From Plicaturopsis crispa FD-325 SS-3 (Eukaryota > Basidiomycota > Agaricomycetes > Amylocorticiales > Amylocorticiaceae), in the NCBI GenBank assembly GCA_000827205.1, contig KN832556.1, forward strand, positions 1,051,198 to 1,115,197: a stretch of 64,000 nt of DNA, given 5' to 3'. A program made the translations under genes and the position numbers. Of this stretch, positions 1-64,000 are shown one piece after another; the stretch's first letter is position 1; every line of letters begins with the position of its first letter. The notes beneath the pieces were generated by a model. The model was given only the letters and a program-made list of their open reading frames with translations, was not told the origin of the DNA and searched no databases.

Positions 1-1790
1 AGGTGAAGGGGTGATCTCGACAGGCGGTTGGACAGGATCAGCCTTCGGCGGTTCACCGGATGGAACTTCAGGCTCAACAGGCGGCACGGCGGGCTCCGCC
101 GGCGTATTGGGTACTTTGTCGGCAGGAGGCTGCGCATGCGTGGGATCTGTCTTGGATGGCTCCCCCGCCGGCACGCTAGGTACTGCTCCAGAAGGAGGCT
201 GCGAGCGATCCTCAGGCAGTTTCGGCGTTTCGTCCGTCGGGGTGGAGATTGGGTGGCCGTTTGAAGGCTTGTCCTCGGGTGGTGGTTTTGCCTTGAAGTC
301 CCACGGACGAGGAACCATTGCAGCCGGCATGATCCTATCCAACCCAGTTGATGAGGATGTAGAACACGGCGACGGAGCGAAAGACCTACCAAGTGGCCGC
401 ACATACGACACCAGCCCCGCGGTCTTGCTTGAGGATCGCCTTGAACTCGAAATCGACGAACTGGGAGATGTAGCGAACGAAAGGTAGAATCTCGCGCACG
501 CCGTTGTTGATCATAGACATTGCAGTCAGGAAATTGATCACGGCGGTACTGATCGACGGTTCCTTCGAGAGGTACACAAGTGTCGGTGGAGGCAGCACAA
601 TTTCAAGACCCCACCAGTCTGTAGTAATGCATGATTAGCAGCACAGAGGATAAAGCGATAACCAATATACGTACAAGTGAGTACGAAGATGCGGTCCGTC
701 GGGGGGTATACGCCTGCAAAGTTTCTCAGCGCTGGATATCAACTTCGATAGCACACGTTTGCTCACCGGTGTGGTCAGGCGTCACCGCGCGGCCGGTTGC
801 GTACCCAAGACCCATCAAGCTCGGCGTGATCTGCTCAATGCCTTTTATCACGGTCTCCGCGGTGGGCAGCGCACCCGCCAGTATGCCGTCCCCGTCTCCG
901 GGCTGTCCGAGTCCTAAGTCAGGCTGCATGACCAAGCTCACGATGTGCATGTCTTTGAATAGCGCAACAAGCGCGTCTACAGACGCGCCGGCGACGCCTG
1001 CCATGCCCGCAACCTCAGCAGCCTCTGTCAGCTTCGCAAAGTGCCGTTGGTGTTCTTCCGCATCTGGATACGCGAGACAGACGCCATGTATCGGTCCACG
1101 CGGCTTCTCATCAGTGTCAACATCTTTGAGGCCTTTGACGTGTACGGGAGCATCGGATACAGGGAGTGCACGTAGCTGAGCGATAACGCGGTTTGCAGTC
1201 TTGGGCTGCATGAGCTGCGCCTTCACCTTCTTTAGCTGAGGGAGCGAGGCAGCCGCCCTAGGCTTTGGTGAAGCAGGACTAATGGAGGTTGGGCCCACGA
1301 TGAGGGAGCGTACGATCAATGCGGATTGCTTTGCGCGTTTGTCGGGCGAGGCGGCGGGCATAAGATTACGTGCAAAAGCTGCGGACGCCCGGGTGCGCTT
1401 TGCCCGCTCAGACGAAGCAGACAATGCTGCATTGTTGTGCTGGGAGTGCTCACGGCTGTGGTTTGCGGGTGTGCCGTAGAGAAATGAAAACGAGCGGTAT
1501 GCGAAAGAGCGTGTCGGTCTGCGAGGCTTGGGCGGCGTGTCGGCTGGGTCAGGCGAGGCGGGTAAAGGTACGTCTTCCGGCTGCACATTCGACGGCGACG
1601 CTAAACTCTGCTCCGGTTTCACTTCCACGGCCTGCTCCGCGTCAGATGCAACATCAGGAGCTGAAGATGCCAACGTCGAATCATTTCGCCCGTCGTACAC
1701 GCCGCCACCGTCGTCGTCAGGCCGTGCAGGTACCTCGGCGTCTTCAGTCTTCGGCGCTGACGTTGGATACCAGAATGAAAAGAGCGGCAT
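1..1790 (-). CDS. Unrecognised proline-rich protein, 3' end cut by window edge
   Basis: I do not recognise this gene. Four exons join in frame: 1790-767, 713-675, 618-390 and 334 to beyond base 1, all with GT-AG introns of 50-56 bp. The product starts MPLFSFWYPT; about 340 residues follow in the first exon, rich in Ser, Pro, Ala and Lys/Arg, with a basic patch around residues 85-190. The middle part (exons 2-3) is more ordered, with Trp-Trp-Gly-Leu and a mildly hydrophobic segment that could be a helix. The last exon becomes strongly Pro/Glu-rich (repeated PPxE/PxEP) and runs off the window without a stop. It is divergent from the SSU1-like gene. The reading frame is well supported by the splice sites; the function is unknown. 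Confidence 0.6.
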
Positions 1791-2463
1791 GGTGGAAGAA
1801 AATAGATACGGTCAATGGGGACGGAGATGAGGGCGAGACGGAGGACCGATCCAAAACGTTTCCACGTCTGTTTATGAAGGGCGGCACTCCGTTTGCGGCG
1901 GCATCGCTCGGCACCGTTCTAGGTTGAATCTCCGCGAGCATTCCCACAGCACTCATCAGGGTTGCCACTGGCCAGGAGATCCTAGATTCAGCAGAAACAT
2001 ACGTTTTGGTTCATGTTGTACCGAATTTACCTCTTTTTTCTCAAAAGTGCTCCCTCAAGTTGCCTCGCGCTGCAGGACGTCCCAGGACGGACGCCAGTAA
2101 CACAATTACCATATGTGACCGGTATTTCCGTTCACTTCATCATCTGCGACCACGATGCCCATTTTAACTCTACGTTCCAGCGCCAGCATGGACGCCTGCA
2201 GCCTGATGCATAATTCAGGCGGATGGCCGTAGGCGGAACGTGCGGAGTCCTCGAGGGATAAAAATATTTGGAAGCCTCCGCGCTTTCAGTCTGCTTCGAT
2301 ATTCTTCGTCTCGGAGTCTCACTTCCCATTCTTCCCATTCCGCTCTCTGTCTCTCCCCGTCACCCAAGGCGTCTCAGCTGTATATAGCGCTCTCACACAA
2401 GGCTCCCTCTTGGTTCCTCGTCCCCCCACCTCTGCCCACCTACGGAGTCCAAGGCCGTTCAAG
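1791..2463. other. Divergent promoter region, no gene seen
   Basis: This 673-bp stretch separates two divergently transcribed genes. No reading frame in it has convincing splice sites or family similarity. It should hold both promoters; the one clear element is a TATATAG near the SSU1-like start (listed separately). Confidence 0.5.
2381..2387 (+). promoter_or_regulatory. TATA-like box of SSU1-like gene
   Basis: TATATAG lies 77 bp upstream of the proposed ATG of the sulfite-exporter-like gene, inside a pyrimidine-rich leader, a usual arrangement for basidiomycete promoters. It was identified by eye only. Confidence 0.35.
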
Positions 2464-3991
2464 ATGATAAACGAGAGAGGTCGTTTCAGCACGTTGTCTG
2501 ATGTCACAAAGTACGCAATTGATCATATCTGGATACGAGGAAGACACCTTCTGACTGACCTGAATTTCAGGAATTTCAGTCCAGCATGGTTCTCTGCGAT
2601 AATGGGTGAGCACTAGATCGTACGCCATTGCACTCAATCTGATACGTTTTCTAGGGACGGGCTCCATATCAGTTTTATTCCATAATTTTCCTTATGGGAC
2701 AGAAACGACCGCCGTCCGCGTCCTCAGTCTCATATTTTTCTTTCTCAACCTCGCCCTCGCAATCACATGCACCGTCATTAGCATTGCACGGTATACGCTG
2801 TATACCGGGCTCTGGTCGACCATGATGCGCCATCCCGTGCAAAATCTCTACCTCGGCTGTTACCCAATGGGCATCACCACGCTCATCAACGTCGCAGTTG
2901 GTCTCATATATCAGGATTTAAAATGGGGCGGGACTGGGTTCCTCTATTTTCTGTGGGGTGTGTGGTGGGCAGACGTCGCTGCGTCGTTTGTCTGCTGCTG
3001 GATGGGAGTGCACTACATGTCCGTTCTATTTCCGCTGTCTGAATCATTCAAGCTTATCAGTGGGTTATACAGGATCTCACGCCAAGAGCACGCACTCGAG
3101 GAATGCACAACACTCTGGCTTCTACCAGTTGTCACCCTCATTGTCGGCTCGTCCTCAGGCGGCGTCTTAGCTGGCGCCCTCATCGAGGTCTCGTTCGAGC
3201 ATGCATACATAACGACGGTGTTCACTGTGTTCATGGTGACCATCGGTCTCTCGCTGGCCCTCATGTTGACCAACATCTATTTCTACCGCCTTCTTCTTCA
3301 CGGAGCCCCGAAAGGCCCGCTCGTGGCATCGGCATGGCTCAACCTCGGCCCCGCAGGTCAAGCCGGATTTTCTATCCTCGAGATCGGCACCAGTTTCAAA
3401 GCATTGCTGCCCCTGAAGTACGGTACCAGCCCAATATTGACAGCTGAGGCGACGGGCTCGACTATCGATGTTATGTGCACCTGCATTTCGTTCTTCTTAT
3501 GGGCGTTTGGCACGATGTGGCTGTTCTACTCTGCACTCCAGACTTGGGATGCCAGGAAGGACAAGCGGTTGTCGTTCCAAGTTGGCTTCTGGGGGACTAT
3601 TTTCCCTAACGTGGGTTCATCTCAGCCTCTCTGAGATTGCTGCCTATATTCATTGTCTTCTCTCCAGGGTGTGTACGCAAACCTGACTGTGCAGCTATAC
3701 CGCACGCTTGATTCACCCTTCTTCCGCGTCTTCGGCGCGCTATGGAGCATCGTCACCATGCTTGTTTGGCTCGGCGTCTTCTCCATGACCATGCGATATA
3801 TGTACCATCTGCAAATTCTGCTCATGGACACCGGTCTGGGACTCGTTTCGTTCGACGACTACGAGGCCCGCCGGAGGAAGTCAGCGATCAGCCCGGAGAG
3901 CCGGACAACGGACGCGAGCTCTACTGGGTATGAGAACACTGTCACCAGTCGGCCTCTCGAGAAGAATGGCGATGCCAGTAACCGTGTTTGA
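2464..3991 (+). CDS. SSU1: SSU1/Mae1-type (TDT family) anion exporter
   Basis: Predicted plasma-membrane exporter of the tellurite-resistance/dicarboxylate transporter family; the closest remembered relatives are fungal sulfite efflux pumps (Ssu1). Exons are 2464-2510, 2571-2605, 2655-3610 and 3668-3991, giving 453 residues. After a short hydrophilic N-terminus the family signature appears at once (NFSPAWFSAIMGTGSIS), followed by about ten hydrophobic segments and a short polar, Ser-rich C-terminal tail. The stretch FPNGVYAN spans the last splice junction exactly as in family members, which confirms it. The start was chosen as the only ATG in frame with the short first exon. Sulfite as substrate is inferred from similarity; a malate-type substrate is possible. 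Confidence 0.88.
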
Positions 3992-4957
3992 AGTTTCCAA
4001 TCACTGTGAGCCATCTTTTATGATTCATAACTATGTACAAGTACAGATCACGGGTTAGGTACAGGTTGGTTTTCAGCTATAGGTTGGTGTCCGTTGTCCA
4101 TGGATCACCTTGGCTGGCCAATCGACAATCTTCACATACACCAAGCATCTGCGTCCGCGCCATGGACTCTGCATTCCGCCATCTAGACACCATTAGTATC
4201 CTCCTAATAATTTCTGTTACCATTTTGCATCCAAGGCTTCCATCATCTCGCCGTCCTTTTCCGATTTTTATTATATTCCGCATCCTTCATTGCAAACTCT
4301 TGCACAACCCGTGATTCTCAACGATGATTGCATTGCGACAGGGCCCGCCGTTGGGCGACAACTGGTGATACATACATACGGCTTTCTGGTGTTCTCTGGC
4401 GCCGAGTTTGAAATGAAAAGCGAACCTACTTGAACCCAGTTTCCCTTAAACGGCATGCCGTGCGCATCTCCTTGAAAGAGTGAAGGCAGTCTCTCCCCCT
4501 TCTACTAGTACTAGTACTAGTTCAACAGGAATGCAGCTTTGCCTTGTGGTAATTCCGCGCTCAGCATTGGTCGGCACTCGACGCGCTCACGTGCGCGTCG
4601 CGCCGCGTTAAGGCTCGAGAGTCAGAAACATTTAAGTATAGGAACCTGAGATCTGAGACTTACAGTCTCTTCGTCTACGGCTGCCTCGACTTGAAGTTTT
4701 CGAATCCGATCGTAACGACTGGCTGGGAATATATTGGCAAGGATAGTGGAGCGCAGTTTGACGTCAATTAACGTAGAATATTAATGGCAACAGAACGGTA
4801 CAGTACTACAAGAGGACCTGGGGACAGATGAGACAGAACAAACAGCTAACGACGGACTACAAACAGCAGAACATACAGTAGTGGTAGCAGAGCGGAAATG
4901 ACGTCGATAGCGAGGGTGAAAGCGAGGGAAGCAAAGTGAGAGAGGGGAAAGGGCGAA
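3992..4957. other. Convergent intergenic region, no gene seen
   Basis: The 966 bp between the 3' ends of the exporter and the dehydrogenase hold no frame with supported splicing. They contain a short ACTAGT tandem repeat (4502-4521) and a CACGTG palindrome at 4588-4593. Polyadenylation signals for both genes should lie here. Confidence 0.5.
4502..4521. repeat. Short tandem repeat of CTAGTA
   Basis: About three copies of a six-base unit (CTAGTA) in direct order. The unit is near-palindromic, so the tract could also form a small hairpin. It lies between two convergent genes. Confidence 0.7.
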
Positions 4958-6464
4958 TCATATGTCTTGTGTCTGCTCCTCGAGCCAAGACCAGATCTTC
5001 AAGGCAAGTTTCGGGTCCTGCACGAGCTCGGTAGGTGTACCCAATCTTGCCCACGGGATAAGATACTGCCAGCACCGCATATACGTCAGAGGGGACAGAG
5101 CCAAACGCCTTTGGAAGGGGGACAAACCTTTCCATTGAGATCTGCACCTTCGGGCGCCGTACCTGCAAATAGTCCGGTCAACGCACCGTGCGCAACGTCA
5201 TATAGAATCGTAGACTGCAGCCAAAAAATCGTCAGCAGGCAGCTCGAAGCGGGTGGTGTTTGTCTAGTGAAATAAGTACTCACGCCAATGGTGAGTTCGA
5301 AGAAGCCCATGTGCCGTTGTAATTCAGTTTTGATGTTTCCTAAGAAGGGCCGCAACACATAAGAAATTAGACGGCATGGCTCATGCACCACGGGGGGCCT
5401 TTGAGAACACATGATTGCCTACCAGGGTTCAAAGCAATCGAGACGATGCCACGGTCACCGTAGCGGCGCGCAAGCTCATTTGCAAAAATGAGGTTACCCT
5501 AAGTAGGAAAGAAATCCTCGAGTAAGCGTACGTTTAGGATAGGATGACAGAAAGCCCACGAACAGCTTTGCTCTGGAAATATAACTCCTTCGTCGACATT
5601 TTGTCTCGAACGGGTCCAGCTTTGAACGAATCAAATGCGAACTTCGATGTGAACAGATGCCCAGAAGAAGCTGCCGTTACGACGCGTGCCTTGACGCCAG
5701 TACTTTTTGCTGTTTCGAGAAGTATTGGAATGAGGAGTTGGGTGAGATAGAAGTGCCCTGAAAAACCATCATGAGAAGATTGATAGGCAGCATGCCTGTG
5801 CGTCGCACGGATCGACATTCTTACCGACTACGTTTGTCCCCCACTGCAAGTCGTACCCGTCAGGAGTTGTTTCTTTTGCTGGTGCAAACATGACACCTCT
5901 ATAGGTCATGGCGGGTGTAAGCAGGTACATCGTATCGCAACGGCGTTAGCGTACCCATTGTTATAAAGGACATTCAGGCGTGTCTCCTGCCTAGGAGGAG
6001 GAGAGGGGGGGAGCACAACGTAAGTAAATTTGATGCATCGTGAAGGTGACGGAATGCATACCTCAAAAATTCATGCGCAGCAGCCTTGACGGATTTCAGG
6101 TCCGCCAGGTCCAATTGGATGAAGATGGCCTCCTTGCCCGTGGCGTCCTTGAGCTCTGCAATGGCCTTGTCCGTTTTCTCCCGGCTCCTTGCTGCGATAT
6201 AGACCTTCGCATTGTGGGACAGGAGGTGCTGGGGGACAAAACGTTTAGGTGAGGACGATAAGTGCGCGTTTGAAACCTTACCTTCGCAGTTTCCTTCCCT
6301 ATACCAGCGTTCCCCCCAGTGATTAAAAATACTTGACCGGACAAGTCAGGGATAAGCTCGACGCCATACTTTGCTCGCGGTGGGTAGGCTTCCTTCATGA
6401 ACGCTATTAGCGAGTTCATGGTGGACGCGGTCTTGCTGGTCGTGGGGAGCAAGGAGGAAGGCAT
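4958..6464 (-). CDS. Short-chain dehydrogenase/reductase
   Basis: NAD(P)-dependent oxidoreductase of the classical SDR fold, resembling the retinol-dehydrogenase/WWOX-like SDRs common in mushrooms. Nine exons: 6464-6282, 6228-6062, 5990-5955, 5898-5825, 5757-5564, 5498-5423, 5339-5284, 5214-5128, 5065-4958; 326 residues. Visible motifs are the cofactor site [13 protein letters not shown] (about residues 49-61), a Ser in the TAASSG strand and the catalytic Tyr-x-x-x-Lys (YFQSK, about 213-217), followed by the family's ANELARRYG and LNPGNIKT blocks. The usual Asn-Asn-Ala-Gly motif reads Asn-Asn-Gly-Gly. The start could instead be the inner ATG at 6416, which also precedes the conserved part. 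Substrate is unknown. Confidence 0.88.
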
Positions 6465-8453
6465 TGCGGAGAATTGGCGCCAAAGCAGTTGTGGGACAGG
6501 AACCACGTCACGGCGGTTAAGTAGGCGGCCTAACTGGCAGGAACCTACTGTGTATTTAAGGGCATATGGCCGGCAGGGGGCACCCTACGTGGGTCATTGA
6601 GGAATCCGGCTTCCGTAAGTCAAAACCTGGACTGATGGGAAGTCCCGAAGTTCGCAGCCTCCGGCGGCTGATGCTGAGGAGCGGCGAGGTAAAAAGATTT
6701 GGAAGATCGAATGCGAGTGAGTGAGAGCCGTGGAGAGCTAGCCATTTCAAGTAGTTATTAGGCAATGTTGTAATAGAACCGATCGAGACGTCGCTGTAGA
6801 GTTCCTGACCGTGGACGAGATAAGGTCCACATCCACATAAGTACGCAACCGCAGACCATCGGGGCAGTCGCGCAATGGGTGCTGGCAGTACTGAGCGTTG
6901 GACGAGGAGAGATGTAATCGGGACAGATCTTAATTGATAAATGCCGCGGCACTCCAGATCATGATCTAGATGTCGGCCATCAACGGGTCTTAATTACATT
7001 AACAGCATTTTTGAGCATGCTTGCAGCTTACTTTCTGGGAGATTGCGGGGCTCGTGATAGGTGCTCGTTGAGCAGTGGCGTTGGTGGCGCATTTGCACGG
7101 CCTACTCGACGAAAGGGACAAAGGGACAGTCAAGTGGGGCAAGCACAGGTTGAACGTTTGCCGAGGAGCGACGTCGGAAAGAACTGGGATGGCCTGGATT
7201 AAGACTGGCGAGCAACTGCACCATGGTTGGTTTACACCGAGGCACCATCATGCGTATCCGGTCCCTCGATCCTCGTAGCACAAAATGGCCGAACTCTACG
7301 GCTTTGGGTCATTATGCTGACTAGAGCAAACAACGAAAACGAATTTATACGTACCGCGGGAGTACCATCACTGTGAAGCAGGCGCACGCCACAAAATCAT
7401 CACGCCGCCGTGGCTTTGAAGCATACCCGTGTCAGCTAGTAATTGTGCCGTAAAGCAGTACACCTGACCTTCAACTTCGTGAAGATGCTGCAAACGCATC
7501 AAAACCCAGAGGGGTTTCGGGATTTGCGTCGTGATACCAAGCTACTCGGATCGAAAGTCAGTGTACGCCGCAAGCGTAACGCAACGGAGCATGAGTATAC
7601 ACTGAAGTACTGGACAACGACGTATCAGTATGCATGAGCGAAGGCGCTTAGTATGGAGCTGAACTTCGGATGCTTACTGTTAAGGAGGTAAGTAGCATCA
7701 AACGACGGCCCGATTGTTGTGAATTATTCCACCCGCCTGGGCAGCTGCATACATATATGTGCTATGGATGATATATATGATGCGGGACACATCCAGGCTG
7801 TCGACAGCGCCTACGCTACGCCACTTCAGGAACCCGTTTGTTGACCGCTAACCGCGGACTTTTCCTTTCCATATGACAGGGATATCCGGAGATCGTGCAG
7901 GCAGCTTGTGCTAACTAGAATGCGTCAGGAAGCTCCGTAGCGGGGTCAAAACTCACTGAATTCTAGTGCCTCGTGTCACCATGACCTGCCGACCTGCAGG
8001 TAGCCACCAGGCATGTTTTGCCCGCATGGTATGCACCTGAGGGTATAGCAATTCAAAACGATCAGAATTTCGACTCTGTACTTACTTATTTCCAACAAGC
8101 AAAAGCAAGAGAGTTGTGATCTTCTCATTTACATAACATAGCCTCGTGTATGCCCATGGCGCAATGGGAAGCAGCTTGAAAGTGGATTGCCCGACGAGCG
8201 GTGAGTCCCTTAGGCCTCTATAGCCGCACAGGGTAGCACTAGCGTGAGTTCCTCAGTATTGCCGAGTTCGAGAGATGGGCTAGCAACGAGAAATTCAAGA
8301 GAAAACGATATGGTCACGGTGGGGCAAGGCAAGGGCAACTTGTGAAGCAGACTGGAAGCAGACAGTGTGTTCGGAATCGGAGTTCGGACTCCCGTGGCGT
8401 CCTCGGCGCGACATTCGGAGTGAACTTGGTGGCGGTAACTGTCTCCGTGCGCG
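6465..8453. other. Two-kilobase region without a recognisable gene
   Basis: No frame longer than about 110 codons lies here and none joins to a neighbour through good splice sites. I see no tRNA, transposon ends or repeats. Short AT-rich patches occur around 7750-7790. It must contain the promoters of the dehydrogenase (-) and the Tat-SF1-like gene (+), but is far longer than the other divergent spacers here. A decayed gene or a non-coding RNA cannot be ruled out. Confidence 0.45.
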
Positions 8454-9953
8454 ATGTCGGCCAACGTACCTCCTCCATCCGCTGCAGCAGGCTCTTCAGC
8501 AGAGGCACAGGCAGCTGCTTTCGCTGAGGATCCTCGCATTCACTTCTCCAAAACATCTGGAACCTGGAGGCTCGAAAACGACGATGGCAGCGAGTTGGAG
8601 TATGACGCTATCAAGGGCACCTGGGTCGCACTAGTGAGTGCCCTCCTCCGCAATTACGCGCCCTGAACCTCATGTTTGTCTGCCAAGGTTGACGAGGACC
8701 TGATAGAAAAGCAACAAGCCGCGTACTCGGTAGCGGGTGTAGATGAAGCCGTAAGTGTCCTATCCAAATCAGCGCATGGACATGTGTCTCTTGAATAGAT
8801 TTGCATAGACCCCAGCCGCGCCGGTACTCGCTCGCACGAAGAAACGGAAGGAGCCTGAGGACTACACCTCAGCGACTGCTATACCCGAAGCAGGACCCTC
8901 TATCAAACGCGGTCGAGGGAACGAAAAGAAGGAGAAACCGCCCACCGAGAAAAAGTCCAAGAACACCGCTGTCTACGTGACCGGACTACCTGCAGATGCG
9001 GATGTGGACGAGATATGCGAGCGTTTCGGGCGGTGTGGGGTCATTGAAGAAGACGATGAAGGAGAGCCAAAGGTGAAGATGTACGCGAAGGAAGATGGGA
9101 CATTCAGCGGCGAGGCGCTTGTCGTGTTCTTCAAGGAGGACTCCGTGACCCTTGCGCTGAATATCCTGGACGAGGCGGAGCTTCGGCTAGGCGATCCCTC
9201 GACCGTCATGAGCGTGCAGAAAGCAGAATTTGGCCACAAAAATACGGGCAGTGCCAATGCTCCTAGTGGTGAGGCGCGGCCACGGAAGACAGTGGACAAG
9301 CGGAAGGCTACAAAGCGCATAGGAAAGATGCAAAAGTACGCCTTCTGTTCTAACGCTATCTACACTCAATTGACCACGAATATAGAAAGCTGCTCGAATG
9401 GGATGACGAAGACGGCTTTGGTCCTATGATGGACCCGGAGGACAACATCAACGCCGTCAACAAAAATAGCCGTGTCGTCGTTCTCAAACACATGTTCACT
9501 CTGAAGGAGCTTGAAGAGGATGCGTCGCTTTTGCTCGATCTGAAGGAGGATGTTCGGGACGAAAGCTCCACCCTGGGTGAGGTCACCAATGTCGTGCTAT
9601 ACGATGTGAGTAATCTATGGCACAGTATCTACGAGTCGCCTAACTGTGTATGCGTCAGAGGGAACCAGAAGGTGTGATGACTGTGAAGTTCCGGGAGCCC
9701 ATCGCCGCACAGGCTTGTGTTTTGGTGCGTGTCCGCATTGGGGTCTTATACCACTCGAGCTGAGATATGTTTCCCGTTGCAGAAAATGAATGGCCGCTTC
9801 TTCGCCGGGCGTAAAATCGAGGCATCACTCTACTCGGGAAGACAAAGATTCATGCGCTCCGGAACCTCAGATGCTGTCGAAGGAGACGGGGACGACGCAG
9901 AAAAGAAACGATTGGATGACTTCGCTCAATGGTTATTGACCGAGGGGGACTGA
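8454..9953 (+). CDS. HTATSF1: Tat-SF1/Cus2-type U2 snRNP splicing factor
   Basis: Nuclear RNA-binding protein of the Tat-SF1/Cus2 family, which acts with U2 snRNP and SF3b during branch-site recognition. Six exons: 8454-8633, 8688-8750, 8809-9335, 9386-9605, 9659-9724, 9783-9953; 408 residues. The order fits the family: an acidic N-terminus, a basic linker, one RRM starting AVYVTGLPADADVDEI (about 134-215), a linker with the conserved LLEWDDEDGFGP, then a U2AF-homology-motif RRM (about 285-385) ending NGRFFAGRKIEASLYSGRQRF-like, with the Arg-Phe-Phe of UHM domains. The C-terminus is short and acidic, as in yeast Cus2. The frame is preserved at every junction. Confidence 0.9.
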
Positions 9954-10108
9954 ATTACTGAGTGGTTACTACGTGTTGTATACTAACATCTAATACCTCC
10001 TGCTTATTTGAATGCTTTGACCGTGAATCCAAGGCATCGTAGGTGCTCATAAAGTTAAGATTGGAAAATCCCATACATAAGCAAAGAAGTCCGTATAGCG
10101 TGCAAGTA

Positions 10109-13100
10109 TCACCAACATGAGCACATCGGTGTGGTATTGATAGTCTCCAGGCGCTTTGAGATAGAAATATAAGATCGACTGCTCCCTGTAAGCGTGCAAT
10201 TCGTGACATACCTCAACAACGACCGTCCTCTTCTGACTGGACGAATCGTCAACTTGCATCCAATCGAGACTCCTGCCACCGTGGCTGCTGGTATGCCCGT
10301 GCCTTTGCAACGACCACCGTGAGCGTGGTGACACCTCGACATGGGACATCGACTTCGACAGGTTCGCCACGTCCTCCTCGTCCTCCTCAACCGACGGGGC
10401 GATGGACACCGACGCAGACGAAGGGACCTCATGGACCACAGGAAGGCCGCCAGGGCTAGCTGGCACAGTCAGATTGCCGTCTGTGCTTCGCCGGGGCACG
10501 CGGATAGGCCGCGTACCCGACGACGACTCCCCGACGTCAACCTCCTCCTCGTCAGTGAAATCTCGCTCCACGCCCAGCCGTTGCAGGCTCGCCTCAACGG
10601 CGTCCAGCCGCTCTAGGTGCTCGAGAACAGTGACACCTGTTGTGCCGGGGTGCACGCGCTGGAACTTGGCGGAGAAGGGGACGGGCCGGTATGCGCCCGT
10701 GGCATCTGTGGACGTCCGGATCATCGGCGGGGGGAACTCACTGCTCGCCCTGCGGTTGTGCGGGCGCGGAGGAAGGGGCACGGTGTTGATGGAGGGTCCA
10801 GGTGAGGCGGACATAGGTCCATTCAGCGGCTCTTCTCCTTCCGCGCCATCCTCGTCGGCGTCGATTTCCACCTCATCGTCCCAGACTAAGACTTTCGTCC
10901 TTCTCGTCAATTCGAGAGGGCCTGCAAAGGTTTAGCGAGGCGCGTGCCCATGACCGAGACGTACTCACCCTCGTCCTGCAAAACATGTCTAATTAGCAAA
11001 TGTCATATGCAAGCCTAGCTAAAAACAGCACATACCGCGTGTCTAAGTGACTGCACGATATTCCAGGCCTGGCCTTTTATTACGGCCAATTGTCTCTGGA
11101 AATCTACATAAACATATATACCCGAGTACATTAACTTCACTTACTCTGAACATCTTCGGATGGAAATCTGGATCGATGGCAAACAGCTTCCGTAGCTGGA
11201 AAGTCGTTTCCTCCCACCACGCCTTGGACGTCAGCAATGGTAGGAAATGGTCGCGCGTCTTCTGGCTAAACGGAAGGCCAATCACGCTGACCGGTAGGTA
11301 CAGCCACCCGTAAGTGTACGATCGCCAGCCCTTTGGATGCTCGTGCGGGAACGAAAGCGAGTTGTCGATAGCGGCAATATGAATATGTGGATGGCGGGTG
11401 TAATTAGAATTGGTCTGCGGTGTACCCGGTCGGGAGGGGCCTGACGACATTTGGGAAGTACTGGGCGTCGACATCCCAGGCGACTGGCCTGGGCCAAGCA
11501 TGGGCTCGCTCCGTCTGAGCTCGCTCATCAGGGGCATCTCTAGTCGAGCGGAACGGGACGGCGCTACGTCTACGAGTTGTTTGTCGTGGTCGGCCTCGCA
11601 ATACTTGATCATATAGTTATCGGCACCACGATCAGTGTTGAGCATGAGATAGTCTGGGCCGATCTTCAGTAAGTAAAAGGACAGAAAAACATAAGCGCCT
11701 ATAACTCCTACCTAGGATCACTAGCCTGTGCAGAGGGCAAACATTTAGCACCGTATGTGTAGGAGCAGCAATCAAAGAATTTACTTCTCCAGCTCCTCTC
11801 GGAAGCTTTGCTGTAAGACCTGAGACCAGTAGAAGGGTCGCTGCGAGTTGCTGTCTTCCGTAGCGTCGAAGAGTACCCGCTCGTCTTCACGGTCGTCGTC
11901 GTCATACATATCCTCTTCCTCGCCAGTCTTACCGCAGATGATCTTCATGGTACTGAGAAGTCGCTTTCCGACATTTCCCCGTCTATGTGAAGAATCGTCA
12001 AACGTGTCCGAGATGGCGCGTCCGGGCCAGGGATGCTTTCGAAGGAACTCGGATGCATCTATGAGAGCAATTCAGACGAATTGCCAGAAATAAACAGTAG
12101 AAATACGCTACGTGCCCTGGAAGCCGTGCAAGAAGTACTGCATACTGCCAATCTTGTCCGGCAAGGGTTTCCCTTTCTTGGCAGCACTTCGGTCAATCCA
12201 GTCATAAAAGAACGCCTGACACAGATATATGAGCTTGAAAAGGTAGTTTGACATTATCAACGAACGGACCTGACTGGACAGCGAAACCAGCTCCGTGCGC
12301 GGGACAATATGCAAGTCTAAGCGCTCATCTAATAAAGAAGCTGCGGCCTCAGATATATAACTAGAACACGCAAGACGTCAATTAGCTGCACTCTTGGGAC
12401 AGAGATCATTCTGAACCTTAGATTTGGGATGAGGCACGCTCTTCCGAACGGGATGATCCACCGGAACTGTCGATGTATCCATTTGGTCGTCTGTCGACCA
12501 TAATGAGCAAACTGTGATACACACAAAACGGGCTCAATTACCTTTGGGTTCATACGCCCATAAGGCTCCTCGTCCTTCGGCTTAAATACACTGACAGGAT
12601 CATACGTATAAGCGCTACTGGATAAAACCTAAGCTCACGACTCACGCGACAGTTTGGACGCGTCCATCAATCTTGGCGCGCGCGAAGTATGATCCTGACG
12701 ATCCCTTCGTAATCATCTTGGGGTGTATGCCATCCAGGATAGCCCTCCGAACTGCTTGCGACAGACTTTGTTCGTAACTTAGCGGTATGAGCTGCGTAGG
12801 CGGTTATTGCACTTACACAGCGAAATCAGCCTTCGTCATAGGCGGCTTGTGATCGAGTGTCTTTGGCTGATGAAGATACGAAAGACATGAGCTTTAGACA
12901 CTTCCGCGAGTCGTTGGGACGCACCGGGAGACCGGAGACAGGTGCTGCGACAGCAGCAACCTGTGGCTCGAAAACGGTCCTCCATATCTCTCGTCGGGAG
13001 TGATCTTCCACTTTCTTCTTCCTCTTGACCTTCTGCGCAATGCCTTCGGTCCACCTACGTACAAAGCATGCATTGACATTGACTGCTACACTCCGTGTGC

Positions 13101-13291
13101 ACAATAGCGGCTCACCTTTTGAAGGCGGTATCTAGCTTGCTAAGGTCGATAGGACCGGGTCTTGACCCCCGTCGCCCGCGCCGCGCAGTTGATTGCACAG
13201 GTGCGGGAAGACCATCGCCGACGTCAGTCTCAGGCTCCTCAGACTCCGCTATGGACTGCGAGAGCGCTTGGTAGCCCGTATGGGAGGGCAT
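10109..13291 (-). CDS. LSB6: Type II phosphatidylinositol 4-kinase
   Basis: Makes PI4P from phosphatidylinositol on Golgi/endosome/vacuole membranes. Fifteen exons: 13291-13116, 13054-12925, 12866-12817, 12777-12646, 12590-12542, 12490-12417, 12360-12270, 12215-12116, 12058-11785, 11725-11712, 11653-11145, 11095-11036, 10975-10969, 10921-10212, 10153-10109; 806 residues. Family blocks are all present: KGSSGSYFAR and VFKPKDEEPYG (nucleotide site), TTKW plus IIPFGRACLIPNL, FYDWIDRSAAKKGKPLP, FLRKHPWPGRAI, DYLMLNTDRGADNYMIKY (catalytic loop), HIHIAAIDNSLSFP and QLAVIKGQAWN. A Ser/Pro-rich insert follows the catalytic loop, and a long acidic tail ends in Cys-Ser-Cys-Trp. Two microexons (14 and 7 nt) and one GC-AG intron are needed to keep the frame. 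It is divergent from MND1 across about 256 bp. Confidence 0.92.
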
Positions 13292-13547
13292 CTAGGAAAG
13301 TCGGCCAACAAAGCAGATATGTTTACAGTTGCAGCAAAGGATAAGGTAGAGAGAGAGAAAGCAGGAAATGGAACTTGAAGCTTGAAGTGCAATTCCAGGC
13401 AGCGGAAGCACATCGCCCCGCCAGTCGTGCTGTTACGTGTAACCCCACAACGGTCACGTTCACGCGCGTTTCTGCAGTCGCGTCGAGACATTTTCTTCAA
13501 CTCGCTTGCCTCCAGACCACCACCATCTCCGTCTGCTATACAAAATA

Positions 13548-14601
13548 ATGGTATGTTTTCCTCCTTTTTATATCATTAATTTTGCTGATCTATACAGGCT
13601 CCTCGAGGACTGTCAGCAGAAGATAAACGCGTCAAACTTCTCGAGATTTTCCATGAAAGCGTTAGTCTGACGCTTCACCATCCTTATGTTAGTTCACTGA
13701 TCATGAACTCTACTAGAAAGACTACTACCAGGTACTTGACACGCTGCAAAACGCTCAAATATTGTTTTGAACATCATGATTAGCTCAAGGAACTGGAAAA
13801 GTTGGGACCAAAGCTGAAGGGTATCGGTGAGTGCCGAACAATGCACGAGTGTTAGCTCATCGTCTCACGCGTTATATCAGTTTCGCAGTCTGTCAAAGAA
13901 GTCTTGCAGTCTCTAGTAGACGACGATCTCGTCCGTGTCGACAAAATCGGGTCGTCCAATTGTACGTCGCGTCGCGTTGCTGCATGTCGTTCGTCACTGA
14001 TCAGTGCATCAAGTCTTCTGGAGTTTTCCGTCAGAACGTGGTGCTATTGTTCGACTCCTTCACACTGTGCCCTTTCCTTCACGTCTGAAGCATTGGTTTT
14101 TATAGCTTCAAAATCGACTCAACACGGTGAAAGAGACGCAGGCCTCTAACCAGGCCCAGCTAGAAGAGATCCAAGCATCCATCATCACCGAAAAGGCCAA
14201 CCGCATAGATAGCGTATGCCCATCTGTATGTCTTCCTCGTGTGCATATTTGACGCGCTATGACTCGCAGCCCAAACGCACGGACGCCCTCGCGAACCTCT
14301 CGGTGCTGAAGGCACAGCTCGACGTGCTCGACAAGGAACTGGGCGAGTACGGCGCCTGCGACCCCGCGCGCGTCGAGGAGCAGAAGCGGGGCGTGACCAT
14401 CGCGCAAGAGGCTGCCATCCGCTGGACGGGTGCGTATCTATCTCTCGCTATCCACCGCTTCATTTCTGCGTTTAACCCGATAGCACTGGTGCAGACAATT
14501 ACGGTGTACTTCTGTCCCATTTCACGCGGCAGAACGGCGTCGACCCGGAGGATATCCGCAAATTCCTGGGCGTGCCGGAGGATTACGAGGATATCTGCTG
14601 A
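13548..14601 (+). CDS. MND1: Meiotic recombination protein Mnd1
   Basis: Partner of Hop2; the heterodimer stimulates Dmc1/Rad51 strand exchange in meiosis. Nine exons: 13548-13550, 13598-13660, 13717-13731, 13784-13826, 13881-13961, 14014-14048, 14106-14213, 14270-14429, 14495-14601; 204 residues, the usual size. The winged-helix N-terminus reads APRGLSAEDKRVKLLEIF, then YQLKELEKLGPKLKGI and VSQSVKEVLQSLVDDDLV, then FFWSFPS. A coiled coil follows (LNTVKETQASNQAQLEEI onward), and the leucine-zipper-like end closes with FLGVPEDYEDI. The start codon is alone in its exon and joins Ala-Pro-Arg after a 47-bp intron. The donor of intron 6 (GTTCG) is the least certain border. Confidence 0.92.
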
Positions 14602-14988
14602 TACGTATTGCTCATGCTTTATTTCGCCCTGCATTCATAACTGCCACCGCATTCAAGACATGGACCCAAGAAATTTCACGGACTCTAGTGTGTTTGTAAG
14701 TACGTTGCTGTTCTGTATTCTTGTTGTATGTAGCCATTTAGATGTATTACCGGCGCTTCTGCGACTTTTGCGATAACTCAATACCGAGGGCGACATAAGC
14801 CACTCACGAACTGGGCCATGTCATTTTGAACGGAGGACATCGAGTACAGAGCAATGCTTCTTCGACGTTCAATGCACCCCAATCAGAACGATAATCTACC
14901 CCTCGTCCGTCGACCTCAGACCTATCATCTCGGTCAACCAAAAAAAATGGACGCATCTTGGAGGAATTTACTCGCCTCAAGACGCGCG
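14602..14988. other. Convergent intergenic region, no gene seen
   Basis: This 387-bp stretch separates the 3' ends of MND1 and the Kex2-type precursor gene. Only short shadow frames are present; nothing further is recognised. Confidence 0.5.
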
Positions 14989-16374
14989 CTAAACTTTACA
15001 CGCCTTCAAGCTGCCGTCCACAATGCATGGCCTCAGAGGGCTAAGAATCACGAGAGCACACACAATCGACGAGTGAGTAGAATAGCCCAATGACGAGACA
15101 TTCCAGCTTACCCAGCAGAAGCCAGTTGGCGCTTGAACCCCTCTTGTTGCAAAACCTGGCATTCAAGGTCGCCCGGGGCGCATGGCAGGAGGTTCGGTGC
15201 ACGTCTGTTCGGGGGGAACATAAACGCTCGGAAATACACAGGCGCCGCAGGGACTCACTTGTCGGCCATGACGGAGCGAAGTTGGCCGCTGGACCCTGCT
15301 TGTTGGAAAACTTGACACCTAAGGTCCCCGGTAGGACACACCGGGTCGAGATTACGTGCATGTTCACTGCCCGTGCTGGAAAAAGAAAATCAGGTAAAAC
15401 GGTAAATGCGATGACGGGGTGACTCACGAGCCAAACAGAGACTCCTCGAGGATGGAAGCGGAGGGGTGAAGCTGCCTTTTGGCCTCGGATACTTGCGAGA
15501 ATTTTTCGCAGAAAACGTCTCCGGGGGCACATGGAGGTGGCGGAGGCCGGGAAACGCAGCTTGGACCATTGCAAAGTATAGGTGCACGCCTTTGAGGGGG
15601 GAGGGTAAGTATGCTACACCTATATCTAGCGCCATAAACTCACCCGCTAAGTGCGCTGTTCCTAAGATCAAGTGCCGGAGTCGGTCAGAAGGAACATGAT
15701 AAATGCATCCATGACATGCTAACTCACACTCCCAAGAGTTTTGCAACCTCTTGATTAGAGAGTTGTCTACACGGTACACGGAATGAGCACCAAGAGACAC
15801 GGAGGAAGTGGAATGACTTCACCGCTTGTCTCCTGTGCGAGCGAGTTCGCATATGTTGTCTCCAGGGGCACAAGGAGGCTTTGGCGGCTGCGTATCACAG
15901 TCCGGACCACCGCATATGAATTCCCGTTTATCTTCAGGCGAGCTGTAGCCGGGAGTCAGCAAGTAGCGTCATACGCGGCACCAGCCTAGTTCGATTGAGC
16001 TTACATGTCTACCAAGGACGGGCTTCCATCCACGGCGAGAGGTCTGTATCGCGTGATGTCAATCAAAAACTCGAAGGCAGACATCAATAGATATGCGTAC
16101 CGTCCGGCCTGAGTGTGGCGCTTGGCCTCGCTCACATGGGAGAACAAGTTACAGAATGCGTCACCGGGAGCGCACGACGGCCTTGGTGCACTGACACAAG
16201 TCTCTCCTGCTGCGCATTCTATGGGCTCACGTCTGTGTAAGACGTGATTCGTTAGGTTTGATGAAGACGGCGGTTTCCGTGTCTCAGGTTCACTGACCTT
16301 CCAAGAGGTGCAGAGAGGGCCCCCGGAAGGGCAAGAAAAATGGCAAGCGTCACGAAGGTGGGAGTGAAATGCAT
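14989..16374 (-). CDS. Secreted Kex2-processed repeat precursor, cysteine-rich
   Basis: Ten exons join in frame: 16374-16298, 16232-16101, 16043-16005, 15942-15823, 15766-15728, 15661-15644, 15589-15428, 15375-15259, 15204-15112, 15040-14989; 282 residues. It opens with a clear signal peptide (MHFTPTFVTLAIFL, then Ala-Leu-Ser-Ala) and is then divided by Lys-Arg pairs, the cleavage site of the Golgi protease Kex2. Four modules carry the string Cys-Ala-Pro-Gly-Asp-x-x-Cys and a fifth a variant (Cys-Pro-Thr-Gly-Asp-Leu-Arg-Cys). Most have one or two further cysteines upstream, and two end Val-Ser-Glu-Ala-Lys-Arg. Secretion and release of several disulfide-bonded peptides are inferred. I know no named family for the module. 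Its leader has a probable intron and a TATA box. Confidence 0.75.
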
Positions 16375-16418
16375 CGTGAATGGAAATTATTGGCTCGTTG
16401 CGGCGTGAACGTTGAACT

Positions 16419-16487
16419 CTGCCCGTCGAGAAGACACAACAGTGAGCGGAGACATAGCAAGTAGCAAAACCTTGGTAAGAAACTCAC
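16419..16487 (-). other. Probable leader intron of Kex2 precursor gene
   Basis: On the minus strand GTGAGT at 16487 and an AG at 16419 bracket 69 bp between the TATA box and the start codon. The second Kex2-type gene shows the same arrangement. This is inferred from splice-site shape only. Confidence 0.4.
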
Positions 16488-16580
16488 TGGTATCCAGTAC
16501 CTGAAAAATCGGAAGTGAAGGAATGAACGTGGAAGCGAATTGAGCTCAGCTGAAGAGACAAGATGGCGCATATAGTTAGT

Positions 16581-16588
16581 CTTATATA
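16581..16588 (-). promoter_or_regulatory. TATA box of Kex2 precursor gene
   Basis: TATATAAG on the minus strand lies about 207 bp upstream of the ATG, or roughly 140 bp upstream in the mature leader if the leader intron is removed. Confidence 0.45.
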
Positions 16589-17572
16589 CCTTTGTGACTC
16601 CAAGTATTTTTAGGCGGGGCTGAAACAAAATGGTACACAAGCTGCGCGCGCATCTTGGAGTTGTCATGGCTGACGCCCGTTGGAGTCCGACGGAACTGTT
16701 GCAGTTCTGGAGAAACGGGCGTCGCGGGAGGGCAGAGTAGTAGCCGACACAGAAAAAGCCGCGGCGTTCCGAGGCGGCGTTGCGCGTTGGGGGTCGCCCG
16801 GGTCACAGCGAAGGACGAGGCGGATTTCGACGGTATATTGTCCCGCTGAGCCCGGAGCATTTATACTGTCAATCCTGGCGTCTGCGGAGAGTTCACAAAA
16901 GAGCTCGGGGATGTGTACGAGGCAATGATTACTGCGGTATTCGGCATCCACTTCGATCAATTCCGAGGGCAAACTTGTAGCAGATTTATAGCGTCTGTTC
17001 AGAGCTTGTAAATTGAACAGGAAGGATATAATTTGGATTAAACACTTACATCTCGAAAAGTCCTGAGTACTGACTGAGTCCATCGACGTCGATTAACGCT
17101 GTACTGGAGTCTGAAAGATGATATCAGCTACTCGAACTTCCAGTCCAGTGGGGATCGAATTGTGAGTAGCGGCATCAGAAGATGCGACGGGTTCGTATAT
17201 TTAGACCTACGCGCAAAATGGACCAAAAGGACGATGATAGTTTTATGAACTCGAAGAGAAGTCGAAAGCTGAGTACATGCTGATTTGACATAGGGTGCGG
17301 CCAACCTCCGAGCCCCTACGCCACCGTCAAATTCAAGGTCCACGTGGCTTGCCGAATTTGGACGCTTATACTGATTCGGACTGATTTTTGGAGTCACCTG
17401 GGTCTCCTCAAACGTTCACGGGACAAGATTCGTTAGTTCGCGAGTCGTGGCGATCGCAATGCCTTGATCATCAATGACTTCGAAATAACCTCACCAATAT
17501 TCGCTTTATTTAAGGATACGTAGAGCTCTCGAAGAGCGGTTCTGGGGAACGCGCGTACTTGCTCTTGCTACG

Positions 17573-19819
17573 ATGTTGCATTTCCTGTCGCTCGTCCTGT
17601 CTCTGACTGCAAGTCGCGTCCTAGCTGCAGCTCCCGAGTCCAAATCGCGTTGTTCGTCTTTCAAGCTTAGCAACTTGTCGGACACGGCCTTGACTGCCGC
17701 GACCTACTATGCCCACGGTGATTTGGTCAACTTGACGAGCTCCGGTGGATATGTCACTTCAAACGATCTAGTGTCGTTCTGCAGTATGTCCATTTGCCGT
17801 AGTAATCACTGACATTGCCGCACTAATTCTGGAATAAACAGGATTGCAACTGACGATTACCACGAACAGTACAGCGAACAGCTCTGCACATACAGAGCTA
17901 TGGCTTCCAGATGCGTGGAACTCGCGTCTTCTCGGCGTCGGGAACGGAGGATTCAGCGGTGGCGTCGTGTACTCGTCCCTCTCCTACGAGGGTATCCAGG
18001 TAAGCTCCTACTGATACTGCCACGCCAGTCTGTATTGATTACTGACTGGCATTTCAGAACGGCTTCGCCAGCTTCAGTACGGACACTGGTCATACAAGCT
18101 CGAGCTCCGACGGATCTTGGGCTCTGGGCAACCCGAATGCTATCGTTGATTTTGGTACGCGCGCGATGCACATGAGCCTTGTGTCCGCGAAGGAGATCAC
18201 GAGGCAATTCTACGGCGAAGCTGCACACCACAGCTACTATCTCGGCTGCAGCACGGGTGGTCGACAAGGGCTGAAAGAAATCCAGACGCATCCGGAGTCT
18301 TTTGACGGGTGAGTCGATATCTTGCAATGGCGCCCAATCTCGACTAAGTAACTGTGAGCTAACAATACCACCTGAACGTTAGGGTTGTCGTTGGCGCTCC
18401 TGCTAATTGGATGTCACATTTACTGCCATGGTAAATGAATGTTCGCAAACAGGAGGGTCATCTCTAATTCCCATCTCGTAGGGAAATTAAGGCTCGCCTT
18501 AATGTGGAACCTGTCAATTCTTCACGGTGGATAACCGCTTCTCAATGGTCTGCCATCCACGACGAAGTCTTGAAGCAGTGCGGTAAGCGGTACTTTTCCT
18601 ATCACACAAACAGATGGAATCCCTGAACGAGGTCCCCCAGACGCTGTCGACGGTGTGTCCGACGGGATCATCTCAAACCCAAGACAATGCAAGTAAGGAC
18701 CTCCCTAAGTCAACAGCTCATGCAATATTTTGACGCGGGGTACAAGCTTCCGGCCCGAAGCTTTGACTTGTCGCCCGAGCGCAAACACGTCGGCGTGCCT
18801 CAATCTCGACCAGCTCGCAGCTCTGCACAAGATCTACAGGGACTACGTCGAAGCAAACAACACCTGGATCTTCTCACGCTACGAGCCCGGTGGTGAACTG
18901 GTGTATTCATCTGCGGCGGGTGTATTTGGGCCCACTGTCTTCCAAATCGGCATTGATTATTACCGATACCTTGTTCTCAAGTCAGTGAGCCCCCTCTAGT
19001 TGTTTCAACTGCCTCTGACGCCTTCAATTGCAGCGACTCATCATGGGACCCGTCTACTCTGGATTACGCAACCATACAGAAGGGTATTGAGGTTAACCCA
19101 GGCCAGATGGATGTGCGTCATCTCTTCAGTACCGTTCAATGATTCGTTCTAACGAATGGCCGTCTGTAATGCACAGGCTGTGAGTCCAAATATCACTGGG
19201 TTTGCCTCCCGCGGGGGGAAGCTGCTGCACTACGTTGGCTGGGCCGATCAGCTCATCGCTCCAGGAAACTCGGTCAGTCCTTTTTGGGTACAATCAAAGC
19301 TCCCACCCCAATTCACAATCATTAAATAGCTGCTATACTACGAATCTGTCGTCGCCAACACGTTGCACTCCTCTACACTCGATCCGGACTCATTCTACAG
19401 ACTGTTCACTGTCCCTGGGATGATTCATTGCTCTGGCGGTGACGGAGCGAATGCCTTCGGAGGCACGGGTCAGGCGGCCTACGGGATGCCCCCAGGGCGC
19501 GCCGACGCATCCCACGATATCATGCGTGCCATGGTTAAATGGGTCGAGCACGACACTGCGCCGAAGGAGCTGATCGCGACAAAATACAACGGAGGTGAGC
19601 ATTTCAGAAGCATGAGCCATTGTCTGCGATATTGACGTTTACAAGACAACGCTACCCTTGGTACCGCATTTACCAGGAAACTATGCATGGTCAGTCTACA
19701 AACCCCTTCCTGAGGCTTCCTTCGCCAATATCTACTGACCTCTCAATATATAGTACCCCAAAAATGCCGTATTTCGCGGCGGCGACAATACCACGGCGGA
19801 CAGCTTTGAATGTGAATAA
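17573..19819 (+). CDS. Secreted tannase / feruloyl esterase
   Basis: Secreted serine esterase that hydrolyses ester bonds of gallic or ferulic acid in plant polymers. Twelve exons: 17573-17783, 17842-17999, 18058-18308, 18383-18430, 18482-18582, 18614-18692, 18747-18980, 19034-19112, 19177-19272, 19330-19594, 19646-19689, 19754-19819; 543 residues. A signal peptide (MLHFLSLVLSL) is followed by the family fold. The nucleophile lies in YYLGCSTGGRQG, the acid in YVGWADQLIAPGNS and the base in PGMIHCSGGDG, so the Cys-Ser...Asp...His-Cys pattern typical of this family is intact. The calcium-loop region (Asp-Ala-Val-Asp-Gly-Val-x-Asp-Gly-Ile) is also present. Tannase versus feruloyl esterase activity cannot be told from sequence. 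Confidence 0.9.
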
Positions 19820-20152
19820 ATATTTCCCAACATCTGTACTGATCCATATACTCTACTATCCGATCACCACACATTGCTTGTATCCTGTGAATCTTCACTT
19901 GAAATTCATCGATCTGCTGTGGCGAACATTGAGTATATATGCGAACTGTACAATGCACATGTGTGGGAGCGCCACCCTGCGCCACCCGCCGCCACCCGCT
20001 CACGTGGGATCCGCTTCCGACGACGCGTCTTGAAGCTTGAAGGTTCGACCAAAGGTCGACTCTGACAATTCTCCTCGTACTTCATCGCGAACGAGTCTTT
20101 CATTGAGCCGCCAAAACACCAGACTGCTATCACCCTTTGACTCCGCTGCAGT
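19820..20152. other. Intergenic region with CACGTG palindrome
   Basis: The 333 bp between the esterase stop and the MYND-protein start contain a tandem CCGCCACC tract followed by CACGTG at 20001-20006, a possible bHLH site. No gene is seen. Confidence 0.4.
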
Positions 20153-21129
20153 ATGTCTGAGAAAAAAGGGCCAACTTTCAAGGGTCAATCCCGCATCACA
20201 AAGCAGTGCCATTGGTGCTCGAAAGCCCAAGAGCCTGGAAAGCCAGCCTTTCAGGCGTGCGCCCGCTGCAAAGAGGTCGGTGACCCTTCTTACCCATGTC
20301 GGCTCTGAACCAACCGCGTGAAATTAGGTCATATACTGCGTGAGGACTCAAGCCCGTCTTCCCGCGACACCCGTACTAATGCCGCACCGTGCATCTCTGT
20401 GAAGAGCAAAGAATGTCAAATCGCGAGTTGGCCTTTGCACAAGGTACGCGTAATCACGCGACAATGTCTTTGACTGACTGAGGAGCGCGCATAGGCGGCT
20501 TGCAAGGCGAGCGTGGCGGCTAGGAAGATGGCCGCCGAGGAACCTGGGCTGGGACAGGCGACGGCGCGACTGAAAAGATGGTAAGCTCTTCTATGTGCAC
20601 GAGCCAGTAACACCTCTCACCGCCCTTTTGCTTAGGCATGGATCGCATACCGTCTCTTTGCGCCACGCAGCGGTCTGTGCTCTGGACCTCGTGAACACGC
20701 CGTCAGAAGCCGACACCAAAGCACTCTTCATCGAGGTGGCGCTGCGGCCGGACCACACTAAGCTGCCGTCAAATGGTAAATATGAAGTGGTTGAGGGTTT
20801 CGAGCTGACTATGGATGAGCTGCATGAGATCTTGTCTTCGCAGCCAACAGGTAAAGCCATTATCGAAGGAGGGATTGCCGGCCACGAGCATATGAAGGCC
20901 AAGGGCAGTCTGGGGGTCGTTACGATCCTTATCAAGGCCGGCGAGGTCGTCGATGTCGTACGAGTGACGCTACCTTCTCAGCAAGGCGCGCGCGAGATGC
21001 TCGTGGCGAACGGTGACTGGAGAAAGGACTGGGTTCGTTTCTGGCATGGTTGCGCGGTCATTCATTGCCTGACATATTTCGCAGGTTGGGTCACTAAAGA
21101 TGGCGTTGTTCATGAACCCGGCCAACTGA
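20153..21129 (+). CDS. MYND zinc-finger protein of unknown function
   Basis: Six exons: 20153-20275, 20328-20339, 20405-20443, 20495-20580, 20636-21032, 21085-21129; 233 residues. The N-terminus is a complete MYND finger: CHWCSKAQ, then CARCKEVIYC, then SKECQIASWPLHKAAC, with all seven cysteines and the histidine. The finger is spread over four exons, one only 12 nt (Val-Ile-Tyr-Cys). The rest is an alpha/beta region typical of mushroom MYND proteins, with no catalytic motif I recognise. If the last intron (21033-21084) is retained the frame runs to 21161 and gives a different C-terminus. Probably a protein-protein adaptor. Confidence 0.75.
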
Positions 21130-22451
21130 CGCACCGTCCATATGGTTCCAGTACGGGATGACCTCGTTACAATTTCGCTACTGGTATGTCAAGTACTCGA
21201 AGCTTCAATATGACATGTGGAGTGGGGACACTTGTGCATCAGTATCCTTGTTCCCCCACATTCCGGGCCCCGTGTGCGACCTGCTAGCAGCTTGCAATTG
21301 TTAAGTTAGTGCACGAGAAACATCCGAGATGTAGATCTACTCCAGGTGAGTGTTTCCCCTTGGGTCGTGTTGTGTCGTGCGAAGGATACTGAACCCGCTG
21401 CTGTCCAGGCACGGGGAAGAACCCTTCTCTGCTCGCTAGAAGTGTGCATTTCATTATGCATCGCCCACCCGTTGGCGGCGCTTGTGATTATACCATCTAT
21501 CGATCAGCGCACTCTTTTAGGTGTGGCATTCTCTGCTCCGTATCCGGAGCCGAGATAGCTCTCTGCGAAGAGGCCCAAGCATATCAACACACAACACACC
21601 TACTTCTGCCAGGCACTGTACCCGGGTGTCAGTGTGCATGCGATGGTACGACGGCGATTATGTTCTCCTCTCTGTAGCATTCGACCAGTCACAATCTCTT
21701 ATTACAGTATCTGGCCTTCCAGTTTATGCGTTTCTCGGAAAAACAGCAGCACCCTCCTCTCCCCAGTGCCTGGCCGTACTTCGTCAACATGCCATCGGGC
21801 ATGTCATGAGCACTTCCGTGAGACGAGTGCATGTGTGCGCTCGAGCAATTTTGGCATGGGGACGACATCAGGCTTTCCATCTGGCCTTGTCGTAACCAGG
21901 AATGTTCCCAAAGTACAGCAGGGTGCGTACATAGTCTCCAAAGCGGGTAACGGATGCTGGCCATATAGGCCCACTGCGCAAGTGTCTTCCTTCTCGCCGT
22001 CGGGACCCTCAAGTACTTGAATGCGGTATCGACTTTCTGATTTGCTCTTGCTCCACCCTACGTATACTCAGTTGTCACACGACCTTGCTCATTTGGACGT
22101 GTACATAGCTAGCGCAGGTATGATCTTCAAAACACGATACGGCGGTTGCTGTGAAGCTGTAGGGCTCGATTTTTCTCAGCAAGTCAGATCGTTGCATGCA
22201 AATGTGAGATCCAATTCTGCGCATGCTCTGACAAGGTCTACGGAATATTATGACGGCTCTAATTCGAGGGGGGAGGAGGAGAACATGGGCCAACGAATTT
22301 ACCCCAGACAATTCATTATGTACGATATTTACCCCGGATTCGCACGGTCGGACGGGAACCAATTCTGAGCGCCGGCTCCTCACTTCAGACCCAAAACATA
22401 TCGCTGGGAACGACTCTACCAGCGCGGTACTCTTAAGTGGTCTTGACAGCC
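21130..22451. other. 1.3-kb intergenic region, no gene seen
   Basis: Short frames here (up to 128 codons) have irregular composition and no plausible splice partners. It should include the promoter of the Zn2Cys6 regulator. I see no repeats or RNA genes. Confidence 0.45.
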
Positions 22452-25400
22452 ATGTCTGCCTCCCCCGACGCTTCCCTTAACGGTTCAGACGGACCCTCGA
22501 AACGCCGAAGGATGAGCTACAACGGCGGAGGAAATATGCACTCGCCCACAGAGGGGCCATCCTCGTCCCAGCAGGCTCACATACCAAAGCGGGGTGCGCG
22601 CGCTTGCACTGCCTGCAGGAAGGGGAAAAACAGATGTGAAGGAGAGGTGCGTACCGCGTCCTTTTCATACCCGTCGCATACAGGAGCTCACTGGGCCGCA
22701 CACCCGTCCCGGCCCGTCTGACCGCCAGGCTCCTTGTCGACGCTGTCAACTCAGTGGGACACAGTGTGTGTTCGAGAAACCGGAAAAGAAAAATATGCAG
22801 GCTTCCGCTGGCCCTAGTGTAGAGTGAGTTCCATTGGCGCTGCCTCGTACTCTCTCGCTGAGACCGCTATTTGAACAGGCGACTTTCGCGACTTGAGGGC
22901 CAATATCTGGTATGTGGTATCCGGGACTTCCAGATCCTTCTCATTTACGTTTTCCATAGGTTATGCAGAGCCAGATGATTGGCATGCAGTCCAGCTTAGA
23001 TCGGATTTTAAACGCGGTTCAATCACAAGGGCAAAACAACCACGGTATGGGACAACAGCCGCAGCAAGGGTATCCCATGAGCATGAGTTCCTCTCGTGAT
23101 GCTGGAAACTACCCGCAGCCGGCCCCCTCTCAGCGGAATGGCTACGACCCTGGTCAGAACGAAGTTCATCACCGATCGTCCCGGTTCCCCCCACTGCCAG
23201 GATTTGCACCTCCAGTGAATTTATCTCGCCTCCGTTACTGAGAGAACCTTTTTTGATTGATGAGATCTATCTGTTAGCCGCACAAGTATGCCACCTACGG
23301 TATTGTGCCAAGCACGGCCCCCTCTTCAGATGACGAATCCGAGGAGACACTACCCCGAGCCACGTTGAATGCTCCCATTGAAGCACTTCAGGGTCTTGCG
23401 AACGCTGCAGCCGAAGCAGCCGCAGTCCCTTCTTCATCCGCCCCTCGGTGAGCAAGCAGAACTGTAGCTACGTCACCTTAAACTTATAGATCTTCATGAC
23501 ATGTAGCGTAAAGAAACGCAAGAGAGCTGAGCCGATCCCTCGCAATGCCTTCCCGCATGTAGTTGAAAAGGTATGTTGTATTTGCGACGCTGACTCTCCG
23601 GAGTACTAACGCCGGACGCAGGGTCTTGTTTCTGATGTTGAAGCCAGAGAACTCTACCACATGTCAGCTTTTATTCGATGAGTTCCGTGCACTCGTTGTA
23701 CTAACACAGCATTGTACACCAAGTTTTTTCGCAGGATGTCACCTCTTCATACCGCTTTTTGACCCGGCTTACGACACATATGAGAGTCTCATGGAACGTA
23801 CCCCTTGGACTTTCGACGCCATACTAGCTGTAGCTGGTAAGATCAGGAGTGGGAACGGCCCCTTGAGTCCGGCATTTTACAAATGCTTGGAAGAAGCTCA
23901 AGGTATCGCCCGCTCTTCGCTCTTCGGGCCTGTCGTGAGGAAGGAGGCCGTTCAAGGTCCGTCACCGCTGTTCCAGAATCCTTGTCATCTCGCTGATCTA
24001 GTTCCACATCTAGGCATGTTACTACTGGCTGCTTGGAGCACGAACGGTTGGCTTCCGAGCGGTCATGCAATGCGCATGGCACTTGACCTTGGCTTACACC
24101 GTGCTCTTGAGAAGCTGGCCGATGATGGAGGCAAACAGCGCACTGAGGAGGAGGAAAGAGATTTGGGTAGAATATGTCTTTATCGAGCAGCGAATCTCCA
24201 CTGACCTCGTCTGTTTAGTCGTATCTTCCCGTATCTGGTTATGCCTTTACTGGTTCGATCACCAGTGAGTTTTCCCCGTCACTCCAATCTTGCTGACGAA
24301 CGCTAACCGCCGTTATACAGGATGAGCCTTGGCACTGGCAGACCTATCGTCCTGCGCGACGAGAATTCCATCAGGCATTGCCGTGTTCTTTTGAACCATC
24401 CTATGGCATCCCCTACAGATGTTCGACTCATCTCCCAGGTTGAGCTCATTGCTCAGAAAAGTATGATCTACCGTTCATGGCGGTGACCCATATTGATTTT
24501 CTTCTTCAAAGCTCAAATATATGAGACACTGGCTCCTTTGAACGGTCAAGTCAACCACAATACTTTGGCGTTCATCCGGCGCGCCAATCTCGCACTGGAC
24601 AAATGGTGGGCCGATTGCGACGACTTGCACAGTGAGTACCCTACCTGCGCGTCACCCTTCTACTAATCACAATCCACTCGCAGAACAAGCTATGGATGAG
24701 GACTCCTTGATGCGCAAAATTCTTGCGGGGGAATTACATTATGCCAAGCTCTGGCTCGTCTGTGTCGCTTTGCGCGGTGTGTCTTGGGACAAAATGCCCT
24801 TCGAGCAGCGCGAATTGGCTTTCCAAGCTAAAGACGCTGCATTCAACGTCCTCTCTATTTTCCTCAATTCGGCTGCGTATAGGTTGGTCGATATTATCTT
24901 GTGTCGACGCGCATCTAACACATCTTCCACTAGGGCAGCCCTGCGCTATGCTGTTCATGACAGCCTCGTGACGGCTGCATTTTCCGGTCTCTTCCTCCTC
25001 AAAATGGCGAACCTTTTCCCGGCGGAATTGGACCTGGGTGCCATCACCGCACAGGTCGAGCAGCTTGCGCAACTCCTCTCTGAAGTAGCAGCCGAACGGT
25101 ATGTATTTTGCACTCATTTTCACCGCCATATTTTTAATGCACGCCCGCGTCACAGATATGCGCTCGCTCTACGCATCATGCTCGCCAATCTCAGGCGCAA
25201 GGTCGGTATGTTCAGTGGGTCGAGTACGCCGGTGCCCATCATGCCGAGCCACAACATGGACGGCATGATCGTGTCGCCAACATATGAGCAGGGCACGGCG
25301 CCTCCGCCCTTCACCATGGAGGAGCTCGGGCTCGCCTGGCCCAGCGACCGCGGGATCTTCAGCCCGTCCGCCATCCCCTTGTGGCTGCAAGAGCAGGTTC

Positions 25401-25569
25401 GCCAGATTTACTCTGAGCATGATGACTCCTACCTCGTTGCTCAATAAAATTTTATCAGAGCTTGACTGACCTGGGGCTGCCCGTGAATGGATCTGACGGT
25501 ATATTCCTTCAAATGAACGGGTCGAATGGCTGGACGGGGGATTTCCCGCCTATGCCCGAGGCCTGGTGA
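22452..25569 (+). CDS. Zn2Cys6 transcription factor (Leu3/PrtT-like)
   Basis: Fungal binuclear-cluster transcription factor. Sixteen exons: 22452-22646, 22729-22823, 22879-22909, 22960-23214, 23278-23447, 23507-23570, 23622-23662, 23724-23956, 24014-24166, 24219-24264, 24321-24460, 24512-24631, 24684-24882, 24934-25098, 25156-25396, 25459-25569; 752 residues. The DNA-binding cluster reads ACTACRKGKNRCEGE, then APCRRCQLSGTQC, interrupted by an intron between Cys 4 and Cys 5. A linker and dimerisation segment follow (RLSRLEGQYLVMQSQM). The fungal-specific regulatory domain begins LYHIFFAGCHLFIPLFDP and includes WLPSGHAMRMALDLGLHRAL. This pattern recalls Leu3/PrtT-type regulators; the targets are unknown. 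The C-terminus is Gly/Pro-rich. Confidence 0.88.
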
Positions 25570-25959
25570 AGAAAAGCCAGAGGCCCGGTGAAGACAAAAA
25601 AACACCTGGTGTGTTACGTTTAAGTATATCCTCCTGCCTTCTGTCTCGTATTGTATGTTCATCGTCTCGGTACATGTGTCTTACCAGTCGCAGTGTTGTC
25701 CGCGCCATCGTTTATGTACCACTTAGTTTATCGATTATCCTTTGTACATGCTGTCTGCAATCTACGCTTGATTATTATTTATTTCGGTGGTTGGCGCAAA
25801 GCTGCAGAATCGAAGGCTGGAAGCCGCTAAACATCCTTCCTGGAACCACGTAAGGATACACTACACACACAGGGCCATAGGCAGCACACACACAAACGCC
25901 GGATCCGAAAGAGTTCATGAGCAGCACATATACAACGAGCAGGTGCGCGTGTAGTACAA
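25570..25959. other. Convergent intergenic region, no gene seen
   Basis: 390 bp lie between the 3' ends of the Zn2Cys6 gene (+) and the BZW/5MP gene (-). No feature is recognised. Confidence 0.5.
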
Positions 25960-27657
25960 TTACTCTTCATCCTCGTCGCTGTCCTCCTGCTCCTGCAAGA
26001 ACTGCACGAAAACAGACCAAATCAGCTCATCGTTCCCCGTGGCGTTCTGGAAAAAGGGGATACACACCTTGACGAGCGGCTCGGTGGCCTTCAGGAAGTG
26101 CTGCCGCCCCTGCGGTTTCGAGCCCTTCTGGTGCCAATATATTATAGCCTGATCGGAAATACAATCCTTGTTATACAACACCTGGCCAAGGAGCATCAAC
26201 ATCAGTACATAACGGACAACGTGATGTAACGTACTTTCAGGATCTGGGGGAACGCCTTAATGATGCGTGTGTCCTCGTAGCAATACACCTGCACGACGTT
26301 GATGAGCGCAACCTCGGTCTTCGCGCCATTGCAGAACGGCTCGAGGATTGGGGCGTATTGCTGTCGTGTTTGCGAATGCGGTTAGCAAAATGAACGGACT
26401 GACGGATGAGTTTAGAAAGACGGTGAGACGAACGCACCCCGACTTCCCGAAGGGCTAGCGCCTCAATCTGATCCGGCCGCGAGCTCCAGTCAACAGACGC
26501 CATAAGCCCCGCCCAGATGCACTGCACGAGCTCGTTCTCCGGCAGCGGCTGCTCCTCCTGCCGACTCTTGATCGCCGCGATAATCTGCACAGATTCTCAG
26601 TAGGACGCCCCACCAGGGGTGTTTCGTGGCTCACCTGCTCGGGGGACTCTCCGCGCTCACAGAGCTCAGTGAGGTCTCGCACAATGCCTTCCTTGACCAC
26701 AGCATACTGCTTCTTCGCCCACCAGTCCGCAACCTGGGGAAGGCCCTCCTTCCGGAAATGCTCCTCGAGCGATTTGCCCTCGCGCTTCCCGGGCGGAAAG
26801 AACGCGAGGAGGTCTTTGATGCCGCCCTTTTTCAGGGTGCTCGAGAGGTGGTCCATCGTCTGGTCGACGAGGTACGAGCGGAAGATGATAGTGATGACGC
26901 TGACCGAGACATCTAGTACCGCGGCCGCATCAGCTCGCGTCGGCTTGCACCCCGAGGCACGCACCGTTCTTAACGAGATGGTCTTTCGTGAGTGCGGAGA
27001 GACACGATGCGTTCGCAAGGCCCTGCGATATGAGAAGGCCCGTGGCAATTGCTAGCTTATCCTTCTGCGCAGACGACCAGCGATGGATATACTGCAAGAG
27101 TCCCGGAAGCGCGGACTCCTCTAGTGGTTTCTGGAGATATTTATACCTGAAGCGCACACTGAGTCTTGATATCAAGGATCACGGCAGTGAGAGCGACATA
27201 CCTCCGGATGAGTTTATTGAGCACCTCGATGTATTTCTTTATGTCGTCCACATCGGCCGGCTCCTTCGAGTTGAAGATCGTGAACGGGGAGACGGGCGCG
27301 CCGTCATCAATGTAGCTCCCTCCGGGCTGGATAAGTCCGCCGACGAGTATGATCTCGAACAGCGCATCGGCATATTTGAGAAATTCGAGTGTTCCGCCAG
27401 CCTGTACTAGTTTCGTCGCGAACGAATCAAAGTCGCCTTCGGGTACGGTTTCGAGGTGTTTGTATAGCTGGTCTCTAAAGACTATGCACAAACGCGTTGG
27501 TAACAGGTATACACTGGCATCGAATGCGCCAAGATGTATGGAGGAAAACGCATTTACCGGTGGGCTCGTGCTTTGCGTGCGCCTTGACGGCACCTTTCCT
27601 GGCTTTGATTCGGACCCCCTGCAGCGAAGGCTTTGAAGCAGCTGATTGCTGAGACAT
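25960..27657 (-). CDS. BZW1: eIF5-mimic protein (BZW/5MP), W2 domain
   Basis: Cytosolic translation regulator that copies the eIF5 C-terminal W2 (HEAT) domain and competes for eIF2, lowering initiation at poor start sites. Eight exons: 27657-27558, 27481-27202, 27146-26965, 26912-26635, 26584-26438, 26360-26235, 26181-26068, 26001-25960; 422 residues, matching the metazoan length (about 419). The order matches BZW1/2: KPSLQGVRIKARKG at the N-terminus, LEFLKYADALFEIILVGGLI, KLIRRYKYLQKPLEE, DKLAIATGLLISQGLANAS, YLVDQTMDHLSSTLKKGGI, then the W2 domain with NELVQCIWAGLMASVDWSSR, and an acidic end (EQEDSDEDEE). No leucine zipper is evident. Confidence 0.92.
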
Positions 27658-28598
27658 CCACAGGTTTCCAGACAATCGAAAAGAGCGGATACGAAAGAGA
27701 AAAGGAAAGAGGCCGGCTTTCGTGCGTTGCGTCGTCGTCGAGATCAGGTTTCGTTTTATCGTAAATCCGTGAATGGACTGCACCGGCACATTCCGGTGGC
27801 GCACTACATAACTACTTACTCGTTCTTACTAGATCAAGTTTGCACTTTCTAAAGAGTCAGACGTGAGTTCCACATCGTCTTCAAGTACAAAGAAAACATC
27901 TTCAGGACAGCAACTGTGCCACAAGCCATTTTAATCCATTCGTTCTGTAAGTTTTTAGGGGATCTGCTCCGAAATCCAGAACGTGACTTCTCCATGGGCC
28001 ATGGCGCTCGCGCACTGCCCAGCGTCCAAACGCTCGCCCGACTACCCTCATATTCTCGGACACCTCGGAAAAGACGCAGCGGGATGATACCTAGGGAGAC
28101 CTAGGGAAGCGAGAAATGTCTCGAGAGTATGTGAAAATGTGAGCCTGCCAACGCGACACATCCATAATATTGCTAAGGAAAGAATATCAGCATCTTTCAC
28201 CAGCTCAGGCCGCGCTGAGCGCCGAGGCTTCTGGCGTTTGAATATGCCCACTTGTCTCATGAAACGCTTCAAATGCCTTCCATCGCGAATTGTCGTCGCA
28301 ATATGCAGTGCTTTTGCTAATGGGGCGGGTTCTGTGTGCATCCGGGACTAGAACACCTGTCTACACGTCCGTGCAGCCCGAACGCGCCGCCCACGCCCAA
28401 CATAGGACGCCTGCGAGACGTTTAAAAGCGGGTCCATCTCATACTATTCTGCAGCTGCGCTCACCACATCCTCCTACACCATCTCCCAATTAATCCAGGT
28501 ACCGGTTACCAGTGAGTTACATGTAACCTCTTTCCCGGCGTTGGCTAATGCATGCCATAGATTTTATCTATAGTAACGAATCCATCACCCTCATCACG
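27658..28598. other. Divergent promoter region with probable leader intron
   Basis: About 0.94 kb lies between BZW1 (-) and the second Kex2 precursor gene (+). A probable leader intron (GTGAGT at 28512 to AG at 28560) and an AT-rich TTTAAAA near 28419 lie upstream of the latter. Other frames here look like shadows. Confidence 0.45.
28512..28560 (+). other. Probable leader intron of second Kex2 precursor gene
   Basis: GTGAGT at 28512 and AG at 28560 bracket 49 bp just upstream of the ATG at 28599. It parallels the leader intron of the related gene at 15-16.4 kb. Inferred from splice-site shape. Confidence 0.4.
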
Positions 28599-29262
28599 AT
28601 GCACTTTACCTCCCCACTGTCCTTCGTTACCCTCGCCCTCTCCCTCTCCGGGACCCTCGCCGCACCATTGTCCGTCGCCCCAGGCTCCGAGATGTACGCC
28701 GGGGTGGCTCGCACACCCTTGGAGGCGGGACCAGACTTTCAACTCCCGAATTCCGTCTTCATGCCGCGGCCCCCTGGTTGTGACAATGGCACAGTCACTG
28801 GCATAGAGTGTGCCCTCGAGCTCAAACGCGAGCCAATAGAAGCTGCGCCGGGCTCCGTGTACTCCCCCATTGACTGCGGCGACGGAATCCCTGGCGCAAT
28901 GTGTTCAAAAAAACGCGAGCCAATAGAAGCTGAGCCGCGCTCCGTGCCCTCGATTCCGGGCGTCATCACCCTCCAACCCACCTCCTGCACTGGCGGATTC
29001 GGCAACGGCACAGTGTTCACAGTTCCGTGCGGTGATCTCGGCTTCCAGGAGGTAAAGCGCTCGTTAATCGAGAACTTGTCTCCCTCCGACATCCAGACGA
29101 TCCTCGATAAGCTCCAGAACCACAAGTGAGTTCGATTAAGGCTGCCTGCCTGTGGTCGTGTTTCTGACTGGCCTTGCTTCCACCAGGCGCCGCGGGTTCT
29201 TCCACAGCAAATTCCCGGTCTACCCCGAAGGAACCCTTCTTCCCCAGGGAGGAGCTGACTGA
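28599..29262 (+). CDS. Second secreted Kex2-processed precursor
   Basis: Two exons: 28599-29125 and 29187-29262; 200 residues. The signal peptide (MHFTSPLSFVTLALSLSG, cleaving near Leu-Ala-Ala) closely resembles that of the precursor at 15-16.4 kb. Four Lys-Arg sites cut the mature part; the string Lys-Arg-Glu-Pro-Ile-Glu-Ala occurs twice, each followed by a peptide of about 20-50 residues containing two cysteines and Gly-Asp or Gly-Asn. The last site (Lys-Arg-Arg) leaves a C-terminal peptide RGFFHSKFPVYPEGTLLPQG. Glu-Pro/Glu-Ala after Kex2 sites recalls the dipeptidyl-peptidase spacers of yeast alpha-factor. The start at 28599 is preferred over the upstream ATG at 28548, which would spoil the signal peptide. 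Function unknown. Confidence 0.8.
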
Positions 29263-29630
29263 TTGGCATACCCTCAGGCCGGAAAAATGAAACATTCCGA
29301 CCATTTCATCGGCTAGGGATGGGTGTAGTGCTTGGGGACCGTTGTGAAGTAGTGTCATCAGGATGTTTTTACGATTTGTTGCATGTAGCGAGCGGGTATT
29401 CGGGATATATTTATATTGGTTGGAGGAGATTAACATTAACAGGTCAGACATGAGATATTAGCACCCAAGTGTCCCCATTATCCACGCAGGTGATACGATC
29501 TAAGTATCACTGATTTGCCCTCATTGAAGGTTAACAACTTCACGACCAAAGAGCGAATTGATATTAGGTGACCTGTGCAATATACAAAGCTATGATACCA
29601 AGTCCAAAAAATGCTGTTGCGATTCTGTAA
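29263..29630. other. Convergent intergenic region, no gene seen
   Basis: 368 bp lie between the Kex2 precursor stop (+) and the PNS1 stop (-). No gene, RNA or repeat is recognised. Confidence 0.5.
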
Positions 29631-32142
29631 TCAAACTTGCGAGACGCCCTGCGTGACATGGGGGTATGTCGCAGCAATCATCTAAAGCAATGATGCACAA
29701 TGAGCCTCAGTCTGGACCAGAACCAAAAACAGGACCGTACGTTGAACAATTCCGGTGCACGAACAGCCAGCACCTGCGGGTCTTCCCCCAGTCCGACGAA
29801 TCTGCGCATCATCTTCAGTACACGGGGAGGTCAAGGAAATTACGCCGGGCGCAACGTACATGGTGGATACGCCAGCCTCTATCGCAGAGGAGAGCGTCAA
29901 CGCTGTATATTTGACACGTTAGCGCCGCTATTTCCTGTGTTTTCATATACACAGCACTCACAGCATTGCAGGCCGATGAGGAACGCGAACAGTATCACAG
30001 GTGCAGTGTACTGGCCATCCGCATTGTACGACGGGGAAGTGACTAGTCATGCCATTAGCAATTTATACACAAGCTGGCGGGGAGGAGTAGCCACTCACAG
30101 CGAAGATAGAGGTACGCGAAGAGTGAGGACAGCATGCCGACCGCATACGCGCCCCAGGTGAGCGCTAGCGTCTATGAGTTTTATGCAACGGAAGACGCAG
30201 ACACGGAAACTCACTCATTCCCACCAGCGAATCGTTGACGATCGTGTCAATGCCTGATTTCGATGCAGCATAAGCAGACTTGAACGTCATACAGGAAGGA
30301 AGGTTGGTGGCTTACCGCGATCTTTGAACATCCTCCATGTGTCCTTTGCGGCCTGTATATACGGTTTTCCGTACAATGCTGGCACGTCATGCACTTAGCA
30401 CGCCACATAGTTCCAGAAAAAAGGAGATTGATATTACCTATCTCGATTTATGCATATCTTCAGGACAATGGGAGGTTAGCACTCAAACCCAGCAAATCGC
30501 GAGACGCTAGCGTACCTATTAAAGTACTCGACCATCCCTTGGATGCAGCCCACAAAGCACTCCGCGCAACATGCCAAACACGCCTCCACAGCTGCAACAT
30601 GTGTTGTCAGAACAAGCCAACAACCCGCATAACGCGATACCGAATACTCACGGTGACCGTCGGCGTTCGCGTTCTGCCTCACGGCGTTGAGCACCATCTT
30701 GAGAATTTCGAGGAGCGTGACGATTAGCGACCCAAACGCAATGGATCCGAGGGAGAGCGTTGAGGCGCGGCTGAATGCCGACAGAGTAGGGTGTTTCGGC
30801 TATTGACGCAGAAATCAGGGCGTCAGCGTCTTCGACATGTAGCTTCGATTGTGAGTACGTACCATCTCGCCCTGCTCTCTAGGACCAAAGTAGTACCAAC
30901 CTATTCGCCATTATCAGCATACCTGCCCTAGCTATCACGATGAAGGGGAAAAAGACAGACTTCCGTACGGGCCGCCAGCAAGCGTAGCGAGAGCGACATT
31001 GCCGATCACCTGGGACGTCCATAGGTAGGAAAACGTCTCGAAGAATATAAGTCCCGCGACCTTCCCGGATGAGCAGGAGCTGCCTTGGCCGCAAGCTACG
31101 ACGCGCGATTAGAAACACTTATACAACGAACATTGGTTTTCTTGACTAACAGGGGTTGTTAGGCGTCCATTTCGAGTACGTCGCAATGGCGGTGAAAGTG
31201 AACCAGCTGTCCGAGCAATTTCAGGTCAGTGTATTTTGGAATGCTGGGCGTATGCGGGAAAGAGGCTTACACGCTCAACGCGGCCTGCAAGAAAAGCGCA
31301 ATAAACGCGACAACGTAGACGCTCTTGTGGTGGTTCGACACATCTATGACGACTTGCAGGAGGAGCGATGCTAGAGGGATGCGTGATCTCATCCCCCAGT
31401 ATGACAGGACGGAGAACAAGGCGATGATGGTAAATATTATGGCTCCAGCTGTCGTCCCTCAGGTCAGTGGAGAGATCTTTGCGCTAGGCCATGGACACGA
31501 ACTCACAGTAGTATTTTGTGATCCAGTAATAGACGCAAATGCCGCTGATATTAATACCAAATTAGCAGTTTCCAGAGGCCACACCAGCAACAAATAACCT
31601 ACATATTCAACGCAATAGATAAAATGAGCGTAGCGTGCATAATAAGGCGCGTAAACGTGCGCGTCAGCATAATATACGCGGTGGACAGGAGCAGCGCCGC
31701 AGCGGTGACCAGCAACAGCAGGTACACCGTCGACTTATTCAAAGTCACCGCCGTCCCCGTACTGCCTTTCCCCAGCCCGCCACCGAGTCCACCGCTAGAT
31801 ATCCACGTGTTTATGGCTATCCCAGAGAGAGCCGCAAAGCCCAGAAACTGAGACGACGCGTTAGCACCAAGTGACAAGTCGCGGAGGCAGGCTTGGGACA
31901 AGGCGCACCTGCAGGATGAAGAGGACGAGGAACGCTACATCGTTGACGCGTTTTTTGGGCTTGAAGCGGTCCCCCTCGTAGGGCGATTTGGCCTCGTACT
32001 CTCCTGCTCCCGTCTGATCGCCGTATGGCGCTGGCTGGGCGTATGCGGGCGCGTACCCGGGAGAGGGGCCGCCGTTGTTCTGTGCATATTGCGCTTGAGG
32101 CTGGGGCTGAGCGCCCCACTGGTCCTTGTTCCACTGTGACAT
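29631..32142 (-). pseudogene. PNS1: PNS1/choline-transporter-like protein with in-frame stop
   Basis: Multi-pass membrane protein of the CTL/Pns1 family. Seventeen exons: 32142-31909, 31847-31603, 31544-31507, 31457-31271, 31206-31151, 31095-30961, 30900-30863, 30799-30652, 30591-30516, 30457-30438, 30378-30316, 30253-30215, 30164-30099, 30042-29962, 29902-29871, 29812-29741, 29681-29631; 526 codons. It has the Gln/Pro/Tyr-rich N-terminal tail of Pns1, about ten membrane segments, and family blocks WFTFTAIATYSKWTPNNP, SLGSIAFGSLIVTLLEI, GKPYIQAAKDTW and DTIVNDSLVGM. In the 20-nt exon 10 the expected Tyr-Ala-Tyr-Ile-Glu-Ile reads Tyr-Ala-stop (TAA at 30450-30448, codon 389). Everything downstream is intact, so this is a recent null allele, a base-call error or a mis-modelled exon. 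I call it a pseudogene with reserve. Confidence 0.7.
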
Positions 32143-32752
32143 TCAAGTTGCGGCCTTGCCAACGTCAAAGAAGAGATCGTAAGTGCTTTCCGGTCAATAG
32201 TTATGGCGTTGGCGTTGATGGTTGTGGTCAGTGAAATCGTGGCGAACACGAGTGTGCGAGAGGGAGTCTCGAACTTTTGAATACGAAATGCTGTAGTACA
32301 TAAAGCGAAATACCTCCGGGCCAATGACGACTCGGAAATGATCGAGGACCGTCGCGGACTGGCAACCTTGATTTTGGCTGCTGCCAGCCTGCAGTGAACA
32401 CTGAACAGTGGATTTAAGATTGTGATCTGTTATATTGTGATGCGCAATGCAGTGCTTTATAGTGTTCATCGACCGTGAGGACCTGCTACAGTTCAGTATA
32501 CGAAGAATACACAACGCTCTCACAAAACAAAAGAGTGGCGAGATCGGGAAATGGAAAAACTGTTCGTGTTTAATGTGGCCCTACAACACAACCGGATGAT
32601 TCAGTATCACAGCAAAAGTCACACCAAGCCCATCGACCAGTCAAGCTAGTCAACTCTACTCGCCTCAAGGTAGTCAAAAATCGATGGATTAGCGCGCTGA
32701 AATGCCGCGGACAGAGTATCATTGCGTGTACAATTTGTTGAAAATGAGGGTG
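32143..32752. other. Intergenic region upstream of PNS1, no gene seen
   Basis: 610 bp lie between the PNS1 start and the stop of the phosphatase, both on the minus strand. It should hold the PNS1 promoter and phosphatase 3' end. No other feature is recognised. Confidence 0.5.
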
Positions 32753-34332
32753 TTATGCTGAAGGGTTGCTCTTGAACCGTATGATGAGCACTGTGACGTT
32801 GTCCGTGGTATGCTGGCTCAGCGCGTATTTGAGGAGTTTCTCGCTCGCGTACTGCGCATCCTCGATCTCGCGCACGAGGTCAACCGCCGCCTGATCGCTC
32901 GCAACATCCCAAAGCTGCACGAAGCTCAGTGTACGCAGCAACACGATATAGAAGGAGGACTCACCCCATCGCACGCCAGGATCAAGAACTCGTCCTCACT
33001 GCACAGCTCGGTCTCCGTGGTGTACGGTGCGCCCACCACGAAATCCTTCATAGACGAATCGCCCAAGCTCCGCGTCACCGCGAGCACGCCATTCACCCTT
33101 CCGCTCATCACAAAACCCCCCGCGTCCGTAATCCGCTTCGCCTCCTGCTTGTCCGTCCCCTTATGGTCGTACGTCAGCCGCACAGCCTTGCCGTTCCGAC
33201 ACAGCACCCCGCGCGCGTCGCCCGCATTCGCCGTATACAGCACGCGCCGCGCGTTACCGGGCGGCGAAACGATGACGCCACCCTGCGCAGTATGCACGAG
33301 GTGCCGCGGATCGGGGGTTCCTGGCGACGCGGATCGGGGCGTAGACGGGCCGGAGGAGGATCCGCCTCCCCCAAGACTCTTCAGTGCGTGTTTTATCCGG
33401 CTCGTGCTGCTCTTCTTTTTCTTCTTGGGCCGGTCGTCCTCGCCGGAGACGGGGCTGTGGCTTTCCGACCCGCTGTCGACGTTGGCGCTGTCCGCGTCGC
33501 CAATCGTGGGCGATTCGACGCGCGGGGCATCGGGGATCGCGTGCAGGAAGGATTGCTGCCCGTCTGCGTCCTCGACGCGGAGGAACGCGGTCACGGCCGT
33601 GCAGCCCGAGTGGATCTTCCCTTCGGACTCTTCGCACATCTGAGATAAGCGCAGGTCGACGTTGTGGAACGTCTGGTTGAGCACATCAGGGATCGGCAAT
33701 GCAGGTGAGGCGCGTAGGGATTCGAGGAGTGTCTGCATAGGAGTGTCAGACTGAAGAGTAGCCGGGGCAAGATCTGCCGAGCTCACCTCGTGGAAATGAC
33801 CGCCACACCATTCCGCCGCATGTTTTCCAGCATGTCCATCGAATACAGCAAAGAAACCTTGACCCCGCACACCTGCGAAATCGACAACGAAGGAATGTGC
33901 ATCTTCCATGGTTCTTCGCGTGCCCTTGTCTTCTGAGACGCCAATCTGGTAGGCGGCATTGTTGAGCGCGTGGCGGTTCAGGATCTACGGCTACGTCAGA
34001 GCATATACGCAGCGCGATGCAAAGACACGACGCACGCCATGAGTCTCCACGCCCTCCGCGACTGTGATGGTTTTGGAACGTGCATTTGGAGAGTCAGAGA
34101 ATCGGGGTGTGGCCAATGGCAAGTCGAGGGCGGCGGGGTTCCCGCCATCGCTAATAGTAAGAGAGAGCAGTCAGATATGCCTTCACGTAGGCTGAATTGG
34201 TTACACACCGAGTAGGTTGTGCTGAAGCGGGCGAGGTCGCTATTGTGAGGCTATGTAGTTAGCTCACTACTGTCGACCGGAGCTTGTGGACTGAAACCTA
34301 CGGCTCTTTTCAACTTGCGATTCCACGGGCAT
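32753..34332 (-). CDS. PP2C-type Ser/Thr phosphatase (Ptc1-like)
   Basis: Metal-dependent PPM phosphatase. Six exons: 34332-34302, 34239-34209, 34150-34036, 33984-33787, 33732-32965, 32914-32753; 434 residues. The catalytic fold is complete: EDKGTRRTMEDAHSF and GFFAVFDGHAGKHAA (metal-binding Asp of the DGHAG loop), SGCTAVTAF, YTANAGDARGVL, SLGDSSMKDFVVG, FLILACDGLWDVAS and TTDNVTVLIIRF (last metal ligand). Between TAVTAF and YTANAGD there is an insert of about 100 residues that is acidic, then has five lysines in a row, then Gly/Ser/Pro-rich. Yeast Ptc1 lacks such an insert. Probably acts on MAP-kinase or similar pathways; that is inference from the family. Confidence 0.9.
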
Positions 34333-34673
34333 TCTGGAGCAAGAGGTCAAGATAGAGATGAATGGTGTGTTGAGGATAAGGGAAAGACGGAGGACGTCAA
34401 AGTAGGAAGACAAGAGGAGGCGGCGTCTTGGAGCGAGGCCTTGTCCGCATCCATCACGTGCTGCGGAATGCGCGTAAGCACTCGCGCCGCTCACACAGCT
34501 CATCATTGAACAAAGTGGGTCAACAGATACAAGGTCACAATGTTAATGATAGTCGACGTCGCGGACACTAGTACTGACAATATTAATGGTATGGAGAGGA
34601 TATAAGAGGATAGCTTCAAGGTCAAGCCAAAATAAACGCCACGATCTGAAGAGGGACTCGGAAAGTGCAAAAA
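34333..34673. other. Promoter region of phosphatase and tRNA 3' flank
   Basis: About 340 bp lie between the phosphatase start and the 3' end of the tRNA gene. It includes the run of five T (minus strand, 34673-34669) that probably ends the tRNA transcript. No further gene is seen. Confidence 0.5.
34669..34673 (-). terminator. Pol III terminator of tRNA-His
   Basis: Five T residues on the minus strand directly follow the discriminator base of the tRNA gene, the usual pol III stop signal. Confidence 0.7.
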
Positions 34674-34774
34674 TGTCCCGAGGAGGATTCGAACCTCCGG
34701 CTTCTCGGTTGACGATTGCAACTCGCTGTTGAATCTTCCACAACGAGATGATTTAACCACTAATCGACAGGGAC
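34674..34774 (-). tRNA. trnH(gug): tRNA-His (GTG) with 29-nt intron
   Basis: The minus strand folds as a full cloverleaf of 72 nt plus intron. The acceptor stem is GTCCCTG/TCGGGAC with one T-C mismatch and a G-T wobble; D stem GATT/AATC with loop AGTGGTTA; anticodon stem TCTCG/CGAGA; loop TTGTGG then C, giving anticodon GTG (His). The T arm is GGAGG-TTCGAAT-CCTCC with discriminator A. The intron (34737-34709) sits one base after the anticodon, the standard nuclear tRNA position. The base before G1 is A, so the extra G(-1) of tRNA-His must be added enzymatically. A run of five T follows as pol III terminator. Internal A and B boxes coincide with the D and T arms. Confidence 0.9.
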
Positions 34775-34984
34775 TTGATGGCAGAGGTCATCGGGTGGCT
34801 TTGTAACCAAGAGGCGTCCCAACTCTATAAAGTGGAGACAACGTGAAGCCGTGGGAGAGTCTGCATGCCTAAAGTGGGTGTGGCGCGTCCAACCGTCATC
34901 TGTGCTGCTTGTCGAGCAACAGCCGACTGTTCGACAGCTGTGGTGCTGTAAACGCTCTCTCTTTCCCTCAGACCGTCACCCAAG

Positions 34985-35869
34985 ATGAGGAAAACATCCT
35001 ATGTGGTCACCTTTTTTATGGTGCTTGCAACCCTGATAATTGTGCGTCTCCTCGACCAACACTCCCGCTATTCGGATGGGCACTGACTCCTTTCGCAATA
35101 CCTCAGAATATCATCTCTGCACGCCGTGGGGATTGGTGCGGTCCAGCGATGCTTACTATGCTTACCGTCGGTCTCACGCGTGCATTATCTCAGGTTGACT
35201 GTCAAGGGCACAGGAATAGCCCGCAGCAAGACCATCGTTCGCTATGGGTTGACGAAGCGGTGCGAGCGTCAGGTCGTCGAAATCCCGGGACCGGATAACA
35301 GCAGTGTCATCGCGTACACCGATTACGAATGCCGCGCTTTCCCGCTCCGCGTGCGCGATGCTTGCGAGACGGATAACAGGGGATTCTGCACCTCCTGGGG
35401 CAGTGCTACATATCTGACCGAGCTGGGTATCGGGTTCGCTGCCATGGCGCTGGTGGCCATCCTGATCGGCGTCAGCACCCACTCGAGGAGGAGGAGGGTC
35501 TGGAGAGCTATCGCTGCATTTGTAGCTGTTCACGGTATGATTTACGCTATATACGTTTGATATGACATTAAACTCGTTCTCATAGCCGTTTTCCAACTCG
35601 CGACCTTCATCATCGTTACGGAAATCTATCGTACCTCGAAGTTCTCTCACTTCAGCGAGGCAAAACCAGGTAAGTGACTGGTTCGATATTTGGTACTCTA
35701 GAGATATCTACTTACATTGGCGCGTGCAGGCACCGGTTACATCTTAAACGTGGTGTCTTGGGTCGTCGGCATCTCCGTCACAGCTGGTGTAGTCACGACC
35801 GGTATATCGGCTGACAAGGGCCACAAATGGGCTGCCGGGAACAGAGCCTACAGGCCAATCGAAGGATGA
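34985..35869 (+). CDS. Four-TM claudin/SUR7-like membrane protein
   Basis: Conserved basidiomycete-type membrane protein of unknown role. Five exons: 34985-35045, 35107-35166, 35214-35534, 35586-35669, 35730-35869; 221 residues. A first hydrophobic segment (SYVVTFFMVLATLIIV) leads to an extracellular loop with several cysteines (LTKRCERQVV, YTDYECRAFP, DACETDNRGFC). Three more membrane segments follow (LGIGFAAMALVAILIGVST; AIAAFVAVHAVFQLATFIIV; NVVSWVVGISVTAGVVTTG). The layout of four TMs with a large first loop is claudin/SUR7-like. The first intron uses the second of two possible GT donors (35046), needed to enter exon 2 in the right frame. Function is not assigned. Confidence 0.75.
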
Positions 35870-36322
35870 ACATTGAACCCTCATGGATATATGTCTGATG
35901 TGGAACCCCCATGATTATATCCCCGCTCGTGTTGTCCGTAGCCCCCGCTCAACCTTCACATTCATAGATACACGAAAGTTCTTACTAGCGCATACCACCC
36001 CTTTTCATGTGTACATTACTGCCGAGCGTTTGTGTTTTGCAACTTGCTATTTTTTACCCCGGAAATCTCGTCGTTCACCTCCCTTTGAACAAGTCGCGAT
36101 CCGTGCATCCCAGCTCTTAGGCCATCTCATCGCGATATTATGTAGCACCTAACTTGTATCCTCGCTCAGGGGCGTCACAATGATTTGTACTTGTCTTCAA
36201 CCAGGCTTTAGTCGCACCAGTTAGAGACGAATATGATACACGACTCCATAAATATGTCATCCATACTATGCGCAAGAAAGATGCCAACATTCAGTAAAGT
36301 CTCTATCTCAATACCAACTAGA
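35870..36322. other. Convergent intergenic region, no gene seen
   Basis: 453 bp lie between the claudin-like gene (+) and the acyltransferase gene (-). The sequence is AT-richer than the coding DNA around it; no gene is recognised. Confidence 0.5.
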
Positions 36323-38378
36323 TCACCCGTCCTCCGGGTAGTCGACCTTGTCGTACAGCCGGAGCGTCTCATTCCAATCCCTCTTTCTCCGCCTCCTCAC
36401 CGAAAAGTACCGTGCCCCGCTCTCCCACTTGCTGCGCACGCGCCCCTTCTCCTTCCCCCCGCTCTCCACGAAATACACCTCCGGATCCTCCGGCAGCTCG
36501 AGCGTCCCCACCGCGAGCCCCATCACGCGGCTGTGCAAATCCGCGCGGCGCTCGTGCATATTCCCCAGCGTCGCCTTCCCCACACGCAGCAGCCGCACCA
36601 GCGCCGCGAACGCGCGGAACGCCGAGACCGCGTCCTCGAGCCAGCGGAGCGTGATCCACATGAGCGCAGGCACGAGGAAGAACGTGATGAACGCGAAGGG
36701 GAGGGTGAGGAGCACGGCGGCCGTCCATACGCAGAGCCCGGACATGAGTCCGTAGATGAGCTTGTACTGCGCGATTTCGTCCCAGGTATCCCAGATGGGG
36801 CCGCTTTTCTTGAAATTGTGCACGGCGTAGAAGGTGGTTAGGAAGACGGGGACCCAGAGGGCGAGGCCGGGGAGTGATATCGTGAATAGGAACAGGGACC
36901 ACACGAGACGGATGACGATACGCTTAAGGATAACGCGGCGAGTCAGTGGTCGTCGGATGCGATCGTCCTTGATGCCCCAGCGCGACAACTGGTCTTGATA
37001 GGTCTGTGATATACCGTAATGTAAGTACTTGTTTGTGAAAGTGGGATAGTACTTACCTTTAGGTCACGGCGCAGTGACTCAAGAGAAGGATGCTCGGGCT
37101 CATCCTGCTCGTCGTTCTCGTCATGGCCCATGATCGCATTCTCGTGCCGAGCCTCTTCAGAAGTCTTGAACGCATCCAGAAAAGTCGCAACCACGCGCAC
37201 ATGATCCCCCAGACTCATCCTCGTTCCCAGCGGCGCGTAGAGTCGAGCGGCAAGCTTCGCGGTCCTGACGAGATCCCACGACGGCGAGTCGATGGTGCCG
37301 GAGCTGATCTGCTGGTACATCCGCGCGGTGAGTGAACGGATCTGCTCGTACTCAACGGGTGCGAGCAGTTCGGGGTTGTCCTGCACGCGGAATTTCATCG
37401 GTGAGTGGAAGGTGATCAGGACATCCGAACGCCAATGTTGCCGATGCCTGAGATGGATGTAAGAAATCAACGGAGCAGTATGAAGAGGTATTGACCAACA
37501 TATAGGTGATCGAGCACGTCAGTAGGTCGACCTCGTAGTCGGGCTTGTCGCGATTTCGCGTGAGGGAGTCCGATATGATACGAGCAACTAGCACGCGTTT
37601 AGTGCTATTTCTCCCACAAAGTTGTAGATTTACCTCCGGTCTTGAGTGGAGCCATGGTGGGATGATATCTGCTCATGCCTTCGGGGAAAAGGCAAATAGC
37701 GTCCCCAAGTTCCAATACCTAGATGTTGAGGCCGTTAGAGACGACATGGAGCGAACATGCACGACCCAACCTCCAATAACTTTTCCATAGCGTCGGTGTT
37801 GTCGACGGCACCGTCCACAAAGTCTTTCCGGCGTTTAATGGGAACTGTACCAGCAGATTCTATAAGCCAGCTGGTGAACGTCTTGTGGCCGAATTGCGTA
37901 GATTTCGCAGTGAGCCTAAGCATGTTGCGTTTCTAAATTCGTAACTGTGAGCAATCCGCAATTTCTTTCGGGAAAGAGAAAAATACGCACCTTGGACGAG
38001 ACCGCGCCAACAAGCAGTCTATATCCAGGCATCTCAGCATTTTGTGAGACAAGGAGATAAAGAATCCTCACACTGCATCTGTGAGGGAATTGCTATGGTT
38101 CGCAGACACAATGCTATATAGCGGGGTAATATACGTCAGACATGGAAAATGATGAAATGCGCAGAGCTCACCATGGTACGCCATTCGGAGGTATGAGCTC
38201 GGCGTTCTCGACAACGATCGTCCCGTAAAATATCTTGAGCACGAACTTGAAGAGAAGCCTGTAATTCACAGCGTTCGAGCGCGCCGTTAGCGCTGTTCCA
38301 AAAAGGAAAGAACTGAAGGATGCAAAAGGCGTACCGGACCAGAAAATACGACCAGGGTGTCGCCGTTCCTTCTGCCAT
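36323..38378 (-). CDS. SCT1: Glycerol-3-phosphate/DHAP acyltransferase (SCT1/GPT2)
   Basis: ER membrane enzyme that adds the first acyl chain to glycerol-3-phosphate (or DHAP) in glycerolipid synthesis. Nine exons: 38378-38335, 38258-38172, 38113-38072, 38018-37991, 37932-37771, 37718-37634, 37587-37500, 37447-37057, 37003-36323; 535 residues. Acyltransferase motif I appears as NHSNSLTD (His-x4-Asp), the glycerol-phosphate block as LGDAICLFPEGMSRYHPTMA, and TGVARIISDSLTRN and VDLLTCSITYMHRQHWRSDV follow as in Sct1/Gpt2. Two or more C-terminal membrane segments occur (WSLFLFTISLPGLALWVPVF; VWTAAVLLTLPFAFITFFLV). It is somewhat shorter than yeast Sct1 (about 750) because the tail is short. It shares a 309-bp spacer with RRP12. 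Confidence 0.9.
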
Positions 38379-38687
38379 GGTACTAATGGACTGCTACTAG
38401 TCCTGATACTTGGTGTGCGCTCAAAGCATGGGTGTTTGTGATGCGTAAGGAGAGAAATAAGTAACGCACGGCGACCGACGACGTGCATCGGCAGCAGACC
38501 ACGTTCTCCCCCGTCCCCGCGCACGTGGCATAGCCGATCATTCTAATCAAAAATTATTGCAATCCTCTAAACAGCAGAACGGTCGATTTCTCGACTTGAA
38601 ACTAAACCTAGCTCGTTTTCTTCACCATCTGTCGTGCGTAGAAACCGCACCGAGGATCTCGTGCGGAACCCCCATCTCGAGAGCAAC
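38379..38687. promoter_or_regulatory. Shared bidirectional promoter, SCT1-like and RRP12
   Basis: Only 309 bp separate the two start codons, which point away from each other, so core promoters and leaders of both genes must fit here. No individual element is clear by eye. Confidence 0.6.
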
Positions 38688-41600
38688 ATGGAGGACGCTC
38701 TAGCAAAAATCCGGCCGCACACATCCTCCAATCTTGCACACCAGAAAACGCCGGCGACTCTCCTGCGCGCCTTGGAGTCTACGTTCAAGGAGCAGAATGC
38801 TGAAAAATCGCCAACAGCATACTACGCCGCTCTTTTGACCACGCTAGAAGGGACACTACAGAAGAAGGACTTGGGCTTAAACGACGGCGATGTCTTGCCC
38901 GCTGAACTCTACCTGCTTGCTCTAGTCGCCCCTTTCGTCCCTCCACCGATTATACGCACGAACCTGAATACCGTGTTATCTCTGACTGCACCACTATTTC
39001 CCCTTTTGACTGCAAATGCGCCGCCTTTGCGATCCCAGCTGTCCCTATACAGCGCCATCCTCCAAGCACTTGATCGGGTGCAACTCGAAACGCAGGGAAT
39101 ACGGCAGTCGTTCGCATCGATATTGCAGCTATCTCTCGATTCGAGACCGAAGGTGCGGAGAAAGGCCGCCGATGTGGTGAAAGACGTTTTGGCGGTTCCT
39201 CCCAGCCCGATGGCACGGCATCCGTACGCTGATGTCGTCGCGGACTGGGTCATATCCTCGCTTGGTACGGCAAGCACAGGTGCGATTCCGCGTACGAAAG
39301 GCGCCTCAAAAACATCTGATACATCTGCGACCGATTCCGCTATACACACATTGGCCTTCCTGAGACCGATACTTCTCAAACTCCCGCCTACAGTGAGCCT
39401 GTTTGTTTGGACGAGCACGAACGAATATCTCAAGCTTATCTTGTATTCTAGTCGCTGCCCTCTATCACTACATCGTTACTCAGTCTGCCCCGCCTCGGCA
39501 ATCCGTATCTTTCGCAATCAGCCTATTCCATATTGTCGGATCTGTTTTCCGCAGACAGCGAGGAAAGCAATGTCACCGGAGAAATTCCTAACGTGCTCAA
39601 AGCCGTATTATCGTCACCGCCATCCAGAGCCGACGTCACCCTGCCCCCGGCGTGGGTCCAGGTACTTGGCAGCGCAATGCTTGCTTACAGTAGCGCGGAC
39701 GCAGACGCCTGTGCAGGGCAGCTTGGGAAAGTGTGGAAAGCGGTTTGGAATTTCCTCGAGTCCGGCGACGCATCTACGCGAAAAGCTGCCGCAGACTCCT
39801 TGGACATGCTTGCGCAATGTTTCACCCCGACACTTATCGCTGCAGCCATCCAGGAAGCTCCAGGCGGCGAGGATAAAACCTTCCTTCGAAAAATCGTTTC
39901 GCAGGCCAGCAAGGCACTGGACTCCTTGTCCTACGCGCAGTCGATCCCGGAGCTTCTCTCCGTCATCTCATCTCTAACGACAAATCTACGTTACCGTGGA
40001 GGAGGCAGGACGTCGCCCACAGCGGCCGAATTACTTGTCATGCCCCTTATCGAAAAAATTGCCGACCTACGCATTCAGAAAGGATTCGAGTATAAGGAGG
40101 CTGCAGATGCTACGATTGCCGCCACTCTGCGGGTCGTTGGCCCTGAGGTACTCCTCAACGCTCTCCCTCTCAATATCGAGCCCGCCGATCGGTATGTGTA
40201 GATATGCCCATCTAACAACACCAGCTCACCTTCATTGATAGACAAGCCGGTCGTGAGCCCCGCGCTTTTCTTCTGCCTCTCCTCGCCCAGCCACATCCAG
40301 CCCCACTGGGTCACTTCGTATCATATTTTGTACCACTGAGCGAGCGAATGTTCGATTTACAGCAGAAAGCTGAAACAGAAGGTCGACAGTCTGAGGCGAA
40401 AGTCTGGAGTGTCCTCGTCGCACAGATATGGACTGGATTTTCCGGGTATTGCTATGCGACTGCGGACCTTAAGGAGGTATTTTGTCTTTCATTTTATTCT
40501 TCCGCAAATGCTCAAATTCACGTCTGTTTTCTAGTCCCTTACACCTGCGTTCTCTCAGCTACTCTCTCAGCTATTGTACAGCCAGCCGGAATTGCGCCCA
40601 GCGGTTTTGAAGGCTCTGAAAGTCATGGTCGACTCCAATGTAGCTCTCGCCTCTCCTGAAAGTGCCCAATCTAGTAAAACCGGCGCGGCTCCCGCTGAAC
40701 CCATCTCCTCGGAAGAGGCCCAAGCCAATGTCGCGTTCTTACGAACGCAGACAGAAAGTTGGTTCGCTGTTTTCTTCAACGTTTTTGGTAGCGTGGGTAG
40801 GGATGGTCGGGGCACTGTTGGAGACGTCATAGCTTCCTGGGCTGCCATTGCCGGGGAGCAGGTATGTGCCCAAAAATTGCACCTATTGTCATGGTATTCT
40901 CATCTGTTTTTTCCCAGGAAATAACGCAGGCGTATCGAAAAGTAGTCGATCTATTCAAGCAGAATATGGCTACTTCGCAGAACTTCCACCCGCCCAGCAA
41001 CGGTTCTGGCGAGACAGGCAGCGTAACAGCCACTACCCAGGATCTCCTTATCCTTTTGCTTCCTTATCTATCGTCAGCCGACGCTACAGCTCTGTTCCAG
41101 CTATGCCTTATACCCGAGGTTCTGTGCAGCAAGGATAACGGTGTGCAGAAGCGTGGCTACAAGATCCTTGCGAAGCTCCTCGAGAGTGGAAAGGTGACTG
41201 TTGAGGCCGAGCCTGTTCTCCGCAAGCTGGATGAGCTTTCTGAAGGCTTGTCACCTGCGGCGAAGAAAGTAGGTCGCCTTTGCTTGCGAATTCTCTACCG
41301 TCGTATGTTACTTACAGACGCATAGGACCGATTTACCTTGCTGTCAAATTTGGTTCCCTCAATCCCGTCCGCTGCCATGCATGTCATCCCTTCGTTGATA
41401 CCGGAGGCTGTTCTTGGAACCAAGGAGCCATCAGAGAAAGCCCGCACCGCGGCTTTCGACGTCGTCGTGGCCATGGGTAAGAAAATGAGCGAAGGAGGAA
41501 CGGTCAAGCGCAGCATGGTGGACGGAATGGATGAAGATGGCGGAGATACTTCTGAAGGTACGTAGTAGTCATTTGCTTTTGCATTGCCTTTGTTGATTCC

Positions 41601-42988
41601 GCAATAGCCGTTGCAAGCGTTGAGGAATACTTGACGATGGTCGCTGGTGGTCTAGCTGGTGCATCTCCGCATATGATCAGTGCCACCATAACCGCAATTT
41701 CGCGTCTCGTATTCGAATTCAAAGGTAGGTCTCAATCGATCGATTTCTTCAGTGCTCCTACTCACGGTGCGCAGATGTCCTCTCCCCGCATATGCAAAGC
41801 GAAATTTTCACAACACTGCTCGTCTTTTTGACATCCGCAAATCGCGAGATTGTGAAGTCCACGCTTGGGTTCATCAAGCTCGCCATACACACGTTACCCG
41901 CGGATCTGCTACGGCCACATCTGAAAGAACTTGTGCCTGCGCTCTTGGGGTGGTCCCACGACCATAAGAATCACTTCAAAGCCAAGGTTCGACATATCTT
42001 CGAGCGCATGCTCAGGCGATTCGGATGGGACGATGTATACTCTTGCGCTGGTGAGGAGGAGGCCGCTAAGGTCCTCGTCAACATCAAGAAGCGCAAGGAA
42101 AGGGCTAAGAGGAAGAAGGCGCGCGGAGCTGACGATGAAGAGGAAGACGATGTAAGCTCTATCACAATCTCCTCTGGCCTGTTGTTTATTTGGACACAAA
42201 AATCAGGGGCCGACCGTCAAGCCTGCCGCTGGCGACGCTTTCGAAGACGTCCTCTATGGCAGCGAGAGCGAGCTCGATGACAGCGATGACGAACGACCGG
42301 CCGCTCAATCGAATGCGCAGTCGAAACGAAAAGGAAACGAGCATGGTGCCCGCCTTCGCGTGGACGATGACGAGCCGATGGATCTCTTGCAGGGCGCGGC
42401 CTCTCGCGTGACCAGTAAGTCCACTCAGGTTCTGCGCAGTAGGGATGCTCACCCAGGACCTTACTTCAGATGCACAGTCGAATCGGAGGCGCAAGCCTGG
42501 CCAAGATGCTTCGCGCTTCAAGACCGACGACGAGACAGGGAAAATGGTCATCGACGAAGACGCTGATTCTGATTCTGGCGCAGCCAAGGCCGCTGCGACT
42601 GACATTGCCGGCACCGCATATCGCGAAAGTATCACCTCTGTGGACGGCTTCACGCGCGGGGCGAACGGGCGCGTCAAGTTCAACAAAGACACGAAGAAAC
42701 GGAGACGAGAGAATGAGGATGTGGAGGACGTCGAGATGGGTGAAGCTGACAACGCCGCGGGTAAGGGCAAGAAGAACAAACGGCGATCGGACGTCAAGCT
42801 TGGCCATGAATTCAAGGCGAAGGTACGCTGTAGACTCTGAATCACCGGGATCGTACACTGACAGTGACATGATACAGAAAGCAGGAGGAGATATCAAAAA
42901 GGGGGGTGTCGATCCCTATGCATACATGTCGCTGTCACAGGCGGCGAAGAAAAAAGGAGGGCGTATTGGTATCGCCGGTAAGCGGTGA
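38688..42988 (+). CDS. RRP12: Ribosome biogenesis factor Rrp12
   Basis: HEAT-repeat protein (NUC173 domain) needed for pre-40S and pre-60S maturation and export. Eleven exons: 38688-39392, 39452-40191, 40242-40476, 40535-40861, 40918-41268, 41326-41557, 41608-41724, 41775-42151, 42207-42414, 42470-42822, 42878-42988; 1251 residues, the normal size. It starts MEDALAKIRPHTSSNLAHQK and continues in repeated helical pairs (for example RQSFASILQLSLDSRPKV and STLGFIKLAIHTLPADLL). The C-terminal third is highly charged: a lysine-rich stretch, acidic runs and a basic end (AKKKGGRIGIAGKR) suited to nucleolar localisation. An upstream in-frame ATG at 38634 exists, but the start at 38688 fits the family better. 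Confidence 0.92.
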
Positions 42989-43224
42989 AGCGGCGTACGT
43001 TCAGAGTGCCCACGTCACTGTTTGAAAAGTACGGTTGATCTTATGTTGCTTGTATGTTGCTTGTATGTGCCGATACTAGAGTGGATAATGTGCAAGCTGA
43101 GCTACAACGCGTAGCATCGGAGTCCTGTGCAACTGGCCTTCCATTTCAGCCTCGAAAATTTTGAACTGCATTGTCATATCGGATAATATCGTACATTTTC
43201 TGTCTATTCGAAAACCTTTGGCCA

Positions 43225-44205
43225 TCATCCGTACAATGTCTGGTCATGCGGTGTGCCGAAGAGTCCCTGTTGCCAACTAGACGGCTGCTTCCACACACGG
43301 ATGTCAATGGCCAATACCTTCGCCGCTACCGCTGCCAGTAGATTCGCGTCCGCCCGGTTATCTCCCTCAAGAACAAACTGCAGCAGAGCCGCTGTCGACA
43401 CGGACCACGAGGGGATGGAGGACAATATACGGCGCGTGAGGCCACCTCCAGGTATGAAAGGGATATCAGGCTCTTCTGACAAGCTCGATGGGCGCTGAGG
43501 GACTGGTGAGGTATATGCAGGTATCGGGAGGTCTTTGATGCCAGATAATGGCGCAGACGATAGTTCCGGTGCATTCGGGGGACGAATGAAGTACGTCGGA
43601 GTCCTTTCAGAAATGATACGTGTAAGGGCACGAAAGCATCGGAGGAGGAGGCACGCACATCATTTGAGCGTCCGTTCGATTGGAAAGATCGACACCCGAG
43701 AGAAATAAGACAGAGGATATTCCAGACTCCTTTATGAAGCCCAAAAGAGAGTCGATGTAGTCTTGTTTCCGAGACTGTTTGTCATCAATATAGGGCATAA
43801 AATCACTACGACGCAGAACCGCACCTTCAACGCAGGTGACCGTTGCTGTATGACGAGTACCTCCGAGCCCGTACTGCCATGTACTGAGAGTGCAAATCAG
43901 TGATAATTGAAGCCAAGTAGAGGGCATCACGTACGTTCAAGAGGTGTAGTGATTCCATCCTCCCCGTCCTCTCTCCCGCCTACGACGGGAACGAGATCTC
44001 GGGGATCAAATATACCAATGCGATGTAGGCCAAGCGACGCGATCAGTAAGTCCGCTGCTAGTTGCGAGACATTTGCAGTAGAAACTACCGGCTGTTTTCG
44101 AGCACACGTTGAATTTTAGGCTACCGCAAAGCTGACAAGAGTACGCACGACGACGAGGACCTTCCCGGCAAGGGTGATTTTTTCTGCCGGATGGAAAAAA
44201 GGCAT
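43225..44205 (-). CDS. PSMG2: Proteasome assembly chaperone 2 (PAC2)
   Basis: Forms a dimer with PAC1 that guides assembly of the 20S proteasome alpha ring. Five exons: 44205-44149, 44091-43935, 43884-43826, 43774-43659, 43603-43225; 255 residues. The family blocks are VVPVVSTANVSQLAADLLIA (residues about 18-37), LGLHRIGIFDPRDLVPVVG, EVLVIQQRSPALK, and YIDSLLGFIKESGISSVLFL with SGVDLSNRTDAQM. The C-terminal half carries a poorly conserved Pro/Ser linker, then GGGLTRRILSSIP and a helical end, as in Add66/PSMG2. It is head to head with the flavin monooxygenase gene. Confidence 0.88.
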
Positions 44206-44659
44206 TCGATTCTCTCACTTCCGGAGACAATACAGGTGAAAGAGATATCAAGTTTAACGGTGGGAGCGTTCTATACAGGTGGTTTGGCAGGAGCAAGAAG
44301 GAGGAGAAGACTCGGACGCGCGGCCACCGTATTCACGACGCGTCTCGGATCGGGGATCGGAATCGATCCTTTGCCTCTTCCCTTTCTTTCCCTGCCGCCG
44401 TAATGTGTTACTGTGTAGTGCTCCGACCATCCTTTGGGTGGGGTCCACAGCTCAAGAAAGTGTCCTAGGAATCGGATACAACGTCTTCTGTTTGACCATA
44501 ATTCTAGGAATGAACTTTTTGATTCTGATGAACGAAACTTCCCTCTGAATGGCTACAATTTGTACACGGTCCTTGCACGGGAACTTCCTTTCTCATGGTC
44601 TTTCAGGCCTCAGCAATTGGCATGAATGAAGATGCGGCCTATCTTCAGCCTCTGGTAGA
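44206..44659. other. Divergent promoter region, no gene seen
   Basis: 454 bp lie between PAC2 (-) and the flavin monooxygenase gene (+). No frame or RNA is recognised; both promoters should lie here. Confidence 0.5.
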
Positions 44660-46409
44660 ATGACCTCTGCAATGGCCTCCGTGCCTAGGTTTCGAGTAGC
44701 GATATGGTGAGTCGTACAATTGTATCTACTAGACGCCACCAAGTTGACACTGAAATCACTACAGTGGTGGTGGCATTAGCGGCTTATGCCTAGCTGTTGC
44801 ACTGTGCAGAGTCCCAGACATTGAAGTCGCCCTGTATGAAGCTGCAGGACGATTTAAAGAGATTGGTGCAGGCGTCATGATTTGGGAACGGACGTGGCGG
44901 ATTCTCGAACTCATGGGTCTCGCACCGGATTTCTCAAAAATTGCGCACGCACCTCCAGATGGGTCCACAGGTGCCGACTGCGGCGCATCTTTCACGCTTT
45001 ATTTGCTAAACGCCCCTCATCAGGTGTCGGTTTTGATTATCGTCGATCGGACCAGCCAGAGGAAGGTACACGCTTCCATCTCGCCAAGATGCCATGTGCG
45101 GTCGATATTTGCTCTCTTTGCAGCACTGCGTATTGACTCGCGAAATTTCAGATGGATGCATTCGCTTCCACCGCGCTGACTTTCTCGATGTTCTCGTCAA
45201 CCATCTTCCTGACAAGATTGCACACTTCGGAAAACGACTGACCTCGTACTCAAAATCCGACTCGTCGTCTGAAGTAACGCTCGCATTTGCAGACGGGTCA
45301 TCAGCGACATGTGATATTCTCGTCGGATGCGATGGTATCAAATCCCTCGTGCGCACGCTGATGCTAGAGAGCAAAGCCGCGGAAGGGTCCCCAGAATTAC
45401 TGGATTACATTGAGCCCAGGTGGACTGGAACAATCGCGTATAGAGGGTTGATACCTGCCGACAAATTTTCGAGGAACCACAGAACGCTCAGTAATCCCAT
45501 GATGGTGCGTAGGTTTTCTCTTTGTCGCTATGATGAATTGTCTGGACATATGTACTCCGCTGCAAGTATTGCGGTAAAAGCAAGGTATGATGCTTATCAT
45601 TTTTCGAGCGCCGCCGGTATTGATTCGGGCTATTTCAAGCACATCGTTAGCTATTCCATCTCTCAAGGTAGCATCGTGAACGTGGTAGCCCTTACATCCC
45701 AACCGCATCTCGCTGGAGCTGCCTACGACGGCCCGTGGGTAGAGGATTGCAGTCGGGAAGAACTCCTGGCATGCTATGCTGGCTGGGAGCCCGAAGTCAT
45801 ACATCTACTCGAGGTACAAATTTCCTTTTGATCCTCAAGGGTCAAATCTTACGCCCCCTACGCATCAAGTGCATCGACAAGCCAACGCGCTGGGCGTTGC
45901 ATCAGTTACGACCGCTGCCAACATGGACGGCCGATAGAGTAGTTCTCGTCGGAGATTCCGTGCGTTTTAAACTCGCTCGTTTTAATGAGGGCTACTAACA
46001 GGTATGTTCAGGCGCACGGCATGGCACCACACCAGGGTGCCGGAGCTGGTCAAGCCATCGAGGTCAGTAGCAATGCGGTTCCCCCTTACGCCGAATGGCT
46101 GATATACGCATTGCACACCAGGACGCGTATTTGTTGGCATCTCTCCTTAGCCAATCGTCTACAAACATCACGAAGCTCGGACTGGCACTTTCTGCATACG
46201 AAAAGGTCCGCCTGCCCATGGCCAATGCCGTGCTATTGGGATCGTACGAAGCTGGCATGAAGTACGAATTCAACAGCGTCTTCGGGGAAGATTACGCATC
46301 CTTAGGACCTGCAATACAGCGTCAGTGGGATTGGGTTTGGAAAACAACACCAGAGGAAGACGTGGACAGAGCTAGGAATATCATGAAGGGGAGCCTCGCA
46401 AAGTTGTGA
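44660..46409 (+). CDS. FAD-dependent monooxygenase (salicylate-hydroxylase-like)
   Basis: Class A flavoprotein monooxygenase that would hydroxylate an aromatic substrate with NAD(P)H. Nine exons: 44660-44706, 44765-44970, 45024-45095, 45152-45504, 45567-45584 (18 nt), 45640-45813, 45870-45959, 46012-46062, 46122-46409; 432 residues. The FAD ADP-binding fold is FRVAICGGGISGLCLAVALC near the N-terminus; the middle DG motif is CDILVGCDGIKSLVR; the riboflavin-binding GD motif is VVLVGDSAHGMAPHQGAGAG. The block IRFHRADFLDVLVNHLP is typical of fungal salicylate-hydroxylase-like enzymes. Splice junctions fall inside motifs (Cys of GxGxxG; Ser of GDS), which confirms them. The actual substrate is not known. 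Confidence 0.88.
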
Positions 46410-46532
46410 GCTTGGAGGAGAGTAGACGTCCTTTTTCCTTGCAATCGATTCAGTTCGAGTGTTCGCTAGGCACTTTGATGATATCAGATAGGTCGTGTGT
46501 ATTTCATACAAGTATGCTCTCGTTGCCAGGCA

Positions 46533-47678
46533 TTACTGCTTTAGTTTTTCTACCAAGGCGGGAACGGCGTCATACAAGTCTGCCACAAGTCCTACATCCG
46601 CGACCTGGAAGATGGGCGCGTCCGGGTCCTTTAAGGGGACATGTGAGTTAGCCATACAAGAAGAGCAGCCGTGGAACACACCTTGTTAATCGCTACGATG
46701 AGCTTAGAGTCTTTCATACCGGCGAGATGTTGAATAGCCCCGGAAATCCCCACTGCCATGTAAAGCTCAGGAGCGACAATTTTGCCGGTCTGACCGACCT
46801 GGAGCGAGTTGTCCGCATAGCCGGCATCTACGGCAGCACGCGATGCACCGACAGCAGCACCTAGCACATCGGCTAGCGGGTATATCGTGCTTTCGAAGGT
46901 CTCGGCGTTCTTCAGTGCCCGTCCACCGGATACCACACGGCTTGCAGCGCCTAGCTCTGGCCTGTCCGACTTGGTAGACGACGTGTTCACGTGCGTGGAC
47001 GGCGGGTCGGCGACCTCGACGGGGTCCAGTGCCGTCGTCTTCGCCTCACTGTCGCCCTCCGTCGCAGCGGGGAATGCAGTGGATCGGACGGTGAAGAATT
47101 TGATCGGGATAGACGAGGAGGCACGCACGGTGGCGATAGCGTTTCCTGCGTATATGGGGCGCGTGAATGTGGTGCTATTAGCAGCAGCGTCATGCTCGAG
47201 GGACGTGATGTCGGATACAGCAGGGGTATCGAGGATTGCTGCGGCACGAGGCAGAATCGATTTCGCAGAAGACGAATGCGCAGAGACAACGTGTGTGAAG
47301 GGCGAGTCTTTCGATAGCAGACTTTCCAGAAGAGGTGATATGGTCTCTGGTAAAGGTGTCGAATATGCTGCGGAGGTGGAGTGCAGCAAGGAGGTGAGGC
47401 CCTTCAGCCTGGTGGCGTCAGATGCAACGCCTTCAGTATGGCTTAGAAATTACTTACTTCTTGGCTTTTGCGACTACGCTATCGAGCTCATTGGGTCCGC
47501 CGACGACCAGACCTGTGACCTCCCCGCCCAATTGGCCTGCAGCGGTCAAAGCAGACAGAGATCCTGAGTCCAGTATTCCCTCTCGGTGTTCGAGGAAAAC
47601 AAGTGCGTGCGGCGAGGGCGACGTCGCATACGCACGAGCGAATGCTCTGTAGCAGAGCGCAGACCGAGTTCGCAGCAT
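46533..47678 (-). CDS. ETFA: Electron transfer flavoprotein alpha subunit
   Basis: Mitochondrial matrix subunit that binds FAD and passes electrons from acyl-CoA dehydrogenases to ETF-ubiquinone oxidoreductase. Three exons: 47678-47458, 47408-46682, 46628-46533; 347 residues. An Arg/Ala-rich presequence ([19 protein letters not shown]) precedes [10 protein letters not shown] and the first Rossmann-like domain. The FAD-binding part holds [53 protein letters not shown] and [20 protein letters not shown], the diagnostic ETF-alpha signature. It is head to head with the helicase gene. Confidence 0.95.
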
Positions 47679-48199
47679 TTTCGTTTCTAGATGTTGGCAG
47701 AACGATGCAAGAGTGAAATTGGCGGAAATCACAGTGACAGAGGCATTTCGGTATAGGTACCGGCTATATCGGTCGCGTCTCAATTCCGTCACGGTCGCGT
47801 CCAATTCTTGGACCTTCACCTCCTCGTACTGCATCGACGTCTGCACTCTTGTCTATCTTGTAAGCTGCAATCACAGCCTGTCTCGCTCTCCTTCCCGCAG
47901 TCTGCATATCTTGTTGTGTTCCTCGGCTACAGTCACCGCAGTTACGCAGTTACGGTGGTTCTCCAGCGTTCCTTCTCCGGCGTCTACAGACGCCTACACA
48001 TCCTTATCAGCGAGCAAGTTTCTATATCGATCGACCAAATGAAAGCCATCTGCACGCCTCAAGGTCGATTGGGCGGTGGCCACCGTCACGATTCGCTCTT
48101 TGGAGCTAACACTTAGCGCCGGTCGTCCTACATATGCCATTGACCTCTTGAATAGTTTGTCTTTCTGCTTTTCCCGTCTTTCCTGAAGAACTAAAGCTC
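47679..48199. other. Divergent promoter region, no gene seen
   Basis: 521 bp lie between ETFA (-) and the ZNFX1-like gene (+). It is rich in CTGT/CTCC pyrimidine stretches on the plus strand near the helicase start. No gene is recognised. Confidence 0.5.
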
Positions 48200-51100
48200 A
48201 TGTCTCAACAGCAGAAACCCTGCAATTTTTTCAACAAACCTGGCGGCTGTCGCCGTGGGCAAGCATGCCCATACAAACACACGAATTCAACTCCACGTCT
48301 ACACTCGCCCTCGTCACTGACCGCGTCGTCAAGCCAGTCACCGCGGCAGAGCCCAAAATCACCTCCCCGACCAAACGCCCTTCCAAGAACGTCTCCGAAT
48401 GGCGTCTGCGAGTTCTATTGGACCACTGGTAAATGCACGAGGGAGTTTGATTGCAAATATCGGCACGAGATGAAGCCCTCTGCGGCATCGGGAACCTCCT
48501 CCCCTGGCCATAGCGCTCCAAGGACTCCGAATGCCGGGATTGGCGCCCTAGCGCCGTTTCTGACTGAAGGTGGTATGGCAAGGGTTTCGGGCAGCGGGAC
48601 AGATGTTTACTCGACTTCGACCAATCTCTCCCCTACTCAAGCTCATAATTCCATCAAACGGATTCTTATGGATCACTATCGCTTCACAACAACCTTTGAC
48701 GTCTATCAGTTTATGACCGCTCTTGGTAGCGCGTCATCCGCCAATCCAACATGGGTATGTCATCTGTATAGATATCGTAGCAATTGTACTGACCGCCGTG
48801 CCGAGCAGTCAGAGGAGGATGGACAGGTTCGTGTACACGTTACCACTATATCGCCGTGCTTATCATTGTTATCCAGTTATTCCTAAAATCTGTAGCTTCG
48901 GTGAGTAGACATTTTTTTGTCCACCTGCAGACTTTGTAATGATGCTGTTAAAAGGACAACGGTCTCTTGAGAATCGGCGATGTCGTACGATGGGAACATA
49001 TTTCAACGCAAGTTGGGACCCATAGATCGATCCTGTCGTTCCAGCGAGGTTATCTACCGTTGCTCAAGGTTCGTCCTTCGTTAGTTATGCACCCTTTTGA
49101 TGCCTTACAGTGCTACACTTTGTTTATCGCAGTACTTGACCTCGGACTTCGTTGTCAAAAGCACTTTGAATACTTTGATCAAGTACGTATGTTAACAATT
49201 GATGGCACTGCTGTCTATCACTAAGCATTTCTTTAGTGCTCTCTACACCCAGATATTGGGAGATTTCGATCACTTTGTACAAGTTATAGAACAATGCATG
49301 GACACCATGATCGCTGCACGATCGTTCAAGGATCCTAGGTCTACGGCTCACCACGAGTCATCAATAGGAAGTCAGATATTGGCTTCTTTAGCAAGTGTTT
49401 TCTACGAGTAGGTGACGGTTTACTTATGCTCTCCTCGACGAGGCTAACATATATATCTAGATGTCTCACTCGATTCAAAAATGTAGTCGCAATGCAACCT
49501 CGTATGGCTCCTGTTGTTCAGAAGCTCCGCGACTGGACCGAGGCATGGGTCCAAGGAGTTTCCGCACATCCTCCTACCTTCGAAGACCCGTTCGGCACAA
49601 GCGACGTCCGTACTCACGTCACGAGCCATATACAGAGCAAAGTAAATCGATTGGTCGCCATCGTCGACCGAGAACGGAGCAAGCTCGATCGGTCTTCGGG
49701 TCCAGCTGCTTCAGCGCGTCGTCTGGGTGGAGGCTCAGCACTGAGCGAAGGCGTTATCGCAGCGCTGCAAAGCACGTATGAGGGGCCCGGTACAGAACGC
49801 ACTGAGGGCCCTCGACACGATAACGATTTCGTGGAAATACAGAGAATTCGCATTGCGCCCACCCACGAAGAGTTGATCTCCCGCGTTCGGCCCTTCCTTC
49901 CGGTCAACGCATACAATGCCCCACATCCATTTCCCTCAGATAGTATGGAAAAACTTCTGGATATCCAGTTCCGACTTCTCAGAGAGGAGTTAACGTACGC
50001 GTGTTTGATCTCGCTTCATCATACCTAAACTGACTCTGCAGTACATAGAGCGCCGATTCGAGCATCGATACAACTTATATGGGATGACCTGCAAGCGTCC
50101 CCGCAAAAAAAGACCAGCTTAAGCGAAATCATTTCGAAGGGCGGAGGAAAATATCGCGGGCAAGTCGTCGGACAGGACAGCGTCATGTTCAACGTCTACA
50201 CGGAGGTCGCATTCGCGTCCATTGTCCCCGATCGTCGTGGCATCTCCGCAGGCATCTCCTTCCAAACCCCTCCCGGCCGTGCTCGCTCGCATAGTGCGAA
50301 GGATCGTGCGTCGTTTTGGGAGGGAATGGGCGGGAAGCGCCTAATGCAAGGCGGACTTATTGCTCTCATTTGGAAGGAGGGTGCCAACGTGTCCGTTCAT
50401 CTGGGCGTGCTTGCCAGCTCAACGCGCGAGGTGACCGATTCTGCCAAACAGACAAATGGTGCCGAACGCCTCACCGTGCGCATATCGTTCTTCGACGCGG
50501 CCGTCGAGCTCAGGATCTTGAATTCTCTCAAGCAACGAGACACCCGTTCAGGTGTAAAGATTCTGGTTGAGGCTCCGGTCATGTTTGAGGCGATACGCCC
50601 TTTCCTCGAGGCCCTCCGTGTCGAACCTGAGGATGTCCCATTTGGGCAATACCTGGTCCACCGACCTGCAAACTTTTTTGAGTCTTTCACTATCAAACCC
50701 CCCGCCTACACTTTATCACCACGATTTCGATTCGATCTAGCGTGCCTTTTCCCTCCATCGGCCGGCGTCAAGGAGCTGAAGCTGAACGTCTCTGACCCTG
50801 CGTCAGTCGAGGTTGCGCGTCACGAGTTGCGGCATCACAGTCGTCTCGATATCAGCCAGGCCGACGCGGTCATCGATACCCTCACTCGCGAGGTGTCGCT
50901 AATTCAAGGGTGAGTGCAGCTTCCATTCCGTATGGTGATATTATTGATCTTATATGCGACTCAGGCCACCGGGAACTGGTAAAAGCTACACGGGCGTTGA
51001 GCTTCTTCGGGTTCTCATTGCGAACAACGTACGGCCTATCTTGATGATAGCCATGACCAATCACGCTCTGGATCATATGCTGTGCTCTGTCCTCGACGCC

Positions 51101-54100
51101 GGCATTACAACAAAAATCGTACGGCTCGGGTCCCGTTCTGCGGATGAGCGAATCTCCGAGTATTCCATCGAGAAGATGGAAATGGTTACGGGGAGGTCCC
51201 GCCTCGACCAGGCCTTCGCCAAAAATCACTGGAGTCTCAAAGTCGTGGAGGATGAGATTCGCAAACTCATGGAGAAATTTCTCAAAACGACAGTGGACTC
51301 CGAGGAAATTGTCGCATATCTTCGAATCTACTACCCCGAGCACTACGAGTACATCACCGACGAGGTCCCCGAGTGGATCAAGAAAATCAAGCTTAGCGAG
51401 GATGGCGACGGGACTGACGAAGGCTGGCAACGTGCTGGTCGAAACGGTCGTCCTGCTGATGCCCCGGACAACTCCATGTACTCGTTTTGGAGGGAAGGCC
51501 GCGACCTCGCATTTCTCTGGCAGGCCCACCATCCAGACACGGATGGTACCTCGGACGTGATGGGTACACAAGAAACGCGTGCACCTAGCCATAATACATT
51601 CAATGTTCTGGCCGAATCAGACACTAAGCCTGATGCATCGGCAGATGTGTCAGAGACGGATTCGGACACTAGTAGTGACGACGATGATAGCGAGGAGGAT
51701 CAAATTGCCCCCGAAGAGCGTTGGAAAAAAGTGTCGGCACCCGTCGCTCCTACTTCCTCTTCGCCACTCCAAACAAAGGCCCCCGCAGCTCCCACTATTC
51801 CTCGAAATGTATCACCCATTCCCGATATCCTCCACCCATCCGACCTACGCAATACTGCAGATTTCTTTCGAGATGCGTTCGGTTTGGACGAAATACCAGC
51901 CATACCATCGGCAGATCGCGCGTTGGACTTCCTCCTCGAAAATGGCGAAATCTGGCACATGTCTCTACCCGAACGTCAGCGGCTTCATGATCGATGGACC
52001 GCAAGTGCTCGTATCAATGCCCATGACACCCTGGTAGGAGAATTTGAGCGTTTGCGTACAAGGCACGCCGAAGCGCTGCAAAAGTTCAATGAGGGCAAAG
52101 ACGAGGTGGGTCTTTCCTACTTTGAGTGTTGACATGCATACCGGGTCCTCACTTTGGGACACGACAGGCTCGTCGCCAGCTTTTGAGGAAAGTTGATATT
52201 GTTGGATGTACTACCACGGGCAAGTTGGCAACTTCCTCCTCTCATTCGAAATTCGTTACTCATCTACGGCAACACCACCCAGGCGCCGCAAAATTGACCT
52301 CTTTGCTGAAGGTGTGCATCATATAGCCCTATACTGCTGAGCTGCTACCAATACCTAGCTTAGGGTCTCGAGCCACGTGTAATGCTCGTCGAAGAGGCCG
52401 GTCAAGTGCTCGAGGCTCATGTTCTGGGTAGTCTCGTCCGCTCCGTTGAGCATCTTGTACTGGTCGGAGACCCGCTGCAGCTTCGACCGACACTCAACAA
52501 TTACAGCAAGTATCAAATCCCTGCACTGTCACATATCTCCTCGCTGATCGTTATACCTAGTGCTTTCTGTGGAGAATAATCGAGGGGGTTCACTGTATAG
52601 TTTCGACGTGTCCTCCATGGAACGACTCGCCAAGGCAGGACTGCCCATGTCACAAATCAATGTTCAGCGCCGTATGAGGCCTGCAATCTCCAGTCTAATC
52701 AGGTGCGTTGAATGATGCTCCTCAGCATTGACCGGGCTAGAACGTAGACCAGGAACACCCTATATCCACAACTTCAAGACCACGACCTCGTTAAGCAATA
52801 TCCTCCGGTCCGCGGCTTCACCAAGAATGTATTCTTCCTATCGCATAATCACAAGGAGAGTGGTGGCGGCGAAGAGTCTGTGAGCAAGTATAACACTTAT
52901 GAGGTAGGAGTGTGAACAGGTAAAACGAGTCCGGTTGGCGAATCTAACACATATTACACAGGTTGAAATGATAGCCGACTTAGTTCTATATCTTCTGCGG
53001 TAAGTTATATCATTGTACCAAGCTGTGACGACCGATTGAATCGTCGTGCACAGGCAAGGCTGCTACTCGAAAGAAGGCGATATTGTCGGTACGTCGAATG
53101 ATTTCTATACTGTGTTTTCCTTTCTTGACATCTCCTTCACAGTGCTATGTGCATACCTGGGACAACTCGCGCGTGTCCGGGATGCATTAGCGGGCAAAGT
53201 TGCCGTCGTTATCGACGAGCGAGACCAAGTAGAACTCGCGGACCAAGAGGCTGAGAAGGACGATGCCAGCCAAGGAAGCGTCGATTATGTCAAGGTCGCC
53301 CAAAGAGTAAGTCAATAGGCATCGCATACCAAGCTTTTTGTAATAATTGCTACCCTTAGGTTCGTCTACGGACTGTCGATAACTATCAAGGCGAGGAAGC
53401 AACAGTAAGCGCCTTATGCTCTGCGATCTAACGCGGACTAACATGATCTCGACCCACAGATTGTCATCTTGTCACTAGTTAGAAACTCCGGTGGTTCTAA
53501 GGACGACACCGACCTCCCTTCTCGTACAAATATTGGATTCCTCAAAGTTAATATGTTCTTTAACTCTTACCGATCCATGCTAACACACTTATGAAAGTCT
53601 GAAAACCGGACCAATGTGGCTCTCTCTCGTGCCCGCGAGGGTCTCTTCATCCTTGGCAATGCAACCGATCTATCGTCGAGGAGTCAAATGTGGCATTCGA
53701 TCATTGGCGAGCTCGAATCTGAGGAAGCTGTTGGGGAAGGAATCCCAGTCGCGTGCCATCGTCACCCGGATACAGTACAGTTTATCTCTCAACCTGGTAA
53801 ACTCCCGAACTTCTCGCCCGATGGTGTGCCCACTTTGTTTGTTATCTGGAGAAAACCTCCACTTAAAATCGTTCTAGGGGGTTGTCTCCGTCCTTGTGAC
53901 GCCCGTCTCAAATGCGGTCATATCTGCCCATACAAAGTACGTTTATCCGTGGTCCATAGCTGGAAAAATTGAATTGTAATGACATCAATTCTAGTGTCAT
54001 CCTGACGATCCGAACCACATAGCTGTCGCATGTGTCCACCCGTGTCGGAGACTTTGTGAAAGAGGCCATCCGTGCCACAAAGATTGCGCGGAAGATTGCG

Positions 54101-56605
54101 GCAAATGCCAATTTCCCATTCGCGATGTACTTCTCCCCTGTCAGCACCGGAAGCTGATTGTCCCTTGGTACGTGCTCGTGACTCTTCTGTGTGCAGATAC
54201 TTATCTACTCCGTAAACAAGCCATATGATGAGCTCCCTCGACGAGATTATCTGCGACGAGGTCGTCACGAAGAAGCTAACGCATTGCGAACACACCGCAC
54301 GACTGAGATGCTCAGTTGATCCAGCTACTCACCTTTGTCAGGCGACGTGCGGTAGCAACATGTTGTGCTGTGGACAACAATGCCAAGCTCGGTGTCACCA
54401 ATGCCAATCCGCTAACGGCACTGACGGCGAAACGGGACCTCGCCAAAGAATATCGCACCACCCCCACAGCTGTCGCAAGACGCTCTACTGTGAACATCAA
54501 TGCCAGAACCCCTGCTCACAAGACCACGAATGCACAACTATCTGCAAGGAGCCCTGCTTGCAAGTTTGTGCTCACGCCAAATGCAAGTCGTACTGCTCGA
54601 CTCCTTGTGCGCCGTGTCAAGAGCCATGTGTATGGAATTGTCCTCATTACTCGTGTCCGGTACCATGTGGATCTGTGAGTGTCTCGCACTGATAAATGCC
54701 CTGCATCTAACCGCCGGACTGGTAGGTATGTGCCCGGTTGCCTTGCGATCGCAGATGCGAGAAGTTTTTGGAGTGTGGACACCGTTGCCCCTCGGGTGAG
54801 CCAAGAACCCCTCAAACATCATGAAGATATAGTATATTGATGATAGATTTAGTTTGCGGCGAACCGTGTGCCTCTCAAATATGCCCTTCTTGCGCATCGG
54901 AGGACGTCAAGCAGAATATTGTCGATTTCATCATGCAGCGCACACTGGAGGATATCGATGTCGAGCAGGGAACACTGGATGAGCTTCTCATCACAAATCC
55001 GACCTGTGGCCACGTCTTCACTGTCGAAACTTTGGACGGACACTGCTCGATCGCCGAATATTACCAGCAAGCCCCTGACGGGACATGGATGGGACTTCAG
55101 GCCCCTCCGGACGCGTACAAGGCACCACCCAAGTGTCCGAATTGCCGTTCCGCCATCACAGCTCCTCGTTACGGCCGCGTCTTCAAGCCGGCTAACTTGC
55201 GTATATTGGAAAACGATGTCGCAGGACAGATGTCGCATTCGCTTAGTCAAGTTCACAGCACGATTGACGCGGTGACCAACAGAGATGTCGAAATCCAAGA
55301 GCGGGTAACAGCCGCTGCGCGCACGATAACGGCTGGAGAGCCATCCCAGGACAAGAAATTGCGCAAGCAACGGGAGAAATGTCGATCAAAAGCTCTTCGG
55401 TTGGACATCTCAGGTGATCAGCCAGCTCCCCTCGACTCCATTGATCCGGGGAACAGACTTTACCACGGAGCATTCCCTGTCGGTGCTGCTGCGTGGCGCA
55501 AACAAGTCCAGCCACTCTTCAGAGCGTACCAACAAACCCTCGCAATCGCAGCTACACGGTCTGCGCATGTCAATGCGTGGCAGTCGGCATTTTCGTGCTT
55601 GTACTCGCAGGAAATGGAGCTCGCCCTTGCCGACCCCGCCTATGCGCCGAGGCGACCCGAAGAGTACGCTATGCGGGTGGCCCGTATGAAAGTAGGGCAG
55701 CCTCAACCGCGTGCAGATAGAAGATTCCTCGTCGAGGCATTCTGGGCATCCCTCAACATCCGCTTCACTCTAGCCGGATATGCACGCAAATGGCTCGACA
55801 CTCTTAGCGACCGCCCGACGTACTCCCCACATGACAGGCAAATCTGGGCCACGTATATCGACTTCGTCCTCAGCACATGCGTCCGGGACGCCACTGCTGC
55901 CATCGACGTTGCTCGTGCATCGGAATCGCACCGACAGGTCGTGCAGACTTCATTGTTTGTCTTACGCGCCGAGCTCGAGAAGTTCCGTTTCAACATTGAC
56001 GAATCGCGTCGGGCCGGCGCACTGCGAGAACATCGCGAGGAGCTCATTGCCAGTGCCTCCCAAAAGAAGATTCGCGCGCGTGAAATGAAGCTCAAGGAGC
56101 AATCATCGCTCGAGGCTCGACGCGTTTTCAAGGCAAATCCTGACATCCGAGAGACGTTTGAGCAAACTAGCGCTTTAATCATCGAGGAATACGGCAAGAT
56201 CGAGGAATCCCTGCGTCGCGACACGTTCTACGAGCCAGTCTCCGTCGAAGAACGAATGGGTATCATCAAGGCTCTCAATTTTTGTGAGTTGACTCTTGTA
56301 CTTAGATGGTCACCATCGTGCTAAGAGGTCCTCAGCGCACACCGGCCATTTCTACAATTGCCCCAACGGCCATTCATTCGTCATAGGAGAAGTTCGTGTC
56401 ATTTTCGTTGATTTCGCCTTCGACTCACCGACTGATCATCTCTTCGCAGTGCGGAGGAGCTATGGAGCGCGCTCGATGCCCAGAATGTGGTGCTGCAATC
56501 GGTGGGGCAAACCATACATTGGAGGCCAACAATACTCGTGACGTTCAAATGGAGGCGCTGCTACGTCAAGGCGCCGAACGTAGTCCTTGGGCATGGGCGC
56601 AGTAG
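48200..56605 (+). CDS. ZNFX1: ZNFX1/Hrr1-like RNAi helicase with CCCH, NFX1 and RZ fingers
   Basis: Very large SF1 RNA helicase, 27 exons, 2332 residues: 48200-48754, 48809-48826, 48877-48900, 48955-49068, 49133-49182, 49237-49407, 49461-50002, 50042-50909, 50965-52105, 52168-52219, 52283-52311, 52364-52505, 52561-52702, 52753-52903, 52962-52999, 53054-53088, 53143-53306, 53360-53404, 53460-53546, 53598-53823, 53878-53936, 53995-54167, 54221-54674, 54726-54795, 54847-56283, 56336-56391, 56450-56605. Two C-x8-C-x5-C-x3-H fingers (8-27, 70-89) come first. The helicase core has GPPGTGKS (about 781-788), VEEAGQ, GDPLQLRP, NYQGEEAT and NVALSRAREG. NFX1-type cysteine repeats follow (about 1530-1790), then a helical region and a C-terminal RZ finger (CPNGHSFVIGECGG, CPECGAAIGG). 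Relatives (fission-yeast Hrr1, animal ZNFX1) act in small-RNA silencing or RNA sensing; that role is inferred here. Confidence 0.88.
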
Positions 56606-56875
56606 ACACATGCGTAGGTGACCACGAGTCAAGTTGTATACACGCTGAGGAGTTCTTCATGCTTGAGGTCCATGTTTTGCTTTCCTATACCGTCATGTCA
56701 CATGTCACACATAAATGTACCAATTACCGAATTATCCAACACTTTCTTGTCCCCCTAGCTAGCGAAGCAGTTGAGTCAACTCGGCCAGTCCATTCATTAT
56801 CTATACATGTCATATGGTACACAAAAACACACCGAGAATAGAGGTGCACAGAGCAGATAACAATCAAGACCAGCC

Positions 56876-58170
56876 TCAGACCAGCTTCGCCTCTCGTTTG
56901 GCCTGCTGCACTTGCGCAAGCCGATGACTCCGCAACGTCATGTTGGATCCTTGCGCCGACTTTTTCGCGTTCGCTGCAGCAGGGACAGCCGGCGCTACAG
57001 ATGATTGCGATAGTGATATCCGAGTCTCGTCGGATGCAAAGCCGGGAATGCGAATATTGTGATTTCGTTCTGTAGAGCAGCGGCAAATAAGCGACAGGGC
57101 TCGCATCGAATACGGGGCATACTTACCTAGGTGAAGCTGCAAGTCACGCACTTCGAGCGTCTCGCTGCCACGGTGCTTTGCGAGGCGGCACCCGAAGTTG
57201 GTGACAGAGTCTATGAACTCGTCCGCGATGTTCAAGAGCAACTAATGAGAAAGAAAACACAGATCAATTAATATTAGACGACCGCAAGAAGACAAGGGAG
57301 ACTCACATCCTCTACATCAGCTTCTATCTTCACGCTCGGGTCCACGCTGGACACCAAATCCTGTATCGACCTGCGCATGCTCTGGTCGCCCGGCGTACTC
57401 TTCCTCCGCGAGCGGTTATCGTCCAAATTGAGCATACTCGCGTCGTCACTCCCACGCGAAATTTGCGCAGGTGTACCTGCGTGTGGCGCCACCGTCAGCT
57501 TCCTCCTCCTCATCCTCCTACGAGTATCAGGATCTTGAAGGCACGCACCAGATACCCTTCCGCTGGGGATGCCGCCGGTGAGTGTGGGTCTGCCTTGCTG
57601 CGCGGTGGACCACTGGACGGGCCCGGGGTTCGTGGAATTAATCGTCTGGCTTATGGGGTAGCTGCTGAGTCCAGGCGCCGAGCTGAGGAGAGGCGCAGGG
57701 GATCCGCCTTTGATGCCTGCAGAGTGTCCGCCCAGAGCAGCCTTCACGACAATGATGAGTTTTGGAACGAAAAGGTGGGGACAAGGGGGATTCAAGAAGG
57801 AAAGGGGATATACCTTTGAAGGGCCGGCCACAGCATTGGAGTTCGCGGCAGCAGCAGTTGCAGCCTTGTGTTTGTCGGCGTATTCTTTCAGCTGTCCAAA
57901 TTCAAAGGGGGCCCTCCCTTTCAACCCCATTGCACACAACACATCATATTACGATTGAAAACGGCGTACCTGCAGGACCTGCTGGTGGTTAAGTTTGCCC
58001 TGTTTCGCGAGCTCGCCAAGCTGGCTCATGTTCGCGATGAGCAATTGTGCAATGCGATCGCCGGAAAGAGGGTCCCCGGTCTGTGTTTTGAAGGCGTTTC
58101 CTAGTGCCGTTATGATGCTGGCGGCATTGGGATTCGGTCCTTGAGCGGGAATGGCAGTGTTTTGCGACAT
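56876..58170 (-). CDS. TAF12: TFIID/SAGA subunit TAF12
   Basis: Histone-fold subunit of TFIID (and SAGA) that pairs with TAF4/Ada1. Six exons: 58170-57970, 57891-57814, 57741-57549, 57476-57307, 57241-57127, 57069-56876; 316 residues. The N-terminal half is Ala/Gln/Ser-rich and helical ([20 protein letters not shown]). A linker leads to the histone fold (about residues 182-265): [60 protein letters not shown] and NHNIRIPGF, all hallmark TAF12 sequence. The C-terminal tail is Ala/Lys-rich. It converges with the helicase gene 270 bp away. Confidence 0.93.
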
Positions 58171-58452
58171 GTTGTGGATTCTTGCGACGGTCCTTCGTCA
58201 AGGTCGGTAAAGAAAGCGGGGCGGGGTCAATGCACGTCGTTACGTAAGTCACACGCCTCGAGGCTCGCAAACGCCCATCTGCAAGATCCTTTGCCTTTTT
58301 TATCCGTCAACTCGCGAAGTTGAAAACAAACGATATCTATAATATGCTACAGTCATCTAAATGCTACGTGAGATAAATGCTACATGTGTAATTGATACAA
58401 GGTGATAGTACTTCCTGGGTAATAATACAGCCGCATCGTGGTATAGTGCACA

Positions 58453-61073
58453 TCAAGCAACCAGGAGGAAAGCTACAGCCACCCCAAAAATCACCACCCA
58501 CTCCCCACTCCCAGCGCGCGCAAACGAGCTCAACCCCGCGCTGCTGCTCTGCACCTGGTCGTTTTGCTGGGGCATGCCCGACCCCGGAAGCGAGCCGATC
58601 GGAAGAATGTCCTGTGTGCCGATCTGGCCTGACCCCACCATGATTTGTACGCCGATCGAGGGGACGCCGTCGACGACGACGAAGAGGACTGTAAGGGTAG
58701 ATTTAGCCAAGTAGCATATGGAATGGGAATCTAGAGAAACGTAAACGTACGGGCAGGACCGGGTGCGAGGATCGCGGGGTTAGGTGGGAGCTGGCTAACG
58801 TGCAGCACAACACTACCATCCGGGTTCCCGGTATACGTCGAGTCGAGCTCTACCAATCGCTGTCCCATGTTCTTTTCTCGCACCAACACCAAATGAGTAT
58901 CCAAGTCGACACAACGCGTGGTATATGCACTCACGATCGAATGCGTCGAGAACCCCGTCCGCACGACAACAACACTAGCATTCTGCGCGTTCCAGATATT
59001 CCCGCCCAGATCGTCCTTGCTCAGCTGTACGTCGAAGGACGGCCCGCCATAGCTGAGGTTCGCGGGCAAGCCACGCGGCTCCGGCCGCCGCTCGTTGTAG
59101 TACAGCGGATAGAACTTCTCGACCCGGTATTCCGTGGCGTACGTGACGTCGGTGTTGTAGTCCGCGTTGGGGTTGGAGCCAGATACAAACACTGAGCCTA
59201 TGCAAGTGCAGACGGTCAATGATCCGCTTGAGTAGGGGAAAATACACGAGACGAACCGTCAGGCAGAAGGGTCGCGCCGGAGTGGTATAGACGCGGTACA
59301 GTGCTGGGGGAGAGACCTTTCCGTGACCAGCGCGTGCCCGCAGGAGCAGTAGGGTCATAAATAACGGGGGACAGCACAGGGTTGTCAGCGTAGGATTGTC
59401 CTATCGACCACGAAGTGTTCCCATACCCCGCCGTCCCTATTTCGCACGTTCAGTTCAACTTGGTATGCACGGAAGACAGCAGTGGGATCAAGCATACTTA
59501 CCGGTTTGCGCGCCGTTAAGACATAGGATCTGCCCATTCGGCAGGATGATAAGGTTGGCCATGCTGCGGCCCTCGGGCAGCGGGTCGTCTTCGCTATACG
59601 TGCTCGCCACGTCCGGGGTGATTTGGACACAGGAATTCGACGCGGGGTAGGTAGCAATATCCCAATCCTGAGTCCATCTGCAGATACCATGCGCCCCATA
59701 AGTCACGCACTCCGTGCCCGAGGGAACCAACGCACCGATCAGACTGCAAGTTCGTCCCACCACAGAACAAGATCGTCGCAGTCCAGTTATTCTTAGGCGT
59801 CAGCGGCATCATCACCGTCCCCGCGCTCGCCGGGTACGTCCTCACCGCATCCGGAATATCGTCCAACTTGTACTCTTTCTTGTTCTTGTAGTCCAGCATC
59901 GCGGTCGCCCAGTTCGACTGCAGGAGGACGTTGCCGGAGGGAAGGAGGAACGTGATCGGGTACAGGTTGACGGGCAGGGTGGCGGTGAGGATGGGGGATA
60001 CGATGGGGGTGCCTGTGCCCCGCGGAGGGAGGAATTCGTAGGTGGGGTTGGTTTGGTTTGCGTCGTTGACGTAGCCGCCCCATTGGCAGCCTCCGAGCTG
60101 GTAGTATGCGATAGTGAGTGTTTTGGATTTGGGGGACAGCAGGGAAAACGTACAATCATGACGCTTCCGTCCTCGAGAGTTTCTCTATTTTTTGGGGAAC
60201 CCGTGAGTTAGGAGCTAGCCCACTACTGGGAACAACTCACAAAGAAGGATACCATCGCCTCGTCGACAGGCCGGCTGTAAGGACCCAATCACAACTATCA
60301 TCATCGCACGGTGTTAGAAGTCTACAAAGCAGCCGTTAGAGATAATCTGGTGGCGGTAAGCAGCGGGAACTGACCGAACCCTGCGTTTAGTATGGATCAG
60401 TAAATACGGCAAGAGACCAGCATTCGATATCGAGCCCAAATACGCACGATTTTCCACCATCTGGGTCATTGTACCGTCCGCCACCATTTTGACTGTTCGC
60501 CTGCCCCCCTCCATACGTGACGGCCTGGTTCCCACCTACGTTGACCCAGGTCCCGTTCCCCAATAAATTTCCTCCCTTTACGCCGAGCGGCATTCAGCCA
60601 TAGTTTCGTATAGATATTTACGATGACTTACCGCGCAGAAGGAATTCGTGACAACATCCATCCCGCGGGCTTTGTTAGACGTCATGCTAAATTCTGGAAT
60701 ATAGGTCAATGCCAGCTACCAAGCTCTGCACAAAGAAGGCATACCCGCAGCCCACGCCGGGTGTCCATTGACCTGCGTCGGGTTGTTTTCCGTCTTGTCG
60801 ACGATGTAAACTTTATCTGGAGTTCCTAGGAATAGCTAAGAAGTTTCGTTCGATTATTAACGCTGTTCAATTCCAGGGACCAAAACCCACCTGCTGCGCA
60901 CTGACGAGACTGTTCCCGATGATCTCGAACTGCCCGACAGAGCCTGTTTTCTTCGGCTGTCCTGGAGATGGTGTGGTGTTAGCGATAGACTGTGTGTAAG
61001 CTCGACCCGCGCCGGCGAGAAAATAGATGCAAAATGTAGCCGCCGGGGCAATGTGTCGGGATAGTAGGATCAT
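58453..61073 (-). CDS. Copper radical oxidase (glyoxal-oxidase-like), membrane-anchored tail
   Basis: Extracellular copper enzyme of the galactose/glyoxal oxidase group that oxidises aldehydes or alcohols and makes H2O2, which can feed lignin peroxidases. Thirteen exons: 61073-60891, 60835-60745, 60693-60632, 60575-60448, 60380-60375, 60321-60241, 60184-60154, 60097-59736, 59677-59502, 59436-59257, 59197-58935, 58871-58751, 58688-58453; 639 residues. A signal peptide is present. The cysteine of the Cys-Tyr cofactor lies in TNSFCAGG, the active-site Tyr-His in PRLYHSGATLLPDGS and the copper His in FSTHSINMGQR; Kelch-type blocks RRWYPSLETLEDGSVMI and EGRSMANLIILPNGQILCLN fit. The C-terminus (Ser-rich, then EWVVIFGVAVAFLLVA) looks like a GPI-attachment signal. 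One exon is only 6 nt. Confidence 0.9.
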
Positions 61074-61619
61074 TGTCGTAGATAATTGTGTGTTGGGTAT
61101 AGTGTGAAATGAGTGGACAGGCTGGCGGGACTAGCGCGCAGCCATGGAAGTAGAAACTTGAAGACTTTCGACGGTGGCGTCGCCAGACTTTCGTGTCGCG
61201 TTTGGGATCACATGTGATATTCAGACTCCGTGCCATTCAACTTGCAGCAGCCTTGTGCAACACCCTGCGTCTCTCCACCATGTAAAAAGTCGTTACCATC
61301 GTAAATCTAATAGTACTGTCGTCGAGTTTCAGCAAAGCAGGTATCAATAACTTGAGTGTTGATTCAGAAGTCAAGCTCGAGGCTGAGGTGCGCGGAGATT
61401 TGATCTTCGGACTCTTCACATCTCTTCACATGTCATTTTATTAGGCACCGAGGCGATTTTGATACCCTTCTGAATTCGACGTCAAGCAGCAAGCTTTTCA
61501 GTGGACAAGGCTGTGTAAACATGTCGCAGACCGAATATTTCAGCTGTGCATCCTGTGTGCATCTATCCCTTCAACGCACACATCCTGCCCAACGACTGCT
61601 GTAGCCTCAGCGCCCCGTG
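61074..61619. promoter_or_regulatory. Shared divergent promoter of copper oxidase and GPCR
   Basis: 546 bp lie between two start codons facing apart. A palindrome-like CACATGTG lies near 61210. No gene is recognised, and both promoters must lie here. Confidence 0.45.
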
Positions 61620-63298
61620 ATGGCCTACGTACAAATAAACGCCAGTGCACCAGACTTGACGCTGTACGGAGGAGTCGTGTGCAAATGGGACGAATTCCAG
61701 ATATCCCGGAGCAGCCCAGACGCCCCGTTGCACTGCCTGACTCGCGGGGAAAGCATTGGCCTTACTGTGAGTGCACCGTCATCCCCACGAGTACTTCGAA
61801 ACTGATAAGATACTGGACGCACATAGCTCACTGCAGAGGCTTCTATTATTTCGGCCATAGCGGTCCTCATCGTCTTGAGTCTCATAATTGTCCGTATCTT
61901 TGCGTCATCGTCATTCTCCAGGAACTCATAAATGGCCTGCAGCGCAACTACGTACACCACCTTCGGCTATATCCACGCGGCAAATGGCGATTGATCCAAG
62001 AGCCCATGGATTTGTACATGGTACGCGCTGCCACCTAGTCCGAAATGCACCGGATCACGATTTAATTGTGCCCCAGCTTTCGCTCTTCGCATCGGATCTG
62101 ATCCAGGCAATGGGGACGGTACTTGACGTGAAGTGGGCCCATGCAGGGAAACTCGAGAACGGGTCATTCTGTACCGCGCAAGGTGCGTAGTGGTGTCCCT
62201 ACTAATCAATACATAACGCTGAGCTACCTGCTAGGCGTCGTTCAGCAGCTGGGAGAGACCAGCGTGGCGATGGCAACATTCGTGCGCCTCTACACTACAC
62301 ATATGCGTCAAAATGGTACTAACACGCGTGCGCGCAGGCTATCGCGATCCACTCGTTCTCCGCCGTGTGGTGGAGCAAGGGCGTGCACTCCATGAAAGTC
62401 GCGTGGGCCGTCGTCGGTCTGCTCTGGCTGTATGTAGTGCTGTTCGTCGGCCTCGGAGAAGGCCTGCACCGTTCAGGCGCGTACGTCACCCCAATCGGCA
62501 CGAAGAATACGTCATACGAAACGCCCACACCAGTAAGTTGCTTTCCCTTCTGTCCACTATCAGATATACTGATCCAAGCATTCTAGTATTGGTGCTGGGT
62601 GGGCAGTAGCTACGGCAAAGAGCGCATATGGGGCGAATATTTCTGGCTGTGGCTGACACTCGCGACGTCCATCATAGTGTACATACCGCTGTACTTCTGG
62701 AAACGCGGCAACCTGGATATCGACGGCAGCAGGTGGTTCAGCGTCAAGTTCCACCGCACGGACGGCGCGCGGCACGACCCCGACATCGGCAAGCGGCGCT
62801 CCTTCGACATGCTCGCGTACGTCGCGCGTCCCCTCTAAATGTTCGCTGCGCGTCTCCCAAATTGTGCTGACACCCGCCGCGCTATGCAGGTACCCGCTGG
62901 TATACTGCGTGATCGTGCTCCCGCTGAGCATCGTGCGCTGGTACACGTTCGACGGCAAGGCCGTCCCCTCCGTCGGAACGTTCTTCGTGATATTCGTCTA
63001 CGGGCTCTCCGGGTTCTTCAACGTGCTGCTCTTCCTCACCACGCGCCCGCACCTGCTGCTGTTCACCCCGCGCGCCGCGCGCGTCGTGGAGGGATTACCG
63101 CCGTCGTCGACGTTTGACTTGCCTGCGGAGACGTTCGGTCTGCCTGCGGAGGCGCGCGAGGAGGAGGAGGAGCACGCGCCGGTGACGCCAGCGCTGCGGA
63201 TGGGGTGCTTGCCCGACGAGGAGGACAGCGGGTGGACACCGTCGATCGAGATGGGCGCGGACGGCGGCTCGTTCACCTCGAGGGAGTCTCACCATTGA
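61620..63298 (+). CDS. Seven-TM receptor of the Git3/cAMP-receptor-like class
   Basis: G-protein-coupled receptor of the fungal Git3/Gpr1 and cAMP-receptor-like group, thought to sense sugars or other nutrients. Eight exons: 61620-61766, 61827-61889, 61943-62020, 62077-62182, 62235-62281, 62338-62532, 62587-62816, 62890-63298; 424 residues. TM1 is ASIISAIAVLIVLSLII, followed by the intracellular RGKWRLIQEPMDLYM. TM2-TM3 hold LFASDLIQAMGTVLDVKWAH and the FCTAQGVVQQLGE cysteine. TM4-TM5 include WAVVGLLWLYVVLFVGLG and the loop YWCWVGSSYGKERIWGEYFW; TM6-TM7 follow (LVYCVIVLPLSIVRWYTF; FVIFVYGLSGFFNVLLFLTT). The tail is acidic. The start was chosen at 61620; the 49-residue N-terminus is the least certain part. 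Confidence 0.82.
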
Positions 63299-63305
63299 TA
63301 CTGTC

Positions 63306-63359
63306 TCTTCCTCGATGTGCATCTATTCCTCGGTGTGCATCTCTTCCTCGGTGTGTATA
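63306..63359 (+). repeat. Three tandem copies of an 18-bp unit
   Basis: An 18-bp unit (consensus TCTTCCTCGGTGTGCATC) is repeated three times directly after the GPCR stop codon, with one to three differences between copies. It would lie in the 3' UTR. Confidence 0.85.
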
Positions 63360-64000
63360 TTGGACATGTAAGTATTAGGCACTGTATCCACTTGTAATTT
63401 ATTATGGTGAGTGAGATTACTGTATCTCCCATCGCTCGCCATCTGACGGTCTATTTGATAGTCACTATCATACCATCAGATACATATACCGTTACGGCCT
63501 GCGCTTTGGCCTTGTGTCGCAACCATCGCCAGCGGGGAGTTTACTTGTAAGAGGGTCGTTGAGCACGGTGAGAGCCGTATTTTCGATTTTTTTTGTCGAA
63601 GTTCTCGTATCATCGTGGCCGTCCACAAACTCTCGCTTTCCGTGGGGGCTATGCGGGGACGTTGAATTGCATGCCGCCAACCGCTGAATTCGTCGAGGGG
63701 GAACACTTCTTGTCGGGGCGGAGTTGTTTCTCAGAATTTCGCTGAACTCTTTTTCTCGCCTATAACAGCTGCTCCTATTCAGCAGGGAGCACTTTTCCAC
63801 GTGCGAGACGTCGATTCCAGACCTCCCACAGGTGAATCCGTCCGGGGGGACGCCTTTTTTCGGTGCGGCGCGTTTTCTCAATTTTTCATGCCGACGTTGT
63901 TTTTCTTCTAGGGCATCTTCTGCAAGTACGCTGCCTCTGCGAGGAGCGCTCACGCACGACTCCCGCGTCGATTTCACGTTGTTGACCGTCGAACTCGTCG
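63360..64000. other. Window end without a supported gene
   Basis: A 161-codon minus-strand frame (63977-63492) is open here. Its product is Arg/Ser/Lys-rich with scattered cysteines and no motif I recognise, and its start may be an internal Met of a longer frame. It may be an exon of a gene beyond the edge or chance. I do not call it. Confidence 0.35.

What the first reader, a model, noticed from the sequence alone, without database searches (positions are those of the whole stretch)
14989..16374. Undescribed-looking Kex2-released peptide precursor with repeated Cys-Ala-Pro-Gly-Asp-x-x-Cys modules
Ten exons assemble, without a frame error, into a secreted protein divided by Lys-Arg pairs. Four modules carry Cys-Ala-Pro-Gly-Asp-x-x-Cys and a fifth a close variant. 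The paired cysteines suggest one small disulfide loop per released peptide. Multi-copy Kex2 precursors in fungi include alpha-type pheromones, dikaritin RiPP precursors and hyphal-surface repellents, but none I know carries this module. It could encode a new family of secreted signalling, surface or defence peptides.
Basis: partly seen in the sequence, partly recalled or inferred. Interest (0 to 1): 0.78.

Follow-up and report, generated by a model that had tools for sequence, protein, structure and literature searches.

The report
Fungal precursor of cysteine-looped secreted peptides
A fungal gene appears to encode a secreted string of small cysteine-bearing peptides meant to be cut apart by the Kex2 protease, and a sister gene 12 kb away keeps the same leader but carries different peptides, so this looks like a new member of a known class of peptide precursors whose job is unknown.

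Summary
Window 16374-14989 (minus) assembles into ten exons and a 282-aa secreted protein with seven dibasic sites and five C-x-x-G-D-x-x-C modules, four of them CAPGDxxC. Permutation controls, codon-position counts and the rarity of the motif in the genome speak against chance.

Corrections: three modules carry four cysteines, not two. Two module boundaries are single Arg. All nine introns are phase 2 and outside the cysteine spans, so any one internal exon can be skipped in frame. Intron 2 and the 18-nt exon 6 are uncertain.

Main addition: a sister gene at 28599-29262 (plus) shares a 5'-UTR motif and the signal peptide with it, and no third copy of either pattern exists in 33.2 Mb. Its cysteine loops differ.

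[quoted passage not shown] No UstYa match lies on the contig and gene A has no Tyr, so a dikaritin is unlikely. No STE2 receptor was found, without a positive control. Processing and function are inferred. Other fungal genomes and published KEP tables could not be searched. Novelty: new member of a known kind.

The parts
16482..16501 (-). Gene A 5'-UTR motif GGTACYGGWTACCAGTGAGT, probably the donor end of a 5'-UTR intron
   Evidence: Only two places in the own genome at up to 2 mismatches, reversed control 0; pattern was made from A and B. Intron reading by eye.
16298..16374 (-). Gene A exon 1: signal peptide MHFTPTFVTLAIFLALPGALSA
   Evidence: hydrophobic stretch; no signal-peptide program was available
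16101..16232 (-). Gene A exon 2: module 1 (REPIECAAGETC...CAPGDAFC...EAKR), CAPGDxxC at 16151-16174
16005..16043 (-). Gene A exon 3: spacer; the intron before it (2) is open in frame and uncertain
15823..15942 (-). Gene A exon 4: module 2 (REFICGGPDC...CAPGDNIC...GDKR), CAPGDxxC at 15849-15872
15728..15766 (-). Gene A exon 5: spacer starting QL after KR
15644..15661 (-). Gene A exon 6: 18-nt exon, uncertain
15428..15589 (-). Gene A exon 7: module 3 (RAPILCNGPSC...CAPGDVFC...EAKR) and QL spacer, CAPGDxxC at 15508-15531
15259..15375 (-). Gene A exon 8: module 4, variant CPTGDLRC at 15315-15338
15112..15204 (-). Gene A exon 9: module 5 (RAPNLLPCAPGDLEC...FKR), CAPGDxxC at 15159-15182
14989..15040 (-). 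Gene A exon 10: C-terminal tail with a further Cys pair and stop codon
28498..28517 (+). Gene B 5'-UTR motif, same as gene A
28599..29125 (+). Gene B exon 1: leader MHFTSPLSFVTLALSLSGTLAA, three Cys pairs, KREPIEA repeat
29187..29262 (+). Gene B exon 2: RR site and tail; intron phase 2 inside a KRR site

Best explanation
Gene A, with its sister gene B, encodes a KEX2-processed repeat protein (KEP). The signal peptide sends it into the secretory pathway. The Cys pairs of each module are oxidised to small disulfide loops: two per module in modules 1-3, one in modules 4 and 5. Kexin cuts after the dibasic sites and probably after the single Arg before modules 3 and 4. A Kex1-like carboxypeptidase trims the basic residues. 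A Ste13-like dipeptidyl peptidase could remove the EP or AP that starts modules 1, 3 and 5, and spacers starting with Gln-Leu could become pyroglutamyl peptides. The peptides are released outside the cell, where I think they most likely act on the biotic surroundings rather than as mating pheromones. Shown from sequence: precursor anatomy, repeats, sister gene, kexin-type and DPP IV-type matches in the genome. Inferred: cleavage, disulfides, trimming, release and role.
For: Signal-peptide-like leader, seven dibasic sites. KR enrichment: 5 of 200,000 shuffles for A and 7 of 100,000 for B. Five of seven A fragments similar. Introns spare the Cys spans (0.03 by random placement) and four of nine split an Arg or the Lys of a KR (0.004), tests chosen after seeing the gene. 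One P_proprotein match and one DPPIV_N locus in three pieces. Sister gene with homologous 5' end. In agaricomycetes, KEP peptides with single-Arg cleavage, pyroglutamate and STE13-type trimming have been reported (PMC9769878, parts 1-4 of 9 read).
Against: No transcript, peptide or homologue in another species. The repeats are diverged (28-68% identity to module 1), unlike the nearly identical repeats of classical KEPs. Only three of five modules have the XP start. Gene B has only two clear repeats. Mature parts of A and B are not clearly similar (59 of 1000 shuffles reach the score; full length 10 of 1000). Codon preference of A is weak. The module model has mean pLDDT 64.4 and says little. 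The P_proprotein search gave only one match, where C. cinerea is reported to have three KEX2 genes.
Confidence: 0.75

Rival explanations
1. Alpha-pheromone-like signalling KEP: the modules act as self-recognition peptides through a G-protein-coupled receptor, as STE13-type KEPs in Basidiomycota have been suggested to do.
For: CAPGDxxC has six residues between its Cys and a Pro-Gly, like RFCHLPGQGCSK of Xylona heveae; QSWGGCGGRGTPCW of the basidiomycete Trichosporon oleaginosus has the same spacing. EP/AP starts on three of five modules. PMC6339444 proposes hormone-like roles for such KEPs.
Against: No STE2 match (no positive control). No Trp. Modules 1-3 have four Cys. Cys spacing in gene B is 9, 8 and 13 residues (counted).
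Confidence: 0.2
2. Uncleaved or partly cleaved structural repeat protein of the hyphal surface, comparable to Rep1 of Ustilago maydis.
For: Long peptides (22-57 aa between dibasic sites), Pro-rich linkers and abundant Cys.
Against: Dibasic sites enriched and placed between modules; modules divergent rather than uniform; no amyloid or hydrophobin-like Pfam match.
Confidence: 0.1
3. Dikaritin-type RiPP precursor whose cores are cyclised by UstYa enzymes.
For: Secreted Kex2 precursor; UstYa genes exist in the genome (six exon-level matches on C1, C4, C10).
Against: None of the six UstYa matches is on contig C3; gene A has no Tyr, and known UstYa products are cyclised through Tyr (PMC7329392 passage).
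Confidence: 0.03
4. Not a gene: a lucky assembly of open stretches, or a decaying pseudogene.
For: Many tiny exons, one of 18 nt; weak codon preference; no homologue could be sought in other fungi.
Against: Third-position bias of differences between repeats, motif count against controls, 5' end shared with gene B, uniform phase-2 introns.
Confidence: 0.05

Closest known systems
KEX2-processed repeat proteins (KEPs) of fungi (PMC6339444, PMC7329392, PMC9769878)
   Same: Signal peptide, similar fragments separated by dibasic sites, several peptides per precursor, STE13-like XP starts on some, Gln starts on others
   Different: Cysteine-paired modules of 22-35 aa, strongly diverged from each other, one module per symmetrical phase-2 exon. 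The agaricomycete peptides named in the parts of PMC9769878 that I read are linear and lack Cys
Ascomycete alpha-type pheromone precursors with two Cys
   Same: Kex2 sites, XP starts on three modules, six residues between the Cys with a Pro-Gly (compare RFCHLPGQGCSK)
   Different: No Trp, four Cys in three modules, no STE2 receptor found (uncontrolled), sister gene with other spacings
Dikaritin precursors (ustiloxin type)
   Same: Secreted Kex2 precursor
   Different: No Tyr, no UstYa match on the contig
Conopeptide-style families, conserved signal with changed cysteine cores (recalled, from no call)
   Same: Genes A and B keep 5'-UTR and leader but differ in cysteine cores
   Different: Several peptides per precursor; only two members known; no toxicity or target known; analogy, not homology

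Membership tests
KEP (definition of PMC6339444) | N-terminal signal peptide, no other membrane segment | tested here: inconclusive
   Hydrophobic leader with a plausible cleavage site; SignalP and TMHMM were not available
[quoted passage not shown]
   Gene A: eight fragments. Gene B: six pieces, one of them a single R
KEP (definition of PMC6339444) | At least three similar fragments | tested here: met
   Gene A: five of seven fragments of 10 aa or more linked at E <= 5e-4, by blastp, not by the paper's FIMO step. Gene B: only one pair (E 1e-4), so B does not meet it
KEP (in the working sense) | Peptides really released by kexin | not testable with these tools
   Needs peptide mass spectrometry; a P_proprotein match exists in the genome
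Dikaritin RiPP precursor | UstYa (DUF3328) gene nearby | tested here: not met
   None of six matches is on contig C3
Dikaritin RiPP precursor | Tyr in the core peptides | tested here: not met
   No Tyr in the 282 aa of gene A; gene B has three Tyr
Alpha-type pheromone precursor | STE13 dipeptides (XA/XP) after the Kex2 sites | tested here: inconclusive
   EP, AP, AP at modules 1, 3, 5; EF and NL at modules 2 and 4
Alpha-type pheromone precursor | STE2-type receptor in the genome | tested here: inconclusive
   No match, but the search had no positive control; STE3 rings 18 times

The most novel reading that the evidence does not exclude
Genes A and B are the first seen members of a leader-anchored family of disulfide-looped peptide precursors: 5'-UTR and signal peptide are kept while the cysteine framework is replaced and, in A, multiplied by tandem duplication of symmetrical phase-2 exons, one peptide per exon, so that exon skipping could change the peptide mixture without breaking the frame.
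Probability: 0.25. Interest if true: 0.65.

Novelty: new member of a known kind. Interest (0 to 1): 0.42.

Why it matters
Most KEP-derived peptides have no known function, and six kep knock-outs in C. cinerea showed no apparent phenotype (PMC9769878). A cysteine-looped KEP with a leader-sharing neighbour offers foldable peptides to synthesise and test, and a concrete model for how such precursors grow by exon duplication and change their cores behind a conserved leader.

Tried and rejected
Paralogues: protein searches of the own genome with A and B found only themselves (the tool scores only its best candidates). A broad C-x-x-G-D-x-x-C pattern gave 174 matches against 136 for the reversed control; only the first part of the list (C1 to C8) was shown, and in that part, by eye, only gene A has three or more on one strand within 2 kb. 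CAPGD alone gave 18 matches against 5 for the control, four of them in gene A. The C18 CAPGDQGC match is by eye in another frame of a MYND-like gene, a name recalled. Scans of IMG/VR viral contigs with A and with B found no relative. No fungal genome collection was available.

Structure: the AlphaFold model of module 1, aligned with four other modules, has mean pLDDT 64.4 and pTM 0.27, so I ran no fold search. PDB profile matches have E >= 1.2 and are taken as chance. Pfam DUF4688 is below its cut-off.

dS could not be computed for two of three module pairs (saturated); the third gave dN 0.15, dS 0.73. I used codon-position counts instead.

Literature: searches for the strings pcapgd, capgdxxc, ccapgd found 0 papers, which says little because such strings sit in figures and supplements. 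Searches for Cys-rich Kex2 precursors in basidiomycetes listed no paper that by its title or abstract describes this module.

Full report
Observation. I reassembled the gene on the minus strand. Ten exons (16374-16298, 16232-16101, 16043-16005, 15942-15823, 15766-15728, 15661-15644, 15589-15428, 15375-15259, 15204-15112, 15040-14989) give 849 nt and 282 aa, with GT/AG at all nine introns, which are 52-71 nt long. The protein has 18 Cys, no Tyr and no Trp. Its mature part has six KR and one RR; 5 of 200,000 shuffles have six KR or more, and 621 of 200,000 reach the observed number of dibasic pairs of any kind.

Chance. In the 33.2-Mb genome the DNA pattern for CAPGDxxC matches five times: four in this gene and once on C18, by eye in another frame of an unrelated gene; the reversed pattern matches nowhere. 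The looser C-x-x-G-D-x-x-C pattern matches 174 times (reversed control 136); five of these lie in this gene within about 1.0 kb (list shown only in part). The five cores differ at codon positions 1, 2 and 3 by 31, 18 and 57 pairwise differences; the four copies of CAPGD use different synonymous codons. Kex2 fragments A1, A3, A4, A5 and A6 are linked by blastp at E <= 5e-4 (best 1.6e-13), and no pair reaches 1e-3 in any of 200 shuffled sets. Codon preference is only weakly in favour (0.026 against at most 0.008 for the five other readings).

Modules 1, 2 and 3 have a second Cys pair ahead of CAPGDxxC (CAAGETC, CGGPDC, CNGPSC), then a Pro-rich stretch. The boundaries before module 3 (SGR) and module 4 (HAR) are monobasic, so strict KR/RR cutting gives fragments of 57 and 56 residues. 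All nine introns are phase 2. None falls inside a Cys span (0.03 by random placement), and four split an Arg or the Lys of a Lys-Arg (0.004); these tests were chosen after seeing the gene. Removing any single internal exon leaves an open frame. Retaining any single intron but the second puts a stop at residue 40 to 266; intron 2 is open and adds 19 residues. This is the pattern expected of growth by duplication of symmetrical exons, each bringing a peptide (inference).

Sister gene. A codon-model scan of the window showed a second leader beginning MHFT. Gene B lies at 28599-29125 and 29187-29262 on the plus strand, 200 aa, with one phase-2 intron inside a KRR site. A and B are divergent, their start codons 12.2 kb apart. 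B has four KR (7 of 100,000 shuffles reach that) and the repeat KREPIEA(A/E)P(G/R)SV; codon preference favours its frame (0.133 against at most 0.005). Its Cys pairs have 9, 8 and 13 residues between them (counted). Gene A starts its first peptide with the same REPIE. A 20-base 5'-UTR motif, GGTACYGGWTACCAGTGAGT, occurs at exactly two places in the genome at up to two mismatches, 16482-16501 (-) and 28498-28517 (+), control 0. The start ATGCAYTTYAC-N(3-15)-TTYGT also occurs only at A and B, control 0. Both patterns were made from A and B, so those two hits are by construction; the finding is that there is no third. Independently, the leader alignment scores 57 with 0 of 1000 shuffles as high, and the upstream DNA scores 39 with 0 of 300 shuffles as high. 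Against this, mature parts are only weakly alike (59 of 1000 shuffles as high) and the full-length score is reached by 10 of 1000. So the 5' ends are taken as homologous, and the cores have diverged or been replaced.

Machinery. The genome gives one P_proprotein match (C7), one DPPIV_N locus in three pieces (C13), six UstYa matches on C1, C4 and C10, 18 STE3 matches on C19 and C21 and no STE2 match, the last without a positive control. Counts are lower bounds by the tool's own note. Several STE3 receptors without STE2 fit a basidiomycete (established knowledge); the species was not identified.

Neighbours. Of ten window segments given to Pfam, four matched at E <= 0.01: Tannase (19330-19632), 5MP1/2 HEAT (two segments in 26458-27743) and PP2C (32929-33984). 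Six matched nothing, among them gene B, the first exon region of the tannase gene and a segment of the gene next to A. This was a sample of the window, not a full annotation; nothing in it suggests a biosynthetic cluster.

Comparison with what is known. KEPs are a described class: a signal peptide and similar fragments separated by Kex2 sites (PMC6339444: sections 8, 9, 15 and passages; PMC7329392: section 6 part 1 of 2 and passages; PMC9769878: parts 1-4 of 9 and passages). Gene A meets the fragment rule of PMC6339444 (eight fragments, at least four needed) and the similarity rule (at least three), the latter by blastp rather than FIMO. Gene B has one similar pair only and does not meet it. 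[quoted passage not shown] PMC9769878 reports peptide ends after single Arg, pyroglutamate on N-terminal Gln, and likely STE13-type trimming, which fit the SGR/HAR boundaries, the QL spacers and the EP/AP starts here. The peptides named in the parts I read are linear and lack Cys.

Mechanism and role. Most likely: secretion, disulfide formation, kexin cutting, trimming and release of looped peptides. The role is open. I prefer action on the biotic surroundings, because the 5' end is kept while the cores differ between A and B, and because six kep knock-outs in C. cinerea were silent in pure culture. Both arguments are indirect. Alpha-pheromone-like signalling is the interesting rival: the CAPGDxxC ring has the same spacing and a Pro-Gly like RFCHLPGQGCSK. 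Against it, the sister gene's spacings differ, only three of five modules have the XP start, and no STE2 was found.

Verdict. A real gene and very probably a KEP; a new member of a known kind with a cysteine-paired, exon-per-peptide build and a leader-sharing sister. Whether its type is already in published KEP tables could not be checked.

Noticed in passing
13558-14601 (+): Convergent neighbour of gene A that looks like the meiotic protein Mnd1 (name recalled; the one segment scanned had no Pfam match).
   Followed up: no
17573-19800 (+), approximate: Tannase/feruloyl esterase gene between A and B (PF07519 on one exon) with its own signal-peptide-like start.
   Followed up: partly
G000 C10:439447-443881: Two UstYa matches on opposite strands within 4.4 kb: a possible dikaritin-type cluster elsewhere in this genome.
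   Followed up: no
G000 C21:298104-311359 and C19:291117-300362: STE3 receptor matches clustered at two places, as expected of a basidiomycete mating-type region.
   Followed up: no
about 214 bases before the ATG of A and 178 before that of B: TATA-like boxes (TATATAAG, TTTAAAAG), each followed at a similar distance by CCATCT, so the two genes may share a core promoter.
   Followed up: partly
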